Source: Solidesulfovibrio magneticus RS-1
GTDB lineage: Bacteria; Desulfobacterota; Desulfovibrionia; Desulfovibrionales; Desulfovibrionaceae
Reading direction: 5' to 3'
Assembly (NCBI RefSeq): GCF_000010665.1
Contig: NC_012796.1
Location: 1,736,001-1,800,000, forward strand
Length of the DNA stretch: 64,000 nt
A program made the position numbers and the translations under genes. Positions 1 through 64,000 of the stretch are shown one piece after another; position 1 is the first letter of the stretch; every line of letters starts with the position of its first letter. Below the pieces are notes generated by a model. That model saw only the letters and a list, made by a program, of their open reading frames with translations, was not told where the DNA came from and did not search any database.

Positions 1-560
1 TTGAGCAGGCCCAGGTCCGGGCCGGAGCCGCACACCGGGCAGTGGTTCTTGCGCCACAGCGCGTCGTCGGCCAGGGCAGCGATGCGCGCCGCCTCGGCCC
101 GCAGCACCGTGGCGACGATTTCCTGGGTCAGAAACAGCAGCGTCTCCGGACGCAGGCCCAGTTCCATGCCGAGCGTCAGGAAATCCTCGGCCGCGTCGGT
201 GAAAAAGGCGGCGACCAGGGCCCCGGCCAGGCGCGGCCCCTGGGCCAGCAACTGGCCAAGGGCGGCGGTTTCCCGGGACAGGGCCGGAAAGATATTGCCC
301 ATGGCCGGCAGCAGCTTTTCGGCGGCGGCCAGGAATCCCGGCACGAGCACGGCCGGATCGACATTGGCCAGAAGCGTTTCCCCGGCGGCAAGGCGCTCGG
401 GGTCGTAGGCCACCTCGAAAAGCCCCTGGGGCAGTCCGGCGGCTATTTCACGGCGCACCCGGGCCAGGGCGACGAACGGTTCGGCCAGGGCCTGGGCCTC
501 GGCCGCCGGCGGCATGTCGGGCACATCGAGCTGGGGGGCGTGGGGAATGCGCATGCGCAT
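1..560 (-). CDS. FdhE-like formate dehydrogenase accessory protein (C-terminal part outside the window)
   Basis: Read from position 560 leftwards, this frame stays open to the window edge (186 codons) and reaches a CPVCGS zinc-finger-like motif preceded by LWRKNH, as expected at the start of the rubredoxin-like domain of FdhE. FdhE proteins are cytoplasmic factors needed for maturation or Tat export of formate dehydrogenase. The start chosen is the ATG at 560, with GAGG about nine bases upstream; a second ATG lies two codons in. It follows fdhA and fdhB on the same strand, 131 bases after fdhB, so it is probably the last gene of that operon. It differs clearly in sequence from the full-length fdhE at 5103-5984. 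The missing C-terminus prevents a check of the second cysteine pair. Confidence 0.75.
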   Translation of the reverse strand, partial: MRMRIPHAPQLDVPDMPPAAEAQALAEPFVALARVRREIAAGLPQGLFEVAYDPERLAAGETLLANVDPAVLVPGFLAAAEKLLPAMGNIFPALSRETAALGQLLAQGPRLAGALVAAFFTDAAEDFLTLGMELGLRPETLLFLTQEIVATVLRAEAARIAALADDALWRKNHCPVCGSGPDLGLL

Positions 561-691
561 GAAGGCAACCTCGGGAAAAAGTGACAAGTGCTTGAGGGTA
601 GGCGAAAGCGCTCGCCCTCAAAAGGCGGAACGGCCCGGACGCCACTGGCAGATGGCGGACGGGCCGGTCCGCGGGAACACGAACGGCGGCG

Positions 692-1420
692 TTATCCGCG
701 AAGGCGCGAGGCGGGACGGGCCATCATGGCCAGGAAGGCCTGCCTGGTCATGGGGTTCATCTGCTCCCGGCGTTCGGCGAATTCATGGTACAACTTGCGC
801 GGTTCGGTGATGAGGTAGATCACCGCGAGGTAGTCTTCATCGAGAAGGGTCGCCTCGGGGTGGGTCTTTTTCACTTTCTCCAGGGTTCTGCGGGCCAGGG
901 CCAGCATGTCGGCCCGTTCGCCGATGCTCATGGAGCCGGTGCAGCAGGTCTTGACGCAGGCGGGCTTCATGCCGGCGCGCTGGCGGTCGATGCACCAGTC
1001 GCACTTGCTGAGCAGCCCGGTGGCCTCGTTGCGCACGGGGATGCCGTAGGGGCACACGTCGCGCACTTCCCGGGCCTGATCAATAGTCAGCTGCTTGGTT
1101 TTGTCGGTGTAGAGCACGGCTCCCGTGGCCTCGTCCTGGACAACGGCCCCGGGCACGTAGGCGTCGGCGGCGTCCTTGCAGGGCGGCTGCAGACAATGGC
1201 GGCACTGGTCCGGGAAAAACAGCCATTTGATCTTGCCGTCGATCTTGTGTTCGTTAAACCGCACGATCTTATAGTTGTAGGGCGTAAAATCGGGCGGGTT
1301 CTGGTGCGTGCCGCGTTGCAGCGTGGGCACGGCCTGATGCTGGTGCCATTCCTTGCAGGCCACCTGGCAACCCCGGCAGGCCGTGCAACGTGAAGTATCA
1401 ATGAAAAACGCCTTGGGCAT
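692..1420 (-). CDS. fdhB: formate dehydrogenase beta subunit, ferredoxin-type 4Fe-4S protein
   Basis: This 242-residue protein has the four-cluster ferredoxin pattern of respiratory dehydrogenase electron-transfer subunits: CTACRGCQVACK near the N-terminus, CRHCLQPPC around residue 76, then CPYG and CDWC, and ACVKTCC near residue 155. It should accept electrons from the catalytic subunit FdhA and pass them to a periplasmic cytochrome c, as in the two-subunit tungsten formate dehydrogenase of Desulfovibrio gigas. It has no signal peptide of its own and is expected to be exported bound to FdhA through the Tat pathway. The ATG at 1420 has AAGGGGAG upstream. It lies 58 bases downstream of fdhA, separated by a strong hairpin. 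Confidence 0.9.
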   Translation of the reverse strand: MPKAFFIDTSRCTACRGCQVACKEWHQHQAVPTLQRGTHQNPPDFTPYNYKIVRFNEHKIDGKIKWLFFPDQCRHCLQPPCKDAADAYVPGAVVQDEATGAVLYTDKTKQLTIDQAREVRDVCPYGIPVRNEATGLLSKCDWCIDRQRAGMKPACVKTCCTGSMSIGERADMLALARRTLEKVKKTHPEATLLDEDYLAVIYLITEPRKLYHEFAERREQMNPMTRQAFLAMMARPASRLRG

Positions 1421-1440
1421 GGCGGACTCCCCTTCATAAG

Positions 1441-1472
1441 TCGCGGCCGGGAGCGCTTACTCCCGGCCGCGA
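1441..1472 (-). promoter_or_regulatory. 13-bp perfect hairpin between fdhA and fdhB
   Basis: TCGCGGCCGGGAG pairs perfectly with CTCCCGGCCGCGA around a six-base loop (CGCTTA) inside the 58-base fdhA-fdhB gap. No run of T follows on the coding strand, so it does not look like an intrinsic terminator. An intercistronic hairpin like this could stabilise the upstream fdhA message or set the fdhA:fdhB ratio; that role is inference. Confidence 0.6.
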
Positions 1473-1478
1473 TGCGCG

Positions 1479-4400
1479 TTAGCGTTGCAGTTCCGTCACC
1501 TTGTCGGCCTTGCGCAGATTGCACAGGCAGGCCTTGTACTCGGGGATGCGGGTGTTGGGGTCGGCCACGGAAACCGTCAGACGGTTGGTAGCGTCGCCGC
1601 AGCCCGGGGTGGTCCAGCCGAAGCAGAACGGCATCCCGATCAGGTGAAGGGTTTTGCCCTGCACAAAAAGCGGCGTCATGCGCACCGTGACCATGGCCAC
1701 GGCCTCGACCTTGCCCCGCAGGGTCTCAATGATGATGACATCACCATTTTTGACGCCTTTTTCCTTGGCCAGCTCCTGGCTGATCTCCACATAGAGCTGG
1801 GGTTCGGCTTCGAGCAGGGCCGGGGTGTTGCGGGTGTCGCCGCCGCCGCACCAGTGTTCGGTGAGGCTGTAGGTGGTGAGCACGATGGGGAAGCGCGGAT
1901 CGCCGTTTTTGGCTAGGGCGTCGATGTCGCTTTCCGCCACCTTCATGCAGGGGTTGCTCATCTGCTTGGAGAAGGGGTTGACGGTAATGGGCGTTTCCGC
2001 CGGTTCGTAGTGTTCGGGCAGAGGACCGTCCACGCGGCCGGGGCCGAAGAGCTGGCCATGGCCCTCGGTGTGCATGATAAACGGATACACGCCCTTGGGA
2101 TCGGCCATGGGGGGCGCCGGTCCGTCAGGCACGTCGCCGATCCATTTGCCCTCTTCCCAGGCGATGACGGTCTTGGCCGGATTAAAGGGCTTGCCGTTCA
2201 CGTCCACCGAGGCGCGGTTGTAGATGATGCGCCGGTTGACGGGCCAGGCCCAGGAGTAGTTCGGGAACAGGCCGATCTTGGCCTGCATCGGCGTTTGGGT
2301 GTGGTCGCGGCGCTTGGTCAGGTTGCCGCCCGGGCCGTAGCTGCCGGCGTAGACCCAGCACAGGCTGGTGGTGGAGCCGTCGGCGGCCAGCATGGCAAAG
2401 GCCGGCACCTGGTCGCCCTTCTTGTACTGCTTGTCGCCGATGGTGACGTCGCGGGTGAACTGGCCGTTGATCTTCTTGGCCATGAAGTCCGCGTCGTACT
2501 GCTCGTACCAGTCGGCGTTGAGGATGGGGGCCGGGAAGGCGCCGCCGTCCTTTTTGTAGAGCGCTTTGACCCGCTTCATGATCTCGACGATCATCCAGCC
2601 CATGGGCTTGCTGTCGCCGGCCGGCTCGTAGCCCTTGTAGTGCCACATGTGCCAGCGGCCGGAGTTGGAGGTGGTGCCGTCCTTTTCGCCGCGCTGGCAC
2701 GACGGCAGCATGAACACCTCGGTCTTGACGTTTTTGGGGTCGTAACCGGGCTGACGCCAGAAGGCGCAGGTTTCAGTCTCGTGGGCCTCGCCGATGACCA
2801 GCCAATCAAGGTTACTCAGCGCTTTTCTGATCTTGTGGGTGTTGGGCATGGACATGGCCGGGTTGTGGCCGTAGATGAACCCGCCCTTGATCTTGCCCTT
2901 GTACATCTTGTCGAACATGAACAAGCTGGCGTACTCGACGTTGGGCTCGATTTTCGGCAGCCAGCCATAGCCGAACTCGTTTTCCGGGGTGGCCGCGTCG
3001 CCGAACCAGCCCCTCAGCAGGCTGGTGACGTACTTGGGCCGGTTCTGCCACCAGTTGACGCTTTTGGGGTCCTTGGACACCGGCGTATTGGCCTTGAGGT
3101 AGTCGGCCAGGGTCGGCCAGGCCGTGGTCGGCACCGGGTGGTAGCCGGGAAGCGCGTCATAGAGCAGGGCATGGTCGGTGGAGCCCTGGACGTTGGGTTC
3201 GCCGCGCATGGCGTTGACGCCGCCGCCGGCCATGCCCACGTTGCCGAGAAGCAGTTGGAGGATGCCGGCGCAGCGGATGTTCTGCACGCCCACCGAATGC
3301 TGGGTCCAGCCCAGGGCGTACATCATGGTGGCGACCTTGTTGGGCTTGCCCGTGGAGGCCACCGCGTCCCAGACCTTGAGCAGGTTTTCCTTGGACACGC
3401 CGGTGATGCCGGAAACCGTGTCGATGCCGTAGCGGGAATAGTGCTTCTTCATCATCTGGAAGACGCAACGCGGATGCTGCAGCGTCTTGTCTTTGACCGG
3501 AATGCCGCTGGCGTCCTTGTCAAAGGTCCAGGTCTTGCGATCGTAGGTCTTGGTGGCCGGATCGAAGCCCGAGAACAGGCCGTCGTTGAAGGCGTAGCCT
3601 TCGGAGATGATGAAGGAAGCGTTGGTGTAGTCGACGACGTAGTCCTTGAAGTACAGGTCCTTGTCCATGATGTACTTCATGAGGCCGCCGAGGAAGGCGA
3701 TGTCCGTGCCGGAACGAAGGGGCACGTGGAAATCGCAGCGAGCCGAGGTGCGGGAGAACTTCGGGTCCACGTGAATGACCGTGGCTCCGGCGTCCTTGGC
3801 CGCAAGCACCCACTTAAACGAGATGGGGTGGTGTTCTGCCGCGTTACTGCCCATGATGAGCACCACGTCGGCGTTCTTGATGTCAATCCAGTGCTGGGTC
3901 ATCGCGCCGCGTCCGAACGACTCTGCCAGAGCCGGTACAGTGGGCGAGTGTCAGACCCTGGCCTGGTGGTCCATGTGGACGAAACCCAGGCTGCGAAGCA
4001 TCTGATGCGTGACGGCGCACTCCTCGTTATCCATCTGGGAGGTGCCGAGGTGGAACATGGACTCGACCCGGTTGACGGTCTGGCCCTTGTCGTTTTTCTC
4101 GATAAAGTCGCGGTCGCGGGTTTCCTTGACGCGCCTGGCGATGCGGTCCAGGACAAAGTCCCAGTCCTTTTCTTCCCACTTGTCGCTGCCCGGGGCCCGG
4201 TATTTGGGCTTGAGGATCCGGTGATGGCTGACGTGCATGGAATGGAAGGCCGCGCCCTTGGGGCAAAGGGCTCCTTCGCTGACCGGATAATCCGGGTCGC
4301 CTTCGGAGCTTAAGAACTTCCCGTCCTTGACGAACATCAAAATGCTGCACCCGCACGAACAAAACGGGCAGGTGGACTGGTATTCCTTGGCCCCTTCGAT

Positions 4401-4517
4401 GCGCAGCGTCGTGGCGTAGGCCGCTGCCGGACGGGGGTCCAGGCCCAGGTCTTTCAGACCCAGGCAGGCCAGACCGGCCCCCGTCAGTTTCATGAATCCG
4501 CGTCGCGATATGCCCAT
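1479..4517 (-). CDS. fdhA: formate dehydrogenase alpha subunit, selenocysteine-containing, Tat-exported
   Basis: This is the catalytic W/Mo-bis-MGD subunit of periplasmic formate dehydrogenase, which oxidises formate to CO2. The reading frame is continuous except for one TGA at 3951-3953, codon 189. It sits in the context ARV-TGA-HSPTV...GRGAMTQHW, the signature around the active-site selenocysteine of FdhA; read through, the protein is 1012 residues, normal for the family. The N-terminus carries a twin-arginine signal (SRRGFMKL), followed by the CPFCSCGC...CPKGA cysteines that bind a 4Fe-4S cluster. The ATG at 4517 has AAGGAGG eight bases upstream, and this start gives the Tat motif directly. 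The C-terminal molybdopterin dinucleotide-binding region (TYSLTEHWCGG) is intact. An annotation that ends at the TGA would split the gene in two, with a false start near 3902. Confidence 0.95.
3917..3953 (-). promoter_or_regulatory. UGA selenocysteine codon with candidate bacterial SECIS hairpin
   Basis: The UGA is at 3951-3953. Downstream in the coding strand, at 3940-3923, the sequence CTGTACCGGCTCTGGCAG can fold as CTG/CAG and CC/GG stems with a bulged T and a GGCTCT loop. Bacterial SECIS elements lie about ten bases after the UGA and carry a bulged U and a small G/U-containing loop that SelB recognises. The fold was drawn by eye. Confidence 0.6.
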
Positions 4518-5102
4518 ACGGCCTCCTTGAAAGGTTCCCCAGCAATCAGGCGGCGAAACCGCCCGGCATCCCACGTGTTATGTCTAATCAGGCACACGAT
4601 TGTCATAAAAAGCAGGCTACCGCCGGTCAAACCAATCCCGATTGCGCAAGATCTGGCACAAGCAGTCACTGTTTCATTTGGAAAACTGATGCGATAGGGC
4701 CGCAAGTGTCTGGAATTTTGAATTAAGTTATTTTAAATACAAAGAAAAAAGTTGGCGGCCGCCGCCCGGCCGGGCACGGTCGAAAACAGTTGCCGCCGGC
4801 CGGGCCGGGGCCACGACGCGCCGGGTCGCGCCTTGACGCCGCCGAGGGTTCTTGGCACGCCTGTGCTGGGCGCGCCTCCTGTTGCCGGCGCGCCCAGCCA
4901 AACGATGCCGGCCAGCCAAGGCCGGTCGGCGGACGCCGGACCGGTCCTTATGGGGTAATCGGCGTCGGCCCGGTCGTTGCCCGTCTGGCCGGCCAACCGA
5001 CCGGCCCGGGCTGCGCAATCTTGCCGGGCGATCCGCATCGGCCCACGGCCGCGCCTGGCGCGGCCGCCACGACCCAACGCCGGGCCGCTCCGGGGAGGCG
5101 TC
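4518..5102. other. divergent intergenic region fdhA / fdhE
   Basis: No gene was recognised in these 585 bases. The fdhA-proximal half (4560-4750) is the A+T-rich part, with a stretch near 4715-4750 (GAATTAAGTTATTTTAAATA) likely to hold the divergent promoters. From 4755 to 5100 it is very G+C-rich with repeated GGCCGGC-type words. Long open frames here are antisense or composition artefacts without ribosome-binding sites. Confidence 0.5.
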
Positions 5103-5984
5103 ATGACCCAATCCGACGATCAGTTGCTGTCCATCCCCGACGCCGTGCAGCGCCTGCGCCGGGAGCGGCCCCATGCCCGGGCCTTTCTTGATCCCTTCGT
5201 GGGCTTGCTCCTGGCCCGGGAACCGCTTCTGGCCGAGCTGGACCGGGAGGCCGGGACAGTCCCCCTGCCCAAGCCCGATCCGGTGCGCCTGGGGCAGGGG
5301 GCCAGCCTCTCGCCGCGCGAGGAATTCCCCATGGACCGCCTGGCCCTGCGCCGGGTCTTCGAGGCCCTGCATCCGGTGCTGGCCGCCGGCTTTCGCGACA
5401 TCCGGGCCGATCTGCTCAACGTCGGCCAGGCCGCCTGCCGCGAGCCGGAATTCCTGGATGAGGCCGTGGGCCATCTGCTGGCCGACCGGCGTGCCGCGCT
5501 CATTGCCCTGGGCCGGTCCCTTGGCGTCGATCCCCGGGTGCTCGGGTTTTGGTGTGTGCAGTTGGCCACGCCCCTGGCCATGGCGCGTGGCCGGGCGCTT
5601 GCCCCGCTGGTCGAGGGCATGGCCTGGAACCGGGGCTATTGCCCGGTGTGCGGCTCCTGGCCCGGCCATGGCCGGCGCGACGAGACCGGGCTGGTCATGG
5701 CCTGCTCCTTTTGCGCCGCGACCTGGCGTTTTGCCCGCCGCGAATGCCCCCATTGCGAGGCCCCGGGACCCCAGGGGCAAGTCTATGCCGTGCCGGGCTA
5801 CGAGAGCGAGCGGGTCACCGTGTGCCGGCGCTGCAACCATTTTCTGGGCGAACTGGCGGCCGAGGCCCTGCCCGGCCTGCCGCCCGAGGTGGCCGCCCTG
5901 ACCCTGACCCCCATTGAACTGCTGGCCCGCCAGCACGGCCACCGGCCGGCCACCATGGATTGGCGGCAGATGGTCTGGGGCTAG
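5103..5984 (+). CDS. fdhE: formate dehydrogenase accessory protein FdhE
   Basis: The 293-residue protein matches the FdhE family. An alpha-helical N-terminal half is followed by a zinc-binding C-terminal half with CPVCGSWPG (about residue 180), CSFCAATW, CPHCEAPG and CRRCNHFL, the paired CxxC motifs of two rubredoxin-like folds. FdhE acts in the cytoplasm on apo-formate dehydrogenase before Tat export. The ATG at 5103 is preceded by GGGGAGG at a good distance; longer upstream extensions have poor starts and biased composition. It is divergent from fdhA and may have its own regulation. The window holds two FdhE-type genes around one fdhAB, so they may serve different formate dehydrogenases. 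Confidence 0.93.
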   Translation: MTQSDDQLLSIPDAVQRLRRERPHARAFLDPFVGLLLAREPLLAELDREAGTVPLPKPDPVRLGQGASLSPREEFPMDRLALRRVFEALHPVLAAGFRDIRADLLNVGQAACREPEFLDEAVGHLLADRRAALIALGRSLGVDPRVLGFWCVQLATPLAMARGRALAPLVEGMAWNRGYCPVCGSWPGHGRRDETGLVMACSFCAATWRFARRECPHCEAPGPQGQVYAVPGYESERVTVCRRCNHFLGELAAEALPGLPPEVAALTLTPIELLARQHGHRPATMDWRQMVWG

Positions 5985-6207
5985 GGATGACGTTCGGGGG
6001 CTGAGACAAAGGCAAGATAAATACGGTATTTCGGATGGTTGGCGCGGACATGTCCAGGAGGGCGGGGGGAGGCGGCGGGTTGGTCCGTATTTCTTGGGAA
6101 GACAAGGCCGAATTTTTTTTCTACAAAAGCCGGTCGACGAAGCACTGATCAAGGCCCCGCGCCCCTTGGGGCCGTTCTCCCGCATCCTGAGCGCCCGAGG
6201 AGAAACC

Positions 6208-7494
6208 ATGACCAAATCCAACGCCGCCATTCTCAAATACGGCGACCTTTCCATCGAGCTGCCCGTGCTGGTCGGCAGCGAAGGCGAAGTCGGCATCGAC
6301 ATCACCTCCCTGGAAAAGGACGCCGGGCTGCTGGCTTTCGATCCCGGCTACGGCAACACCGGCTCCTGCCAGTCGGCTATCACCTTCGTGGACGGCGAAA
6401 AGGGCATCCTGCGACACCGCGGCATCCCCATTGAGCAATTGGCGGAAAAAAGCACATTTATCGAAACCGCCATGCTGCTGATCTTCGGCAAATTGCCCTC
6501 CCTCGAAGAACGTGCGGCCTTTCGCGGGCTGTTGTCCGAACACGAGCTGTTACACGAAGGTTTGCTCCATCATTTCGACGGGTTCCAGCCCGGCGGCCAG
6601 CCGATGGCCATTTTGTCGGCGGTCATCAATTCCCTGGGAAACTACCACCCCGAACTGCTGGAAATCCAAAGCCCGGACGAATTCCGCCTGGCCGTGGCCA
6701 AGCTCATCAGCAAGGTGCGCACCATCGCGGCCTTCAGCTACCGCAAATCCCTGGGCCTGCCGTTCATGTACCCCGACCCGAACCTCAGCTATTGCCGCAA
6801 CTTCCTGCACATGATGTTTTCCGTGCCCAACCGCGACTACGAGCCCACCAAGGCGGCCGTGGCGGCGCTCACGCTTTTCCTGGTGGTCCACGCCGACCAC
6901 GAACAGAACTGCTCCTGCTCCACCGTGCGCATGGTCGGCTCCACCAAGGCCAACCTGTTTGCCAGCGTGTCCTCGGGCATCTGCGCCCTGTGGGGACGCC
7001 TGCACGGCGGAGCCAACGCCGCCGTCATCCAGATGCTCACCGAGATGATGGCCGGCCGCTACAAGGTCAAAACCTTCCTGGACATGGTCAAGCGCAAGGA
7101 AAAACGGCTCATGGGCTTCGGGCACCGGGTCTACAAGAACTTCGATCCCCGGGCCAAGGTGCTCAAAAAGGCCGCCGACAACCTGCTGCTGGAAACCGGC
7201 GTGAGCGACCCCCTCATGGACGCCGCCCTGGAACTCCAGGAAGCGGCCTTAAACGATGACTACTTCAAGAGCCGCAAGCTCTACCCCAACGTGGACTTCT
7301 ATTCCGGCATCATCCTGCGGGCCCTGGGCATCCCGGTCAACATGTTCCCGGTCATGTTCGCCATCGGCCGGCTGCCCGGCTGGATCGCCCACTGGCACGA
7401 GGAAAACCGCGACGTCGCCACCCGCATCCACCGGCCGCGCCAGATCTACACCGGCCCGGCCCGCCGGCCATACGTGCCGCTGGACCAGCGGTAG
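6208..7494 (+). CDS. gltA: citrate synthase
   Basis: This is a 428-residue type II citrate synthase, which condenses acetyl-CoA with oxaloacetate. Recognisable blocks are LRHRGIPIEQLAE, the LHGGANAAV segment with one catalytic histidine, GFGHRVYKNFDPRAK with the second, and PNVDFYSGI with the catalytic aspartate. The ATG at 6208 has GAGGAG upstream. In-frame codons further upstream lack a ribosome-binding site and would give an N-terminus unlike the family. A family A intergenic repeat lies just downstream. In a sulfate reducer the enzyme most likely feeds 2-oxoglutarate biosynthesis rather than a full oxidative cycle; that is inference. Confidence 0.95.
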   Translation: MTKSNAAILKYGDLSIELPVLVGSEGEVGIDITSLEKDAGLLAFDPGYGNTGSCQSAITFVDGEKGILRHRGIPIEQLAEKSTFIETAMLLIFGKLPSLEERAAFRGLLSEHELLHEGLLHHFDGFQPGGQPMAILSAVINSLGNYHPELLEIQSPDEFRLAVAKLISKVRTIAAFSYRKSLGLPFMYPDPNLSYCRNFLHMMFSVPNRDYEPTKAAVAALTLFLVVHADHEQNCSCSTVRMVGSTKANLFASVSSGICALWGRLHGGANAAVIQMLTEMMAGRYKVKTFLDMVKRKEKRLMGFGHRVYKNFDPRAKVLKKAADNLLLETGVSDPLMDAALELQEAALNDDYFKSRKLYPNVDFYSGIILRALGIPVNMFPVMFAIGRLPGWIAHWHEENRDVATRIHRPRQIYTGPARRPYVPLDQR

Positions 7495-7527
7495 GGGCGG
7501 GGAGAAAGAGGGAAGAGGGGAGGGGAG

Positions 7528-7568
7528 ATGCCTCCGGCAGCTGGGGGCCTGAGGCCCCCAGACCCCCC
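7528..7568 (+). repeat. family A intergenic repeat, copy 1
   Basis: ATGCCTCCGGCAGC is followed by a 21-base palindrome (CTGGGGGCC-TGA-GGCCCCCAG) and then ACCCCCC. A purine-rich run (GGAAGAGGGGAGGGGAG) precedes it. The head carries A and T where most copies have G and C, and the pairing partner in the stem changes with it. It lies just after gltA. Confidence 0.8.
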
Positions 7569-7684
7569 ACATGGAGAAAGAGGGTAAGGGTTTTCGGCGC
7601 GGCTTGGCCCATTGGTAGGAGAGAAGGCCAAGAGACTATCGGATTGGGCTCTGGCCATTGCGGATGCAATGCGGGGTTTTCACG

Positions 7685-7713
7685 GCGCGCGCTCGAAAGG
7701 GCGCGCGCTTTTT
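7685..7713 (+). terminator. rho-independent terminator-like hairpin
   Basis: GCGCGCGC and GCGCGCGC form a self-complementary stem around TCGAAAGG, followed by TTTTT. It lies 190 bases after gltA and before the small membrane protein gene. The 7495-7820 gap otherwise holds repeat copy 1 and no recognised gene. Confidence 0.7.
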
Positions 7714-7820
7714 CATGCCGCCGGCCGTATTGCACCGTTTCGGCCGGGCGCGGCGGCTAACCGGGTGGACAATGGCCGCCAATGGGCTACAAGGCGGGAA
7801 ACAGGCAGGAGGACAGGGGC

Positions 7821-8030
7821 ATGGAAGATTTGTCGTTGGCGGTGGTTGGGGCGGCCCTGGGGCTGGGTATCGTGCTGGCCGCCGTCCTGGGCTTCATCCT
7901 GGCCCGGCGGGCCGAAAAAAACGGCGGGGCCGGCGTCTTTCGGACCGCCTTCCTGGCCTTCGCCGTGGTCTATGCCCTGGGATTTGCCACCCGCTACGTG
8001 TTGGTGGAGGCGCTGCCGGCCGGATTCTAG
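7821..8030 (+). CDS. small membrane protein, unknown function
   Basis: The 69-residue product has two hydrophobic segments: residues about 5-25 (VVGAALGLGIVLAAVLGFIL) and about 38-60 (AFLAFAVVYALGFATRYVLV), separated by a short positive loop (ARRAEKN). The ATG at 7821 has GGAGGA eight bases upstream, which argues for a real gene. No family is recognised, and it stands alone between gltA and the opposing histidine kinase gene. Confidence 0.6.
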   Translation: MEDLSLAVVGAALGLGIVLAAVLGFILARRAEKNGGAGVFRTAFLAFAVVYALGFATRYVLVEALPAGF

Positions 8031-8172
8031 CGTCGCCTCCGCGAAAAGCGCATTGGGCGTTTCCTCGGGGACGAACAAACCCCCTGATTTTTCTTAACAA
8101 GACTATCGTATTTTTTAGGGACGCGTCACTCGGTTTCACCAAAGGCTCGGCGGCAAACGGCCGTCGCTGGCC

Positions 8173-9795
8173 TCAGGCGTCCCCGGCCGCCGCCGACGAC
8201 GACGGCAGGGATAGGGTCACCTTGGTCCCCTCGGGGCCGCTGTCCAGGACGATGGAACCGCTTTGCTCCTGCATGGCCCGCTGGGCCCTGGTCAGGCCCA
8301 TGCCCACGCCCACGGACTTGGTGGTGTAAAACGGGTCCATGACGAATTGGCGCTCCTCCTCCGGGATGCCCTTGCCGTTGTCTTCAATGACCACGGCGCT
8401 CCCCTGGGGGCCGGCCACGGCCGTCAGGCGCACGTCGCCGCCGCCGGCCGGCAGGGCTTCCACGGCGTTGACGGCGACCTCCCGGGCGGCCAGGGCGAGC
8501 AGCGCCGGATCGGCCAGGAGGATGCGGTCTTCGCCCAGGATTTCCCAATGCACCACAAGGCCAAGGCGGGCGGCGGCGTCTTCGCCGGCGGCCCGGGCCG
8601 CGGCCAGGATGTCGCCGGCCGGCGTCAGGATACGCTGGCTGGCGTGGATCTGACTGTAATCATTGACAGCCGTGGCGATGCGCTCGATGCGCCGGGCGGC
8701 GTCGATGATGCCGTCGAGGTATTCCAGGTAGTTTTGTTTCGGGCTTGGGGTCTTGATGAGCAGCCGGGCCAGCCCGCCGATGATGGTGGTGGGATTGCGC
8801 AACTGATGGGCCACGGCGGCGGCGATCTTACGCAGGCTTTGAAAGCGCAGGTTGGCCTGGGTCGTGACTTCCTGGCTGGCCCGACGGGCGTCTTCCAGGG
8901 CCTTCTGGGCCAGGGTCGCTTTGTCCTCGGCCTCGGTCCGGTGGGCCTGGATAGCCTCGATGTCGTGGCGCAGGATGTCGGTCATGGCATTGAGGGCGGC
9001 CTGGAGCCGGGCGGCTTCGTCGTCGCCCTCGGCGGCCAGATGCACGTCGAAATTGCCGGCGGCGATGTTCTCGGCCGCGGCGGTGGCTTCGGCCAGGGGC
9101 CGGGCCACGCTGTAGCCGATGGCCAGGCACAGGCCGCACAAGGCGAGCACCATGCAGGCGAACAGGGCGACGGAAATGGTGGCCGCCCTGGTGAAGGCCT
9201 TCTGGATGACGGCGGCGACACGAGCTTCCTCCCGGCGCACATTGTCGATGTACACTCCAGAGCCGATCCAGGCATCCGTGCCGGGTATCATCATGGCGTA
9301 GGAGAGCTTGTGTTCCTCGCCAGCCAGGGGTTTGTGGAAGATGTAGGACACGAAACCGCCGCCGGCCTGGGCTTGGCGCGCCAGTTCCAGGACATAGCGC
9401 ACGCCGTTGGCGTCGGTCAGGTCGGCGAGGTCCCGGCCGGCCAGTTCGGGCCGGGGCGGGAGCGCAATGTTGACAGTGCCCTGATAGACGAAGAAATAGC
9501 CCGAACCGTCATCCTCGAAACGGATAGGGTCAAGGATTTGCCGGATCAGCGCCTTGCGTCCGGCCTCGTCCGGGATGTCTTTGAGCAGTTGTCCCAAGGC
9601 CTCGGCCATGGACCCGACCGCAGCCGTCAATTTGCTTTTCTCGCCGTCGAGCATGGCCTCATGGGTCCGGCGGACCACGGTTTGTTCCAGGGGAACGGCG
9701 ATGGACACGGCGAAAAAAAACGTCGCCGCGGCAAAAACGACCACAAGCCCCACAAGGCCGAACAGGCGGACGGCGACCGGAACTCTTCGGAGCAT
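8173..9795 (-). CDS. membrane histidine kinase with Cache sensor and HAMP domains
   Basis: The 540-residue protein has a first transmembrane helix (residues about 8-28) and a periplasmic single-Cache domain whose core includes DGSGYFFVYQG and WIGSGVYID. A second helix follows (residues about 190-215), then HAMP and a coiled coil, a HisKA segment with the phospho-acceptor in VAHQLRNPTTIIGG, and a HATPase domain with N (VNAVEALPAG), G1 (IEDNGKGIP) and G2 (GVGMGLT) boxes. It should sense an extracytoplasmic small molecule and phosphorylate a response regulator that is not adjacent. The start at 9795 (MLRRVPVAVRLFGL) places the first helix at the N-terminus; the ribosome-binding site is weak (AGGATGGG), and an in-frame extension upstream looks non-coding. 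Confidence 0.88.
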   Translation of the reverse strand: MLRRVPVAVRLFGLVGLVVVFAAATFFFAVSIAVPLEQTVVRRTHEAMLDGEKSKLTAAVGSMAEALGQLLKDIPDEAGRKALIRQILDPIRFEDDGSGYFFVYQGTVNIALPPRPELAGRDLADLTDANGVRYVLELARQAQAGGGFVSYIFHKPLAGEEHKLSYAMMIPGTDAWIGSGVYIDNVRREEARVAAVIQKAFTRAATISVALFACMVLALCGLCLAIGYSVARPLAEATAAAENIAAGNFDVHLAAEGDDEAARLQAALNAMTDILRHDIEAIQAHRTEAEDKATLAQKALEDARRASQEVTTQANLRFQSLRKIAAAVAHQLRNPTTIIGGLARLLIKTPSPKQNYLEYLDGIIDAARRIERIATAVNDYSQIHASQRILTPAGDILAAARAAGEDAAARLGLVVHWEILGEDRILLADPALLALAAREVAVNAVEALPAGGGDVRLTAVAGPQGSAVVIEDNGKGIPEEERQFVMDPFYTTKSVGVGMGLTRAQRAMQEQSGSIVLDSGPEGTKVTLSLPSSSAAAGDA

Positions 9796-10157
9796 GACGT
9801 CCCATCCTGAAACAAGGTTATGCGACGGAGCATGGCAGAGTCCGGTGCTTTCGGCAACGTCCGGAGCTATGAAAGCGGTACGTCGGGAGCCGGCGGATGA
9901 TTCGGGTTTCCGCGTTGGGAAAATGGCTTCGGGGGCAAACAGGCTAGGGCCAGGGTGGGACCGGGCCGAATGGCCGTGCCGTCTGATCGGGACGGAAGGC
10001 GTGGACGGGGCAGGCGTCGTCGTCTCCCGCCGGGTGGTTCCCCTTGGCCCCAACCGCGACAGTACGCCGGGGCCGTCGGCCGGGGCACCGCCAGACGGCC
10101 AGCGCGGAAGTGCCCCCTATGCCGGGCGACAAGACGTCGGGGCCGGCGTACGGGGCG
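9796..10157. other. intergenic region, no gene seen
   Basis: These 362 bases separate the histidine kinase start from the end of the lipoprotein gene, both on the minus strand. Open frames cross it in several frames, but none has a credible start or a recognisable protein. Nothing repeat-like was found. Confidence 0.4.
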
Positions 10158-10664
10158 TCACTGCCAGGTGATGGTCAGGGTGCGCTTGCCCCACTGCACC
10201 GCGCCGCAGGCGTCGTCGCCGTAGAAAATGTCGATGGTCTTGTCGTGGCGGCCGTGCATGATGTCCAGAACCTTGAACTGCCCCAGGCCCTCGATGGTGA
10301 TGAGATCGCCCCGGTCCAGGCCCATGTCGAGGAGGTCCGGCGAGACGGCCACGGCCTTGCCGTCCCGGGTGAGCACGTCGCCCCAAGCGCCGCGCGTGGC
10401 CCGTTTGTTCTTGGCCTTGGGCGAGCAGCCGGTGTAGGCCAGGGCCTTGACGCGCACGGACTTGGAAGGCGCCAGCGGCCGCGTGCCGAAGAGATACCCG
10501 GGATCGTCGAGGCGGCCCACGGCGGCTTCCTCGGGTTTTTTCTTGGCCGTCGAGGGGGCGGCCTCGGCAAGCTGGCTGCCGCCTCGGGCCGTGGCGCAGC
10601 CCGGCAGGGACAGGGACGTCACGAGCAGGGTCAGGGCGGTTATCACGATTCGTGCTTGTCGCAT
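10158..10664 (-). CDS. 3D-domain lipoprotein, probable cell-wall-active enzyme
   Basis: The 168-residue product starts with a lipoprotein signal ending in the lipobox LSLPGC (Cys about residue 23). The C-terminal 100 residues resemble the '3D' double-psi beta-barrel domain shared with the catalytic part of MltA-type lytic transglycosylases and Rpf-like proteins: KALAYTGCSPK, WGDVLTRDGKAVAVSP, and a final block with DIMHGRHDKTIDIFYGDD carrying the aspartates that name the family. It probably acts on peptidoglycan at an envelope membrane. The ATG at 10664 has GGAG eight bases upstream; longer readings start in unrelated G+C-rich sequence. It is a single gene by spacing. Confidence 0.82.
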   Translation of the reverse strand: MRQARIVITALTLLVTSLSLPGCATARGGSQLAEAAPSTAKKKPEEAAVGRLDDPGYLFGTRPLAPSKSVRVKALAYTGCSPKAKNKRATRGAWGDVLTRDGKAVAVSPDLLDMGLDRGDLITIEGLGQFKVLDIMHGRHDKTIDIFYGDDACGAVQWGKRTLTITWQ

Positions 10665-11181
10665 CGTCGCTCCATGGCTTCGGGGCGACCGCGCCGTTGA
10701 CGCCGGCATCTGGCATATCGATGCCTGTTGGCGTCGGCTGTAGGTCGGGCGCGTGTGGCCCGGCCGTCGCGGTCGACCGCGTTGGTGGAGTGGCTCGCGT
10801 GGCGCGAGACATGCCCCGGCCGCCGACTGTCGACGACGGGGCGACGCGCGCATTGGCGTCGTCTTGGAAGCGGGCCTTGGCAAGACGCAGCGGCCTTGCC
10901 TGCCTGTAGCCTACCTATGGCGTTTGCGGGACGCCGTGTCAAGGCGGCGGCGGCTGGGCGGGCGGTGGCCAAAAAGGCCGGGCTGGCGGCGAGTTAGTCG
11001 CAAACGAAAGGGGAGCATCGTGCTCCCCTTTCGGAATGGTTCGTGATGCCGGGCGGTTGGCGGCGGGCAAAAAGTGTGGTTTTTTTGTCCGCCGCGTGTC
11101 TCGGATTTGGGCTATCTCCAAAACAACCCCGTAATTTCAGGGTGTTGGCAGCCTTGTCCGGTCCTGGAGACGGCGTCAGGC
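10665..11181. other. intergenic region between the lipoprotein gene and tatC
   Basis: No gene is recognised in these 517 bases. The only clear structure is a perfect palindrome at 11005-11033. Long open frames over 10730-11000 are in extremely G+C-rich sequence without ribosome-binding sites and do not resemble proteins. Confidence 0.4.
11005..11033. terminator. 13-bp perfect hairpin, probable bidirectional terminator
   Basis: CGAAAGGGGAGCA and TGCTCCCCTTTCG pair perfectly around the loop TCG. A short T run is built into the 3' arm on either strand. It lies 150 bases after the end of tatC on the minus strand and is the likely terminator of that transcript. Confidence 0.6.
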
Positions 11182-12324
11182 CTAGCCGGCCTTGGGGCCT
11201 TGGCCGTCGTCCTTGGCGGCCGCGTCGGCTTTTGCGGTCTTCTTGCCCTCGTGGGCGTCGGCCGTATGCCCTGCGTCAGTGGGGACGGCGTCGGCAGCGC
11301 CGGTTGCCTGAGCCTCGGTGTTTTGGGCGGTTTCGTCCGGGGCAGCGGTGGCATCAGCGGTTGCCGTGGCTTCGGGAGCCTCGGGCGCGCCCGGCGTGTC
11401 GGGCGAACGCGGCGGCTCCTTGGGGCCGCCGTCGGCCCCGGCTTCCTGCTCGGCCTTGCGCTGGGCCTTTTCCGCCAAGCGCTGCTTGTCCACGAACCAG
11501 GACACCCAGATGCCCACTTCGTAGAGCACGATCATGGGGCCGGCCATAAGGAGCTGGTTGATGGCGTCCGGAGTGGGCGTCAGCACGGCGGCCACGACAA
11601 AGCTCAACAGGATTGCCCAGCGGCGGAATTTGCGCAGGGCCTTGGTGCCGACCATGCCCAGGCTGGTGAGGAAAAAGATGAAGACCGGCAGTTCGAAGAT
11701 GACGCCAAAGGCGAACAGCAGCGTGACGGCCAGGGAGAAATAGGCGCTGATGGTCGGCATTACCGTGATGTAGTCCGAGGCATAGTCCACGAAGAACTTG
11801 AACCCGAACGGGAACACGATGAAATAGCCGAAAAGCGCGCCGCCGACGAAACACACCGCCGTGGCGAAGGCCACGGGAATGATGATCTTGCGTTCCTCTT
11901 TGTACAGCCCCGGGGCCACGAACTGCCACAACTGATAGAAGATATAGGGGCTGGCCACGAACGCGCCGGCCACCATGGCCAGCTTCATGACCGTGAAAAA
12001 CGTCTCAGGCAGGCTGGTGGCGATGAGCTTGCTGCCGGCCGGCATGACGTCCATCAGGGGCTTAAGGAGCACGTCGAGCAAGCGCTCGGCAAAGGAATAG
12101 CTCAGCGCAAACCCCACGCCCACGGCGATGAGGCAGCGCACCAGGCGTTGGCGCAATTCCACCAGATGCTCCAGCAGCGGCGCTTCCTTCATGTCCGAGG
12201 CTTTGCCCACGGCAGGAGACGGCGGCGGCGGCGTGACGGCGGCGGTGTCAGGCAAGGCGTCGCCGGCAGGGGCGGCCTCGGGCAGTGCTTGGGAATCGTC
12301 AACGGGCTTGGGCGTATCAGTCAT
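11182..12324 (-). CDS. tatC: Sec-independent (Tat) translocase subunit TatC
   Basis: TatC is the multi-spanning receptor that binds twin-arginine signals such as that of FdhA in this window. The core (residues about 45-290) starts with LLEHLVELRQRLVRCL, a TatC hallmark, and includes the F-P-Y/W-F motifs (ASPYIFYQLWQFVAPGLY) and six hydrophobic segments ending in NQLLMAGPMIVLYEVGI. At 380 residues it is longer than a typical 250-residue TatC because of an acidic/proline-rich N-terminal extension of about 40 residues and a low-complexity Ala/Thr/Glu-rich C-terminal tail of about 90. No tatA or tatB lies beside it within the window. Confidence 0.95.
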   Translation of the reverse strand: MTDTPKPVDDSQALPEAAPAGDALPDTAAVTPPPPSPAVGKASDMKEAPLLEHLVELRQRLVRCLIAVGVGFALSYSFAERLLDVLLKPLMDVMPAGSKLIATSLPETFFTVMKLAMVAGAFVASPYIFYQLWQFVAPGLYKEERKIIIPVAFATAVCFVGGALFGYFIVFPFGFKFFVDYASDYITVMPTISAYFSLAVTLLFAFGVIFELPVFIFFLTSLGMVGTKALRKFRRWAILLSFVVAAVLTPTPDAINQLLMAGPMIVLYEVGIWVSWFVDKQRLAEKAQRKAEQEAGADGGPKEPPRSPDTPGAPEAPEATATADATAAPDETAQNTEAQATGAADAVPTDAGHTADAHEGKKTAKADAAAKDDGQGPKAG

Positions 12325-12499
12325 GCGCTCCTCGTTTCCGGCAGGAACAAATTCTGCGGCTTTTGCCGCGCCTTGGGTTACGGCAGGACGCCGCCTGGGT
12401 CAAGGGGAAGGGGCCGGGCCGGCTTGGATCGCCGTCGCGCCGCCTGGACGTCGGTTCCACCGCCCGGCCATTGTGGCCAGAGACTGTTGGTGGGCGGCG

Positions 12500-14395
12500 C
12501 TAGAGCTCCACCTGAACGCCCAGTTCCACCACCCGACCGGGCGGCAGCCCGAAGTAGGCCGTGGCCGGCCGGGCGTTGCGGGACATGAGCGCAAAAAGGC
12601 TCTTGCGAAAGCCGGCCATCCTGGCCTTGCCCGTGGTGAGCAGGCTCTCGCGGCCCAGGAAATAGGTGGTGTCGGCCGGCGGATCGATGGGCACGCCAAG
12701 GTTTCGGGCCTGGGCCATGACGGCGGGCACGTCCGGGGTCTCCATGAAGCCGTAGCGGGCCACGATTCGGTAAAAGCCCTGGCCCATGTCCTGTATGTCC
12801 AGGCGGTCGGCCTCGGGGACGGTGGGCACGTCGGAGGCGGTGACGCTTAGGATCACGACCTTGTCGTGGAACACCTTGTTGTGCTTGTAGTGGTGGAGCA
12901 GGGTGACCGGCGTGCCCTGGGGCGACAGCGACATGAACACGGCCGTGCCGGGCACACGAATGGGATTTTTGGTCGAGACCTCGGACAAAAACAGCCGTAG
13001 CGGCACGGCCGTGGCCACGGACAGCCGGCGCAGGGCGGCCCGGCCGTCTTCCCAGGTGGCCATGGCCAGAACGATCAGGCCGGCGATGAGCAGGGTGAAC
13101 CAGCCGCCGTCGGCCACCTTGAGGAGGTTGGAGCCGAAGTAGGCCAGATCGAAGGCCAAAAAGATCAAGACCGGGGGCAGCACGCGGTACAGCGGCTGTT
13201 TCCAGGTCCAGCGGGCCACGAAGAAGTAGAGGATGGAGGTGATGCCCATGGTGGCCGTGACGGCGATGCCGTAAGCGGCGGCCAGGCGGCTGGATTCGCC
13301 AAAGGCCAGGGTCAGGCCGATGCAGGCCCACATGAGGGCGAAATTGACTTCCGGAATGTAGATCTGCCCTTCCATGTCGCTGGAGGTGTGCACGATGCGC
13401 AGGCGCGGGCACACGCCAAGCTGGATGGCCTGGCGCGTGAGCGAAAAGACCCCGGAAATAAGGGCCTGGGAGGCGATGACCGTGGCCGCCGTGGACAGCG
13501 CCGCCATGGGGTAGAGCAGGGTGTCGGGCACGAGGCTGTAAAACGGGTTGGGGGCGATGGAAGGATCGAGCAGCAGCCCCGCGCCCTGGCCGAAATAGTT
13601 GAGCAGCAGGCAGGGGAAGACCACCAGCAGCCAGGAGCGCTGGATGGGCCGGCGGCCGAAATGGCCGAGGTCGGCATACAGGGCCTCGCCGCCGGTGATG
13701 CACAACACCACCGAGCCGAGCACCACCACCCCATGTAGTTGGTTTTCCAGGAAGAACTTAACGGCATGGATCGGGTTGACGGCCGAGAGCACCTGGGGAG
13801 CCAGCAGGATTTCCTTAAGCCCCAGCACGGCCAGCACGGCGAACCAGACGAGCATGACCGGGCCGAAAACCTTGCCGATGCCGGCCGTACCCCGTCGCTG
13901 GACGGCAAAGAGGCCAAACAGAATCAGGCAGGTGATGGGCATGACCAGGGGGGCAGCGGCGTCGGTGGCCACGGTCAGGCCCTCCACGGCCGAGAGCACG
14001 GAAATGGCCGGGGTGATGATGCCGTCGCCGTAGAGCAGCGCCGCCCCGCACAGCCCCAGAAAAGCCAGGACCGTGCGCACGTGGCGATGGCCGGCGTCCT
14101 TGGGCAAAAGTTCGATGAGGGCGAAGATGCCGCCCTCGCCCCGGTTGTCGGCGGCGGTGATGAAAAGCACATACTTGACCGTGATAACCATGGTCAGGGA
14201 CCAGAAGATGAGCGAGAGCACGCCCAGAATGTTGTCCGGGGTCACGGCGATGGCGTGGATGCCGTGGAAACACTCCTTGATGGCGTACAGGGGACTGGTG
14301 CCGATGTCGCCGAAGACGACGCCGAGAGCGGCCAGGGTCAGGGCGGCGGTGGGCTTGGGGGCGTGGCCGCCGTGGGCGGCGCGGGGGCTGTTCAA
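12500..14395 (-). CDS. kup: Kup-family potassium transporter
   Basis: The protein of about 631 residues has the Kup N-terminal signature LAALGVVFGDIGTSPLYAI within the first 40 residues, then about twelve hydrophobic segments including ITGGEALYADLGHFG, and a cytoplasmic C-terminal domain. It should take up potassium by H+ symport. No ATG fits the expected N-terminus. The TTG at 14395 has GGAG at good spacing and gives MNSPRAAHGG before the family core, so it was chosen. A GTG at 14407 and a TTG at 14455 are in frame but lack a ribosome-binding site. The gene stands alone between tatC and a CysZ-like gene. Confidence 0.93.
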   Translation of the reverse strand: MNSPRAAHGGHAPKPTAALTLAALGVVFGDIGTSPLYAIKECFHGIHAIAVTPDNILGVLSLIFWSLTMVITVKYVLFITAADNRGEGGIFALIELLPKDAGHRHVRTVLAFLGLCGAALLYGDGIITPAISVLSAVEGLTVATDAAAPLVMPITCLILFGLFAVQRRGTAGIGKVFGPVMLVWFAVLAVLGLKEILLAPQVLSAVNPIHAVKFFLENQLHGVVVLGSVVLCITGGEALYADLGHFGRRPIQRSWLLVVFPCLLLNYFGQGAGLLLDPSIAPNPFYSLVPDTLLYPMAALSTAATVIASQALISGVFSLTRQAIQLGVCPRLRIVHTSSDMEGQIYIPEVNFALMWACIGLTLAFGESSRLAAAYGIAVTATMGITSILYFFVARWTWKQPLYRVLPPVLIFLAFDLAYFGSNLLKVADGGWFTLLIAGLIVLAMATWEDGRAALRRLSVATAVPLRLFLSEVSTKNPIRVPGTAVFMSLSPQGTPVTLLHHYKHNKVFHDKVVILSVTASDVPTVPEADRLDIQDMGQGFYRIVARYGFMETPDVPAVMAQARNLGVPIDPPADTTYFLGRESLLTTGKARMAGFRKSLFALMSRNARPATAYFGLPPGRVVELGVQVEL

Positions 14396-14574
14396 TCGGT
14401 TCTCCACGGACAGGGTGCTGCGGTCAGGCCGGAAGACGGCTGCCCGGGCGGGCAAACCGGGCCTTCATAGCGCCGGGGACGACGGCGGGCAAGAGGGCTG
14501 GGCCGCCTTGGGGGGCCACTAGGCGGCCGCCGCCAGCGTATCCGGGATTTCTTGACGCTAACGTGTCGGAATTG

Positions 14575-15300
14575 TCATTTTCCCGGCTGGTTCACGGAGC
14601 GCCCGGTCTGGTCGAGATAGAGCAGCGTGCCGCCCAGGATGGCGAAGGGGAAGAGGAGGATGTTGAGGCCAGGGATGAGCAGCGGCAGCCCAAAGCCCAG
14701 CAGCAGCAGGGGATTGCCGGCCAGTCGGCGCAGCCGCACGCCAAAGCGCTCTTCTTCCCGGCAAAACGGGTAGTCGAGGAAGTCCAGGGCCAGAAGCATG
14801 GCCGCCGCGGCCGGGGCCAGCACCTGCCCCAGGACCGGAATGAAGAGCAGCAGCAGCGGCGCGGCCATGACAAAGACCGCTTTCTTGATTTCCTCCAGCA
14901 TCAGCCGGCCAAAGGATAGGGCCGGCCCCTGGCGTGACGCGCCGGCCAGGGCCAGCATCCGCCCGGCGATGTGGTCGTACAACGGCGCAGCCAGGATGTT
15001 GGCCGTGACCATGAACAGGAAATACATGATGACAAAGGCCAGGACGTACAGGATGTACTTGAAAACATGCAGGTACAGCCAGGCCAGCGCGCCGGCCAGT
15101 CCGCCGGCCTGGGCGTCAGGGGACCACAGGGCGGCCAGCATCTGGTCGCCGTGGCTGGCGAACACGGCAAAGCCCACGCCGTAGAGCGCCAAAGCCAGGG
15201 CAAAGGGAATGGCGCAAAGGCCCAGATAGCCTTTGTGGGCCAGGGCGAAGCGGATGCCTCTGGCGTGGGCGGCGAGTCCTTTGGGAAAGGCGGTCAGCAT
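14575..15300 (-). CDS. EI24/CysZ-family inner membrane protein
   Basis: This 241-residue polytopic protein matches the EI24 domain family that includes CysZ. Hydrophobic segments lie at residues about 25-45, 65-100, 135-165 and 190-225, with the family-typical stretches NILAAPLYDHIAGRM and LDFLDYPFCREEERFGVRLRRL. CysZ proteins mediate sulfate uptake, so a sulfate-transport role is plausible in this organism; EI24 members of other function exist and no cys genes are adjacent. The ATG at 15300 has AGGAGG upstream. It follows the small gene at 15331 by 30 bases and is probably co-transcribed with it. Confidence 0.8.
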   Translation of the reverse strand: MLTAFPKGLAAHARGIRFALAHKGYLGLCAIPFALALALYGVGFAVFASHGDQMLAALWSPDAQAGGLAGALAWLYLHVFKYILYVLAFVIMYFLFMVTANILAAPLYDHIAGRMLALAGASRQGPALSFGRLMLEEIKKAVFVMAAPLLLLFIPVLGQVLAPAAAAMLLALDFLDYPFCREEERFGVRLRRLAGNPLLLLGFGLPLLIPGLNILLFPFAILGGTLLYLDQTGRSVNQPGK

Positions 15301-15330
15301 GGCGGTCGCCTCCTGGGAGCGGCTCTCCAA

Positions 15331-15615
15331 TCAGTTTTCGTCGGCGCGCTCCGGTTCCGGGGCCGGCCGGTCCTTGGGGGCCAGGGAGCCGTGGTAGCCT
15401 TCGGCGTCCTCGGCCAGGGCGGCCTGGATGCGCGTTACCTGGAAGGGCATCCCCAGGGCGCCGAGGTCGATGCGGGCCTTGGCTTCCTTGACGGCATGGG
15501 CTTCGTTGTGTCCATAGACAACGACGTATTCCATCTCCGATACGCTTTTTTGGCGACGAAACCAACCCGATGTAACAAGCACTTTAGTGGCAAAATAAAC
15601 GCGATACTTCTGCAT
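15331..15615 (-). CDS. conserved-looking small protein, unknown function
   Basis: The 94-residue product (MQKYRVYFATKVLVTSGWFR...) is mixed alpha/beta in appearance with a charged, proline-rich C-terminus (PKDRPAPEPERADEN) and no signal peptide or membrane helix. No family is recognised. The ATG at 15615 has CGGAG about 11 bases upstream. It ends 30 bases before the EI24/CysZ-like gene, which suggests one transcript. Confidence 0.6.
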   Translation of the reverse strand: MQKYRVYFATKVLVTSGWFRRQKSVSEMEYVVVYGHNEAHAVKEAKARIDLGALGMPFQVTRIQAALAEDAEGYHGSLAPKDRPAPEPERADEN

Positions 15616-15796
15616 GTTGCGTATAACTCCGGAAAAAGGGCGGCGGCAAGGACGGAATCGAGGCAGATTTGCCGACCGTCGAGGCGGCGGACACTACGCC
15701 AAGCCCGGCCGGTCGGCAAGTCCTGCTTCCCGGCTTGACCGGGGCGGCCGGGGCTTTCTACAGTCCTTTGCGCGCACGTCGCGCCAAGGAGGCGGC

Positions 15797-16309
15797 ATGA
15801 AACGGGTGTTTTGGATGCTGGCGACCTGCCTGACGATCCTGTCCGGCGGCCAGGCCCTGGCCGAAGAGCCGGCCAAAATCCTGGTCACGGCCAAACGGCT
15901 GGCCTGCGCCTATAGCCAGGGCATGAACGCCGTTTTTACGCCTCAGGGGCGGGTGAGCCTCAAGCCGCCCCTTGATCCCAACACGCCGGGACTGACCATC
16001 GCCATCACGGACCGGACCAAGAATCGGGCTGTGCTGGAGGAGGATGCCCTGGAGACGCCGGGCGTGCTCATGGTCTCGCCGGCCGGATTGTCGGTCATGG
16101 CCCGCTACGCCGACGGCGGCGTGACCATGGTGACGGTCTATCCGGTCCATGCCGGCGCTTCGGACAATCTGCTCATGGTTTCCTCTCGCCACGGGGCCGG
16201 CAGTGAACCGCAGGTCTCCCAACGCTACGGATTTTGCCGCCCCGGCCAGGAAACACCCTTGCCGGCCGAACCGCCCGCGCCGCCGCCGGCCAAAAAGAGC
16301 GGCCACTGA
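15797..16309 (+). CDS. secreted protein of unknown function, coupled to the downstream protease gene
   Basis: The 170-residue product has a cleavable Sec signal peptide (MKRVFWMLATCLTILSGGQALA, cleavage about residue 22) and a mature domain of about 120 residues with two cysteines (ACAYSQG and YGFCRPG), ending in a proline-rich tail (PAEPPAPPPAKKSGH). The ATG has AAGGAGG at ideal spacing. Its stop overlaps the start of the Sel1-protease gene (TGATG), indicating translational coupling. No family is recognised; a periplasmic partner or inhibitor of the protease is possible but unsupported by sequence. Confidence 0.75.
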   Translation: MKRVFWMLATCLTILSGGQALAEEPAKILVTAKRLACAYSQGMNAVFTPQGRVSLKPPLDPNTPGLTIAITDRTKNRAVLEEDALETPGVLMVSPAGLSVMARYADGGVTMVTVYPVHAGASDNLLMVSSRHGAGSEPQVSQRYGFCRPGQETPLPAEPPAPPPAKKSGH

Positions 16310-17697
16310 TGCCGGTGCGTCCAGGTTCAGGCTATTTCAGGGCCGTGGCCGCCGGCCTGCTTGGCCTAGCCCTGGTGCTGACGGGGGGGGCTGGGTCGGT
16401 CCGGGCCGATTTCGACGACGCCCTGCGCGCGTATGAGCGCGGGGACGACGCTCGGGCCAGACAGGAGTTGCGGCCGCTGCTTTCCGCGGATAATCCGGCC
16501 GCCTTCTGGCTGGCCGGCCGCATGGCCGAGGCCGGCCGAGGCGGGAGTCCGCCCGACATGGCCGAGGCGGCCAAGTGGTATCGCCGGGCCGCCGACGGCG
16601 GCTCGGTGCCGGCCATGCTGTCCCTGGCCGTGCTGCATCTGGAGGGTCGGGGCGTTCCCCAAAGCGACACCCGGGCCGGGGAGTGGCTGCGTAAGGCGGC
16701 CGGGCGCGGTTCGGCCCAGGCTTTGCTGCTTACCGGGGCCATGCGCCTGGAAGGTCGCCTGGGGCCGGTCTCGGACGGGCCGGGCTATCTGCGCAAGGCC
16801 ATGGCCGCCGGTTCGGGCGAGGCGGCGGTGCTTTTGGGCGAACTCTATCTGGCCGGCAAGGTGGTCCCCCGCGATCCGGCCGAAGCCTACCGTCTAGCCC
16901 TTTTCGCCGAAAGCAAGGGCAAGCTTGGCGAGCCCTTCGCCGCCCGTCTCGGCCGACTGTCGGCCCAAGCGGCCAGCGAACTGCCGCCGGCCCAGGCCCA
17001 GGCCATCAGGGGTCGCGGCCCGGGACGGGACGCCCCGCCGCGCCAGGACGAGAAACCGGCCGAAGGGTACCGTACCGGCACGGGCTTCGTGGTCAGCCGG
17101 CTGGGCCATGTGGTCACCAACGCCCACGTAGCCGAGAGCTGCAAGAGCCTTGTGGCCATGGTGGACGGCAAGCCCGTGACGGCAAGCCTGCTGCGGCTGG
17201 ACCCGGAACACGACCTGGCCTTGGTGCGATTGGCCGTGGCCCCGGACAAGGTCCTCGTCCTGCGCGAAGGCCGGGAACTGTCGCCGGGGACGCCGGTTTT
17301 TGCCGCGGGCTACCCGGGCGAGGCGGCGCGCACGGGCCGGATGCGCGTGACCTCGGGCCGCACCCGGGAGCTGGCCAGCGGCATGGGACCGGCCGGGGAT
17401 TTGGCCGTCAGCGCCGAGGTCCTGCCGGGCAACAGCGGCGGGCCGCTCCTGGACGCCGGCGGCCGGGTGGCCGGGGTGGTGCGGGCGCGCCGCGACGGCG
17501 CGGCGGTGCGGGCCAGGGTGGGCGAGGGGCTGGCCGACGTGGGCTTTGCCGTGCCCCTGGCCTCGCTCAAGGCCTTTTTGTCCCGGGGGCAGGTTCCTTT
17601 TGTCTCGGCTCCCAGTTCCGGGGAACGCAACGTCATCGATGTGGAGCGCGATCTTGCCGGAGCGGTGCTGCCCCTTTTCTGCCGGCCCGGCCGGTAG
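16309..17697 (+). CDS. exported Sel1-repeat / trypsin-like serine protease fusion
   Basis: The 462-residue product has an N-terminal hydrophobic export signal (AVAAGLLGLALVLTGGAG) and four or so Sel1-like repeats over residues about 35-210 (for example AEAAKWYRRAADGGSVPAMLSLAVLH). The C-terminal domain is trypsin-like: the catalytic triad reads as NAHVAES (His), DPEHDLALVRL (Asp) and PGNSGGPLLD (Ser). Sel1 repeats usually bind proteins, so they may present substrates to the protease; the location is envelope or periplasm. The start overlaps the upstream stop by one base. HtrA enzymes usually carry PDZ domains instead, which are not seen here. Confidence 0.85.
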   Translation: MPVRPGSGYFRAVAAGLLGLALVLTGGAGSVRADFDDALRAYERGDDARARQELRPLLSADNPAAFWLAGRMAEAGRGGSPPDMAEAAKWYRRAADGGSVPAMLSLAVLHLEGRGVPQSDTRAGEWLRKAAGRGSAQALLLTGAMRLEGRLGPVSDGPGYLRKAMAAGSGEAAVLLGELYLAGKVVPRDPAEAYRLALFAESKGKLGEPFAARLGRLSAQAASELPPAQAQAIRGRGPGRDAPPRQDEKPAEGYRTGTGFVVSRLGHVVTNAHVAESCKSLVAMVDGKPVTASLLRLDPEHDLALVRLAVAPDKVLVLREGRELSPGTPVFAAGYPGEAARTGRMRVTSGRTRELASGMGPAGDLAVSAEVLPGNSGGPLLDAGGRVAGVVRARRDGAAVRARVGEGLADVGFAVPLASLKAFLSRGQVPFVSAPSSGERNVIDVERDLAGAVLPLFCRPGR

Positions 17698-17822
17698 CTG
17701 CGTCTTTGCGCTTTGGCCCGCACGGGCCGTTCTCCCGCCTTCTCACGATTCCAAACGGCCGCGAGCTTCTCGGCTTTTCCCGGCACGTCCTCGTAACCAC
17801 CGGCGCTCATGCGGCGACAATG

Positions 17823-17852
17823 AAAAAGGCCGGGACCTTGCGGTCCCGGCCT
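17823..17852 (-). terminator. rho-independent terminator of the porin gene
   Basis: On the minus strand GGCCGGGACC pairs with GGTCCCGGCC around a GCAA tetraloop and is followed by TTTTT. It lies 28 bases after the porin stop codon. Since the protease gene converges on it, it may work in both directions. Confidence 0.85.
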
Positions 17853-17879
17853 CCGCGCCGGAAGAATCGAGGAGACGAA

Positions 17880-19346
17880 CTAGAACTTGTAGGTCAGACC
17901 GAAAGCCACCTTCCAGGCATCGCCGGAACGGGACTTTTCAGCAAGGCGACGACCCCAGACGCTTTCCTGGAAGTCGCCGTGAGCCCAGCCGGTTTCCATG
18001 ACGGCGGCCAGGTTCTCGTAGATCATGTACTTGTTGTCGAAGTTCACGGACAACAACTGCTCGTTCTGGGTCAGGTCGCGACCCATGGTGAAGTACGGGT
18101 TGGAGCCGATCAGGTTGTTGAGGTTACGCAGGGCAGCCGGGGAGTTGGTGCCACGGACGTAGTTGAAGGTCAGGCGATGGGTCAGCTTTTCGATGAACGT
18201 GATGTTGTTCAGCGTGGCGCCAATGCCCCAGTTGCCGACCGGAGACACGCCCATGTTGCCTTCCTTGGCCAGATCCTGCGAGTTATCGAACAGGAAGCTG
18301 TTGCCCGGACCCCAGTTGGGGCGGACCATCGGCATACGCTCGGAACCGTTGCGGGTGGAGCCGTCTTCACCGGTGGACCACCAGCCGTACAGCTGCGGGG
18401 TAAGGATGTCCCAGCCGGTGTACTCGACGCCGAGGTCAACAAACCAGCCCTGACGCTTGCTCTTCTTGCGGTCGGACTGAGCGCCGGCGCCGTAGATCAC
18501 GTCAGCGTAGAACTTCACGGGATCAAGAGCGGTCACTTCGAAAGCGCCGCCAGCCCACCAGAAGGCGTTCTGGTCGTTCTTCCACAGAGCGGGGGACACG
18601 AAGGTGCCGCCGGAGACCAGGTTCTGGGCGAAGCCAGTGGTCCAGTAGTTGGCGGCGTCGCCGGCGACGGCGACAGCGCCCCACGGGGTGGCCTTGAAGC
18701 CATCAAGGGTGATGGGCAGGGCCAGGAAGTACATGTCCAGTTCGTCGGCGACCTGAGTGGTGGTGGTGTCGTAGGTCCGGTTGGTGTCGATGAGACGACC
18801 GAAGCCGGCGAGCACGCTCAGGGTCTTGTCGATGAGCGGGGCGCTCACGGTCAGCGCGGCGATGCGGTCGCCGCCGAAGACCGGGGAGGCATAGAACATC
18901 TTGGACTGGGGCAGGTCGACGTCCTGGAGACCGGCGGTCACTTCGACATCCTGGCAACCGGGCACCTTGAACTGCAGGAAGGCCTGGTAGACGTCGATGG
19001 AGACTTCGGGGTTGGCAGCGGTGAAGGTGCCCTTGCCCCAGGTGTTCTCAACGCGGATGCCCAGACGGAACTTCACGGCCTCGTTGGCCACGAAGTCGGA
19101 GCGCAGACGAAAACGTTCCCAGATCTGGAAACGGTCTTCGGTCTGGGTGCCAGCCTTTTTCCAGGTGGTGGGGCTGGTGGCGCTGGTCCACGAAGAGGTG
19201 TTCCAGCCGGTGAAGTTGTGGTTGGCGAAAAAGACGCCGTAGATACGGGCGTCACCGGTCATTTTGACTTCGGTGGCGGCCTGAGCGGAGGCGAAAGCCC
19301 CCAGCACGAAGGCGGCCACGAGAGCCAGGGCGGCAAAACGCTTCAT
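17880..19346 (-). CDS. outer membrane homotrimeric porin
   Basis: The 488-residue product has a Sec signal peptide (MKRFAALALVAAFVLGAFASAQA) and the long, aromatic-rich alternating beta-strand pattern of the major outer membrane porins of Desulfovibrio, ending in a C-terminal strand with terminal Phe (AWKVAFGLTYKF), as required for BAM insertion. It probably forms the general diffusion channel for small anions and organic acids. The ATG at 19346 has AAGGAGGAAGG. Codon use is strongly biased (fewer rare codons than its neighbours), suggesting high expression. It is monocistronic, with its own terminator. Confidence 0.9.
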   Translation of the reverse strand: MKRFAALALVAAFVLGAFASAQAATEVKMTGDARIYGVFFANHNFTGWNTSSWTSATSPTTWKKAGTQTEDRFQIWERFRLRSDFVANEAVKFRLGIRVENTWGKGTFTAANPEVSIDVYQAFLQFKVPGCQDVEVTAGLQDVDLPQSKMFYASPVFGGDRIAALTVSAPLIDKTLSVLAGFGRLIDTNRTYDTTTTQVADELDMYFLALPITLDGFKATPWGAVAVAGDAANYWTTGFAQNLVSGGTFVSPALWKNDQNAFWWAGGAFEVTALDPVKFYADVIYGAGAQSDRKKSKRQGWFVDLGVEYTGWDILTPQLYGWWSTGEDGSTRNGSERMPMVRPNWGPGNSFLFDNSQDLAKEGNMGVSPVGNWGIGATLNNITFIEKLTHRLTFNYVRGTNSPAALRNLNNLIGSNPYFTMGRDLTQNEQLLSVNFDNKYMIYENLAAVMETGWAHGDFQESVWGRRLAEKSRSGDAWKVAFGLTYKF

Positions 19347-19938
19347 AAAATCCTTCCTCCTTTCGTCTCTCAAAACATGTCCGGCGCGTATCCGGGGGAG
19401 GCTACCCCCCGGACATGAGAAACTATTACCCGAAGCCCCGGTGACAACGCAAGGGGTTGGTAAAAAATTTTTTACCGAGGTCTTGATTTGACACAAAAGT
19501 GACATGCTTTGAAAGATCGTCCAGAATTGTCACACGGTCCAGACGTCGATCAGAGGAAAGCATAATAGCTTGTGAATACAGTGTATTGAAATCGCAAAGC
19601 CGTGCGGAGGCCGGTCGCGGAGGCGGCGGTCGCCATTGAAACGGTCGGAATGTGTCGAGGATGCCCTTACAGCGTCGGGTCCGCGTCGGACACTCATCCC
19701 GGGCGCAGGCAGGCGCGTGCCCGCCAAGGAGAGGACGGGAGGCCTGAGTTCGGACTCCCGGGAAGCGCCCGCCGGCCACGGTCTGTATCCGTTTCGCGCG
19801 GCAGCGCCTGGAGACGCCAAGGCAGGCTTCGGGCCGTCCCGTTGCCGGCAAGGCAGACCGGCAACGGGACGGCCGTATGGCGGCGGCCATACAACATGAG
19901 CAGGAGGCGCGTCAGCGCAAGAAGAGGAACAAAGGACG
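19347..19938. other. porin upstream region
   Basis: About 590 bases without a recognised gene separate the porin start from the dsrC terminator. The part at 19430-19590 is A+T-rich and likely holds the porin promoter; it includes a perfect 18-base palindrome at 19459-19476. The rest (19600-19930) is G+C-rich and featureless by eye. Confidence 0.5.
19459..19476. promoter_or_regulatory. 18-base perfect palindrome upstream of the porin gene
   Basis: GGTAAAAAATTTTTTACC is its own reverse complement and lies 113-130 bases upstream of the porin start codon in the A+T-rich part of the gap. A palindrome of this size could be an operator for a dimeric regulator of a highly expressed porin. No matching site was noticed elsewhere in the window. 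Confidence 0.4.
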
Positions 19939-19969
19939 CAAAAAAGGCGGCGAGTCGCCCCGCCGCCTT
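19939..19969 (-). terminator. rho-independent terminator of dsrC
   Basis: On the minus strand GGCGGCGGGGCGA-CTCGCCGCC forms a stem followed by TTTTTT. It lies 23 bases after the dsrC stop codon. Confidence 0.85.
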
Positions 19970-19991
19970 TCTTCCTCGAAGAGCGAAAGCT

Positions 19992-20309
19992 CTAGACGCA
20001 GCCGGTGGGCTTGGGCAGGCCGGCCATTTTGCAGGCTCCTTTACCCGGTCCGGAGGGGAACAGCTCGTAGATGTGCTTCAGCTTGAATCCGGTCACCTTG
20101 GACAGGATGCGCACCATCGGGGCGATGCCGTTCTTCTTGTAGTAGTCCTGCAGGAACTCGATGACCTTGTTGTGCTCGGGGGTCAGCTCTTTGATGCCCT
20201 CGGAGTCCTTCACGTAGTCAACCCATTCCAGGGTCCAGTCTTCAAACTTCTGCAGGAAGCCGTCTTCATCGACCTCGAAGGTTTTGCCTTTGTATTCAAC
20301 AGTAGCCAT
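19992..20309 (-). CDS. dsrC: DsrC, sulfur-carrier protein of dissimilatory sulfite reduction
   Basis: The 105-residue protein matches DsrC/TusE throughout (EVDEDGFLQKFEDWTLEW, LTPEHNKVIEFLQDYY). It carries both functional cysteines in the C-terminal arm: one in GKGACKMAGL and the penultimate one in PTGCV. During sulfite reduction DsrC accepts sulfur from DsrAB as a trisulfide between these cysteines, which the membrane complex DsrMKJOP then reduces. The start at 20309 has AAGGAGG six bases upstream; an ATG two codons earlier is too close to it. No dsrAB is nearby, as is usual for the unlinked dsrC of these bacteria. Upstream on the same strand lie YcaO-TPR and methyltransferase genes. Confidence 0.97.
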   Translation of the reverse strand: MATVEYKGKTFEVDEDGFLQKFEDWTLEWVDYVKDSEGIKELTPEHNKVIEFLQDYYKKNGIAPMVRILSKVTGFKLKHIYELFPSGPGKGACKMAGLPKPTGCV

Positions 20310-20603
20310 GCGCATCCTCCTTAAACGGTTGATGATACAAGCGCCCGGCCGAGATTGCCTTGCAGCCGGGCGGCCCTACGCCTTCCCGCGTGGCGGGAGG
20401 CGTTACCCAGAATCAGAGCACCCTTGATGCCCGATGGGTCATGATTGGAGGGGAACCTGCACCGTTGGGGCGTCAGGCTCCCGCGTTACGTTTGAAACCG
20501 TAATCGCGAAAAACGGTTCCTGTCAACGGTTTTTCATCGAACAGGCGACAGCTTCATTTTGCTTTTGTAATAAATGACGCTTGGTTGCAATGAATTTTAA
20601 GGC
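20310..20603 (-). other. dsrC leader and promoter region
   Basis: This 294-base gap holds a G+C-rich inverted sequence at about 20342-20373 (CGCCCGGC... and GCCGGGCG), a second at 20385-20402 (CCTTCCCGCGTGGCGGGAGG), and an A+T-rich stretch at 20525-20600. The last is a likely dsrC promoter, so dsrC probably has its own transcript besides any read-through from the YcaO gene. Confidence 0.45.
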
Positions 20604-22334
20604 TTAAGGCCGTTGCAAGGCCGCCAGTTCGTCGCGGGCAAACGTGATGGACGGGTCCAGTTTCAGGGCTGCTTCCAGATAGTGTTCGGCCAGGGGGCCG
20701 TTGCCCAGGCGGGCCTGACACAGCCCCAGGTTGGCCAGATCCATGGCCGAACCGGAGTCAAGCTCCAAGGCGGCGGCTTCGTAGCGTGCGGCCTTGAAAT
20801 GGGCCACCCCGCGCAGATTGAAGTATTCCTTCACCTCGGGACACAGGCCGATGGCCCGGTCGAGGATGGGCACGATGTCCTCGAAACGGCCAAGCTGGGA
20901 CAGGGCGTGGGCCTGATAGAAGGCGGCCAGTCCCTTGTCCTCGGCGCTTTGCTGGAGATTCTCGGCGCAGGCGAACTGGGCGGCGGCCGCCTCGGCGTCG
21001 CCCAGGCGCAGGGACAGCACGCCCTCGAAAAAGGGCACGAAGGGGGCGCTGGGGTAGACCTCGGCCAGGGCAGCCAGCCCGGCGTCGGCCGTGGCTGGAT
21101 CGGCCTCCTCGGCCAACAGCCGGCCGGTGAAAAGCCCCAGGCTGGCGGCCGGAGTGCGCTCGCGGAACCAAAAGCCCGGGATGACGTTGTAGTTGGCCGA
21201 AAGGCCCAGCTCGGGATGGGTGGTGTCCACGGTGAGGAGCTTGTGGCCCAGCCGGCCCAGGGACTGGGCCAGCTCGGCCAGTTCCTCGGCGATGTCGGCC
21301 CGCTCGATGCTCGGCAGGCTCTCCAGCGCAACCAGCGGGCCGTCCAGGACCCAGGCCGCTTCGTCCAGGCTCGTGAACTTGGGCAGGCCCGAGGCCTCGT
21401 AGTTGCTGAGCGACTCGAAATCCCCGGCCAGCTGGGCCACTTCGGTCAGGGCCCGGATGGCGGCCTTGGCCGGCGAGGCGGCCGTGCCGGCGGTGAAAAC
21501 GATCTCCGAGGCGTTGGGAAAGGTGGCCGGATCGTAGGCAATGGCGGCCACGGTGGGCACGGGCTGGCCCAGGGTGAAGTCCTTGAGCCAGACCTTGACG
21601 CCCTGGCTCTCGAAGGCGGCTAGGAGCTTATTGAGGACCGGGTCCTTGATGTCGGCCGGATCGATGGTCGGCATGACGCGGCGTTCGCGGTCGATGACGG
21701 CGCAGACATGGCGCTCGACCAGCTCGCAGGCCCCCTGGAGCACGGATTCCTCGAAGCAGTTGCCGGCGGAAGATCCGTTAAATTCGTTGAGAATCTTGAA
21801 CCAGTCCAGGGGCACGGCCACATCCTTGCCGGCGGCCACGTCACGCACTTTGATGAAGCGCCAGGGGACCAGGTCGAGGATGCGCCGGGCGTCGGCCTCG
21901 CTCAGGTTCTCGCCTACGGACTGGAGGATGACGGACAGCGGAATGAGCGCGTCACCGTACTCGGCTTCGGCCTCGGTCCAGGTGGCCGGCAGGAAGCGGG
22001 CCTCGTCGCGCCAGAAGGAGAAGAAACTGTACCGTTCGGCCAGTTCCATCAGGGCCGAGGCCTCGGCCTGCTCGGGGCTGGCCCCTTTGCCCATCTGTTT
22101 GCGGGTGGGCATGACGCTGCGGGCTTCGTCGCCGCAGATGCTCAAAAAGACCGGAATGCCGAGGCGCCCGGTGTCGATGCGCCTGGTCTCGGCCAACACG
22201 CCCTGGCCCAGGCGGGCAAAGGCGGCCCTGGCCCGGGCGATGGTTTCCACGGGGCTGATGATTTTATCCTGGTCGAGGGTGTAGCCCTTGGGACGATGGG
22301 ACAGGCCGGCGGCCTCGATGGTGTCGTGGGTCAT
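20604..22334 (-). CDS. YcaO-domain protein with C-terminal TPR repeats
   Basis: The 576-residue protein has a YcaO ATP-binding domain over residues about 25-390. The helix motifs that bind Mg-ATP are visible: SALMELAERYSFF, ESVLQGACELVERHVCAVI and AAIRALTEVAQL. The C-terminal third (residues about 400-575) consists of TPR-like helices (YFNLRGVAHFKAARYEAAALEL, LANLGLCQARLGNGPLAEHYLEAAL). YcaO enzymes activate backbone amides for azoline, thioamide or amidine formation, and the RimO-associated E. coli YcaO has a different C-terminal domain. The start at 22334 (MTHDTIEA) has a weak site (GGAA). Lying between a methyltransferase and dsrC on one strand, it may act on a protein of sulfur metabolism; that is inference. 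Confidence 0.88.
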   Translation of the reverse strand: MTHDTIEAAGLSHRPKGYTLDQDKIISPVETIARARAAFARLGQGVLAETRRIDTGRLGIPVFLSICGDEARSVMPTRKQMGKGASPEQAEASALMELAERYSFFSFWRDEARFLPATWTEAEAEYGDALIPLSVILQSVGENLSEADARRILDLVPWRFIKVRDVAAGKDVAVPLDWFKILNEFNGSSAGNCFEESVLQGACELVERHVCAVIDRERRVMPTIDPADIKDPVLNKLLAAFESQGVKVWLKDFTLGQPVPTVAAIAYDPATFPNASEIVFTAGTAASPAKAAIRALTEVAQLAGDFESLSNYEASGLPKFTSLDEAAWVLDGPLVALESLPSIERADIAEELAELAQSLGRLGHKLLTVDTTHPELGLSANYNVIPGFWFRERTPAASLGLFTGRLLAEEADPATADAGLAALAEVYPSAPFVPFFEGVLSLRLGDAEAAAAQFACAENLQQSAEDKGLAAFYQAHALSQLGRFEDIVPILDRAIGLCPEVKEYFNLRGVAHFKAARYEAAALELDSGSAMDLANLGLCQARLGNGPLAEHYLEAALKLDPSITFARDELAALQRP

Positions 22335-22468
22335 GGCGTTTCCGATGCGAAAAGCGGATTGGGTCTCGTGTCGCGTCCACGAAAGGCACAACGGGCATTT
22401 CGTAGAGAACAGCCTAAAACCATGGAGTTGTCTTAAAAATTATACGCGTATTGTTAAGGGACGCGGCT

Positions 22469-23212
22469 CTAGGCGACCTTTTTCGGGGTCAGGCGGTAGA
22501 GCTGGCAGAGCTTGCGCTCGGGCTGGCCGGACTCGGGGTTGGTTTCCTTGAAGCCCACCACGCGCTCGGCGATGGCGAACTCCTCGTCGGCCATGGCCAG
22601 GAAACGGGTGGCCTTTCGGGTGTAGTCCTTGGCCAGGAGCACGGCGGCGTCTTTTTTGAGGGCGATATGGGCCAGCAGGAACTTCATCAGTCCACGGTAA
22701 GCGTCCTGCATGTAGAGCACCTCGGCCCCGAGGATGGCGTCGAAGCGCCGGCCCAGTCGGTCGGCCGTGAAGTCGGCCCGGGCGACCTTGGCCCGGTGGG
22801 CCAGGCCGTTATGCAGGATGTTTATTTGCGTAAAAAGCAGCGCGTCGGGGTGGATGTCGGTGAGCAGGGTGTCATAGCCGGCGGCGGCGGCGAAAAGTCC
22901 GGCCACGCCGATGCCGCAGCCGACTTCCAGGGCCGAGCGACCGGCCGGATCGCCCAGGCCGGGCAGGCCGTGGGCCAGCAGCACGGCCCCGGGCCATACG
23001 GCGGCCCAGTAGGGCAGCTCCACCGGGCCGTCGCCGGCGGCGGCGAGCTGGCGGTCAATGAGCGCGGCCACGTCGGCGATTTGCAGGAGCTCCAGGCGGG
23101 TGTCGCCCACGGCCACGGGTTCAAAGCAGACGTCGTAGCGGCAGCGAGCCGCGTCGAGCAGTTCGTCGAGGGGGGCGTCAAGAGCGATGGCTGTGTCCAC
23201 AAATACTCCCAT
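22469..23212 (-). CDS. class I SAM-dependent methyltransferase, protein lysine methyltransferase-like
   Basis: The 247-residue protein has a Rossmann methyltransferase core with motif I ALEVGCGIGVAGLFAAAAG (about residues 100-118), an acidic post-I loop (LLTDIHPDALLF), and a motif IV region reading FDAILGAEVLYM. The general pattern (PYWAAVWPGAVLLAHGL before motif I) is that of the METTL/Nnt1-like 'methyltransferase 16' group, whose members methylate protein lysines. The substrate is unknown. The ATG at 23212 lies 90 bases downstream of tRNA-Gly; its ribosome-binding site is poor (GGAAATTC). The following YcaO gene starts 134 bases after its end, so the two could share a transcript. Confidence 0.8.
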   Translation of the reverse strand: MGVFVDTAIALDAPLDELLDAARCRYDVCFEPVAVGDTRLELLQIADVAALIDRQLAAAGDGPVELPYWAAVWPGAVLLAHGLPGLGDPAGRSALEVGCGIGVAGLFAAAAGYDTLLTDIHPDALLFTQINILHNGLAHRAKVARADFTADRLGRRFDAILGAEVLYMQDAYRGLMKFLLAHIALKKDAAVLLAKDYTRKATRFLAMADEEFAIAERVVGFKETNPESGQPERKLCQLYRLTPKKVA

Positions 23213-23302
23213 TGCGGTATGAATTTCCGGCAATAGCCCAAGAGCAGGGACAAGGCAAAGAAAAAGGGCCGGCTTTGCGGGCCGGCCCTTGCGATTTTCA
23301 TT

Positions 23303-23377
<75 letters not shown>

Positions 23378-23392
23378 TCAAAGATCAGCTTG

Positions 23393-23467
<75 letters not shown>

Positions 23468-23580
23468 TCGTTTCAAGGAGTCCGAGTATTTACTCGCTGC
23501 CGGCCCGGTTGTCAACGACTTTGTTCAACTTTTTTTCCGTCCGGTCCGGCTCGGCGGGGCGGCCGCCGTTGCCGAGGCGC

Positions 23581-23610
23581 ATAACTGTCAAAATCCGGCC
23601 CGCTCGTCAA
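23581..23610 (-). promoter_or_regulatory. possible promoter of the tRNA-Cys/tRNA-Gly unit
   Basis: On the minus strand TTGACG (23610-23605) and AGTTAT (23586-23581) stand 18 bases apart, about 115 bases upstream of tRNA-Cys and next to an A+T-rich upstream stretch (23611-23680). The rest of the 23468-23914 gap shows no gene. The match is only fair. Confidence 0.3.
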
Positions 23611-23914
23611 CAGGAAATTTTCAATTTTTCAATTTTTGACCATAAAACACTGATATTAATTGCATATTTTTTCCATCCAAAAGCCGTTTTCGGGGCCGCT
23701 TCGGCCCGCATTCGGGGCGGATGTTGCGGGGTGTCCCGTCATGGGCCGGGATTTCCTGGGTTTTTCTTGGGCCTGACCGGCCCGGGCGGGACCTCATCGA
23801 CCCGGCACCGCCAGTGCCGGCAGCCCGGATTGCCCTTGGCCGGCCAGCAGCTTCCCACGCTCCGAGGGCGGCGAATCTTCTTGTCGGCCAAGCTCCGGGC
23901 CGGCCCACCCCCAT

Positions 23915-23943
23915 AAAAAGCCGCCGAGGCGGACCTCGGCGGC
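23915..23943 (-). terminator. rho-independent terminator of the hsp20 gene
   Basis: On the minus strand GCCGCCGAGG pairs with CCTCGGCGGC around a TCCG loop and is followed by TTTTT, 35 bases after the Hsp20 stop codon. Confidence 0.85.
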
Positions 23944-23977
23944 TTGGGGGATTGGGGAGGGGAACGCTTGCGAGGGG

Positions 23978-24436
23978 TCAGCTTTGCTGAATGGGAATGG
24001 AGCGGGCGGCGGCCTCGGCGTCGCGGGGCAGGGTCACGGTGAGCACGCCCTTGTCGAAGTTCGCCTTGGCCTCGGCCTCCTTCACCTTGCCCGGCAGCGG
24101 GATGACGCGGGAGAAGGAGCCGTAGGCGCGCTCAATGCGGTGGTAGTCGTCCTTCTTCTCCTCGCCCTCGAACTTCTTTTCGCCCCGCAGGATCAAGACG
24201 TCGTTCTCCACGGTCAGGGTCACATCCTTGGGATCAAGCCCCGGGAGTTCGGCCTTGACCGTGACCACTCCCTCGGCTTCGCTGACGTCCACGGCCGGGT
24301 AGGCCATGTCCCTGAACAGCGGCCCCAGGGCGGTTGCGGGTTCGCGCCAGAAGTCTTCCATGAGATCGGCCAGGCTCGCGGGCCGGCGCACGGCCACGGA
24401 GCGCTCGCGAAGACGCGGCAACAAATGCTTGAACAT
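23978..24436 (-). CDS. Hsp20/alpha-crystallin small heat-shock protein
   Basis: The 152-residue protein has the alpha-crystallin domain from about residue 48 to 140 (YPAVDVSEAEGVVTVKAELPG, LILRGEKKFEGEEKKDDYHR) with the conserved A-x-x-x-n-G-V-L motif (AKANFDKGVLTVTLP) and a C-terminal I-x-I-type tail (SIPIQQS). It is an ATP-independent holdase chaperone of the cytoplasm. AAGGAGG precedes the ATG at 24436. It is monocistronic, with its own terminator. No clear heat-shock promoter or CIRCE element was found in the short upstream gap. Confidence 0.94.
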   Translation of the reverse strand: MFKHLLPRLRERSVAVRRPASLADLMEDFWREPATALGPLFRDMAYPAVDVSEAEGVVTVKAELPGLDPKDVTLTVENDVLILRGEKKFEGEEKKDDYHRIERAYGSFSRVIPLPGKVKEAEAKANFDKGVLTVTLPRDAEAAARSIPIQQS

Positions 24437-24526
24437 AGCCCATACCTCCTTGGAGAAATGGATTATGTAAACTTTATAAGCACGCCGTCCGGCCAGTCAA
24501 GGCACGGACGGCGTGTCGGGGTAGGG

Positions 24527-25639
24527 TCAGGACTTGATGGATTTGCCGGTCAACAGCTCCAAAAGCCGCCAGCTCTCCTTGGTGAAGTCGCCCTCGGTGT
24601 CGCTTAAAAAGACCACGGCCGAGCGGTCAGCCGGCGACATGAGGACCAGGGCGAAATAGCCGCCCGAGCGGCCGGCGTGGAGCACGTAGGCCTTGCCGGC
24701 GAAATTCATGACGTTCCAGAAATAGCCGATGTACAGCGCCGGGATGTCCGAGACGTGTTTGCGCGGCAGATGGGCGAAAAGCGCGGCCGGCAGGATGGGC
24801 GTCTGGACCAGGCCCAGGTTGGCGGCCGCGTAGGCGAGCAGGTCGTCGGCGGTGGAGCGCAGGGCGCCGGCCCCTTCCAGGCCCGTGACCTCCCAGTTGG
24901 GCACGACCTTGCCCTTGTCGTTGTGGCCGTGGGCCAGGCGGGCACGCTGGTCCTCGGACAGGGTCACCCGGGTGTCGGCCATGCCCAACGGGTCGCAGAT
25001 GCGCTCGACCACGAGCTTTTCATAGTCCATCCCGGCGGTCCGGGCCAGGATGTAGCCGCTAAGGGCCGCGCCCATATTGCTGTAATAGAAGTTCTGCCCC
25101 ACCGGCGCGATGGGCTTGGCGGTTTCCAGGGCGCGCAGGAGCAGGCCCGTGGAATAGCCGGCCAGGGGATTGGCGGGGTCCTTGGACGGCAGGTTGTCCG
25201 GGGCCACGGGCAGGCCCGAGGTGTGGGTGGCCAGATCGAGGTGGCTGACCCAGTACAGCGGCGAGTCCTTGCCGATGGTTCCCTCGGGCAGCATGAGGCG
25301 GATGGGGTCGGTGTCGCGCAGCTTGCCGGCGATGACCTCCTGGGCCAGCAGGATGCCGGTGAAGCTCTTGGTGATGGAGCCGATCTCAAAGAGCGTTCGG
25401 CCGTCCGGGGCCTTGGAGCGCGAGGATTCATCGCGCCGGCCGAAACCGTAGACGGCTTTCCCGGCCGGGCTGACGTAGCCGACCACCAGGCCGTGGACGC
25501 GACCGGAGCGGGTCAGCCCCTCGACCACATGGGCCGTGGTCTGGCGGCCGGGCAGGGGGGCGGCACAGGCTGGGCGCGGGGCGGCGGCTCCAAGGGCGGC
25601 CAGGACGAAAAGCATGGCGACGCAACGGAAAAACGGCAT
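24527..25639 (-). CDS. exported serine hydrolase of the class C beta-lactamase/PBP4* fold
   Basis: The 370-residue product has a Sec-type signal peptide (MPFFRCVAMLFVLAALGAAA, cleavage near ACA) and the active-site motifs of the family: SITK (Ser and Lys of SxxK, about residue 89) and YSN (about residue 187), with HAGRSGGY as the probable third motif near the C-terminus. It could be a beta-lactamase, a D-Ala carboxypeptidase or an esterase; the sequence alone does not choose. The start at 25639 has CGGAG. It ends the run that begins with the DUF523 gene, 14 bases upstream, so the two are probably co-transcribed. Confidence 0.83.
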   Translation of the reverse strand: MPFFRCVAMLFVLAALGAAAPRPACAAPLPGRQTTAHVVEGLTRSGRVHGLVVGYVSPAGKAVYGFGRRDESSRSKAPDGRTLFEIGSITKSFTGILLAQEVIAGKLRDTDPIRLMLPEGTIGKDSPLYWVSHLDLATHTSGLPVAPDNLPSKDPANPLAGYSTGLLLRALETAKPIAPVGQNFYYSNMGAALSGYILARTAGMDYEKLVVERICDPLGMADTRVTLSEDQRARLAHGHNDKGKVVPNWEVTGLEGAGALRSTADDLLAYAAANLGLVQTPILPAALFAHLPRKHVSDIPALYIGYFWNVMNFAGKAYVLHAGRSGGYFALVLMSPADRSAVVFLSDTEGDFTKESWRLLELLTGKSIKS

Positions 25640-25653
25640 GGGAACGCTCCGGT

Positions 25654-26613
25654 TCAGGCGTGGTTGCGCAGTTTGAGTTCAATGGGGTGAGGGGCCAAGT
25701 AGGCCTGGTCCTTTAAATAGGCCACGTCGTATTTGCGGGTGAAGTGGGCGATGAGCGTTACGGGAACGATGAGCGGGGTAAGCCCCAGGCGGTAGTTGGC
25801 GATGACTTCGTTGAGTTCCGCTTTCTCGTAGGTGGTCAACACTTTTTTGAAATAGCCCATGGCGTGCTGGAGCACGTTGGCGTGCTTGGCCGGGGTGGCC
25901 GGCAGGGCCAGGGTTTTCATGAGCAGGGTCTCGTAGGCATGGACGAGGCCGTCGGCCGGCCATTTGCTGGCTTCGGCCGTGAGCCGGCCGATTTGCCGGG
26001 CCAGCTCCGGGCTGTGGGCCATGAACAGCAGCTTGTGCCCGGCGGTGAAGGCGATGAGTCGCGAAACCAGGGTCGAGCGGCCGTCGCCGGCCACGGCGTC
26101 GCGGAAGCGCTGCATGGCAAATATGCGTTCGATGAAGTTTTCCCGCAGCTTGTCGTCGTGGAGCCTCCCTTCGTCCTCTACCGGGATCAGCGGAAAGCGG
26201 TCCATGAAGGCCCGGGCGAAAAGACCGACCCCGCGTTCGGCCGGAGCACCCTTATCATTATAGACCTTGATCCGGGTCATGCCGCTGGAGGGCGACTTGG
26301 CCTTGAAGATGAAACCGCACAGTCGCTCCTCGGCCAGTTCGGCCACGCGCCCCGCTGCCCAGGCGTTCATGCGCTCGGTGAGATCGACGCCGGTCTTGAT
26401 GGTGACCAGGCGCGGGGCCTCGGGGTCGCCGACCAACCGCATGGCTTCGCGCGGCACGCCCAGGCCGCATTCGACCTCCGGGCACACGGGCACGAATTCA
26501 AAATAGCGGCCCAGGGTATCGACGACGTAGCTGTCGCGTTTGTGGCCGCCGTCGTAGCGGACGGGATTGCCGAGCAGGCAGGAGCTGACCCCGACACGTA
26601 TGGAATCCGACAT
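25654..26613 (-). CDS. DUF523-DUF1722 fusion protein
   Basis: The 319-residue protein joins an N-terminal DUF523 domain (VGVSSCLLGNPVRYDGGHKRD, CPEVECGLGVPREAMRL) to a C-terminal DUF1722 domain (residues about 190-310, with VLQHAMGYFKKVL and a terminal LAPHPIELKLRNHA). This architecture is common in bacteria, sometimes near photolyase genes; DUF523 has conserved cysteines (SSC, CPEVECG) that suggest metal binding. Its function is not established. The ATG at 26613 has GGAGGA; upstream in-frame codons run through a family A repeat and are not coding. Confidence 0.9.
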   Translation of the reverse strand: MSDSIRVGVSSCLLGNPVRYDGGHKRDSYVVDTLGRYFEFVPVCPEVECGLGVPREAMRLVGDPEAPRLVTIKTGVDLTERMNAWAAGRVAELAEERLCGFIFKAKSPSSGMTRIKVYNDKGAPAERGVGLFARAFMDRFPLIPVEDEGRLHDDKLRENFIERIFAMQRFRDAVAGDGRSTLVSRLIAFTAGHKLLFMAHSPELARQIGRLTAEASKWPADGLVHAYETLLMKTLALPATPAKHANVLQHAMGYFKKVLTTYEKAELNEVIANYRLGLTPLIVPVTLIAHFTRKYDVAYLKDQAYLAPHPIELKLRNHA

Positions 26614-26668
26614 TTTTTCCTCCAACCCCAATACGTCCGCCAGCCCAGTCCCCCCTTTTTCTTCGAAT

Positions 26669-26709
26669 GGGGGGTCCGGGGGCCTCAGGCCCCCGGCCGC
26701 CGGAGGCAT
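26669..26709 (-). repeat. family A intergenic repeat, copy 2
   Basis: In minus orientation it reads ATGCCTCCGGCGG followed by a 21-base palindrome (CCGGGGGCC-TGA-GGCCCCCGG) and ACCCCCC, with a purine-rich GAAGAGGGAAG before the head. It lies between the divergent DUF523 and HAD genes. Confidence 0.8.
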
Positions 26710-26833
26710 CTTCCCTCTTCGCAATTCCCGACTTGCTTGGGACGCTCTTTACGGCTACAGCCTTGCGGGCGTTTTCCGTATATACGGCCTTCGGGCCGGC
26801 ATGGGAAGCGACGCCGCGAGAAATGGGGGAACC

Positions 26834-27460
26834 ATGAGCCAGGTATGTGGACTTCGGGCCGTGTTTTTCGATTTCGGCGGCGTGTTGGCCGAGGAGGGCT
26901 TTCGCCAGGCGCTCATCGACATCGCCCGGGAGGCCGGTCGCGATCCGGCCGAGGTGGTGCCGGCGGCCTATGAGATGGCCTGGACCACGCGGTTCGTGGT
27001 CGGCGGCTGCGACGAGGCCGGGTTTTGGCAGGCCTTTCGCAAGGCCACGGGCATTGCGGCCGACGACGCGCATCTGACCGAGGTGGTGCTGTCGCGGTTC
27101 GTGCCCCGGCCCTACATGTTCGCCCTGGCCGACGCGGTGCGCGGCCTGGGCCTTAAGACCGCGATCTTAAGCGACCAGACCGAGTGGCTGGCCCGGCTTG
27201 ACGCCCGGCATGACGTCTTTTCCCATTTCGATCAGGTCTTTAACAGCTACCATCACGGCACGTCCAAGCGCGAGGCGGCGTTTTTCGAGCTGGCCCTGGC
27301 GGCCATGGACGTGACGGCCGGGGAGTCTCTTTTCATCGACGACGCGGCCCACAATACGGAACTGGCCGCCCGACTGGGCTTTAAAACCCTTTTATACCGG
27401 GACCGGGAGTCGTTTTTCGCCGAACTGGCCGACCTGTGCCCGCCCCTTGGAGCGCTTTAA
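26834..27460 (+). CDS. HAD-superfamily hydrolase
   Basis: The 208-residue protein has HAD motif I FFDFGGVLAEEG (DxG form, residues about 11-20), motif II around LSDQTEW, and motif IV LFIDDAAHNTELA, the pattern of phosphoglycolate-phosphatase-like HAD enzymes. The second aspartate of motif I is replaced by Gly (D-F-G), as in haloacid dehalogenase/YihX-like branches that still act on small phosphates. The start at 26834 has GGGGGA upstream. Its stop touches the psd start directly, so it is the first gene of the psd-pssA-leu run. The substrate is unknown. Confidence 0.85.
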   Translation: MSQVCGLRAVFFDFGGVLAEEGFRQALIDIAREAGRDPAEVVPAAYEMAWTTRFVVGGCDEAGFWQAFRKATGIAADDAHLTEVVLSRFVPRPYMFALADAVRGLGLKTAILSDQTEWLARLDARHDVFSHFDQVFNSYHHGTSKREAAFFELALAAMDVTAGESLFIDDAAHNTELAARLGFKTLLYRDRESFFAELADLCPPLGAL

Positions 27461-28105
27461 ATGTATAAGCCCATTTGCGGCCTGGCCCGCGACGGACTGC
27501 CCATCATCGGCGTTTTCGCCCTGGCGACCCTGGTTTTCGCCCTGCTGCGCTGGCCTTGCCTAGCCACCATCAGCCTGTTGTCCACGATTTTTTCCTTCAA
27601 TTTCTTCCGCGACCCGGACCGCACCTCGCCCACGGAAAACGGCATAGCCGTGTCCCCGGCCGACGGCGTGGTCTGCAAGCTCGGCGAGGCGGCGGACCCG
27701 ATCACGGGCGAGATGCGCCAGGTCGTGTGCGTGTTCATGAACGTTTTTAACGTCCACGTGAACCGCTCGCCGGTCACGGGCGTGGTTTCGGAAGTGCGCT
27801 ACATTCCCGGCAAATTCTTCAACGCTTCCCTGGACAAGGCTTCCACGGACAACGAGCGCAACGTCATTGTCGTCACCGATGCCGAGGGCGCGCGGTTTAC
27901 CGTGGTGCAGATCGCGGGGCTGATTGCCCGGCGCATCGTCTGCCCGGCCAAGGCCGGCGATACGCTTTCGCGCGGCGAACGGTACGGCATGATCAAGTTC
28001 GGGTCGCGCCTTGACGTCTATCTGCCCCATGGCTATCATCCGGCTGTCGCCATGGGCCAGAAAACCATGGCCGGTGTCACCGTTTTGGCGAAAAAGGCCG
28101 ACTAA
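27461..28105 (+). CDS. psd: phosphatidylserine decarboxylase, short (archaeal-type) proenzyme
   Basis: The 214-residue protein begins with two hydrophobic segments (residues about 12-45) and carries VSPADGVV, the FNVHVNRSP block and the self-cleavage site IKFGSRLDVYLP, where the Ser of Gly-Ser becomes the pyruvoyl group. It converts phosphatidylserine to phosphatidylethanolamine at the inner membrane. The short form is typical of delta-proteobacteria and archaea. The ATG follows the HAD stop immediately, and the next gene, pssA, makes its substrate, so the pair gives the complete PE branch from CDP-diacylglycerol. Confidence 0.95.
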   Translation: MYKPICGLARDGLPIIGVFALATLVFALLRWPCLATISLLSTIFSFNFFRDPDRTSPTENGIAVSPADGVVCKLGEAADPITGEMRQVVCVFMNVFNVHVNRSPVTGVVSEVRYIPGKFFNASLDKASTDNERNVIVVTDAEGARFTVVQIAGLIARRIVCPAKAGDTLSRGERYGMIKFGSRLDVYLPHGYHPAVAMGQKTMAGVTVLAKKAD

Positions 28106-28138
28106 CCGGGCTTGCCCCGTTGACGATCACGTAGCGAG

Positions 28139-28909
28139 ATGGAAGAAAAAGTCACCCAGAGCCGGGCTCGCAGGAGCGTGTATATCCTGCCGAACCTGTT
28201 CACCATGGCAAGCCTGTTCGCGGGCTTTCTGGGGGTGCTTTGGGCTATCGAAGGGCAGTTTGACATGACGGCCCTGGCCATTCTCTTCTCCTGCCTTTTC
28301 GATGGCCTTGACGGCAAGGTGGCCCGGCTCACCGGCACCAGCAGCGATTTTGGCGTGCAGTTCGACTCCCTGGCCGATCTCGTGGCCTTCGGCGTGGCCC
28401 CGGCCATCATGGTCTACCAGTGGCAGCTGGCCCGCTTCGGCCGCCTGGGGATTCTGGCCGCCTTCATGCTCGTGGCCTGCGGCGCGCTGCGGCTCGCCCG
28501 GTTCAACGTCATGTCCGGCAAGACCACCACCTCCAAGAAGTTCTTCGTGGGCCTGCCCATCCCGGCCGCTGGCTGCATGATCGCGCTGTTTTTCATGTTC
28601 GAGCGCTATCTGCCCGACGACATCGCCGCCGCTGTCATCCCCAAGGCCTGCCTCGTGCTCGTGTACGCCTTGTCCTTCCTCATGGTCAGCCGCGTGCGCT
28701 ACGCGTCGTTTAAGGAACTCGGGCTGGTCAAGGCCCATCCCTTCAGCGCCATGGTCACGGCGCTGCTGCTTTTCGTCGTGGTCGCCTCCGAGCCCTGGCT
28801 CATGGGCTTCCTGCTCTTTTCCGCCTACCTCATCTCCGGCATCTTCTACACCTTCTTCATTCTGCCGCGCCGCACCAAGCTACGGGAGCCCCTCCAGGAG
28901 CTCTCATAA
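28139..28909 (+). CDS. pssA: CDP-diacylglycerol-serine O-phosphatidyltransferase
   Basis: The 256-residue integral membrane protein has the full CDP-alcohol phosphotransferase signature DG-x2-AR-x8-G-x3-D-x3-D, read as DGKVAR...G...FDSLAD at residues about 58-80, followed by six or so hydrophobic segments. It condenses CDP-diacylglycerol with serine to give phosphatidylserine. It starts 33 bases after psd. The ribosome-binding site before the ATG at 28139 is weak. A 122-base gap with hairpins separates it from leuA. Confidence 0.95.
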   Translation: MEEKVTQSRARRSVYILPNLFTMASLFAGFLGVLWAIEGQFDMTALAILFSCLFDGLDGKVARLTGTSSDFGVQFDSLADLVAFGVAPAIMVYQWQLARFGRLGILAAFMLVACGALRLARFNVMSGKTTTSKKFFVGLPIPAAGCMIALFFMFERYLPDDIAAAVIPKACLVLVYALSFLMVSRVRYASFKELGLVKAHPFSAMVTALLLFVVVASEPWLMGFLLFSAYLISGIFYTFFILPRRTKLREPLQELS

Positions 28910-28926
28910 CACCGTTATCCCCTTTT

Positions 28927-29016
28927 TGACATTTCTTGTCACTTGCCCCGGCCCAGGCCAACCAGAGTGCCTCGGCGCGTGCTCACGCGCGCCTGATCCT
29001 CTCCGCATAAGCGGAG
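28927..29016 (+). promoter_or_regulatory. leuA leader with inverted repeats
   Basis: The pssA-leuA gap contains TGACA-TTTCT-TGTCA (28927-28941), a G+C stem GCGCGTG...CGCGCGC (about 28976-28992) and CTCCGC-ATAA-GCGGAG (29001-29016), the last directly before the leuA ribosome-binding site. The last stem could gate leuA translation or act in attenuation. No leucine-rich leader peptide was found, so classical attenuation is not supported. Confidence 0.4.
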
Positions 29017-29031
29017 AAAGGGGAGACCCTC

Positions 29032-30573
29032 ATGTCCGACGACAACAGGGTATACATCTTTGATACCACGCTCCGTGACGGCGAACAGTCGCCCGGAGCC
29101 ACCATGACCCGCGAAGAAAAAGTCCGCATGGCCCGCCAACTCGAAACCCTTGGCGTGGACATCATCGAGGCCGGTTTCCCGGCCGCCAGCGAAGGCGATT
29201 TCCAGGCCGTCTCGGCCATCGCCGCCGCCGTCAAGACCCCGGTGGTGGCCGCCCTGTGCCGGGCCCTGGCCTCGGACATCGACCGGGGCTTTGAAGCCAT
29301 CAAGGGCGCGCAGCGCCGCCGCATCCACACCTTCCTGGCCACCTCCGAGCTGCACATGCAGCACAAGTTGAACAAGACCCCGACCCAGGTTCTCGACATG
29401 ATCGAGGCGGCCGTTTCCCACGCCGCGTCCAAGGGCGTCGAGGTCCAGTTCTCGGCCGAGGACGCCTCACGCTCCGAACCTGCCTTCCTCGTTGCCGCCT
29501 GCGAGCGGGCCATAAACGCCGGCGCGACCATCCTCAACATCCCCGACACCGTGGGCTACGCCCAGCCGGCCGAGTTCGCCGAGCTTATCCGCCACCTCAT
29601 GACCACCGTGCGCGGAGCCGGCGGCGTCACCTTCGCCGTCCACTGCCACAACGACCTGGGCCTGGCCGTGGCCAACACCCTGGCCGCCCTCCACGCCGGC
29701 GCGCGCCAGGCCGAAGTGACGCTCTCCGGCATCGGCGAACGGGCCGGCAACGCCTCCCTGGAGCAGGTCGTCATGGGCCTCAACACCCGGCCCAACTACT
29801 ATAACCTGACCACCGGCATCGTCACCGAGGAGCTTTTCCCCTCCTGCCGCCGCCTGTCGGGCATCATCGGCCAGCCGATTCCGCCCTATGCCCCCATCAT
29901 GGGTCGCAACGCCTTTGCCCACGAGTCCGGCATCCACCAGCACGGCGTGCTCAAGGATCGCCGCACCTACGAGATCATGACTGCCGAGAGCATCGGCCGC
30001 AAAGGCGCTGTGGTGGTGCTTGGCAAACACTCCGGCCGCCATGCTCTGGACGCCAAGGTCAAGGAACTCGGCTATGCTTTAAACGACGAAGAGCTGCTCG
30101 TGGTCTTCGTGGCCGTCAAACAGCTGGCTGACCGCAAGCAGCGCATCCTGGACGAAGACATCGAGGCCCTTATCCTCGAAAAAGTCCTGCGCCGCCCGGA
30201 CCGCTACGCCTTGCAGTTCCTGTCCGTACACTGCGGCAACGTGGAACTCGCGCCCTTTGCCGTGGTCGAAATGCAGGTGGAAGGCCAGACCGTGCGCCAC
30301 TACAGCGCCGGTTCCGGCCCGGTGGACGCGGTCTTTAACGCCGTCTGCCAGGCCGTGGGCCGCAAGCCCGACCTCGAAGAATACCAGATCAACGCCATCA
30401 CCGGCGGCACCGACGCCCAGGGCGAAGTGACCGTGCGCATCAAGGACGGAACCGCGACCACTGTCGGCCGCGGCGTCCACGACGACGTCATCATGGCCAG
30501 TACCCTGGCTTTTATCAACGCGCTCAACCGTTTGGCCAAGAAGGAGGAGGAACGGACATGCCCGCAACTTTAG
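29032..30573 (+). CDS. leuA: 2-isopropylmalate synthase
   Basis: The 513-residue enzyme commits 2-oxoisovalerate to leucine synthesis. It has the DTTLRDGEQSPGATM start of the catalytic barrel, the metal-binding HCHND motif (about residue 204), and the C-terminal allosteric domain after about residue 390 that binds leucine (residues GNVELAPFAVVEMQVEGQ). The length is typical for the long LeuA form. AGGGGAG precedes the ATG. It overlaps the leuC start by 16 bases, so translation of the two is coupled. Confidence 0.97.
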   Translation: MSDDNRVYIFDTTLRDGEQSPGATMTREEKVRMARQLETLGVDIIEAGFPAASEGDFQAVSAIAAAVKTPVVAALCRALASDIDRGFEAIKGAQRRRIHTFLATSELHMQHKLNKTPTQVLDMIEAAVSHAASKGVEVQFSAEDASRSEPAFLVAACERAINAGATILNIPDTVGYAQPAEFAELIRHLMTTVRGAGGVTFAVHCHNDLGLAVANTLAALHAGARQAEVTLSGIGERAGNASLEQVVMGLNTRPNYYNLTTGIVTEELFPSCRRLSGIIGQPIPPYAPIMGRNAFAHESGIHQHGVLKDRRTYEIMTAESIGRKGAVVVLGKHSGRHALDAKVKELGYALNDEELLVVFVAVKQLADRKQRILDEDIEALILEKVLRRPDRYALQFLSVHCGNVELAPFAVVEMQVEGQTVRHYSAGSGPVDAVFNAVCQAVGRKPDLEEYQINAITGGTDAQGEVTVRIKDGTATTVGRGVHDDVIMASTLAFINALNRLAKKEEERTCPQL

Positions 30574-31817
30574 CCGAGAAAATCCTGCAGCAGCACTGCG
30601 ATGAGCAGATTACAGGTCCCGGGCAGATCGTCCGTTGCCGGCTTTCCCTGGTCCTGGCCAACGACATCACCGCGCCCCTGGCGATTAAGTCCTTTAAAAA
30701 GATGGGCGCGGCCGGCGTTTTCGACAAAGACAAGGTCACCATCGTCGCCGACCACTTCACGCCCAACAAGGACATCGAATCGGCCGAACAGGTGAAGGTC
30801 TGTCGCGAATTCGCCAAGGAAATGGGCATCACCCATTACTTCGAAGGCGGCAACGTCGGCGTCGAGCACGCGCTTTTGCCCGAACTCGGCCTGGTCGGCC
30901 CGGGTGACGTGGTCATCGGCGCGGACTCCCATACCTGCACCTACGGCGGTCTGGGAGCCTTCGCCACCGGCATGGGCTCCACCGACGTGGCCGCCGGCAT
31001 GGCCCTGGGCGAAACCTGGTTCAAAGTGCCGCCCACCATCCAGGTCATCCTCACCGGCACGCTGCGCCAGTGGGTCGGGGCCAAGGACCTCATGCTGGCG
31101 CTCATCGGCACCATCGGCGTTTCCGGCGCGCTGTATAAGGCCCTGGAGTTTGTCGGCCCGCTGGCTTCGGCCCTGTCCGTCGAAGGCCGCATGACCATGT
31201 CCAACATGGCCATCGAAGCCGGCGGCAAGGTCGGACTCTTCGCCGCCGACGACAAGACCCTGGCCTACGCCGCCGCCCACGGCCGCAAAGGCGACAAGGC
31301 CATTGCCGCCGATGCCGGCGCGGCCTACGAACGCGTCGTCACCATCGACGCCACCGGCATGGAGCCGCAGATCGCCTGCCCGCACCTGCCCGACAACGTC
31401 AAGCCCGTCTCCGCCGTGGCCGGCCTCAAAGTCGATCAGGCCGTCATCGGTTCCTGCACCAACGGCCGCATCGAGGACCTGCGCGAAGCCGCCGCCATCC
31501 TCAAGGGCCGCAAGGTGAGCAAGGACGTGCGCACCATCATCCTGCCCGCCACCCCCAACATCTGGCGCCAAGCCCTGGCCGAAGGCCTCATCGAGACCTT
31601 CATGGACGCCGGCTGCATCGTCGGCCCCGCTACCTGCGGGCCGTGCCTGGGCGGCCACATGGGCATCCTGGCCGGCGGCGAACGCGCCATCGCCACCACC
31701 AACCGCAACTTCAAAGGCCGCATGGGCAGCCTGGAAAGCGAAGTCTACCTCTCCGGCCCCGCCGCCGCCGCCGCCGCCGCTGTTGCCGGCGAGATCATTG
31801 ATCCGGCCAAGGTGTAG
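30558..31817 (+). CDS. leuC: 3-isopropylmalate dehydratase large subunit
   Basis: The 419-residue aconitase-like subunit carries the 4Fe-4S cysteines in GSCTNGR (about residue 300) and CGPCLG (about residue 357-360), plus VIGADSHTCTYG. With LeuD it isomerises 2- to 3-isopropylmalate. Its size fits the shorter, archaeal/homoaconitase-like group that pairs with LeuD proteins of about 165 residues, as here. The ATG lies in the last codons of leuA, after AAGGAGGAGG. Confidence 0.97.
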   Translation: MPATLAEKILQQHCDEQITGPGQIVRCRLSLVLANDITAPLAIKSFKKMGAAGVFDKDKVTIVADHFTPNKDIESAEQVKVCREFAKEMGITHYFEGGNVGVEHALLPELGLVGPGDVVIGADSHTCTYGGLGAFATGMGSTDVAAGMALGETWFKVPPTIQVILTGTLRQWVGAKDLMLALIGTIGVSGALYKALEFVGPLASALSVEGRMTMSNMAIEAGGKVGLFAADDKTLAYAAAHGRKGDKAIAADAGAAYERVVTIDATGMEPQIACPHLPDNVKPVSAVAGLKVDQAVIGSCTNGRIEDLREAAAILKGRKVSKDVRTIILPATPNIWRQALAEGLIETFMDAGCIVGPATCGPCLGGHMGILAGGERAIATTNRNFKGRMGSLESEVYLSGPAAAAAAAVAGEIIDPAKV

Positions 31818-31836
31818 TAGAGAGAGGAAGAATAAG

Positions 31837-31877
31837 ATGCCTCCGGCGGCCGGGGACCTGAGGCCCCCGGACCCCCC
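31837..31877 (+). repeat. family A intergenic repeat, copy 3
   Basis: ATGCCTCCGGCGG is followed by CCGGGGACC-TGA-GGCCCCCGG (one A-C mismatch in the arm) and ACCCCCC, with AGAGGAAGAATAAG before the head. It lies between leuC and leuD within the operon, so it cannot be a full terminator. Confidence 0.8.
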
Positions 31878-31924
31878 AATAAGGGGAGGGTCGCTCGCGA
31901 GGCTTAGAGCATAAGGAGAGAGAC

Positions 31925-32422
31925 ATGTACCACGGTACTGCCCATACGGTCGGCGCGCATATCGACACCGACGCCATCATTCCGGCCCGGTTCCTGGTCA
32001 CCACCGACCCGGCCGAACTCGGGGCCAACTGCATGGAAGGCCTGGAAGCCGGCTGGATCAAGAAAGTGAAGCAGGGCGACATCATGGTTGCCGGCGAAAA
32101 CTTCGGTTGCGGCTCGTCGCGCGAACACGCGCCCATAGCCCTGCTCGGAGCCGGCATCCCGGTGGTCATCGCCCACAGCTTCGCCCGAATCTTCTACCGC
32201 AACGGCTTCAACATGGGGCTGGTGCTGCTGGAGATCGGCGACGACGTGAGCAAAATCCACGACGGCGACGAACTCAAGGTCGATGCCGATACCGGCGTCA
32301 TCAGTAACGTCACCACCGGCCAGACCATCCAGTGCAAACCCGTGCCGCCGTTCATGAAAGGCATTCTCGACAAAGGGGGCCTCATCCCCTACGTCCAGGA
32401 CCGCTTGGCGGAGCGAGTGTAG
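31925..32422 (+). CDS. leuD: 3-isopropylmalate dehydratase small subunit
   Basis: The 165-residue protein has the swivelling-domain signature [14 protein letters not shown] (about residue 58-71) and [13 protein letters not shown] near the N-terminus, as in the short LeuD group. It forms the heterodimer with LeuC. AAGGAGAGAGAC precedes the ATG. It is separated from leuC by a family A repeat and from leuB by two more in opposite orientations. Confidence 0.97.
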
Positions 32423-32440
32423 GTAAGAAGGAAGAGAAGA

Positions 32441-32481
32441 GTGCCTCCGGCGGCTGGGGGCCTGAGGCCCCCAGACCCCCC
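32441..32481 (+). repeat. family A intergenic repeat, copy 4
   Basis: GTGCCTCCGGCGG is followed by CTGGGGGCC-TGA-GGCCCCCAG and ACCCCCC, then AAATGGGTGAAGGGGG, whose G run can pair with the C run. The purine run GAAGGAAGAGAAGA precedes the head. Confidence 0.8.
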
Positions 32482-32545
32482 AAATGGGTGAAGGGGGACC
32501 GGCTGGCCGAGTGCACTCTCGCATAAATAATTTGCCTTCCATTCA

Positions 32546-32585
32546 GGGGGTCCGGGGGGATTATCCCCCCGGCCGCCGGAGGCAT
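32546..32585 (-). repeat. family A intergenic repeat, copy 5
   Basis: In minus orientation it reads ATGCCTCCGGCGG, CCGGGGGGA-TTA-TCCCCCCGG and ACCCCC. Its tail faces the tail of copy 4 across 64 bases, so the leuD-leuB gap holds an inverted pair. Confidence 0.8.
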
Positions 32586-32612
32586 CTTCAATAATATTTT
32601 CGAGGTTAGCAC

Positions 32613-33689
32613 ATGCGTTACAATATCTGCGTCATGCCGGGCGACGGCATTGGGCCGGAGATCGTGGCCGAGGCGGTGAAGGTTCTGGACGTGGTCGGCA
32701 AGAAGTTCGGCCTGGAGTTCGCCTACACCCAGGCGCTTATCGGCGGCGCGGCCATCGACGCCGTGGGTGTGCCGCTGCCTGATGAGACGGTCGCGGCCTG
32801 CAAGGCGGCTGACGCCGTGCTGCTCGGCGCGGTTGGCGGCCCCAAGTGGGACGAGATCGACCCGGCCATCCGCCCGGAAAAGGGCCTGCTTGGCATCCGC
32901 AAGGCGTTGGGACTGTTCGCCAACCTGCGTCCGGCCAAGCTGTTCCCGGAGCTGGCCGCCGCCTGCTGTCTGCGCCCGGACATCGTGGGCCAGGGCCTGG
33001 ACGTCATGGTCATCCGCGAGCTGACCGGCGGCGCGTATTTCGGCGAACCGCGCGGCATTGAGAAGCGCGGCGACGAGGAAGTCGGGTTCAACACCATGGT
33101 CTATGCCGAGCACGAAGTGCGCCGCATCGCCAAGGTGGGCTTCGAGACCGCCCGCAAGCGCGGCAAGAAGCTGTGCTCCGTGGACAAGGCCAACGTGCTG
33201 GACGTCTCGCGCCTGTGGCGCAAGGTGGTCCTGGAAGTGGCCAAGGACTACCCGGACGTGGAGTTGAGCCACATGTACGTGGACAACGCGGCCATGCAGC
33301 TCGTGCGCGCTCCGTCGCAGTTCGACGTCATCGTGACGGAAAACCTTTTCGGCGACATCCTGTCCGACGAAGCGGCGGTCATCACCGGTTCCATCGGCAT
33401 GTTGCCCTCGGCTTCCCTTGGCGCGGCCAACCCGGGCCTGTACGAGCCCATCCACGGCTCGGCCCCGGACATCGCCGGCCAGGACAAGGCCAACCCCCTG
33501 GCCACCATCCTGTCCGTGGCCATGATGCTCAAGCATTCCTTTGACCAGCCCGCCGCCGCCGAGGCCATCGAAGCCGCCTGCGCCAAGGTGCTGGCCGACG
33601 GCTACCGCACCGGCGACATCATGGAGCCGGGCAAGACCCTGGTCGGCTGCAAAGCCATGGGGCAGTTGGTGGTCGAGCGTTTGGGATAG
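32613..33689 (+). CDS. leuB: 3-isopropylmalate dehydrogenase
   Basis: The 358-residue NAD-dependent enzyme performs the oxidative decarboxylation step of leucine synthesis. It has [12 protein letters not shown] at the N-terminus, [13 protein letters not shown] (about residue 135), [14 protein letters not shown], and the metal-binding [13 protein letters not shown] followed by [18 protein letters not shown]. No strong ribosome-binding site precedes the ATG at 32613 (GAGGTTAGCAC). It is the last gene of the leu operon and is followed by a strong terminator. Confidence 0.97.
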
Positions 33690-33723
33690 TCATTCTCGTT
33701 TGTTTTCAGCTCATTAAAGCGTC

Positions 33724-33767
33724 ACGGGCAGGAGACCCCCTCGGGGCTGGTTCTCCTGCCCGTTTTT
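33724..33767 (+). terminator. rho-independent terminator of the leu operon
   Basis: ACGGGCAGGAGA pairs with TCTCCTGCCCGT around a G+C-rich loop and is followed by TTTTT, 35 bases after the leuB stop. Confidence 0.9.
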
Positions 33768-33830
33768 GCGTACAACGCGCGCGAAGCCGATGAAGGTTCT
33801 GACGGAACCCTCTTGCCACGCTATCGGGGA

Positions 33831-33867
33831 TTCCAAAGGGCGAGAGCCCTTTGGCCGCCGGAGGCTT
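33831..33867 (-). repeat. family A intergenic repeat, copy 9 (variant arm, no C-rich tail)
   Basis: In minus orientation AAGCCTCCGGCGG leads into CCAAAGGGC-TCTC-GCCCTTTGG. The C-rich tail is absent. It is nearly the same as the copy at 37392-37428, which differs only in the loop. Confidence 0.75.
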
Positions 33868-33925
33868 CCTCCTGATCCTATGGCCGGCTCCACGAAATAA
33901 CTTCCAGCCAAACGACGCACTCCCC

Positions 33926-35926
33926 ATGGCCAAAGTCAGTCTGCAAAATATTTCCAAGGCCTATGCCGGCCGCGACCTGTTTAGGGAATTCTCCCTGGAG
34001 ATCCCCGGCGGTACGCGCCTGGCCGTGGTCGGCCAGAACGGCGCGGGCAAGTCCACGCTTCTTAAACTCATTGCCGGCGTGTCCGAACCCGACAGCGGCC
34101 GGATGGTCCTCTCCACCGGCGCGCGCCTGGGCTATGTGGCCCAGGAAATGGACGCTTCCGATCTCGGCATGTCGCTTTTAGCCTGGGTCATGGCCGCGCT
34201 GCCGTCCTGGAAGGAATTCTGGCAACGCTACGACGCGGCCGTGGCCGCCGGCGACGAGGCGGCCATGACGGCCCTGGCCCACGAGCAGGCCAGCCTCGAA
34301 CATGCCCTGGGCTACAATCCCGAGCATCGGGCCAAGACCATCCTTTCGGGCCTGGGGTTTGAGGAAAAGCATATGGCCGGCCCCTTGTCCGGCCTGTCCG
34401 GCGGCTGGCGCGAGCGGGCCAAGCTCGCCCGGGTGCTCACGGCCGGGGCCGACGTGCTGCTTCTGGACGAACCCACCAACCATCTCGACCTCGAAGCCGT
34501 GGCCTGGTTGGAGGCGTTTTTGACCGCCTTCGAGGGCGTGCTCATCTTCGTGGCCCACGACCGGGTGTTTCTCGACCGCGTGGCTACCCACACGCTGTTT
34601 TTGGGCGAAACCAAGCCCATCTGGCGGCCCGGGTCGTTCTCCCAGTTTTTGGCCTGGCGCGAGGAGATGGAAAAGCAGTGGGAGCGGCAGGCTGCGGCCA
34701 TCGACAACAAGATCAAGCAGCACAACGTCTTTATCGACCGCTTCCGCTACAAGTCGAGCAAGGCCCGGCAGGCCCAGAGCAAGCTCAAAAACGTGGAAAA
34801 GCTCAACAAGGAGATCGAGAGCCTGCGCGGCGACCGGCCCGACGTGCGCGGCCGCACCCTCGATTTCTCCCTGCCCGAGCCCGAGCGCTGCGACAAGACC
34901 GTGTGCGCCGCCGCCGATCTGGCCTACCACTGGCCCGACCGCGCGCCGCTGTGGCCGCCGCTCACCTTTCAGCTGTTCCGGGGCCAGAAGGTGGCGCTCG
35001 TCGGCCACAACGGCGCGGGCAAGACCACGCTTCTAAAGCTCATCGTCGGCGTCAACAAACCCAACGACGGCCGGCTGGTCCTCGGCACGGGCGTCAAGCT
35101 GGGGTATTTCAGCCAGCACCAGACGGAGATCCTCAATACCGAAGGCACGGTCATGTCCGAGATGCGGCGCATGGCCGGCCCCAAGGCCACGCATCTGGAG
35201 TGCTGCTCCACCCTGGGGCTGTTCCTTCTGGGCGAGGACTATTGGGACCGCCGGGTGTTCGAGCTCTCCGGCGGCGAGAAGTCGCGGCTGGTGTTGGCGG
35301 GTCTCTTTTCGGCGCGGGCCAATTTCCTGGTCCTGGACGAACCCACCAACCACCTGGACCTGGAAAGCCGCGAAGCGCTGGTGCGCGCCCTGGCCGAATA
35401 TTCGGGCACCATCCTGATGGTCGCCCACGACCGTTATCTCTTGCGCGAGGCCGCCGCCGAGGTCTGGTCCGTGGGGGCTGAGGGGCTGGTCGTTTACGAG
35501 GAAGGCTACGCCGCCTACGAGGCGGCCCGGCTGGCCGAGGCCGCCGCCGCGTCCAAGGCCGAGGGGGCGGGCGCGGCCGAGGACAACGCCCAAAGCGCGC
35601 CCAAGCTGTCGCGCCAGGAGGACAAGGAGCGCAAGCGCCGGGTGGCCGAGCTGCGAAACGCCCTCTACCGCGACATCAAACCCAAGCGCGAGGCCTTTGA
35701 GAAGCTCGAAGCCGAGCTGGAAACCTTGCTGGCCAAGCAGTCCGAAGTCGAGGCCGTCATGGCCGATCCCGAAACCTACGCCCAGCGCGAACTGTTTTCC
35801 AAGCTCAGCAAGGAGTACAGCGACCTTTCGCGCGAAGCCGAGGATCTGCTCGCCCGCATGGCCGTCATGGAAGAGGAGATCGCCGATCTGGAGGCCCGCC
35901 GGGCCGCCCTGGTGGAGGATGTATGA
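33926..35926 (+). CDS. ABC-F family ATPase (Uup/YheS-like)
   Basis: The 666-residue soluble protein has two ABC ATPase domains and no membrane segments. The first has GQNGAGKST, LSGGWRERAKLARVL and DEPTNHLD; the second has GHNGAGKTT, LSGGEKSRLVLAGLF and DEPTNHLD. They are joined by a charged linker (residues about 245-320) and followed by a coiled-coil C-terminus (after about residue 540, e.g. KLEAELETLLAKQSEVEAV). ABC-F proteins act on ribosomes; the Uup-like C-terminal coiled coil suggests a housekeeping rather than an antibiotic-resistance member. The start at 33926 gives the standard N-terminus (MAKVSLQNISKAYAGRDLF). It overlaps the NUDIX gene by four bases (ATGA). Confidence 0.93.
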   Translation: MAKVSLQNISKAYAGRDLFREFSLEIPGGTRLAVVGQNGAGKSTLLKLIAGVSEPDSGRMVLSTGARLGYVAQEMDASDLGMSLLAWVMAALPSWKEFWQRYDAAVAAGDEAAMTALAHEQASLEHALGYNPEHRAKTILSGLGFEEKHMAGPLSGLSGGWRERAKLARVLTAGADVLLLDEPTNHLDLEAVAWLEAFLTAFEGVLIFVAHDRVFLDRVATHTLFLGETKPIWRPGSFSQFLAWREEMEKQWERQAAAIDNKIKQHNVFIDRFRYKSSKARQAQSKLKNVEKLNKEIESLRGDRPDVRGRTLDFSLPEPERCDKTVCAAADLAYHWPDRAPLWPPLTFQLFRGQKVALVGHNGAGKTTLLKLIVGVNKPNDGRLVLGTGVKLGYFSQHQTEILNTEGTVMSEMRRMAGPKATHLECCSTLGLFLLGEDYWDRRVFELSGGEKSRLVLAGLFSARANFLVLDEPTNHLDLESREALVRALAEYSGTILMVAHDRYLLREAAAEVWSVGAEGLVVYEEGYAAYEAARLAEAAAASKAEGAGAAEDNAQSAPKLSRQEDKERKRRVAELRNALYRDIKPKREAFEKLEAELETLLAKQSEVEAVMADPETYAQRELFSKLSKEYSDLSREAEDLLARMAVMEEEIADLEARRAALVEDV

Positions 35927-36327
35927 GCGGGGCCGCCAAAGTTGTCGAGGTGGTGGCCGCCGTCATCTGGAAGGACGGCCGGTATCTCGGCGTCAAGCGC
36001 CCCGAGGGCAAGGCCATGGCCGGAGCCTATGAATTTCCAGGCGGTAAGATCGAACCGGGCGAGACGCCGGAGAAGGCGCTGGACCGCGAACTTTGTGAAG
36101 AATTGGGCATAAGGCCTGTCACGATTGCCTTTTTCCGCGAAAAAGCGCATGCCTACCAACACCTCTCGGTTCGTCTCCATTTTTTTCACGTCCGGGCGTA
36201 TGACGGGGAGCCGCTCCCCTTGGAAGGCCAGGACATGGAATGGCTGACGCCCGAACAGGGCAGGACCAGACCGTTTCTGGAGGCCGACCGCGACATCGTG
36301 GACGCCCTAGTGGCCGAAACGGCTTGA
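35923..36327 (+). CDS. NUDIX hydrolase, MutT-like (8-oxo-dGTP diphosphatase)
   Basis: The 134-residue protein has the complete Nudix box G-x5-E-x7-REUXEE-x-GU: GGKIEPGETPEKALDRELCEELGI at residues about 37-60. The N-terminal strand VVEVVAAVIWKDGRYL and general size match MutT, which removes 8-oxo-dGTP from the nucleotide pool. The ATG overlaps the ABC-F stop as ATGA, so translation is coupled. Confidence 0.92.
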   Translation: MSGAAKVVEVVAAVIWKDGRYLGVKRPEGKAMAGAYEFPGGKIEPGETPEKALDRELCEELGIRPVTIAFFREKAHAYQHLSVRLHFFHVRAYDGEPLPLEGQDMEWLTPEQGRTRPFLEADRDIVDALVAETA

Positions 36328-36390
36328 CCCGCCGGCTTATTTGCCGGCAATGCCAACCCCCCTTGAAGAGTTTTTGGGGAAAGGGGGCCC

Positions 36391-36428
36391 GGGGGAAAAC
36401 CCCTTTGTGCAAAAAGGGGTTTTCCCCC
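36391..36428 (+). repeat. family B hairpin: 16-bp perfect stem
   Basis: GGGGGAAAACCCCTTT pairs perfectly with AAAGGGGTTTTCCCCC around a six-base loop (GTGCAA). It sits in the NUDIX-metF gap 32 bases before the metF start, preceded by GTTTTTGGGGAAAGGGGGCC. It is unlike the family A repeats and has no following T run. Confidence 0.8.
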
Positions 36429-36460
36429 GGTTCTTCCTTCCCCTCCCCAAAGGAGACGCT

Positions 36461-37333
36461 GTGCGGATCAGGGAGTTGATGGAGGCCAGGCGGCCGTTTG
36501 TTTCGTTGGAGTTTTTCCCGCCCAAGGAGCGTGAGGCCTGGGACGGGTTTTTCGGCGTGGTCGAGAAGCTCATCCCGGTGCGCCCGCTTTTCGTCTCCGT
36601 CACCTACGGGGCCGGCGGCAGCACCCATGCCCACACGCTGGAGATCGTCTCGCGCCTGAAGACCGCCTACGGCCTGGAGCCCATGGCCCATCTGACGTGC
36701 GTGGGCGCGAGCAAGGACAAGATTCGCGGTTTCCTCGGCGCCCTGGCCCAGGCCGGCGTGGACAACGTCCTGGCCCTTCGCGGCGATCCGCCCAAGGGGC
36801 AGGAGACGTTCGTGCCGGATTCCGAGGATTTCCAGCACGCTTCCGATCTCGTGGCCTTCATCCGGGCCGAGTATCCGAACCTGTGCCTGGGCGTGGCCGG
36901 CTATCCCGAGTGTCATCCCGAGGCCGTCTCGCCGCAAGAAGATCTGGAGCATCTGCGCCATAAGCTGGCCCTGGGCGGCAGCTTTGCCGTCACCCAGCTC
37001 TTTTTCGACAACGACCGCTATTTCGATTTCGTGGCCCGGGCCCGGGCCGCCGGCATTGACGCGCCCATGGTGCCGGGCGTGTTGCCGGTCCTCAGCCTGG
37101 CCAGCATCAAGCGGTTTGCCGCCCTGTGCGGCGCGTCGCTGCCGCCGGCCTACATGGCCGAGCTGGAAGCGGCCGATGCCGCCGGCGGCAACGCCGCCGT
37201 GGCCGAGGTTGGCATCGCTTACGCCCGCAAGCAGGCCCAGGATCTGCTGCGCCGGGGCGCGCCGGGCGTGCATCTCTACACGCTCAACAAGGCCGAGGCC
37301 GTGCTCTCCATCGTCTCGGGCCTGGAATATTAG
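36461..37333 (+). CDS. metF: methylenetetrahydrofolate reductase
   Basis: The 290-residue flavoprotein has the MetF barrel with SLEFFPPKEREAWDGFF near the N-terminus, FVSVTYGAGGST, a folate/FAD-contacting NVLALRGDPPKG block and FAVTQLFFDNDRYFDFV. It reduces methylene-THF to methyl-THF for methionine synthesis and, in this group, for one-carbon metabolism. GTG at 36461 is the start: AAAGGAGA precedes it at six bases, and upstream codons run through the family B hairpin. Confidence 0.95.
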   Translation: MRIRELMEARRPFVSLEFFPPKEREAWDGFFGVVEKLIPVRPLFVSVTYGAGGSTHAHTLEIVSRLKTAYGLEPMAHLTCVGASKDKIRGFLGALAQAGVDNVLALRGDPPKGQETFVPDSEDFQHASDLVAFIRAEYPNLCLGVAGYPECHPEAVSPQEDLEHLRHKLALGGSFAVTQLFFDNDRYFDFVARARAAGIDAPMVPGVLPVLSLASIKRFAALCGASLPPAYMAELEAADAAGGNAAVAEVGIAYARKQAQDLLRRGAPGVHLYTLNKAEAVLSIVSGLEY

Positions 37334-37391
37334 TCGGGACACCGTCGGGGGCAGAGAGAAGAACCATATTGAAGCCGTTCCCGTTGCGGGT

Positions 37392-37428
37392 TTCCAAAGG
37401 GCGGCAGCCCTTTGGCCGCCGGAGGCTT
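37392..37428 (-). repeat. family A intergenic repeat, copy 10 (variant arm, no C-rich tail)
   Basis: In minus orientation AAGCCTCCGGCGG leads into CCAAAGGGC-TGCC-GCCCTTTGG. It is the near twin of copy 9, with a different loop. It lies between metF and asd. Confidence 0.75.
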
Positions 37429-37540
37429 CTCCCCCTGAACATCTCGCAACGCATTGACGACAATTTTCGCCGCGCTTCCTGTCGGGATGCGCTCGGTTGC
37501 GGAGTGCGGCACACACGCAGATTGCCTTACGGAGGATCGT

Positions 37541-38566
37541 ATGGGCGGGGGCGAGTTGGTTGTGGCAGTGGCCGGCGCCACGGGCGCCGTTGGCCGTGAA
37601 ATGCTCAAGACGCTGGAAGGTCGCGCTTTCCCGGCAACGACCGTGAAAGCCTTGGCGTCCTCGCGCTCGGCCGGCACTACCGTGCCGTTTGCCGGCGGGG
37701 AGCTCATCGTCGAGGAAATGACCGAGAAATCCTTTGAAGGCGTCGACATCGCGCTGTTTTCCGCCGGCGGCTCCACCTCGAAACAGTTCGCTCCGTTCGC
37801 GGTCAAGTCCGGTTGCGTGGTCATCGACAATTCCAGCGCCTGGCGCATGGACCCCGAGGTGCCGCTGGTGGTGCCCGAGGTCAATCCCGAGGACGTGGAC
37901 TGGCACAAGGGCATCATCGCCAATCCCAACTGTTCGACCATCCAGATGGTGGTGGCGCTCAAGCCCCTGCACGACGTGGGGAAAATCAAGCGCGTCATTG
38001 TTTCCACCTATCAGGCCGTGTCCGGCACTGGCCAGAAGGCCATTGCCGAGCTGGAAACGCAGGTGCGCCAGCTGTTCAACAGCCAGGAACCGGACGTGAA
38101 GGTGTATCCGCACCAGATCGCGTTTAACTGTCTGCCCCAGATCGACGTCTTCTCCGATGGTGACTACACCTTCGAAGAGATCAAGATGATCAAAGAGACC
38201 AACAAGATCATGGGTGACGACTCCATCAAGGTGACGGCCACCACTGTGCGCGTGCCGGTTTTCTACGGCCACAGCGAGTCGGTCAACATCGAGACGGAAA
38301 AAAAGATCACGGCCAAGGAAGCCCGGGCCATCCTGTCCCAGGCTCCGGGCGTCGTGGTCTACGACAACCCGGCCGAGAAGATCTATCCCATGCCGCTGAT
38401 GGCCGGCGGCGAAGACCCGGTCTTCGTCGGACGCATCCGCGAGGACAACACCATCGAAAACGGCCTGCACCTGTGGATCGTGGCCGATAACATCCGCAAG
38501 GGCGCGGCGCTCAACGCCGTGCAGATCGCTGAACTGCTCATGGAACGCGGCCAGGTGCGCGTTTAG
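37541..38566 (+). CDS. asd: aspartate-semialdehyde dehydrogenase
   Basis: The 341-residue NADP-dependent enzyme has VAVAGATGAVGREML at the N-terminus, the active-site cysteine in NPNCSTIQM (about residue 131), and STYQAVSGTGQKAI. It makes aspartate semialdehyde for lysine/diaminopimelate, threonine and methionine. The ATG at 37541 has CGGAGGATCGT, and longer in-frame readings lack a site. It is flanked on both sides by family A repeats. Confidence 0.96.
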   Translation: MGGGELVVAVAGATGAVGREMLKTLEGRAFPATTVKALASSRSAGTTVPFAGGELIVEEMTEKSFEGVDIALFSAGGSTSKQFAPFAVKSGCVVIDNSSAWRMDPEVPLVVPEVNPEDVDWHKGIIANPNCSTIQMVVALKPLHDVGKIKRVIVSTYQAVSGTGQKAIAELETQVRQLFNSQEPDVKVYPHQIAFNCLPQIDVFSDGDYTFEEIKMIKETNKIMGDDSIKVTATTVRVPVFYGHSESVNIETEKKITAKEARAILSQAPGVVVYDNPAEKIYPMPLMAGGEDPVFVGRIREDNTIENGLHLWIVADNIRKGAALNAVQIAELLMERGQVRV

Positions 38567-38586
38567 GCGGGGAGAGGGAAGAGAAG

Positions 38587-38661
38587 ATGCCTCCGGCGGC
38601 CAGGAGAGGCTCTGCCTCTCCTGGACCTCTCCGCCGGGGGCCTGAGGCCCCCGGACCCCCC
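38587..38661 (+). repeat. family A intergenic repeat, copy 6 (composite, two hairpins)
   Basis: ATGCCTCCGGCGGCC is followed by a first 21-base palindrome (AGGAGAGGC-TCT-GCCTCTCCT), the linker GGACCTCTCCGC, a second palindrome (CGGGGGCC-TGA-GGCCCCCG), and then GACCCCCC. GGAAGAGAAG precedes the head. Confidence 0.8.
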
Positions 38662-38757
38662 AATTGGGTAGAAGGGGAGCGTTGGTGCGGACCATGGAAA
38701 ATGGCGCCGCGACAACGCGCGAATGGTGCTTGCTAAGGCCTCGGAAGCGGGGCAAAC

Positions 38758-38790
38758 GGGGGAAACGGCCGAGCGTCGTTTCCCCCATTT
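38758..38790 (+). terminator. hairpin before the aminotransferase gene, terminator-like
   Basis: GGGGGAAACG pairs with CGTTTCCCCC around a nine-base loop, followed by ATTTT. It lies just before the aminotransferase ribosome-binding site and may end the asd transcript or modulate read-through. Confidence 0.5.
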
Positions 38791-38809
38791 TGCATAGAAG
38801 GAGTGTCCC

Positions 38810-39751
38810 ATGCCTGAGATTGCTGACGCCCAAACGTATTTGGAACGCCTGCTGGCCGCGCCGCGCCCCGGGGGCGAGGGCGTGCTGGCGTTTTACGACC
38901 ACCGTATCGGCGTCATCGGCAAGGACCCGCGACTCATGCTCATGCCGCTGGACGACCATCTCGTCCACCGGGGCGACGGCGTCTTCGAGACCCTCAAATA
39001 CATTGGTCGCAAACTGTATCAGGTGAAGCCGCATTTCGACCGCATGGCCCGCTCGGCGGCGGCGATCCATCTTGATCCGCCGTGTTCCTGGGACAAGGTC
39101 GCCAAGCTGACCCTTGACGTCTGCCGGGCCGGCGGCGTCGACGACGGCATGGTGCGGGTGCTGGTCGGACGCGGCCCCGGCGGCTTTGGCATCGACCCGG
39201 CCGAATGCCCGACCCCGAGCCTGACCATCGTGGCCTACCGCTTCCACCCCCGGCCGGCCGTGTCCTTTGCTCAGGGCGTCACCGCCTTTCGCACCTCCAT
39301 CCCGGCCAAGCAGAACTACCTGGCCCGCATCAAATCCATCGATTACCTGCCCAATGTGCTCATGAAGCGCGAGGCGACCGCGCGCGGCGAAGATTATCCG
39401 GTCTGCTACGACGACAAGGGCTTTCTGGCCGAAGGGGCCACGGAAAACATCTGCATCGTGGACGCCGCCGGCCGCTTCGTGGTGCCGGAACTCACCAACG
39501 CGCTGACAGGCACCACCTTGCTTCGGGCCGTTGAGCTTATGGAGGGCGAGATGGAAGTGGTCTTTACCGGCATCCGCGAGGAAGACATCGCCACGGCCCG
39601 GGAAATGTTCATCCTCGGCACCACCAACGATTGCCTGAGCATCGTGCGCTACAACGGCGTCCCCGTCGGCGACGGCCGGCCCGGGCCGGTGTCGAAAGCC
39701 CTCAAGGAACGCCTGGTTGCCGACATCGCGGCGAACGGGACGGCATTTTAG
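38810..39751 (+). CDS. class IV aminotransferase (branched-chain aminotransferase / aminodeoxychorismate lyase family)
   Basis: The 313-residue PLP enzyme has the family pattern: HRGDGVFETLKYIG (about residue 52), the PLP lysine in ARIKSIDYLPNVLMKREA (about residue 182), FLAEGATENICIV, and a C-terminal phosphate-binding NALTGTTLLRAVELM. Branched-chain aminotransferase, D-amino-acid aminotransferase and aminodeoxychorismate lyase share this pattern. The leu genes nearby make a branched-chain role attractive but not proven. AGAAGGAG precedes the ATG. Confidence 0.88.
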   Translation: MPEIADAQTYLERLLAAPRPGGEGVLAFYDHRIGVIGKDPRLMLMPLDDHLVHRGDGVFETLKYIGRKLYQVKPHFDRMARSAAAIHLDPPCSWDKVAKLTLDVCRAGGVDDGMVRVLVGRGPGGFGIDPAECPTPSLTIVAYRFHPRPAVSFAQGVTAFRTSIPAKQNYLARIKSIDYLPNVLMKREATARGEDYPVCYDDKGFLAEGATENICIVDAAGRFVVPELTNALTGTTLLRAVELMEGEMEVVFTGIREEDIATAREMFILGTTNDCLSIVRYNGVPVGDGRPGPVSKALKERLVADIAANGTAF

Positions 39752-39858
39752 GGTAAGCGAGAAGACCTTCTGTTTTAACGACATACGGTGTAATTACCCA
39801 CAATGTGCGGGTATTCGTTACTGCGTTGCCGCCATGGTTCGACTGGGAGGACAAAGGG

Positions 39859-41046
39859 ATGAAAATTGAATCCATAAGGCTGCGCAATTTCAAATCCTTC
39901 CAGGACGCCGAACTCTCGGACCTGCCAAGCTTCTGCGTCATTGTCGGCGCCAACGGCACGGGAAAATCGACCATCTTTCAGGTGTTTGGTTTTTTGCGTG
40001 ATGCCATGGCGAGCAACGTCAATGTCGCTTTGGCCAAGTTGGGCGGCAGCCGGGGATTTCAGGAAGTCCGCAGCCGAAACGCCCAGGGTCCCATAGAGAT
40101 TGAATTGAAGTTTCGGGCTGGCACAGAGAGTCCGCTGACGACCTATTTCCTGCAAATTGGCGAACACAACGGCAAGGCCATCGTTGAACGGGAAATTCTC
40201 AAATATCGCCGGGGCAGTAGCGGTCAACCCTGGCATTTTCTGGATTTCTCACGTGGCCAGGGGACAGCGGTCACCAATGAACTGGAGAAAACCAACGATG
40301 TTCGGGAATTGGACAGGGAAGAGCAGAAACTGAAATCAGCTGACATCCTGGCCATAAAGGGGCTGGCGCAATTTGAACGTTTTCCGGCTGTGATGGCGCT
40401 GGGCAATCTCATAGAGAACTGGCACATCTCGGATTTTCATATAAGCAAGGCCCGGCCGGAACAAGAGGCCGGCTATGCCGAGCACCTCTCCCGGGAGGGC
40501 GAGAATCTATCGCTTGTCATAGAATACTTGTACAAGAATAAGCGAACGGCCTTCGACAAGATCTTGTCGCTGCTGCAAATGCGCGTCCCCGGCATTACAA
40601 GCGTCGAGTCGAAGACAACGGAAGAAGGCCGAGTCTTGTTGAAGTTTCAGGATGGGGCGTTCGAGGATCCCTTTTTAGCCCGTTATGTTTCCGACGGCAC
40701 CATCAAAATGCTCGCCTATCTGACGCTGCTCTATGACCCGGCCCCACATCCCCTCCTGTGTGTCGAGGAGCCGGAAAATCAACTGTATCCGAAACTGCTG
40801 TGGGAACTCGCCGAGGAGTTCAGGGCCTACGCGCACCGGGGCGGCCAGGTTTTTGTTTCGACGCATTCTCCGGATTTTCTCAACGCCGCCAAATTGGACG
40901 AGGTTTTTTGGCTCATCAAGACCAAGGGCTATACCCAGATTCGCCGGGCCAGGGATGACCAACAATTGGCCGCATACATGGCCGAGGGCGACCAGATGGG
41001 CTATCTTTGGGAGCAGGGTTTTTTTGAAGGGGCGGACCCTCAATGA
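39859..41046 (+). CDS. AAA ATPase of the SMC/OLD-like (AAA_21) group, first gene of a two-gene module
   Basis: The 395-residue protein opens with IRLRNFKSFQDAELSDL and the Walker A GANGTGKST at residues 30-38. The C-terminal part carries a signature-like YVSDGTIKMLAYLTLL, a Walker B HPLLCVEEPENQLYP (catalytic Glu-Glu) and an STHSPDF switch. These are the features of ABC-type ATPases found with nucleases in OLD, PARIS and Septu-like defence systems. It overlaps the next gene by four bases (ATGA). The start at 39859 has GGGAGGACAAAGGG. Its G+C is visibly lower than that of the flanking genes, which points to horizontal transfer. No nuclease domain is present in this protein itself. Confidence 0.88.
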   Translation: MKIESIRLRNFKSFQDAELSDLPSFCVIVGANGTGKSTIFQVFGFLRDAMASNVNVALAKLGGSRGFQEVRSRNAQGPIEIELKFRAGTESPLTTYFLQIGEHNGKAIVEREILKYRRGSSGQPWHFLDFSRGQGTAVTNELEKTNDVRELDREEQKLKSADILAIKGLAQFERFPAVMALGNLIENWHISDFHISKARPEQEAGYAEHLSREGENLSLVIEYLYKNKRTAFDKILSLLQMRVPGITSVESKTTEEGRVLLKFQDGAFEDPFLARYVSDGTIKMLAYLTLLYDPAPHPLLCVEEPENQLYPKLLWELAEEFRAYAHRGGQVFVSTHSPDFLNAAKLDEVFWLIKTKGYTQIRRARDDQQLAAYMAEGDQMGYLWEQGFFEGADPQ

Positions 41047-41600
41047 AAACACTGGTCTTTTTTCTGGAAGAGCCATCGGCCAAGGCCATGCTGGAGGGCA
41101 TATTGCCTCGGATTCTGCCACGGCAGTGGCTTGTCAGATATATCGTTTTTCAAGGAAAGCAGGATTTAGAGAAGAACTTGACTAAGAAGATACGCCATTG
41201 GCGAATGCCGAATTCCGTGTTCATCGTGATGCGAGATCAAGATGCCGGCGACTGTCGTGCTATTAAATCAAGGCTCAATCTTCTGTGCGAGGGAGCCAAA
41301 GACAAGCGCATACTCGTTCGTATTGCTTGCAGGGAGTTGGAAAGCTTCTATTTGGGTGATCTCGCAGCCGTTGAGCAAGGACTCAACCTTTCGGGATTAC
41401 GAGGCTTGCAACAAAAGAAAAAATACCGAAATCCCGACAGTCTGGGGTCTCCGTCAAAAGAACTTTCCATGCTGACGGGCTATGCCTACGAAAAATTGTC
41501 TGGTTCGCGGGCGATAGCCCCTTTTATGGCCCTTGATCATAATTGTTCGAAAAGTTTTCAGGCCCTGCTCACCGGCATTCAAAAAATGGTGGCGGCGTAG
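41043..41600 (+). CDS. DUF4276 family protein, TOPRIM-like, partner of the AAA ATPase
   Basis: The 185-residue protein has the DUF4276 pattern, a predicted TOPRIM fold: an N-terminal strand ending in LEEPSAK (acidic E9/E10), a second motif VFIVMRDQDAGDC with D65, D67 and D70, and the family-typical ELESFYLGD around residue 100. Acidic residues at these places bind Mg in TOPRIM nucleases. The ATG overlaps the ATPase stop. The G+C is among the lowest of the window (26 of 60 bases at 41161-41220). A nuclease effector controlled by the ATPase is the likely role; that is inferred from known AAA + TOPRIM systems (OLD, Gabija, PARIS). Confidence 0.82.
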   Translation: MKTLVFFLEEPSAKAMLEGILPRILPRQWLVRYIVFQGKQDLEKNLTKKIRHWRMPNSVFIVMRDQDAGDCRAIKSRLNLLCEGAKDKRILVRIACRELESFYLGDLAAVEQGLNLSGLRGLQQKKKYRNPDSLGSPSKELSMLTGYAYEKLSGSRAIAPFMALDHNCSKSFQALLTGIQKMVAA

Positions 41601-41648
41601 CGCAAGACCCGGGCGTGGGGGCCGATATACGTCGTGGAGCGACATGAT

Positions 41649-41683
41649 GCGCCGGCCTGGAAACAGGCCGGCGCGTTCTTTTT
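41649..41683 (+). terminator. rho-independent terminator after the AAA/DUF4276 pair
   Basis: GCGCCGGCCTG pairs with CAGGCCGGCGC around GAAA and is followed by GTTCTTTTT, about 50 bases after the DUF4276 stop codon. Confidence 0.85.
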
Positions 41684-41729
41684 CATGGGATCAGCGCCAA
41701 GATGCTGGCCGTCCGGCTGCGGGCAAGGA

Positions 41730-42830
41730 TTATCGGGGCAAGACCTTGTCTCCCGGAACCGTTCGCTTCGCCAGGTGGGCGGCCAGGGCCTCGGCTACCT
41801 GGCGGCGGCCGGCCAGGTTGAGATGCTCGCAGGCGTAGTCGCGGTCCACGAACTGGTCCTCGGGCAGCAGCGCCGACAGGTCCAGGCAGTCCACGCCGGC
41901 CTCGGCCAACGTCCTGACAACGCGCCGGGCGCTGTCCGAGACCGTGGCCGCGAACTCCCCGCCCACAAGCGACATGCCGCCTTCCACGTCGATGGGCGTC
42001 AGGTAAAAAAGCGTCGTCACACCGGCCCGGGACAGCCTGGCCGCCGTGTCCAGCAGGTGGCCGATCATGGGATGGCTGGCCGGGATGTCGGTCATGTAGT
42101 GCTTGATGAAAAGCTGCCGGCGTTTGGCCTCTTCCGGGGAGAGGCCGGGCTTCGTCGCGGCCATGAGCCGGTTGCGCCGGGCGTTGATTTCCCGAAAGAG
42201 CGTTTCGTGCCCGGAGGCGTCCCGACGCGTGCGCGCCGTCCACCAGACGGCCGGGTCGCGCTCGCCGGACACCAGCCAGGCCGGCACGTCGGCCAGGGTC
42301 GGCGGCGAAGCCAGAAGCCGCAGATAATCGACGGTGGCGGCGTACATCCAGCGCGGTGTGAAAAACCAGTCATCGGAAAACGCGCGCAGGTTGATGGAAA
42401 CAATAGCCAGCCGCGGCCGTTGTTGCGCCTTGGCAATGAGCTCGGCGTATTCCCGAAAAAGGGTCGCCGCGTAGCCCGGGCCGCTGACGGGGTGGATGGA
42501 CAGGCCGCGCAGGTCGCCAAGCATCGTGGCGATGGTGGTGCGCGGTTCGTCGTCGTTGTGACCGCCCATGACTGAGTCATTGAAATAGACCGCCGCGACA
42601 TCGCCCTTGTGGAGGGCATCCCGAAAAGCCAGGGCTACGGCGTTATGGTAGGCGTCGGTGCGTTGCTGTTCCGGCGCGCTGTCTGGAGGCGTTGTTGCGC
42701 CGATGGTCACCAGACTTTTGTAGCCTGTGGACAGGCTGCGATGGCCATGCCCGAGGAGCAAGGCAACAAGGAAAATTGTTGCGGCGACAAGGACGCAGAG
42801 AAAACAAGGAGTGCTATGCTGGCGTTGCAT
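41730..42830 (-). CDS. membrane-anchored SGNH-hydrolase-like protein, unknown substrate
   Basis: The 366-residue protein has one N-terminal membrane anchor (PCFLCVLVAATIFLVALLLG, residues about 8-27) and a large periplasmic domain. FNDSVMGG near residue 85 and the C-terminal DRDYACEHLNLAGRRQVAEAL resemble the Ser block and the D-x-x-H block of SGNH/GDSL-like proteins, such as those that acetylate or deacetylate polysaccharides (AlgX/AlgJ type). The first block is weak, so the assignment is tentative. The ATG at 42830 has a poor ribosome-binding site. It converges on the AAA/DUF4276 module. Confidence 0.6.
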   Translation of the reverse strand: MQRQHSTPCFLCVLVAATIFLVALLLGHGHRSLSTGYKSLVTIGATTPPDSAPEQQRTDAYHNAVALAFRDALHKGDVAAVYFNDSVMGGHNDDEPRTTIATMLGDLRGLSIHPVSGPGYAATLFREYAELIAKAQQRPRLAIVSINLRAFSDDWFFTPRWMYAATVDYLRLLASPPTLADVPAWLVSGERDPAVWWTARTRRDASGHETLFREINARRNRLMAATKPGLSPEEAKRRQLFIKHYMTDIPASHPMIGHLLDTAARLSRAGVTTLFYLTPIDVEGGMSLVGGEFAATVSDSARRVVRTLAEAGVDCLDLSALLPEDQFVDRDYACEHLNLAGRRQVAEALAAHLAKRTVPGDKVLPR

Positions 42831-43220
42831 GAAAACAGGTTCTCGGCTTCCGCTTGACCGGGCTATTGCTGCCACTACGCCGTTTCAACCTGGCATGGTT
42901 TGCTGCGGCGGGGGAACCTTTCCGGCGTGGAAAGCATCCATGCCACACCATTGGGCCAATGTCCAATGGGGGACGAAGCCCGATTTGAGGGTGGGCTGGA
43001 AACGGCGCCCGGTCCTGATGCAGGCGCAAGGCGGCTTATCCCGGGACAAGCCGGGCGCGGGGGATGGGGCCGACATGACCGGCCGGGCTCAGGCAAGCGG
43101 TGCGCGCCGTGGCAGGCTAACGCTTCGGTCCTTCTCAAAGAGGTTAGTTTTTTTTCAGATAAATAAGGGCGTTGGCTTGTTGTTCATGAAACGCCATGAG
43201 CGCTTTTCGGGGACGCGCTA
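42831..43220. other. intergenic region, no gene seen
   Basis: These 390 bases lie between the SGNH-like gene start and the end of the Tim44-like gene on the minus strand. There is an A+T-rich stretch at 43140-43200. No open frame here has a credible start or family. Confidence 0.4.
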
Positions 43221-43985
43221 TTAACGCCGCTGCATGGCGTCAAGCAGCCAGTTCGCTCCTGGGGCGGCGTTGTCGCGGGAAAAGGTCCAGCGCTCGCGCA
43301 GAGTGGTGTTTTCCGTGGCGCCGGGCTGGCGGGCCAGCACGTCGTAGTCCACCACCATGACGGTGCGTCCAGGCGTTTCCCGGCGTTCGGCCAAGGCGGC
43401 GTTTATCAGCAGGATGTCGGGGCGGCCGGCCGGCGTCTGGGGCAGGGTGTTTTGGAGTTCTGCCAGATAGGCCGGGCTGACAAATGAGGCCAGATCGCCG
43501 AAGTCGCGGCCGCCCAGGGAGGCGGCGATGCGGCTGTAGGCCATTTTGGCTCCGGCCAGGAATTCCTCGTCCGAGCCGGCCGGCGCGTTGGCCGGGGCGG
43601 GCGGCGCGGCCTGGCCATCGGCCCGGGCCGGCGTGCCCGGGCGTTTGTCCGGCGAGCGCAGCATGTCCCAGGTGGCCTGGGCATTGGTGTACATGTCGGG
43701 TCCGCGCCGGGGCGGCTGATTTTGCGGCGGGGCGTCGTCGTCGCGGTCGTCCTGGTCATCGGAGCGAGGCGGGGCTTGGGTCTGGTCGCCGTTTTTGTTG
43801 CGACGCCCTGACAAGACCCTGAAGAGCACGAACATGGCCAGGCCGAGCAGGATGAGATTGATGAGCAGATTGCCGGAATCGAGGCTGGCATCGGCGGCGG
43901 CCTGGGCCGTGGCCGGGACAAGGACGGCGGCCGAGGCGGCCAGGCCCAGGGCGGCCTTGGCGGGCGGCATGACGTGATTTTTCAT
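43221..43985 (-). CDS. Tim44-domain membrane protein
   Basis: The 254-residue protein has an N-terminal signal-like hydrophobic stretch (LGLAASAAVLVPATAQA), a second hydrophobic segment (SGNLLINLILLGLAMFVLFRVLSG, about residues 45-68), and a low-complexity acidic/proline-rich linker with DDQDDRDDD. The C-terminal domain of about 110 residues (FLAGAKMAYSRIAASLGGRDFGDLASFVSPAYLAEL ... NWLLDAMQRR) matches bacterial Tim44-like domains. In bacteria its job is not established; the mitochondrial relative tethers Hsp70 to the import channel. The start at 43985 has no clear ribosome-binding site, and ATG at 43970 is the alternative. Confidence 0.78.
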   Translation of the reverse strand: MKNHVMPPAKAALGLAASAAVLVPATAQAAADASLDSGNLLINLILLGLAMFVLFRVLSGRRNKNGDQTQAPPRSDDQDDRDDDAPPQNQPPRRGPDMYTNAQATWDMLRSPDKRPGTPARADGQAAPPAPANAPAGSDEEFLAGAKMAYSRIAASLGGRDFGDLASFVSPAYLAELQNTLPQTPAGRPDILLINAALAERRETPGRTVMVVDYDVLARQPGATENTTLRERWTFSRDNAAPGANWLLDAMQRR

Positions 43986-44097
43986 GGTCAGATAGTGGCA
44001 AAGGCCGTGGCCCAAGTCAATGCGTGCAGCGACGACACGTCGCGGCTGCGCCGAGCCAACCAAACAGCATGGCTCGCACCCCCTTGCCCCCTTTCAG

Positions 44098-44142
44098 GGA
44101 GGTTCCGGGAGGGGGTTACCCCCTCCCGGCCGCCGGAGGCAT
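44098..44142 (-). repeat. family A intergenic repeat, copy 8 (variant arm)
   Basis: In minus orientation ATGCCTCCGGCGGCC leads into GGGAGGGGG-TAA-CCCCCTCCC and GGAACCTCCC. GGAAGAA precedes the head. The arm differs from other copies but keeps perfect pairing. Confidence 0.78.
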
Positions 44143-44160
44143 TTCTTCCGGTCCGCTCAC

Positions 44161-45237
44161 TTAATCATCCCGGGCCATGGTGACAGTCGGTTTGGGGCTG
44201 CCGGGGCCGGCGGGGCGGGGGTATTCGCGGTTGTAGAGCTTGCGGTAGAGCTTGCGCCCTTCCTCGAAGCCGGGGCTGAGTTCCAGGGCTTTTTCCACGC
44301 TCACCTTGGCCGACTCCACGTTGCCCATGAAGTAGTAGGCCTTGGAAATGTTGAAATGGATGTTCTCGTCTTCGGGCGTGAGCGTCAGGGCCTGGGTGTA
44401 GGCATGGAGCGCTCCGGCCAGGTCGCCGCTTTTGCGCAGCTTGACCCCCAGGGAATTGAAGGGGTTGGGCGAGAGGGGATCGTATTTGAGGATCTCGATG
44501 AACAGTTCCTTGGTCTCTTCCAGGCGGTTGAACTGGGCATGGACCTCGGCGGCTTTTTGCAGGTAGCGCTTGAATTCGTCGAGTTCGCCCTTGGCCTTGT
44601 AGGCGTCGGCCAGCCCCTTGTAGGCTTCGGCGAAGAGGTCGTTTATTTTGATGGCCTTTTTAAAGGCGATGATGGCTTGGCCGAATTTCTGGCGCACCAA
44701 GCAGCGGCAGCCCATGTCGTAGTATTTCTGGGCCTGGCTTTGTTCGGAGATGATTTCCTCGAAAGCCTCGATGGCGTCGTCGAAGTTGCCGGCGGCCATC
44801 ATGTCGCGGGCGTCGGCGATCTGCTGTCGCTCGATTTCCGTGACCCGTTCCACCTGGCAGCCGCGCAGGACGTGCTTGGCGAAGGTGTCTTCGGAGTAGG
44901 GGCGCAGGATGTAACCGGCGCAGCCCTGGGCAATGGCGTCAAGGACTTGGTCGCGGCTGGTGTTGGCCGTGACCATGACCACCGGCACATCGCGCAGGCG
45001 CAGGTCGCGGCGGGCGGCGCGCAAAAACTGCATGGCGTCCATGTCCTCGATGTGGCTGTCGACGAGCACCATGTCGGCATGGTTGGCGGACAGAAAGGCC
45101 AGGGCTTTTTGGCCCGAAGCGAAGACCTCCACCCGCTGGGGCCGAAAGGAGGCCAGGGAGCGCCGGTCACGCCGGGCGTTGTCCTCGTTTTTGGAGACGA
45201 TGACGACGGTGTCGAAGAGGATTGGCGAAAATTCCAT
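44161..45237 (-). CDS. response-regulator receiver with C-terminal TPR domain
   Basis: The 358-residue protein has an N-terminal receiver domain with the phospho-acceptor Asp in MVLVDSHIEDMD (about residue 54) and Thr/Ala switch MVTANTS. The usual Lys-Pro near residue 105 is replaced by Arg (ILRPYSED), so phosphorylation chemistry may be altered. From about residue 140 it is built of TPR helices (AEAYKGLADAYKAKGELDEFKRYLQKAAEV, NSLGVKLRKSGDLAGALHAYTQAL). It probably mediates protein-protein output rather than DNA binding. The start at 45237 has AAGGGG. The HD-domain gene starts just upstream on the same strand. Confidence 0.87.
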   Translation of the reverse strand: MEFSPILFDTVVIVSKNEDNARRDRRSLASFRPQRVEVFASGQKALAFLSANHADMVLVDSHIEDMDAMQFLRAARRDLRLRDVPVVMVTANTSRDQVLDAIAQGCAGYILRPYSEDTFAKHVLRGCQVERVTEIERQQIADARDMMAAGNFDDAIEAFEEIISEQSQAQKYYDMGCRCLVRQKFGQAIIAFKKAIKINDLFAEAYKGLADAYKAKGELDEFKRYLQKAAEVHAQFNRLEETKELFIEILKYDPLSPNPFNSLGVKLRKSGDLAGALHAYTQALTLTPEDENIHFNISKAYYFMGNVESAKVSVEKALELSPGFEEGRKLYRKLYNREYPRPAGPGSPKPTVTMARDD

Positions 45238-45262
45238 GCTGGACGCCCCTTGGGTTCGCGCG

Positions 45263-46051
45263 TCAGGAGGCTGCCGGCGCGTGCCGCTCGAAATACCAGG
45301 TCCGCAGCGCCGCAAGATCAGGCGTGTCGGGCAATTGGTCAAACAGTCCCTGGACATGGCCGCGCGCAAAAAACTGGTTTCGGGTCCAGGGATAGGCCAT
45401 GTCGTGGATCCAGCTGAGGATCAGCAGGGCGAAGTCGGTGGCGGAAGCCATGTTTTCGTAGCTGCCAAGCTTGCCGGCCAGGATGTCATCGACGATGGAC
45501 GGGCTGTAGCGGCCGGTGTCGGGCTGGCCCAGGAACACCACGTCGTCCTTAGGGCCGTCGGCTCGAAAATGGTCGAGCATGATTCGGACGATGTCGAGCT
45601 TGTCGGCGTCGCGGAGAAGGCGCGACAGGGTCAGTGCCTCGGGATCGTCACCGGAAAGCAAGGCGGCGGGCAGGAGGCGGCGGTTGTGCACGACGATGGC
45701 CATGCGCACAAGGGTGCGATCACGACGGGACAGTTGGCCAAGGCCGTCGTGGCGGGACAGCGTTGCCGTGCCCAGGCGGGCGTGGTTGACGCTTTGGCGG
45801 TCGCTGAAGGTCTTGTAGCGCCGGTACTGGGGGAAACGTCCGACGTCGTGGCACAGGCCGGCGATGGCGGCCAGTTCACGAAGACGCGGCGACAGTTCCA
45901 GGCTTTCGGCCAAGGCGGCCGCCTCGTCCATGACCCTGCGGCAGTGCAGGCGCTTGAGTTCCAGATGGCCGGCGTCCTGGGGGGCATCGTCGGCCAGGCT
46001 GCGGTAATAGGCCTCGAACCAGGCCGAGGCGGTCTCAAGGAGTTCAGACAT
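45263..46051 (-). CDS. HD-domain phosphohydrolase-like protein
   Basis: The 262-residue protein has the HD-superfamily metal site: H of HCRRVMDEAAAL (about residue 36), the HD pair in GLCHDVGRFPQYRR (about residue 68), and a later Asp in LRDADKLDIVRIM. HD domains hydrolyse nucleotides or cyclic dinucleotides; the short HxxxxxHD spacing is that of HD rather than HD-GYP proteins. Substrate unknown. Its start overlaps the small membrane protein gene by eight bases, so it is translationally coupled to it; the receiver-TPR gene follows after 25 bases. Confidence 0.82.
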   Translation of the reverse strand: MSELLETASAWFEAYYRSLADDAPQDAGHLELKRLHCRRVMDEAAALAESLELSPRLRELAAIAGLCHDVGRFPQYRRYKTFSDRQSVNHARLGTATLSRHDGLGQLSRRDRTLVRMAIVVHNRRLLPAALLSGDDPEALTLSRLLRDADKLDIVRIMLDHFRADGPKDDVVFLGQPDTGRYSPSIVDDILAGKLGSYENMASATDFALLILSWIHDMAYPWTRNQFFARGHVQGLFDQLPDTPDLAALRTWYFERHAPAAS

Positions 46052-46355
46052 GGGGCTCGTTGCCGGCGTCGGCGTGATCCACGGCGTCGGCGGCTTGGCG
46101 GTTCAAGGGCGTTTTCGGGGTTTCGACAGGCGCTTCGGGATCGGGTTCGTCGAACTCCTTTTCCCGCAGCGGGCCGCCCGGGCCAAAAAGCCAGCGCAAA
46201 AGCCAGGCCATGCCGCCGAGGATGGCGGCGATGAAAAGCCCCTTGAAGGTGACGGACCAAAAACCCTCTTCAAGGCCCGGCCCAAAGGGCCAAGTCTTGT
46301 GCCAGCTCGGTTCCACGGCAGAGGCGTAAAAAAGAAATTTGTCGAAAAAACCCAT
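46044..46355 (-). CDS. small membrane-anchored protein, unknown function
   Basis: The 103-residue product has a single hydrophobic segment (KGLFIAAILGGMAWLLRWLFG, about residues 38-58) followed by a charged, acidic C-terminal tail (EKEFDEPDPEAPVETPKTP). The second ATG at 46355 (MGFFDKFLFYASAV) was chosen because GGAG lies six bases upstream; the ATG at 46367 has no site. It overlaps the HD-domain gene by eight bases. No family is recognised. Confidence 0.65.
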   Translation of the reverse strand: MGFFDKFLFYASAVEPSWHKTWPFGPGLEEGFWSVTFKGLFIAAILGGMAWLLRWLFGPGGPLREKEFDEPDPEAPVETPKTPLNRQAADAVDHADAGNEPHV

Positions 46356-46550
46356 GTATTGCTCCATCGCCGCGCTTGCGGCATCCCGCCTGACTTACGC
46401 GGGTTCCCGCCTCCACGCAAGGAGGCGGGGCGGGGCGGCGATTGCCTTTTTTCGCGATTCCACCTAGTTTACGACAAGGCGCATCCATGCCCCTGGCCCG
46501 TTGGCGACTGCGGCGCTGGGGGGGAGAAGGACGCGTCGCCGGAGGCCGAC

Positions 46551-46949
<399 letters not shown>

Positions 46950-47002
46950 TTTTTTCCGTCCGTCCGTCCGGAGTGGGGGCGGTCGGACGTCGCGACGGTT
47001 CA

Positions 47003-47035
47003 AGGGCTTGCGCCGCCAGGGCGCGAGCCTTTTTC
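47003..47035 (+). terminator. terminator of the CheY-like gene
   Basis: GGCTTGCGCC and GGCGCGAGCC form an imperfect stem followed by TTTTT, about 60 bases after the stop codon. Confidence 0.7.
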
Positions 47036-47084
47036 ATGGTCGTCCCGGGCCATGTTTCCGGGCGGCCGCAGCCCTCCATGCAAC

Positions 47085-47124
47085 AAAAAAGCCCCGGCCC
47101 GCCGTTTGGCGGACCGGGGCTTTC
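47085..47124 (-). terminator. terminator of the TauE/SafE operon
   Basis: On the minus strand AAAGCCCCGGTCCGCC pairs with GGCGGGCCGGGGCTTT (one mismatch) around a four-base loop and ends in a T run, 29 bases after the partner-protein stop. Confidence 0.88.
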
Positions 47125-47152
47125 GCTTCCATATAAGGATGCCGGGCTTGGC

Positions 47153-47866
47153 CTAGGCTTCCTTCTTGATCTTGGACTTGCTCATGGACAGGCCCATGCC
47201 GCCAAACATGTCGAAGATCGCGTAGCCGTACCACATGGTGTAGACGACGTAGAAGATGAGCAGACCGGCCACGGTGGGGATCTTGCTCAGGATGTTCTCG
47301 GCCGGGATGCCGGCGAAGTTGTAGGCCGGCTCGATGGCCTTCTGGTTGACCATGTTGACGACGTTGGCTTCCTCGATCTGCTTGACCTTCTGCAGGGGCT
47401 TGATCATGGCGTTGAGAAGCGTCCACCAGCCCTTCATGGCCGCCTTGCCGTCCATGCCGTAGGCGGCGGTCAGCTTGTCGGTCTCATCCTTGTAGAGGAT
47501 GTCGGAATCGGCCACGACCTTGCCGAGCATGGCTCCGAGATCGGCGGTGACGACGATGCTGTCGCCCTTGGCCTCGCCCTTGGCGCCGACTTTTTCCAGC
47601 AGCAGCACGGAGGTCTTGACGTCCTCGGGGGACTTCATCTTGACTTCGACGTTGACCTGCTTGCCGTCAAAAGCTTTGACGGACTTGGCCACGGTGGGGA
47701 TGAAGTAGGACGAACCCTTGGACAGCTTGTTGAAGAGGTCGTCGGAGAAATCCAGACCATTCTGGCCGCCCGGGAACACCGGGGAGAAGATCAGGATGAA
47801 CACGGCGATGAAGCTCAGCATGAGCAGCGCGCCCTTGCCGAAGAGTTTCTTGTCGGTGATGATCAT
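47153..47866 (-). CDS. membrane protein paired with a TauE/SafE carrier, unknown function
   Basis: The 237-residue protein has an N-terminal membrane segment (LLMLSFIAVFILIFSPVFPG), a soluble domain of about 150 residues rich in charged beta/alpha sequence (VNVEVKMKSPEDVKTSVLLLEKVGAKG), and a C-terminal membrane segment (TVAGLLIFYVVYTMWYGYAIF) ending in a basic tail (KSKIKKEA). It starts five bases after the TauE stop, with AGGAGGG before its ATG, so the two are co-transcribed. The two anchors with an extracytoplasmic loop suggest an accessory or solute-handling subunit. No known family is recognised. Confidence 0.72.
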   Translation of the reverse strand: MIITDKKLFGKGALLMLSFIAVFILIFSPVFPGGQNGLDFSDDLFNKLSKGSSYFIPTVAKSVKAFDGKQVNVEVKMKSPEDVKTSVLLLEKVGAKGEAKGDSIVVTADLGAMLGKVVADSDILYKDETDKLTAAYGMDGKAAMKGWWTLLNAMIKPLQKVKQIEEANVVNMVNQKAIEPAYNFAGIPAENILSKIPTVAGLLIFYVVYTMWYGYAIFDMFGGMGLSMSKSKIKKEA

Positions 47867-47871
47867 GGCCC

Positions 47872-49134
47872 TTATCCCTCCTGGCGCAGGGCGCCGATAT
47901 TGGCAACGAACTTGCCGATGACCCACACGCCGAACAGGGCGACCACGATCCAGAAGACGATGTTGCCGACATATTCGATGCCGTTGACCATCTCCTTGGA
48001 CATGTCCAGGTACTCAAGCTCGACGAACTTTTTGGGCAGGGTGGAAACCCGGTTGATGAAGCCGGCGATGATGGACATGGCGTAGAAGCCGCGGATGTGG
48101 ATGCCCTTGACGACCTTGGTGGTCAGGGCGCCGATCTGGATGCCCAACAGCGAACCGAGCAACATGCCCATGGCCAGGGTGTAGAACACGTAGCCGTAGA
48201 TGGCGTACTGGGCGATGGCGCCAAGGCCCGCGGTGAAGATGATCTGGAGGATGTCGGTGCCGACGGTGGTCATGGAGGACACGCCGAAGACGTAGACGAA
48301 CATGGGGAAGGTGATGAAGCCGCCGCCCACGCCCATGAGCGCGGCCAGGATGCCGACGATGACGCCGCCGGCGGCCACGATCCAGCCGGAGATGCGCTTG
48401 CCGCCGGGCACGAAGTCCTCGTCGAAGGAGATCATGGGGGCGATGTTGAGATTCTGCAGCTTCACGGCCATACCGGTCATGCCGGAGGGGCCGCCGTGGC
48501 TGCCGCCGTGGGAATCGCCACCGGTATCCTGCTGGCGGGAGGCCTTGAGGAAGTCAAAGAGGGCATAGAAGCCCAGGAAGCCGAGCAGCACGGCGTAGAT
48601 GGAGCTGATGAAGAATTCGGACAGCAGCGGGTCCTTGTTGTACAGGCCCTTGTTGATGGCGCCGCCGATGAACGTGCCGCCGCCGGAGCCGACCAGGAAG
48701 GCGATGGCGAGTTTGACCGAGACGTTGCCGAGCTTTTTGTGCACGGCCGTGCCCATGATGGCCTTGGCGAAGATGTGGAAGAGGTCGGTGCCGACGGCCA
48801 GGATGCCCTTGACGCCGGCGGCCATGAGCGCCGGGGTGATGATGAAGCCGCCGCCCGCGCCGATGCAGCCGGTGATCAGGCCTGCGGCCAGACCGACGGC
48901 GATGGAGACCAGGAAGATCTTGGTGGAGTAAAAGGCCGGACCATAAGCGGTCTTGCTGCCGATGAAGTCGCCGGCCTCGACGAAGGTGACGGCCAGGATG
49001 GGCAGGGCCAGGATCATGAGGAAAAGCAGTTTTTTCCGATTCTGGATGATGGACGTGGACACTTCCATGTCCCACTTGGCGTGCGCAATCGACGCCGCCT
49101 TCAGGAACTCGAAGACTTGCCTACCGAACCCCAT
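47872..49134 (-). CDS. TauE/SafE family anion permease
   Basis: The 420-residue protein has about nine hydrophobic segments, with the internal duplication typical of the family: AAGLITGCIGAGGGFIITPALM in the first half and AALMGVGGGFITFPMFVYV in the second. It has a long central hydrophilic loop with a His/Gly stretch (GDSHGGSHGG). TauE/SafE proteins export or import sulfite, sulfonates or sulfoacetate. In a sulfate reducer it may move sulfite or sulfate, but the direction cannot be told from sequence. The start at 49134 has GGAGGAAG. The downstream partner gene follows after five bases. Confidence 0.9.
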   Translation of the reverse strand: MGFGRQVFEFLKAASIAHAKWDMEVSTSIIQNRKKLLFLMILALPILAVTFVEAGDFIGSKTAYGPAFYSTKIFLVSIAVGLAAGLITGCIGAGGGFIITPALMAAGVKGILAVGTDLFHIFAKAIMGTAVHKKLGNVSVKLAIAFLVGSGGGTFIGGAINKGLYNKDPLLSEFFISSIYAVLLGFLGFYALFDFLKASRQQDTGGDSHGGSHGGPSGMTGMAVKLQNLNIAPMISFDEDFVPGGKRISGWIVAAGGVIVGILAALMGVGGGFITFPMFVYVFGVSSMTTVGTDILQIIFTAGLGAIAQYAIYGYVFYTLAMGMLLGSLLGIQIGALTTKVVKGIHIRGFYAMSIIAGFINRVSTLPKKFVELEYLDMSKEMVNGIEYVGNIVFWIVVALFGVWVIGKFVANIGALRQEG

Positions 49135-49238
49135 TGTTGCTTCCTCCGTGTTGAAAAGCCTTTCGCTTGTCCGCCGCGCGATTTCCCCACCCCGCGACGC
49201 CGTATGCCGTAAAATAACCCCAGCCGTCCACGTTCCCG

Positions 49239-49622
49239 TCATTTCGCCTGGACTTGCGCCCCGAGCACTTCCCCGACGGCGGCCTTGAGCCGTTCGAAAT
49301 CGCCGCCTTTTTCCACCTGGCGGTGGCCCAGTCCGGCGGCGTCTGCGCCGGCGTAGACATGCAGCACCACCGCCAGGTCCGGATAGAGCCGGGTCAGCAG
49401 CGGAACCAAGGAGCCGCCGTCAGGGTCGGCGATTTCGTCGTCGAGCACGAGCAGGTCCACCCCGACCGGCGAAGCCAGCCGCATCAGGACTTCGGCGCCG
49501 GAGCCGGCGGTGACGACGCCGTAGCCCTCGCGCGCGAATTCCCGACGCAGCAGTTCGCGGATGTTGGCATTGCGCTCGGCGATGCACAGGGTGGCCTTGG
49601 GACGATTCACACAGTGCTCCAT
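49239..49622 (-). CDS. stand-alone receiver domain (response regulator-like)
   Basis: The 127-residue product is a single receiver-like domain: acidic residues ERNANIRELLRREF at the start, a central LLVLDDEIADPDGG with the candidate phospho-Asp (about residue 57), and a Lys late in the domain (QVEKGG). The Thr/Ser switch is unclear (VVLHVYAGAD), so it may be a degenerate receiver. The start at 49622 has AAGGA about 13 bases upstream. It lies upstream of the TauE gene on the same strand, 104 bases away. Confidence 0.68.
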   Translation of the reverse strand: MEHCVNRPKATLCIAERNANIRELLRREFAREGYGVVTAGSGAEVLMRLASPVGVDLLVLDDEIADPDGGSLVPLLTRLYPDLAVVLHVYAGADAAGLGHRQVEKGGDFERLKAAVGEVLGAQVQAK

Positions 49623-50040
49623 GACAGGATTTTGTCCTTCCAAAGGCAAACGCCGTGCCAAAACGAGTTCCGGTGGAATATTTCCAACAGACCGTATTCG
49701 CAGGCGTTTCATGACGGTGGCAGCAACGTGTCGGAAAGGTGGCGAGGCAGCCCTGTCAGCTTTTTTTACAGGCTGTCAAAAGCCGAGGGGGTGTCAGGGT
49801 TTTTGCCGCCGTTGCCGTGCGGCGGGTCGGGCCTTGTCTGGAGGTGACGTGTAGGCGGGCTGGTTCGGGCTTTGTCCGCGCATGGCGCATTTTGTCGGCG
49901 TAGCCTTGCACGATGCCTCGGCGCATCTGCCCAGGAGCGCCAAGGCGGCCCTGGCGGAGGGGATCGGTGCTCACTGATGCGGGATTCTATGCGCTCCGGG
50001 CCGCCCGTACGTGCGCCGGGACGCCAACGGGGGAGCGACA
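49623..50040. other. intergenic region with two repeated sequences
   Basis: No gene is recognised in these 418 bases. They hold the TGTCAGCTT element at 49753-49786, also present at 55565-55597, and at 49976-49996 a near copy of the end of the NtrC-type gene (see findings). Open frames through the region are artefacts of base composition. Confidence 0.5.
49753..49786. repeat. TGTCAGCTT element, copy 1
   Basis: TGTCAGCTTTTTTTACAG followed by GCTGTCAAAAGCCGAG. The first 28 bases match those at 55565 at 24 positions. It lies 130 bases upstream of the stand-alone receiver start. Confidence 0.55.
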
Positions 50041-51446
<1,406 letters not shown>

Positions 51447-51462
<16 letters not shown>

Positions 51463-52964
51463 CCCCGTTCCCCTTCATACGGAAAGACCATGGTGAAGGT
51501 CGTGCCCCTTGTTTCGGGGGACATGACCGTGATCCAGCCGCCGTGCTCCTCAACGATGCGGCGCACGATGGCCAGCCCCAGGCCCGAGCCTTCGCCCTTG
51601 GTGGTGAAAAAGGGCTGGAAGACGCGGTCAATAAGCGGCGGCGGGATGCCCGGGCCGTCGTCGGACACCCGCAGGGCCACCACCCGGCCGTAGGGTTCGA
51701 TGACGCCGGTTTCCTCGCGGATGACGATGGAGCCGCCCTCGACCATGGCTTCGCAGGCGTTGAGCACGAGGTTGACCAGAGCTTCCTTGAGCTGGTCCGG
51801 GTCGGCGCTGATTTCCGGCAGCCGGCGCGAACGCTCCACGGTCACCGACACGTCGTAGGACTCCAGGCGATGGCGCAGCAGGGTCAGCGTCGTATCGACC
51901 ACCGCCGACAGGCTCACGGGCTGGGCCACGAGCTTGGGCGGCCGGGCGAATTCCAGGAAATTGCGCACGATGGTGTCGATGTGGCCGATCTCCTCGGCGA
52001 TGACCTCGAAGTCCTCCTGCTGGGAAGCGTCGAGCTTGAGTCCGCGCTCCAGGGAAAACAGGCGCATTTTGACCGAGGTGAGGGGATTGCGGATGGTATG
52101 GGCCACGCCGGCGGCCAGTTTGCCGGCCATGGCCAGCTTTTCCGATTGCATCAAATGGTCGCGGCTTTGCTCCAGATCCAGATGGGCCTGGTCCACGTCC
52201 TTTTCCAGGTCGCGGAACTTCTGGCCGATGGCCTTGACCTCGTCGGACAGGCCGGCGGCCACGTCCTTGCCGGCCTCGCCCCAGGCCAGGCGGCGGATGG
52301 GGTCGAGGATCTGGCCGACCAGGACGTAGGCCAAAAAAAAGCCCAGGCTGGCGTTTAAAACTACGCCCATGACGGCCACGCCCATGACCAGATCGGTGCG
52401 CTCCAGATAGACTTGGCTCGTGTGGCGCATGCGCTCGCGGTAGTAGGCCTTGTAGCGGTCGCAGCGTTCGCGCAGGCCGTCGAAGTCCTCGCGCAGGCCC
52501 CAATGCTGTTTCTTGGCGTCGTCGGCCCGGTCCTGCCGGTACAGGGCGATGACGCCGTCCTTGGCGTCGGCGTAGCGCCGGTAGGCCAGGGCGATGTCCT
52601 CGACCAGGGCGCTGGCTTCGGGGTTGGTCCGGTCCTCGCCGATGCGGTCCAGCCAGAGTTCGAAGGCGCGCCGGCTCTCGTCGAGCTTGGCCAGCCAGGC
52701 CGGGTCCTGGCTCAGGTAATAATAGGTGGCGTAGCCTTTTTGGTTGAGCAGGGCGTTTTCCAGCTCGTGGGCGGCGGTCAGGGCCGCCAGATCCTTGTCG
52801 GCCGTGGTGGTGTAGAGGTCCCGGGCCATGGAGGCATAGAGGATCATGATGACCGGCCCGACCATGTTGACCAGAAGCAGGCCGCCCAGGAGCAGGTAGA
52901 CCCGGGCGCGCAGCCCGAGCTTGGCGGTCAGGGATTTGCGGGATTTGGCGGAGGCGTTTGGCAT
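51447..52964 (-). CDS. NtrB-like membrane sensor histidine kinase
   Basis: The 505-residue kinase has a membrane helix near the N-terminus (VYLLLGGLLLVNMVGPVIMILYA, residues about 22-44), an extracytoplasmic helical sensor of about 145 residues, a second helix (LVMGVAVMGVVLNASLGFFLAYV, about residues 195-218), and a coiled coil. The HisKA segment carries the phospho-acceptor in AAGVAHTIRNPLTSVKM; the HATPase has VLNACEAM, SDDGPGIP and GSGLGLAIV. It should phosphorylate the overlapping NtrC-type regulator. The sensor has no recognised family; helical bundles like this are common in four-helix-bundle receptors. The start at 52964 has a weak ribosome-binding site. Confidence 0.93.
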
Positions 52965-53308
52965 GGCTGGCGGGGAAGGCCCTTGGTTGCGCAGGGTTGC
53001 CCGTCGGCGGCGGTCGCGGACGGGAGCGGACGCCGACAGTCCTAGCGCGGCCAGGGCCGGCTGGCAATGACCGGGCCGGAGCCGGGCGGGCGGCCTCGGG
53101 ACGCGACAACGCTTCGGTCCGGGATGTCGGGGCGGAGCAGGCCGGGACGGGGCAGGGCGGCCTAGGACCGGGGGGACGCAAAAACGCCCCGGCCTGGAGG
53201 GCCGGGGCGGAGGGAGCAAAAGGGCTGTCGCCACGGTCACGGCGGCACGAATCCGGTCTGTCGGGGCGCGCCTCATGCCGGGGCGCGTCTGCCGACAACC
53301 GTCGTCGT
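52965..53308. other. intergenic region between MCP and histidine kinase genes
   Basis: No gene is seen in these 344 bases. They contain the MCP terminator (53178-53211) and G+C-rich sequence upstream of the histidine kinase. The promoter of the kinase/NtrC pair should be here, but no clear sigma-70 or sigma-54 element was found. Confidence 0.4.
53178..53211 (-). terminator. rho-independent terminator of the chemoreceptor gene
   Basis: On the minus strand CGCCCCGGCC pairs with GGCCGGGGCG around CTCCA and is followed by TTTTT, 98 bases after the chemoreceptor stop. Confidence 0.82.
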
Positions 53309-55366
53309 TCAGGAAGGCAGGGCCTTCTTGCCGGACCGTGCGCCGGGCAGGGCTTTCACGCCGGAGCGCGCCTCGGGCAGGGCGGCTGGCCCGCCGCAGG
53401 CGTCGCCGCCCAGGGTCACGATGAGCCGGCCCAGCTCCTCGGCCATGGCGGCCAGGGCATGGGCGGCCCGGCTGGTGGCCTCGACCCCGGCCACGTTGTC
53501 CTCGGCCACGCCGCTGATTTCGGTGATGGCCCGGCTGATCTGCTCCGAGGCGGCGGACTGTTCCTCGGCCGAGGCGGCGATGGACTGGACCGCGCCGCTG
53601 GTGGCGTCGGCGTTGCCGACAATGGCCAGAATGGCCTGGCCGGAACGGCCGGCCAGGGCGTTGGCCTCGGTGACGGCGGCAACGGCCTCATCCATGCCGC
53701 GGATGTTGCGGCCGGCGGCCTCCTGGATAGCCCGGATGCGCGATTCCACTTCCTTGGTGGCCACCATGGTCTTTTCGGCCAGCTTGCGTACCTCGTCGGC
53801 CACCACGGCAAAGCCGCGCCCGGCATCGCCGGCCCGGGCCGCCTCGATGGCGGCATTGAGCGCCAAGAGGTTGGTCTGGTCGGCGATGTCGTTGATGACG
53901 CCGACCACCTCGCCGATGGATTGGGCTTCCTGGCCGAGATGGCCCATGTCGCCCTTGAGCGCCACGGCGATGCCGTTGACGGCGGTCATGGACTCGCCGG
54001 CTTGCTTGACCACCTCGGCCCCGGCCACAGCGTTGTCGCGGGTGGTTTCGGCGTTTTTGGCGGCTTGGCCGGCATTGGCGGCGATTTCAAGGATGGTGGA
54101 ATTCATCTGCGTGACGGCCGAGGCGGTCTCGTCCACCCGGCGGCGCTGGAGTTCGACGCCGGCCGCCGACTGTTCGGTCTGGCTGGAGAGTTCCTGGGCC
54201 GCGCCGGAAAGCCGGCGCGAGATGTCGGCGGCCTGTTCGGCCACGGTCTTCATGCAGGATAAGGTCTTGGCCAGTTCCTCTTCCTTGCGCATGGCCTCGC
54301 GCATGGCCTCCTCGGCGGCCTGGGCGCTGCGTGCGGCCTCGGCCTGCTTCTCCTCGACTTGGCGCATCTGGACTTTCAGGTTGTCCACCATGGCCGTGGT
54401 GTCGTCGCGCAGGGCGGCGAATTCGGCCTCGAAGCGGCCGGCGGGCTTGGCCTCCAGGTCGCCCGAGGCCACCTTGCGGGAGTAGGCTCCCAGGGCGGCC
54501 AGGGAATTGGAGATGCCGCGCACGATCCATAGGATGACCAGCAGCACGACCACGGCCAGGCCGACTTCCACGGCGACCTGGGCCCGGTCAACGATGTCGT
54601 CGGTTTCGTGGCGCTTGTCGGCGTAATGCTTTTCGATCTTCTCGAAGGGCGGCATGAGCTTGCGGCCGCTTTCCACCATGGCCGCCGTCACCTGCTTGGC
54701 CTTGGCCGAAGCATCGACATAAGCCATGAAGCTGCGCTGGTAGGCGTCGATGACGGCGTCAAAGCCCTTTTTCTGGGCGGCAGAGAGGTCTTCGGCGGCG
54801 GCGACCATAGCGTGGAGCTTTTTCACGCCGTCCTGGACCTTGACGACGTAGGAGGTCTCGTCACGCAGCTGCCAGTTTTTTTCGTGGCGGCGGATGGTGA
54901 GCAGCAGGATCTGGAAATCCTTGTCGGCGATGGGGGCGAATTTGTCGTCGAGGTCCCGGGCGGCGTAGACGAAATCCCGCATGATGCCTTCATGCTCGGT
55001 GAAGCCCTTGGCTTTTTCGATGGCGGCCAGCTCGTCAAAGCTTTTTCCGTAGGCGGTCAGCTCGGCCAGGGCTTGCCCGGCCTCGCCGGCCAGGGTGTTG
55101 TCGCGGCGCAGGATGTCCTCGACATTGGCCCGCACCTTGCCGATGTGCTGGCTGACGGCGCTTACGGTGGACGGGTCGTGGCGCAGCAGGAAATTTTTCT
55201 CCTCCCGGCGAACTTGCAGCACTTCCACGTAGGCGTTGGCCGCCAGCTCTTCCAGGTTCTGGTAACGCTCGGTGTAATGGCTACCGACCTGATCCGCCGC
55301 GAACAGGCAGGCAAACCCCAGGACGCATACGCCTAGCAGCAGGTACAACTTGCTCCGCACTCCCAT
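53309..55366 (-). CDS. methyl-accepting chemotaxis protein
   Basis: The 685-residue receptor has an N-terminal helix ([20 protein letters not shown]), a periplasmic helical-bundle sensor of about 245 residues, a second helix ([22 protein letters not shown], about residue 268), HAMP, and the long signalling coiled coil. Its hairpin tip reads [23 protein letters not shown], the universal CheA/CheW contact. The ligand is unknown. The C-terminus ends in an imperfect repeat ([10 protein letters not shown] / [10 protein letters not shown] / ALPS). ATG at 55366 is used, with GGAG six bases upstream; a GTG four codons earlier lacks a site. It lies 3 kb from the stator genes. Confidence 0.95.
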
Positions 55367-55564
55367 CGCATCCTCCACGGTTAGGCAAACCCGCCGTCGT
55401 CATCGCGGCGACATGTCGTGCTTTCTATACTACAAAAGGCTGAAAGTCATGAAATATCAACCATGCAAGGCCGGGGCCAAGGATTGATTCGGCGTAAATG
55501 TCACGAATCGCGGTCCGGGACATGTCGAATCATCAGGAGGAGGCGCGCCGTGGGGTGTGGCAGG

Positions 55565-55597
55565 TGTCAGCTTATTTGACAGGTTGTCAAAGGCGAG
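55565..55597. repeat. TGTCAGCTT element, copy 2
   Basis: TGTCAGCTTATTTGACAG followed by GTTGTCAAAGGCGAG, containing TGTCA-N7-TGACA. It matches the copy at 49753 at 24 of the first 28 bases. It lies 198 bases upstream of the chemoreceptor start and just after the hydrolase stop codon. Confidence 0.55.
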
Positions 55598-55627
55598 CGG
55601 CGTTTGTCGCGACGCGGTGACGAAAGA

Positions 55628-56596
55628 TCAAGGCTGCTTGCGCTGCGCGTCAGGGCAAGGGCGGCGGGCAATAAAATCCACCACGGCGGCGGACAGGGCA
55701 TCGGGGAACTGGTGCATCATCCAGTGGGAGCCGTTTTCCAGGACTTCCAGCCTGACATTCGAGCCGGGCACGGCGGCGTAGCTGTCCCGAAGGGCTTCGG
55801 ACAGCCGAAGCGGACACACCCAGTCGTCGCTGCCGGCCAGGATCAGCACCGGCGGCGAGGTTTTGCCAAGCCGGCCGGCCAGGCCCGGCCAGCCCAGCAT
55901 GGCTGCGTACTGCCGGGACACGGCGGCCAGGTCCAGCGGGCGCGTCCGTGGCCTGACCCGGCCCGCCGCCTCGGGATGGGCCGCGCTCCAGGCGGCGGGA
56001 AACATGCTGGCCAGGATGTCCTCCGGTCCCATGGCCCCGAGCCGGTCGGCGGCGGGCCGCACCGAAGCGAACTCGCCGGAGGTGCCCAGAAGCGTCAGGG
56101 AACAGACCGCCTCCGGCCGAGACAGGGCGATTTCCTGGGCCACCATGCCGCCCATGGACCAGCCGAGGATGTGGGCTTTTTCGATCTCCAGACCGGCCAT
56201 AGTTCGGACCACGTCATCGGCCATGGAGGCCAGCGAGATGTCCGCCGCCTCGCCCAAGGGCGTTTCGCCCATGCCCCGGTAGTCCAAAAGCACCAGCCGG
56301 TGGCCTCGGGCCAGGGCGTCTATCAAGCCCGCGTCCCACATTTCCTTGGTCATGGCGTAGCCCGTCAGCAGGACCAGGGTCGGCCCCTGGCCCATGACCA
56401 AACTGTCCAGGGGCCTGTCCGGCGAGGCGGCGAGGTGATGCGGGGCGGCTGTGGCGTCGGCCCCAAGGGATTCGGCGGCGGTCTGGGACGGTTGCGCCAG
56501 GGCCTGGCCGGTCGCCGTCAAAAGGAGCAAGGCCAGCCATATGAGGCCGGCGGCAATAGCGTGTTTTGGTCGTTTGACAAGGCGTGCGGTCGTCAT
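55628..56596 (-). CDS. exported alpha/beta-hydrolase
   Basis: The 322-residue protein has an N-terminal hydrophobic signal (IAAGLIWLALLLLTATGQALA) and an alpha/beta-hydrolase fold: oxyanion region LVLLTGYAM, nucleophile elbow GWSMGG (about residue 150), acid region LAGSDDWV, and catalytic His in NGSHWMMHQFP. Family members include esterases, haloperoxidases and dehalogenases; nothing here selects a substrate. The ATG at 56596 has GGTGAAG only, a weak site. It is monocistronic by spacing. Confidence 0.85.
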   Translation of the reverse strand: MTTARLVKRPKHAIAAGLIWLALLLLTATGQALAQPSQTAAESLGADATAAPHHLAASPDRPLDSLVMGQGPTLVLLTGYAMTKEMWDAGLIDALARGHRLVLLDYRGMGETPLGEAADISLASMADDVVRTMAGLEIEKAHILGWSMGGMVAQEIALSRPEAVCSLTLLGTSGEFASVRPAADRLGAMGPEDILASMFPAAWSAAHPEAAGRVRPRTRPLDLAAVSRQYAAMLGWPGLAGRLGKTSPPVLILAGSDDWVCPLRLSEALRDSYAAVPGSNVRLEVLENGSHWMMHQFPDALSAAVVDFIARRPCPDAQRKQP

Positions 56597-56729
56597 GGCT
56601 TCACCAATAGAGTGGATGTCGGAAGTGAGATTGGATAACCGGGCTTTCAAAAGGACGCCGCCTTTCGGAAGCCGCGGCAACGGTGGTTCCTCTTAAAGGC
56701 GAACCACCCTGTATCACTTTTCCCGTCGA

Positions 56730-56790
56730 GGGGGTCCGGGGGGATCATCCCCCCGGTGGGTCCAGGGCAAAGCCCTGGCCGCCGGAGGCG
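56730..56790 (-). repeat. family A intergenic repeat, copy 7 (composite, two hairpins)
   Basis: In minus orientation CGCCTCCGGCGGCC leads to a first hairpin (CAGGGC-TTT-GCCCTG), the linker GACCCAC, a second hairpin (CCGGGGGGAT-GATCCCCCCGG) and ACCCCC. GAAGAGGGAA precedes the head. It has the same two-arm plan as the copy at 38587. Confidence 0.78.
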
Positions 56791-56817
56791 TTCCCTCTTC
56801 AACGATTTTACATGTCC

Positions 56818-57843
56818 CTAGGGACTGACCAGGATGACGACGCGGCGGTTTCTGGCCTGGTTTTCCGGGATGGACCGGCCGGCCGGATCGGTGTTGGGGG
56901 CCACGGGCTGGGTGTCGGCCAGGCCTTCCACGCGCAGGTGGTCGCGGGCCACGCCGTGGTCGATGAGGAACCGGGCCACCCGGCTGGCCCGGGCCGAGGA
57001 CAGCTCCCAGTTGCTGGGGTAGAGCCAGGATTCCATGGGTAGGTTGTCGGTGTGGCCTTCGACGGTCACTTTGTAGGGTGTGCCAGCCAGGGTGGCGGCG
57101 ATGTCGCGCAAAAGCGGAATGCCGCCGGGTTTGACCTCGGCGCTGGCCAGATCGAAAAAGGCCGCGCCGCGAAGGTTGAGTTCCACGCCGTTGTCCCGGG
57201 GCCGCACTTCCACGGCTCCGGCCGTGACGTCGAGCTTGCCGGAGAGTTCCTTGCGGATGTCGTCGAGGCTTTTGCGGGTCGGGCCGGTGCGTTCCTCGCC
57301 GGGTTTGGGAGCTTTTTCGGCCGTGGCGTCGGCCGTGGCGTCGGCCTTGGCCGGTTCGGTCCCCTTGGGCTGTTCGCCGGGTTTGGCCGCCTCGGGCGTC
57401 TTGGCCGGCTCTCCGGGCTTGGTCGGTTCAGCCGCCTTGGCCGGCTCTTGCGGCTGGCCGGGGTGGGGCTCGCCGAGTTTCGAGGCGTCGGCCGCCTGGG
57501 GCCCCTGGGCCGGCTGCTCATAGAGCGGCGCGGGTTCCCGGGACAGGGTCGTGTGGCTGACCTTGGAGCGCACTTGCGGCTTTTCAAAGGGCAGGGGCGG
57601 TGGGGCGGTTTTGTCCGTCACCGGCGCGGTCTCGGCTGTTTTTTTCTTGGGCGCGGGCTTTTCCTGGACCATGGCCTGCTGCATGGAGTCGGCCACGCGC
57701 TCGTAGCGGTTGAGGTCCACGTGGGACACGGCCACGATGAGCAGGAAAAAGCACAACAGCAGCGTCATCATGTCGGCCAGGGAGATGGGCCAAAGGTCCT
57801 CGTCCTCGTGACGGCGCTTGCGCAGATCGGACAGCTTGAACAT
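56818..57843 (-). CDS. motB: flagellar motor stator protein MotB
   Basis: The 341-residue protein has a charged cytoplasmic N-terminus, a single membrane helix with the proton/cation-binding Asp at its start (SLADMMTLLLCFFLLIVAVS, Asp about residue 24), a long Pro/Lys/Glu-rich periplasmic linker, and a C-terminal OmpA-like peptidoglycan-binding domain (VTVEGHTDNLPM, SSARASRVARFLIDHG, NQARNRRVVILV). With MotA it forms the torque-generating stator. The linker (about residues 60-190) is long and low in complexity. It starts six bases after motA. The ATG at 57843 has a weak site, consistent with translation coupled to motA. Confidence 0.94.
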   Translation of the reverse strand: MFKLSDLRKRRHEDEDLWPISLADMMTLLLCFFLLIVAVSHVDLNRYERVADSMQQAMVQEKPAPKKKTAETAPVTDKTAPPPLPFEKPQVRSKVSHTTLSREPAPLYEQPAQGPQAADASKLGEPHPGQPQEPAKAAEPTKPGEPAKTPEAAKPGEQPKGTEPAKADATADATAEKAPKPGEERTGPTRKSLDDIRKELSGKLDVTAGAVEVRPRDNGVELNLRGAAFFDLASAEVKPGGIPLLRDIAATLAGTPYKVTVEGHTDNLPMESWLYPSNWELSSARASRVARFLIDHGVARDHLRVEGLADTQPVAPNTDPAGRSIPENQARNRRVVILVSP

Positions 57844-57849
57844 GGCGGC

Positions 57850-58653
57850 CTAGGCGTCCTGGCCGAAGCCTTCGCCGGCTTCGGCGCGGTCGATGGAGGC
57901 CCAGCGGCGCGGCGGCAGATAGGCCTTGAGCTTGTCCAGCACGATGGCGGCCGGGGTCTTGTCCTTGATAAACAGCGTGCCGTCGCGAATGACGCACATG
58001 AGGATCACGCGCTCCTCGATGCGCTTTTCCACCTTGATGGCGATGGGCAGGAAAATGAGGTTGGACAGCAGGATGCCGTACAGGGTGGTGGTCAGGGCCA
58101 CGGCCATGTGGGCGCCGAGGTTGCCCAGGCCCACGCTCATGGACTGCATCATGCCGATAAGGCCGATAAGCGTGCCGATGATGCCGTAGGCCGGGGCCAG
58201 CTTGGCCATGGTGCGGTAGATGCCGGCTGAGGACAGCTCCTGCTGGTAGGTCTGCTCGATGCGGGTGTCGAGGATTTCCTTGATCTCTTCGCGGGAATAG
58301 CCGTCCACGAGCATTTGCACGGCGTTTTGCAGGAATTCGTTTTCGATGCCGGGCAGGGCCTGTTCCAGATGGATCTTGCCCCGGCTGGAGGCCTCCCGGG
58401 CGATGGAGACGATGGCCTCGATGTAGTGGTCGGTGGGCAGTTCCTCGCGCTTGAGCGCCGTGAGAAACGTGCTCGACACCCGCATCACTTCCTTGAGCGG
58501 AAAGCAGATGAAGGTGGAGGCGAGCGTGCCGCCAAGGACGATGGCCAGGCCTGGAAAATTGACAAACACTCCGGCGCTGTCCGTGGACAGGTAGGTGGCA
58601 AATCCCAGGATGGCGACGCCGAAGACGATGCCGATGACGGTGGCGATGTTCAC
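57850..58653 (-). CDS. motA: flagellar motor stator protein MotA
   Basis: The 267-residue protein has four hydrophobic segments (AILGFATYL; FPGLAIVLGGTLASTFICFPL; the pair LAPAYGIIGTLIGLIGMMQ and MAVALTTTLYGILLSNLIFLPI) and a cytoplasmic loop rich in charged residues (KREELPTDHYIEAIVSIAREASSRG), where MotA meets the rotor protein FliG. GTG at 58653 is the start; AAGGGACTC precedes it. It overlaps the stop of the upstream cNMP/FliG-like gene by four bases (GTGA), which ties the synthesis of the three proteins together. PomA-like PF01618 motifs are clear. Confidence 0.93.
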   Translation of the reverse strand: MNIATVIGIVFGVAILGFATYLSTDSAGVFVNFPGLAIVLGGTLASTFICFPLKEVMRVSSTFLTALKREELPTDHYIEAIVSIAREASSRGKIHLEQALPGIENEFLQNAVQMLVDGYSREEIKEILDTRIEQTYQQELSSAGIYRTMAKLAPAYGIIGTLIGLIGMMQSMSVGLGNLGAHMAVALTTTLYGILLSNLIFLPIAIKVEKRIEERVILMCVIRDGTLFIKDKTPAAIVLDKLKAYLPPRRWASIDRAEAGEGFGQDA

Positions 58654-59852
58654 GAGGCGAGTCCCTTGGCGGCCTTGATGCGGTCGAGCAGTTCTTGTTC
58701 CACGGCGGCGGCCTCGCCCTCGTCGAGGGCGGCCATGGCGGCGGCTTCCTCGCGCACGATGCCGGCAATTTTTTTGGAGAGCGTCTTGTAGATCTTGTCC
58801 CGGGCGGCTTCTCCGGCCATGGCCGCCAGCACCGCCACCTTGTGAAAGCCCATGGTCGAGAGAATTTCTTCCAGGGTCGCGGCGTCCACGGCCACGATGT
58901 CGTCCACGCTTTCGAGGTCGGCGGCGGTCAGGCGCGGTCGGCGGGCCTGCTTGAAATACTCCTGGCCCATGGACTCGATGAATTCCCGGGCGGCGGATTT
59001 GTGGAAGAAAAAGAGCTTTTCGGGAATCTCGCCGTAGCCGATCTTTTTGAGGATCACCTCGGGCGTGCCGCCGGCTTCCCGGGAAAAATCGGCCAGATCG
59101 CAAAATTCCAGATCCACGCCCACGGCCTTGGCGTTGGCGTCGTCGCGGGAGAGATTCTTCGCCACGGCCAGAAATTTCTCGGGATCGGGCAGGCGCAGAC
59201 GGCGGTCCTTGATGAAGCTCGGCCCGGGTTTGGTCTTGCCCAGGAGGTTCGTGCGCGGGAAATGGCCTTTGACCTCGGTGACTGACACGAGGTGCAGTTT
59301 TTTGAGGCGCTCGAAAATGGCGTCGATCTCGATCTGGCTGAGAAGGATGATGTCCTTGATGGTCCGGGACACCTCGGCGTAGTCGAGTTCGGCTTTGTCC
59401 CCGCGTCCGGCCGCCTGCCAGGCCAGGTGGACGATGCGGCACACGGCCAGAAACGGGTCGCCCGACGGCCGGTCCGTGACCTGGGCGGCCAGGGCCTGGA
59501 CGCGCTCGGCCAGATAGCCGGCCAGCAGTTGCACCGGACGGGGGCTTTTGAGCAGCATGGTCTGGATGAGACGTTTGTCGCAGGCCAGGGCCTCGACGTA
59601 TTCCACGGCCTCGGCCGTGCTGGCTCGCGGCTCGGCCGTGACCACGCCCATCTCGCCAAACATCTCGCCCGGGCCGCGTTCGCCCAGGCGCACGCGCTTG
59701 TTGCCGACCACGCGGTAGATGGAGACGCGGCCTTTTTTAACGACATAGGCCACGTCGCTGGCCTGTCCCTCGCGGAAGATGACGGTTCCCTTGGGGAAGG
59801 TGCGGACGGCCGAGTCGGCCTCGTCCTCGAAGCGGTCGATATCCTGGGGCAT
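58650..59852 (-). CDS. cyclic-nucleotide-binding protein with a FliG C-terminal-like domain
   Basis: The 400-residue protein has a cNMP-binding (CRP/PKA-type) domain at residues about 15-125 (FPKGTVIFREGQASDVAYVVKKGRV, LGERGPGEMFGEMGVVTAEPR) and a helical/winged-helix-like middle (DYAEVSRTIKDIILLSQIEIDAIFERLKKLHLV). Its last 90 residues align by eye with the FliG C-terminal domain: DAATLEEILSTMG, RDKIYKTLSKKIAGIVREEA, then EGEAAAVEQELLDRIK, matching FliG RSIQRLL, REKFLRNMSQRAADILRDDL and the following helix. The FliG torque charges are partly kept (R-E-E for R-D-D). It is translationally coupled to motA. The probable role is to link a second messenger to the stator or rotor. The start at 59852 has GAGGACGT. 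Confidence 0.78.
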   Translation of the reverse strand: MPQDIDRFEDEADSAVRTFPKGTVIFREGQASDVAYVVKKGRVSIYRVVGNKRVRLGERGPGEMFGEMGVVTAEPRASTAEAVEYVEALACDKRLIQTMLLKSPRPVQLLAGYLAERVQALAAQVTDRPSGDPFLAVCRIVHLAWQAAGRGDKAELDYAEVSRTIKDIILLSQIEIDAIFERLKKLHLVSVTEVKGHFPRTNLLGKTKPGPSFIKDRRLRLPDPEKFLAVAKNLSRDDANAKAVGVDLEFCDLADFSREAGGTPEVILKKIGYGEIPEKLFFFHKSAAREFIESMGQEYFKQARRPRLTAADLESVDDIVAVDAATLEEILSTMGFHKVAVLAAMAGEAARDKIYKTLSKKIAGIVREEAAAMAALDEGEAAAVEQELLDRIKAAKGLAS

Positions 59853-60020
59853 ACGTCCTCGCGTTGGCGGCCTCGGGCCGGTTGCGGACACACTACGGCC
59901 AAGGCCGGCCGAGTTCAAGGACGGCGGCCCGGCTGCGGTCAAGTTTGCCCGCCATGGCCCGTTTTACATCAAACGCCAAAGGCGGTATAGGACCGCCACA
60001 TTGTTCACGCGAGGTGCTGT

Positions 60021-60818
60021 GTGGCTCTTTCCGGCGCATGCCGCGACCTGACCATCCTGTCCGTCACCGAAGCCGGACCGGAAGGCGGGGCGCATGGCTG
60101 TTATTACATCGAACTGGCCAATCCCGGGCTTGGCTCGGCCGTGGCCGGCCAGTTCGTCATGGTCCGGCCGGCCTGCTTCGGCCAGGACCCGGTCTGGCCT
60201 CGTCCGTTTTCCATCTGCCGGCTGACCCCGGAGGCGCTCACCCTTTTTGTCCAGGTCTGCGGCCGGGGCACGGATGTCCTGTGCCGGCTGGTTCCGGGCG
60301 ACACGGTGACGGTCTGGGGACCGCTGGGCCAGGGATTTAGTCTGGAGCCGGACACGCCGACCTTGATGCTGGCCGGCGGCGTGGGTCTGGCCCCCTTTGT
60401 GGAATACGCCGCCACCCACCCGGCCCCGGCCAATCTGGATCTGGTCTTCGGCCATCGCCAGCCGCTGTCCTGCTATCCCTTTGCCGAGATGGCCGCTGTC
60501 GTCGGCCGGGCCCAGGCGTTTCAGGAAAATACTCCCGAGGATTTGCCCCGGTTCATTGAACTGCTGGAAACCAAAGTGGCCGAGTACGCCGGCGGACTCA
60601 TTGTCGCCTGCGGGCCGCGGCCGTTTCTCATGACCGTGGCCCGGCTGGCCCGGCGCTTCGGGGCCAGGGCCCAAGTGTCGCTGGAAAACCGCATGGCCTG
60701 CGGCGTGGGCGGCTGCCTGGGTTGCGTGGAGAAAAACGCCCTGGGCCAGTACGTGCAGACCTGCACCCAAGGCCCGGTTTTCTGGGTCGAGGAACTGCAG
60801 CTCTCGGAGGAGGCATGA
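60021..60818 (+). CDS. pyrK: dihydroorotate dehydrogenase electron transfer subunit PyrK
   Basis: The 265-residue protein has the ferredoxin-reductase fold: an FAD-binding barrel with RPFSICRLTPE (RxYS/T-like), a nucleotide-binding part with MLAGGVGLAPFVEYA, and a C-terminal 2Fe-2S site with cysteines in ACGVGGCLGCVEKN...TCTQGP. It passes electrons from dihydroorotate oxidation to NAD+. GTG at 60021 has GAGGTGC upstream. It overlaps pyrD by four bases (ATGA), giving the class 1B heterotetramer genes in the usual order. Confidence 0.94.
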   Translation: MALSGACRDLTILSVTEAGPEGGAHGCYYIELANPGLGSAVAGQFVMVRPACFGQDPVWPRPFSICRLTPEALTLFVQVCGRGTDVLCRLVPGDTVTVWGPLGQGFSLEPDTPTLMLAGGVGLAPFVEYAATHPAPANLDLVFGHRQPLSCYPFAEMAAVVGRAQAFQENTPEDLPRFIELLETKVAEYAGGLIVACGPRPFLMTVARLARRFGARAQVSLENRMACGVGGCLGCVEKNALGQYVQTCTQGPVFWVEELQLSEEA

Positions 60819-61735
60819 GCGTGGACACCAGCGTTCGCCTGCCGGGAATGCCCGTCAAAAACCCGGTCATGACCGCCTCGGGCACCTTTGGCTACGGGTT
60901 GGAATTCGCGCCATACGGTGATCTGCGCAGCCTTGGCGGCATCGTGGTCAAGGGCTTGTCCCTGGCCCCGCGCCTGGGCAATCCCATGCCGCGCATCGCC
61001 GAGACGCCCTGCGGCATGTTAAACGCCATCGGCCTGCAAAACTGCGGCGTGGAAAAATTTCTGCGCGACAAGCTGCCGCGCCTGCCTTGGCGCGAAACGC
61101 CGATCATCGCCAACCTCTACGCCTGCGACGCCGACGAATTCGCCGAGCTGGCCGGAGTGCTGTCGGCCGAGGAGGGCGTGGCCGCCCTGGAGGTCAACAT
61201 CTCCTGCCCCAACGTCAAGGCCGGCGGCATCGCCTTTGGCCAGGACCCGTGCATGGCCGGCAAACTGGCCGAGGCCGTGAAAAAACGTGCCGGCGACAAG
61301 CCGGTGTGGGTGAAGCTGTCGCCCAACGTCACGGACATCGTGTCCATCGCCCGGGCGGCGGTGCTGGGCGGCGCGGACGCCCTGACCTGCATCAATACGC
61401 TCACGGGCATGAGCGTGGACATCCGCTCGCGCAAGCCCCGGCTGGCCAACGTCATCGGCGGCCTGTCCGGGCCGGCGATAAAGCCCGTGGCCCTACGGGC
61501 CGTGTGGCAGGTCTGCCAGGCGGTGTCGGCCCCGGTCATCGGCGTGGGCGGTATATCAAGCGCCGAGGACGTGCTGGAGTTCATTCTGGTCGGCGCCCAC
61601 GCCGTGCAGATCGGCACGGCCAACTTCATGCGGCCGGACATGGCGTTTCGCATTGCCGAAAGGTTGCCGCAACTCATGGCGGAGCTGGGAATAGAAGACC
61701 TGGCCTCGTACCGAGGGAGTTTGCGGGTGGGTTGA
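60815..61735 (+). CDS. pyrD: dihydroorotate dehydrogenase catalytic subunit (class 1B)
   Basis: The 306-residue FMN enzyme of pyrimidine synthesis has VMTASGTFGYGLEF near the N-terminus, the substrate contacts LNAIGLQNCG, the catalytic region NISCPNVKAGG with the cysteine base of class 1B, WVKLSPNVTDI, and FMN-binding PVIGVGGISSAEDVLEFILVGA. The start at 60815 overlaps pyrK. The last 40 codons, the stop and the terminator occur again at 63080-63264 (about nine in ten bases the same), beyond a DUF389 gene. This copy is full length. Confidence 0.96.
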   Translation: MSVDTSVRLPGMPVKNPVMTASGTFGYGLEFAPYGDLRSLGGIVVKGLSLAPRLGNPMPRIAETPCGMLNAIGLQNCGVEKFLRDKLPRLPWRETPIIANLYACDADEFAELAGVLSAEEGVAALEVNISCPNVKAGGIAFGQDPCMAGKLAEAVKKRAGDKPVWVKLSPNVTDIVSIARAAVLGGADALTCINTLTGMSVDIRSRKPRLANVIGGLSGPAIKPVALRAVWQVCQAVSAPVIGVGGISSAEDVLEFILVGAHAVQIGTANFMRPDMAFRIAERLPQLMAELGIEDLASYRGSLRVG

Positions 61736-61794
61736 GCGCGGCGCGCGAGAAGGATTTTGCAGCGGCGGGGCGGAGACGTCCCGCCGTTTTTTTG
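61612..61794 (+). repeat. direct repeat, copy 1: pyrD 3' end plus terminator
   Basis: These 183 bases cover the last 41 codons of pyrD, the stop, the spacer and the terminator. They recur at 63080-63264, with about a dozen substitutions and two extra bases (GCGC) in the spacer. The unit between the copies holds the DUF389 gene. Confidence 0.9.
61763..61793 (+). terminator. rho-independent terminator of pyrKD
   Basis: CGGCGGG pairs with CCCGCCG around a ten-base loop and is followed by seven T. It is duplicated with the pyrD 3' end at 63233-63263. Confidence 0.85.
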
Positions 61795-62043
61795 CGCCAT
61801 GCGGCAACGCGGTGTTGCTTCGGCCGGCAGCAGGCAAGGCGTCGGCGGGATGGTCAGGAAACGGCAGCGTCCGTGTCGTCCAAGGCGGTGGAGAGGATTG
61901 CTGCCTGACGGCGATAGGACAAGACGGTTGTTTTGGTGCAGTTTGAAGACAGTAGTTGCCGCAAATCCCCTCGTCGCGTAAACCTCACAATAAATGGAAA
62001 CTGTTTTTGAAGTACTTTGGTCAAGAAAGTAAGGGGAATGCCC

Positions 62044-63072
62044 ATGGATACCGCCAGCGCCGACGAGCGACACAAGCAGGCTGTACGCCAAACCATCCAG
62101 GAAAACGCCAAACTCTGCGTCGCGTTTATGGTGATGAACATGTTGGCCGCGACAATCGCCAGCTATGGCCTGTTTGCCAACAGTCCGGCCGTCATTATCG
62201 GAGCCATGATCATCGCCATGCTGCTTGGGCCGATCACGGGCGTCTCGCTGGCCCTGGTCGACAGCGACATGAAGGCGTTGTTTCGTGGCGTAGGCACGCT
62301 GTTGGTAGGCGCTGCCGGCGTCATCGCCACGGCCTACACCATTGGCTCCATTCACATCGACGTGCCCATTACGGCGGAAATACTCGGACGGACCCATCCG
62401 AATTTCGCGGACCTCATGATCGCCCTGGCCGGCGGGGCGGCCGGCGCGTACGCCTCGGTATCTCCCCGCCTCAGCGTTGCCTTCGTCGGCGTGGCCATCG
62501 CCACGGCGCTGGTGCCGCCCCTTTGCGCCGCCAGCATCCTGCTGGCGCGCGGCCAGCACCAATTGGCGTTTGGCGCGTTTCTGCTGACCTTCACCAACAT
62601 CGTGGCCATCCAGTTTGCCTCGTCCGTGGTGCTGTTCGTGACCGGCTTTCGGAAGGTCAGCGAGGCCAAGGGATTATCTTTCTTGCAGTTCTTGAAGTTC
62701 AATTTCGTGAGCATCGCCATCCTGGCCGTTTTGGCCGTGGTGCTCACCGACAGCATGCGCGAAGTGCTTTCCAAGAAGATCTATGAAGCCAATGTCCGCA
62801 GCGTGCTGGAACAGGAGTGCGCCGCTTCGGACGGATGTTATCTGGCGGACATCCGTTTTGGCCAAGGCGGGAAGCAGGAAAACGTCATTGCCGCCGTCAT
62901 TCGGGGGCCGCAGCCGCCAACGCCGGAACGCGTCGCGGCCATTGAAAAGAAGCTTCCCGCCCATCCCAAGGGCCTGACTGTAGAGCTTCGGGCGCGGTAT
63001 GTGCCAACGACGACGATCAGCCGTGACGGCGTTCTTTTCGAAGACAGCCAGGAGGACGACGGCAAGCCGTGA
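62044..63072 (+). CDS. DUF389 membrane protein
   Basis: The 342-residue protein has the DUF389 core: several hydrophobic segments beginning with FMVMNMLAATIASYGLFANSPAVIIGAMIIAMLLGPITG (read in parts), a pair around LAGGAAGAYASVSPRLSVAFVGVAIATALVPPLCAA, and a C-terminal soluble tail with a ferredoxin-like beta/alpha pattern. Function is unknown; relatives are found in many bacteria and archaea. ATG at 62044 is preferred (AAGGGG seven bases upstream) to the ATG at 62038. It is inserted between pyrD and a second copy of the pyrD 3' end, and lies 245 bases after pyrD's terminator. The region 61795-62043 has no gene. Confidence 0.85.
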   Translation: MDTASADERHKQAVRQTIQENAKLCVAFMVMNMLAATIASYGLFANSPAVIIGAMIIAMLLGPITGVSLALVDSDMKALFRGVGTLLVGAAGVIATAYTIGSIHIDVPITAEILGRTHPNFADLMIALAGGAAGAYASVSPRLSVAFVGVAIATALVPPLCAASILLARGQHQLAFGAFLLTFTNIVAIQFASSVVLFVTGFRKVSEAKGLSFLQFLKFNFVSIAILAVLAVVLTDSMREVLSKKIYEANVRSVLEQECAASDGCYLADIRFGQGGKQENVIAAVIRGPQPPTPERVAAIEKKLPAHPKGLTVELRARYVPTTTISRDGVLFEDSQEDDGKP

Positions 63073-63080
63073 CCGCAGGC

Positions 63081-63203
63081 GGTACGGCCAACTTCATGCG
63101 GCCGGGCATGGCGTTTCGCATCGCGCAGCGGTTGCCGGAGCTCATGGCGGAGCTGGGGATAGAAGACCTGGCTTCGTACCGGGGGAGTTTGCGCGTGGGT
63201 TGA
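63081..63203 (+). pseudogene. pyrD 3' remnant
   Basis: The frame encodes the last 40 residues of PyrD (GTANFMRPGMAFRIAQ...ending GSLRVG) with a stop in the same place, but no start or upstream pyrD sequence. Differences from the full gene include Asp to Gly (RPDMAF to RPGMAF), Glu to Gln (IAERL to IAQRL) and Gln to Glu (LPQLM to LPELM). It cannot make an enzyme. Confidence 0.88.
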
Positions 63204-63232
63204 GCGCGGCGCGCGCGAGAAGGATTTTGCAG

Positions 63233-63263
63233 CGGCGGGGCGGAGACGTCCCGCCGTTTTTTT
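63233..63263 (+). terminator. duplicated pyrD-type terminator, now following DUF389
   Basis: Same stem and T run as 61763-61793. In its present place it would terminate the DUF389 transcript. Confidence 0.82.
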
Positions 63264-63264
63264 G

Positions 63265-63797
63265 TTCGTGATAGTCTGTCAGCCGCCGCAAGCGTTGCCG
63301 CTCCAGCCTGCTCCGGCGAGGCTTGGGCAACCGATTTCCAAAATTGATCAAAGCGCCTGCCTCCCTCGCCTTGGCGAGTCCCGCCCTAGGCCTGCCCCGG
63401 TTGCATTCCCGCCCCTTTGCCTCCGGTCTGCCATAAATGTCTGACGCAACGACCAGGACGGTCGTTTTTTGTCCCTCGGTCATTACAACTCTGAAAGGTT
63501 GCCGCCAGCTCCGCTGACAGTCGGCAGTCCCATCGAGCAAACCTGCACCCCCGTGCTACGACACGCCGCCTGATCGCTAACGTCGCGCGCCAGTCCACGC
63601 CCAAGGCCCGCCGGATAAGGCCTGACGACCCGGCCCGAAGCGCCGAGCAGCCGTCCTGCTGCCGTGCCCCGGGCCTTCCTCCAGACGATCCCCAGCCCGG
63701 CGACATCCCAAAAACGCATCAAATTCACAATCGCGTACATTTGTCGCGACGCTTTTCCCGTGCTAGTGGGCCGCCAAACTTTTTTGGGGGGGTCGGT
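63265..63797. other. amt upstream region
   Basis: No gene is seen in these 533 bases. A small hairpin CGACC-AGGAC-GGTCG followed by TTTTTT lies at 63451-63471 and looks like an intrinsic terminator without an evident gene before it. The A+T-richer part (63715-63790) should contain the amt promoter; a perfect sigma-54 site was not found. Confidence 0.45.
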
Positions 63798-64000
63798 ATG
63801 CTGCAAAGCGGCGATACGGCATTCGTTCTCATCAGCGCGGCGCTGGTGCTGTTCATGATTCCCGGGCTGGCGCTTTTCTATGGCGGCATGGTGCGCAAGA
63901 AAAACGTGCTCGGCACCATCCTGCAAAGCTTCATCCTCATCTCGCTCGTCACCTTCGAGTGGATCTACCTCGGGTATTCCATGTCGTTCGGGCCGGACGT
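63798..64000 (+). CDS. amt: ammonium transporter Amt, N-terminal part (cut by window end)
   Basis: The frame from ATG 63798 (MLQSGDTAFVLISAALVLFMIPGLALFYGGMVRKKNVLGTI, given in parts) runs open to the window edge. The LFMIPGLALFYGGMVRKKN block with the following QSFILISLVTFEWIYLGYSMSFG is the Amt/MEP/Rh N-terminal signature. It should carry NH3/NH4+ across the inner membrane. GGGGGGGTCGG precedes the ATG. A glnK-type gene, often next to amt, would lie outside the window. Confidence 0.93.
   Translation, partial: MLQSGDTAFVLISAALVLFMIPGLALFYGGMVRKKNVLGTILQSFILISLVTFEWIYLGYSMSFGPD

Follow-up and report, generated by a model that had tools for sequence, protein, structure and literature searches.

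The genome of Solidesulfovibrio magneticus RS-1 (5,315,620 bases in three contigs) encodes a protein in which an N-terminal cyclic-nucleotide-binding domain of the CRP type is fused to the C-terminal torque domain of the flagellar rotor protein FliG, and its gene overlaps those of a MotA-MotB stator pair. The fusion is conserved in a subset of the Desulfovibrionaceae, where it is tied to a single type of MotA, and its dedication to that stator is well supported. A conserved bacterial cNMP-FliG-C fusion is apparently undescribed, as no description was found in the open-licence literature at the level of titles and the beginnings of abstracts. We favor the view, with a confidence just short of even, that the protein is a cyclic-nucleotide-gated regulator which presents a surface resembling FliG to the auxiliary stator encoded with it, either as a decoy or as a clutch. 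All coordinates given below refer to the window, the stretch of 64,000 nucleotides that was analyzed.

Organization of the locus

The fusion gene lies at 58650..59852 on the minus strand and specifies 400 residues in a reading frame that is open throughout, from an ATG start to a TGA stop. On the same strand, transcription proceeds from the fusion gene into motA (57850..58653, minus strand), which codes for a PomA/MotA-like stator subunit of 267 residues, and then into motB (56818..57843, minus strand), which codes for a protein of 341 residues combining MotB_plug with an OmpA peptidoglycan-binding domain. Pfam recognizes these neighbors by MotA_ExbB (PF01618, E 2.4e-24 in the window MotA) and MotB_plug plus OmpA, respectively. 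The tight coupling recorded in the earlier note is confirmed: the TGA of the fusion gene shares bases with the GTG start of motA in the quartet GTGA (58650..58653, minus strand), and the motB start (57843) lies six bases past the motA stop (57850). The placement of motA 5’ of motB along transcription differs from the order given for D. magneticus RS-1 in PMC9389320, where motB precedes motA.

A candidate promoter, TTGAAC-17-TAGTGT (59890..59918, minus strand), was picked out by eye upstream of the fusion gene; of the 11 upstream sequences aligned, 9 carry it in identical form. When 11 upstream sequences were scanned for exact patterns, no match appeared to any of three promoter patterns and none to a CRP-type operator, TGTGA-N6-TCACA, which is thereby ruled out as an exact pattern in these sequences; one weak inverted repeat occurs close to the start of the fusion gene.

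The C-terminal tail is a FliG C-terminal domain

The tail of the fusion is a true FliG C-terminal domain, as the earlier note had supposed from an alignment by eye of the last 90 residues. It spans residues 315-394 (58671..58910, minus strand) and matches Pfam FliG_C (PF01706) with an E-value of 1.2e-6 and 29.1 bits against a cut-off of 23.3; phmmer against the PDB likewise recovers FliG over residues 316-393 (E 3.3e-5). FliG_C and the cNMP-binding domain both match at E<=1 in all 57 members of an alignment of fusion sequences that includes the window protein (best FliG_C E 4.8e-12), and again in all 15 members of a separate alignment of tandem paralogues. When a profile of residues 222-400 is run against the PDB, 11 of the 13 matches at E<=10 are FliG (E 1.9e-11 to 8.5e-4), the two remaining ones being unrelated (E 0.18 and 0.62).

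The best 50 fold matches of the whole-protein model are filled by cNMP proteins and are uninformative for the tail, which was therefore modeled separately (pLDDT 87.8, pTM 0.55). With the tail model, ranks 1-19 in Foldseek are all FliG, in agreement with the structural kinship that had been proposed. The first of these is 1lkv (E 5.8e-4), the sole match at E<=0.001; 1qc7_B superposes with a target-normalized TM of 0.83 and an rmsd of 1.8 Å over 85 columns (E 0.023), and 8ucs_H, a FliG fragment bound to MotAB, reaches a TM of 0.78 (E 0.092). A chance match of the tail to FliG-C is rejected by the profile, fold and family-wide matches taken together. MgtE, which has a related helical fold, surfaces far down the same fold search, at E 4.4 and above.

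The other parts of FliG are a different matter. At E<=1 the window protein yields no match to the FliM-binding FliG_M domain, which is also absent from the best 25 of the 51 families matched for the 57-member alignment. The window protein matches the FliF-binding FliG_N domain only below threshold (E 0.39, 11.8 bits against a cut-off of 25), over the FliG-C helices at 335-398; across the alignment FliG_N matches 20 of the 57 members, with a best E of 8.2e-4. The only other FliG_C protein of the genome is an ordinary FliG. The idea that the fusion is a second complete FliG is hence rejected, since FliG_N and FliG_M are missing and the ordinary version is also present. The fusion thus resembles FliG in the fold, profile match and part of the charged face of its torque domain, and differs from it in lacking FliG_M and a significant FliG_N and in possessing cNMP-binding and HTH-like domains.

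The sensor domain and the CRP-like middle

From the N-terminus, the fusion is laid out as a cNMP-binding domain, a winged helix like that of CRP, another HTH-like region whose identity is less certain, and FliG-C. The cNMP-binding domain, whose presence had been read from the sequence at the outset, is securely identified over residues 17-100 (59553..59804, minus strand; Pfam cNMP_binding PF00027, E 5.6e-20). Its nucleotide pocket retains G66 and E67 in 57/57 members and an arginine at residue 76 in 53/57, and by its Pfam match and these residues the fusion carries the cNMP-binding domain with a conserved pocket that is characteristic of CRP/FNR-type regulators. A close solved relative is the cNMP domain of the Bdellovibrio protein Bd1971 (6hq3_B; 33% identity, TM 0.92), for which structures in complex with cAMP and with cGMP exist. 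The output of Bd1971 is a c-di-GMP-degrading EAL enzyme, whereas the output part of the fusion is FliG-C. No Pfam match to PilZ is found in the window protein at E<=1, and a PilZ relation is rejected on this ground.

The predicted structure, the fold search and the profile search together delineate the CRP-type winged-helix-like region (HTH1) at residues about 130-205 (59238..59465, minus strand). It is followed by a middle helical region at residues about 222-305 (58938..59189, minus strand), which occupies the position of HTH2 in the Bdellovibrio protein Bd2879 and is weakly matched by HTH_17 in 3 of the 57 members (best E 0.017). The AlphaFold model of the full chain has a pLDDT of 81.8, but with a pTM of 0.38 its relative placement of the domains is unreliable. 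The top Foldseek match of this model is Bd2879 (PDB 9sfa; E 1.3e-11, 303 columns), with a TM of 0.27-0.32 and an rmsd of 22 Å that point to agreement in local parts only; next come the EAL enzyme Bd1971 and then the CRPs. A profile search of the PDB also matches Bd2879 over the cNMP domain and HTH1 (positions 8-194, E 9.1e-14).

PMC12750041 describes Bd2879 as a putative transcription factor with a nucleotide-binding domain (1-118), HTH1 (125-228), HTH2 (237-335) and a predicted disordered tail with a zinc finger, and the main text of the paper mentions neither FliG nor the stator. In Bd2879 as in the fusion, the cNMP domain is followed by HTH1, and a second HTH stands in the former where the latter has its middle region; they part ways at the C-terminus, described for Bd2879 as predicted disordered with a zinc finger and being FliG-C in the fusion. 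This CRP/Bd2879-like middle, like the tight tie to one type of MotA described below, had no place in the account from which we started.

The HTH1 region as a whole has a mean net charge of +1.8, and its recognition helix (173-185), which reads SQxEID, one of -1.37 over the 57 members. The corresponding helix of CRP reads SRETVGR. Seven CRP-like control proteins aligned at this helix range in net charge from -2 to +2, so that the acidity of this helix is no decisive argument against binding to DNA. Taking these controls into account slightly raises the weight that we give to a transcription factor and slightly lowers that of the stator-switch proposals discussed below.

Distribution and pairing with one type of MotA

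Searching with the profile of residues 222-400, we find a fusion copy scoring above 120 bits in 74 of 348 Desulfovibrionales genomes, all of them Desulfovibrionaceae. One further genome (G204) has a degraded copy with two stops (57.7 bits), and the other matches listed score at most 40.6 bits in open frames of 331-352 residues (one of 448), as expected for true FliG. The window MotA was in turn searched in 288 genomes of the Desulfovibrionaceae, and a close copy turned up in 73 of them (218 to 568 bits, 59-100% identity), with the lowest score belonging to a broken gene that lies in two frames in G222. The next best match after these falls to 161 bits and 38% identity, and the further matches listed lie at 33-39%. 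The genomes with this type of MotA are exactly the fusion genomes minus one, G176, in which the fusion is present and the window-type MotA absent (73/74); it occurs in 0 of the 214 Desulfovibrionaceae genomes that are without a fusion.

The motA gene lies directly downstream of the fusion gene on the same strand in 72 loci, and in one more genome (G244) the two are found at the ends of different contigs. Relative to the fusion stop, motA starts at -4 in 53 of these loci, at -1 in 17, and at +3 and +58 in one each, and hence stop and start overlap by 4 or 1 bases in 70/72. In 69 of the 73 genomes with the window-type MotA, at least one further MotA match is seen at E<=1e-30, and the S. magneticus genome has six MotA_ExbB matches in all, ExbB-type proteins possibly included; the fusion-linked stator is accordingly one of a number of stators. 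Of the 288 family genomes, 239 have a FliG_N match, and these include all fusion genomes (73/74) save G249, which is 82% complete.

The architecture is not exclusively linked to a stator. Tandem fusion copies situated away from the window-type locus are present in 16 of the 17 genomes of one genus (g34); sixteen such copies entered in a tree form two clades of eight, and no match to motA or motB is found in the loci fetched around them. Outside the family, a search of 395 genomes of the phylum with the 57-member alignment, which was dominated by cNMP domains and scored about four candidates per genome, recovers at least three full-length relatives, all from the genus g49. These adjoin CheB/response-regulator-like genes, and in one locus a CheA-like gene, rather than motAB, the names being given from reading the sequence. 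The architecture thus has uses other than beside motAB. The association with motAB anticipated in the earlier note stands in 73 genomes, though not as an exclusive one given the g34 tandem copies and the g49 relatives near chemotaxis-like genes; neither a missing profile or structural match to FliG-C nor a missing link to motAB was the outcome of the comparisons.

Domains of class III cyclases (PF00211) are found in 69 of the 74 fusion genomes versus 78 of the 214 others, counts that are uncorrected for relatedness or completeness; the five without a match are G003, G222, G230, G247 and G249. A previous count in 60 hand-picked genomes gave 31/32 with the fusion and 18/28 without it. One genome, G022, was matched in that count and not in the 288-genome one, and the cyclase counts are therefore lower bounds.

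A partly conserved rotor face

When four stretches of the protein are compared across the 57 members, conservation is highest in the FliG-C part, with a mean pairwise identity of 0.52 versus 0.49 for the cNMP domain. In comparisons of six orthologues with the window gene, its dN/dS ranges from 0.23 to 0.47, below 1 in all six and in each case above that of the cNMP part (0.03-0.17).

To relate the fusion to known contacts, residues were mapped over an ungapped range of equal length (profile 87-174 on 8umd_B 228-315). Charge is retained at two positions, FliG R281 being represented by K361 (K in 54/57) and D289 by E369 (E in 54/57). Position 288, along with 264 and 297 one of the functionally important FliG positions, is equivalent to E368 of the window protein and acidic in 53/57. 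The other two have changed: K264 is replaced by A or S at window position 344 in 52/57, and the charge of R297 is reversed at position 377, which is acidic in 52/57. With K264 lost and R297 reversed, the face of the fusion is FliG-like only in part.

On the stator side, PMC7564593 names the MotA-FliG pairs E98-R281 and R90-D289. E97 of the window MotA, aligned with PomA E96, corresponds to MotA E98 and is invariant in 71/71 sequences. The window MotA has S89 and S90 where PomA has R88 and K89, so that a counterpart of MotA R90 is missing from the expected position; a K or R does occur at position 91, in 66/71. Thus, one of the two pairs cited from PMC7564593 is kept in charge and the other has its MotA side shifted, while a further rotor charge is reversed. 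Residues P154, P203, T161, T189 and T190 of this MotA are each conserved in 71/71.

A proposed stator switch and its alternatives

The fusion is probably a switch for its one stator pair. The earlier note suggested a nucleotide-gated, FliG-like face that acts on the stator as a brake, clutch or recruitment factor, and this functional part is still a hypothesis. We envisage a regulator devoted to a single auxiliary stator of the flagellum, with a gene that overlaps those for the MotA and MotB of this stator. The protein would probably be dimeric and would bind a mononucleotide, either cAMP or cGMP, through the CRP-type domain at its N-terminus. Using the charged face by which rotor FliG makes contact, the FliG-C domain would dock on the partner MotA at its cytoplasmic loop, and might so compete with FliG; such docking would occupy the stator in the manner of a decoy rotor or a clutch. 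Nucleotide binding, relayed through the HTH-like linker domains, could either release or impose the block, and the cell might thereby choose when this stator joins the motor. The reasoning is as follows. Lacking the FliF- and FliM-binding portions of FliG, the fusion cannot carry torque, and the simplest role for a FliG-C without the rotor-holding parts is to occupy or present a stator. The tight clade-specific pairing and the overlapping genes indicate that it acts with this MotA, and the nucleotide domain is a natural switch; hence, a decoy or clutch gated by cAMP or cGMP is favored. In its favor we further count the retained torque-helix charges, the pocket signature, the near-universal FliG_N in fusion genomes and the frequency of cyclase domains there. 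Weighing against it are the changed rotor charges at 264 and 297, the shifted MotA charge, the higher dN/dS of FliG-C relative to the cNMP part, the relatives situated away from motAB, the missing MotA in G176, the five fusion genomes lacking a PF00211 match, and the likeness of the middle to DNA-binding regulators. The fuller version of this idea is more tentative, and we give it a little less credence: a pseudo-rotor switch, in which a decoy FliG under cAMP/cGMP control docks on and gates one auxiliary stator, with the mononucleotide acting on torque and deciding which of several stators is used.

The nearest rival, which we think unlikely but take seriously, is a positive adaptor that blocks nothing: at high nucleotide, the fusion would recruit or assemble its own stator at the motor, for instance by stacking its FliG-C on the rotor FliG ring or by holding MotA engaged. 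The co-occurrence with MotA (73/74) is explained no less well by an assembly partner than by an inhibitor, and the overlap of the genes suggests co-translational assembly. FliG-C domains pack on neighboring FliG domains in the C-ring. However, in the window protein FliG_M is missing at E<=1 and FliG_N is sub-threshold (E 0.39), such that a place for the fusion in the C-ring is not evident.

Next in order, and with a smaller share of our belief, comes a transcription factor, namely a CRP/Bd2879-like regulator of motAB or other genes that its FliG-C holds on the stators and that is thus titrated by them. The middle of the protein keeps this explanation alive: its N-terminal part has the layout of CRP, the putative transcription factor Bd2879 (so termed in PMC12750041) is its top fold match despite the poor superposition, the profile match to Bd2879 extends over both the cNMP domain and HTH1, and the HTH1 region is positively charged on average. 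Against it stand the arrangement of the fusion gene, which overlaps motA rather than diverging from a target, and the upstream sequences, in which the exact CRP-type operator is missing and the inverted repeat near the start is weak. The acidic recognition helix might be added, but it is a weak point in view of the range spanned by the CRP-like controls.

It is improbable that the fusion and its MotAB form a separate, non-flagellar rotary machine with the fusion as the driven part. The MotA clade is distinctive and has its own FliG-C partner, and ion-driven 5:2 rotary motors other than the flagellar one do exist, per PMC9389320; but FliG_N accompanies the fusion in all genomes save the incomplete G249, and the plug and OmpA domains of MotB are normal. 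Least probable of all is a generic helical repeat without a motor role, to which the distant MgtE fold matches and the g34 copies away from motAB might point, since the sequence matches at E<=0.001 and the first 19 fold matches are FliG, the torque-helix charges are conserved and the tie to one MotA holds in 73 genomes.

Comparison with known stator regulators

YcgR, the flagellar brake of E. coli and Salmonella, is a c-di-GMP effector with a PilZ domain, and its gene is not known to accompany stator genes dedicated to it. PMC10140304 and PMC12713396 present it as a protein that binds a second messenger and, on the current view, slows the motor through both MotA and FliG; by analogy, the fusion may likewise be a second-messenger protein acting at the MotA/FliG interface. 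It differs from YcgR in having no PilZ match, in carrying a CRP-type domain and a copy of FliG-C, and in overlapping its own stator genes. MotI of B. subtilis and FlgZ of P. aeruginosa are, as far as we know, c-di-GMP proteins without a FliG-C, the domain that sets the fusion apart from them. They may uncouple or select particular stators in a c-di-GMP-dependent manner, as stated in PMC9039648. Taken together, YcgR, MotI and FlgZ indicate that second-messenger proteins can act on stators, and the fusion would then be a variation on an established type of regulation, built on a new architecture. Its messenger probably differs from theirs.

Implications for stator choice

How bacteria with several sets of stators choose between them is described as an open question in PMC9039648, which names Desulfovibrio as having three or even four. 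The module described here, which is confined to one clade of stators and combines a built-in sensor with a likeness of the rotor surface, is a candidate stator selector. As some of its contact charges have changed (R297) and others have been kept (R281 and D289), a natural decoy of this kind would also be a tool for the study of the MotA-FliG interface. If the proposal is true, then cAMP or cGMP would act on the motor itself in these bacteria and not on flagellar gene expression alone, and the torque domain of FliG would have acquired a further use away from the rotor.

Candidate promoter and neighborhood of the fusion gene

Upstream of the gene for the cNMP-binding/FliG-C fusion, the sequence TTGAAC-17-TAGTGT (window 59890-59918, minus strand) looks like a housekeeping promoter and is a candidate for that role. 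It was found by eye; the -35 element in the pattern scan differed from TTGAAC. Both of its hexamers are identical in 9 of 11 aligned upstream sequences. At the other end, a few kb past motB and on the same strand, lie two genes recognized by eye, one chemoreceptor-like (window 53309-55378, minus strand) and one sensor histidine-kinase-like (window 51447-53276, minus strand).

Additional copies and distant relatives

In genus g34, 16 of the 17 genomes possess a tandem pair of additional cNMP-FliG-C paralogues located away from motAB (loci L054, L056, L058, L060, L062, L064, L067, L071 and L138), which are 377-400 aa long in the copies read and split into two clades in the tree. Among the matches listed, the 17th genome, G204, has just a remnant copy with two internal stops. 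Genome G015 codes for a second copy about 1.3 kb past motB (L048:6139-7320, minus strand), which forms a long branch in the tree. The fusion of genome G176 (L065/L139) is divergent and lacks the pocket arginine, and a search of this genome for the fusion-linked MotA type found none.

Distant full-length relatives of 404-416 aa occur in a different Desulfobacterota family (L113:3725-4939; L114:4891-6105; L115:5440-6690). Here motAB does not adjoin; genes close by read as CheB/response-regulator-like and, at L115, also as CheA-like.

Other predicted stator genes of RS-1

The RS-1 genome codes for at least two additional MotA_ExbB genes, each with an adjoining MotB-like match: one at L116 (5029-6490) and one at L117 (about 3681-4907), near a gene reading as secA. 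Hence, judged by its gene content, RS-1 has several predicted stators as against one FliG.
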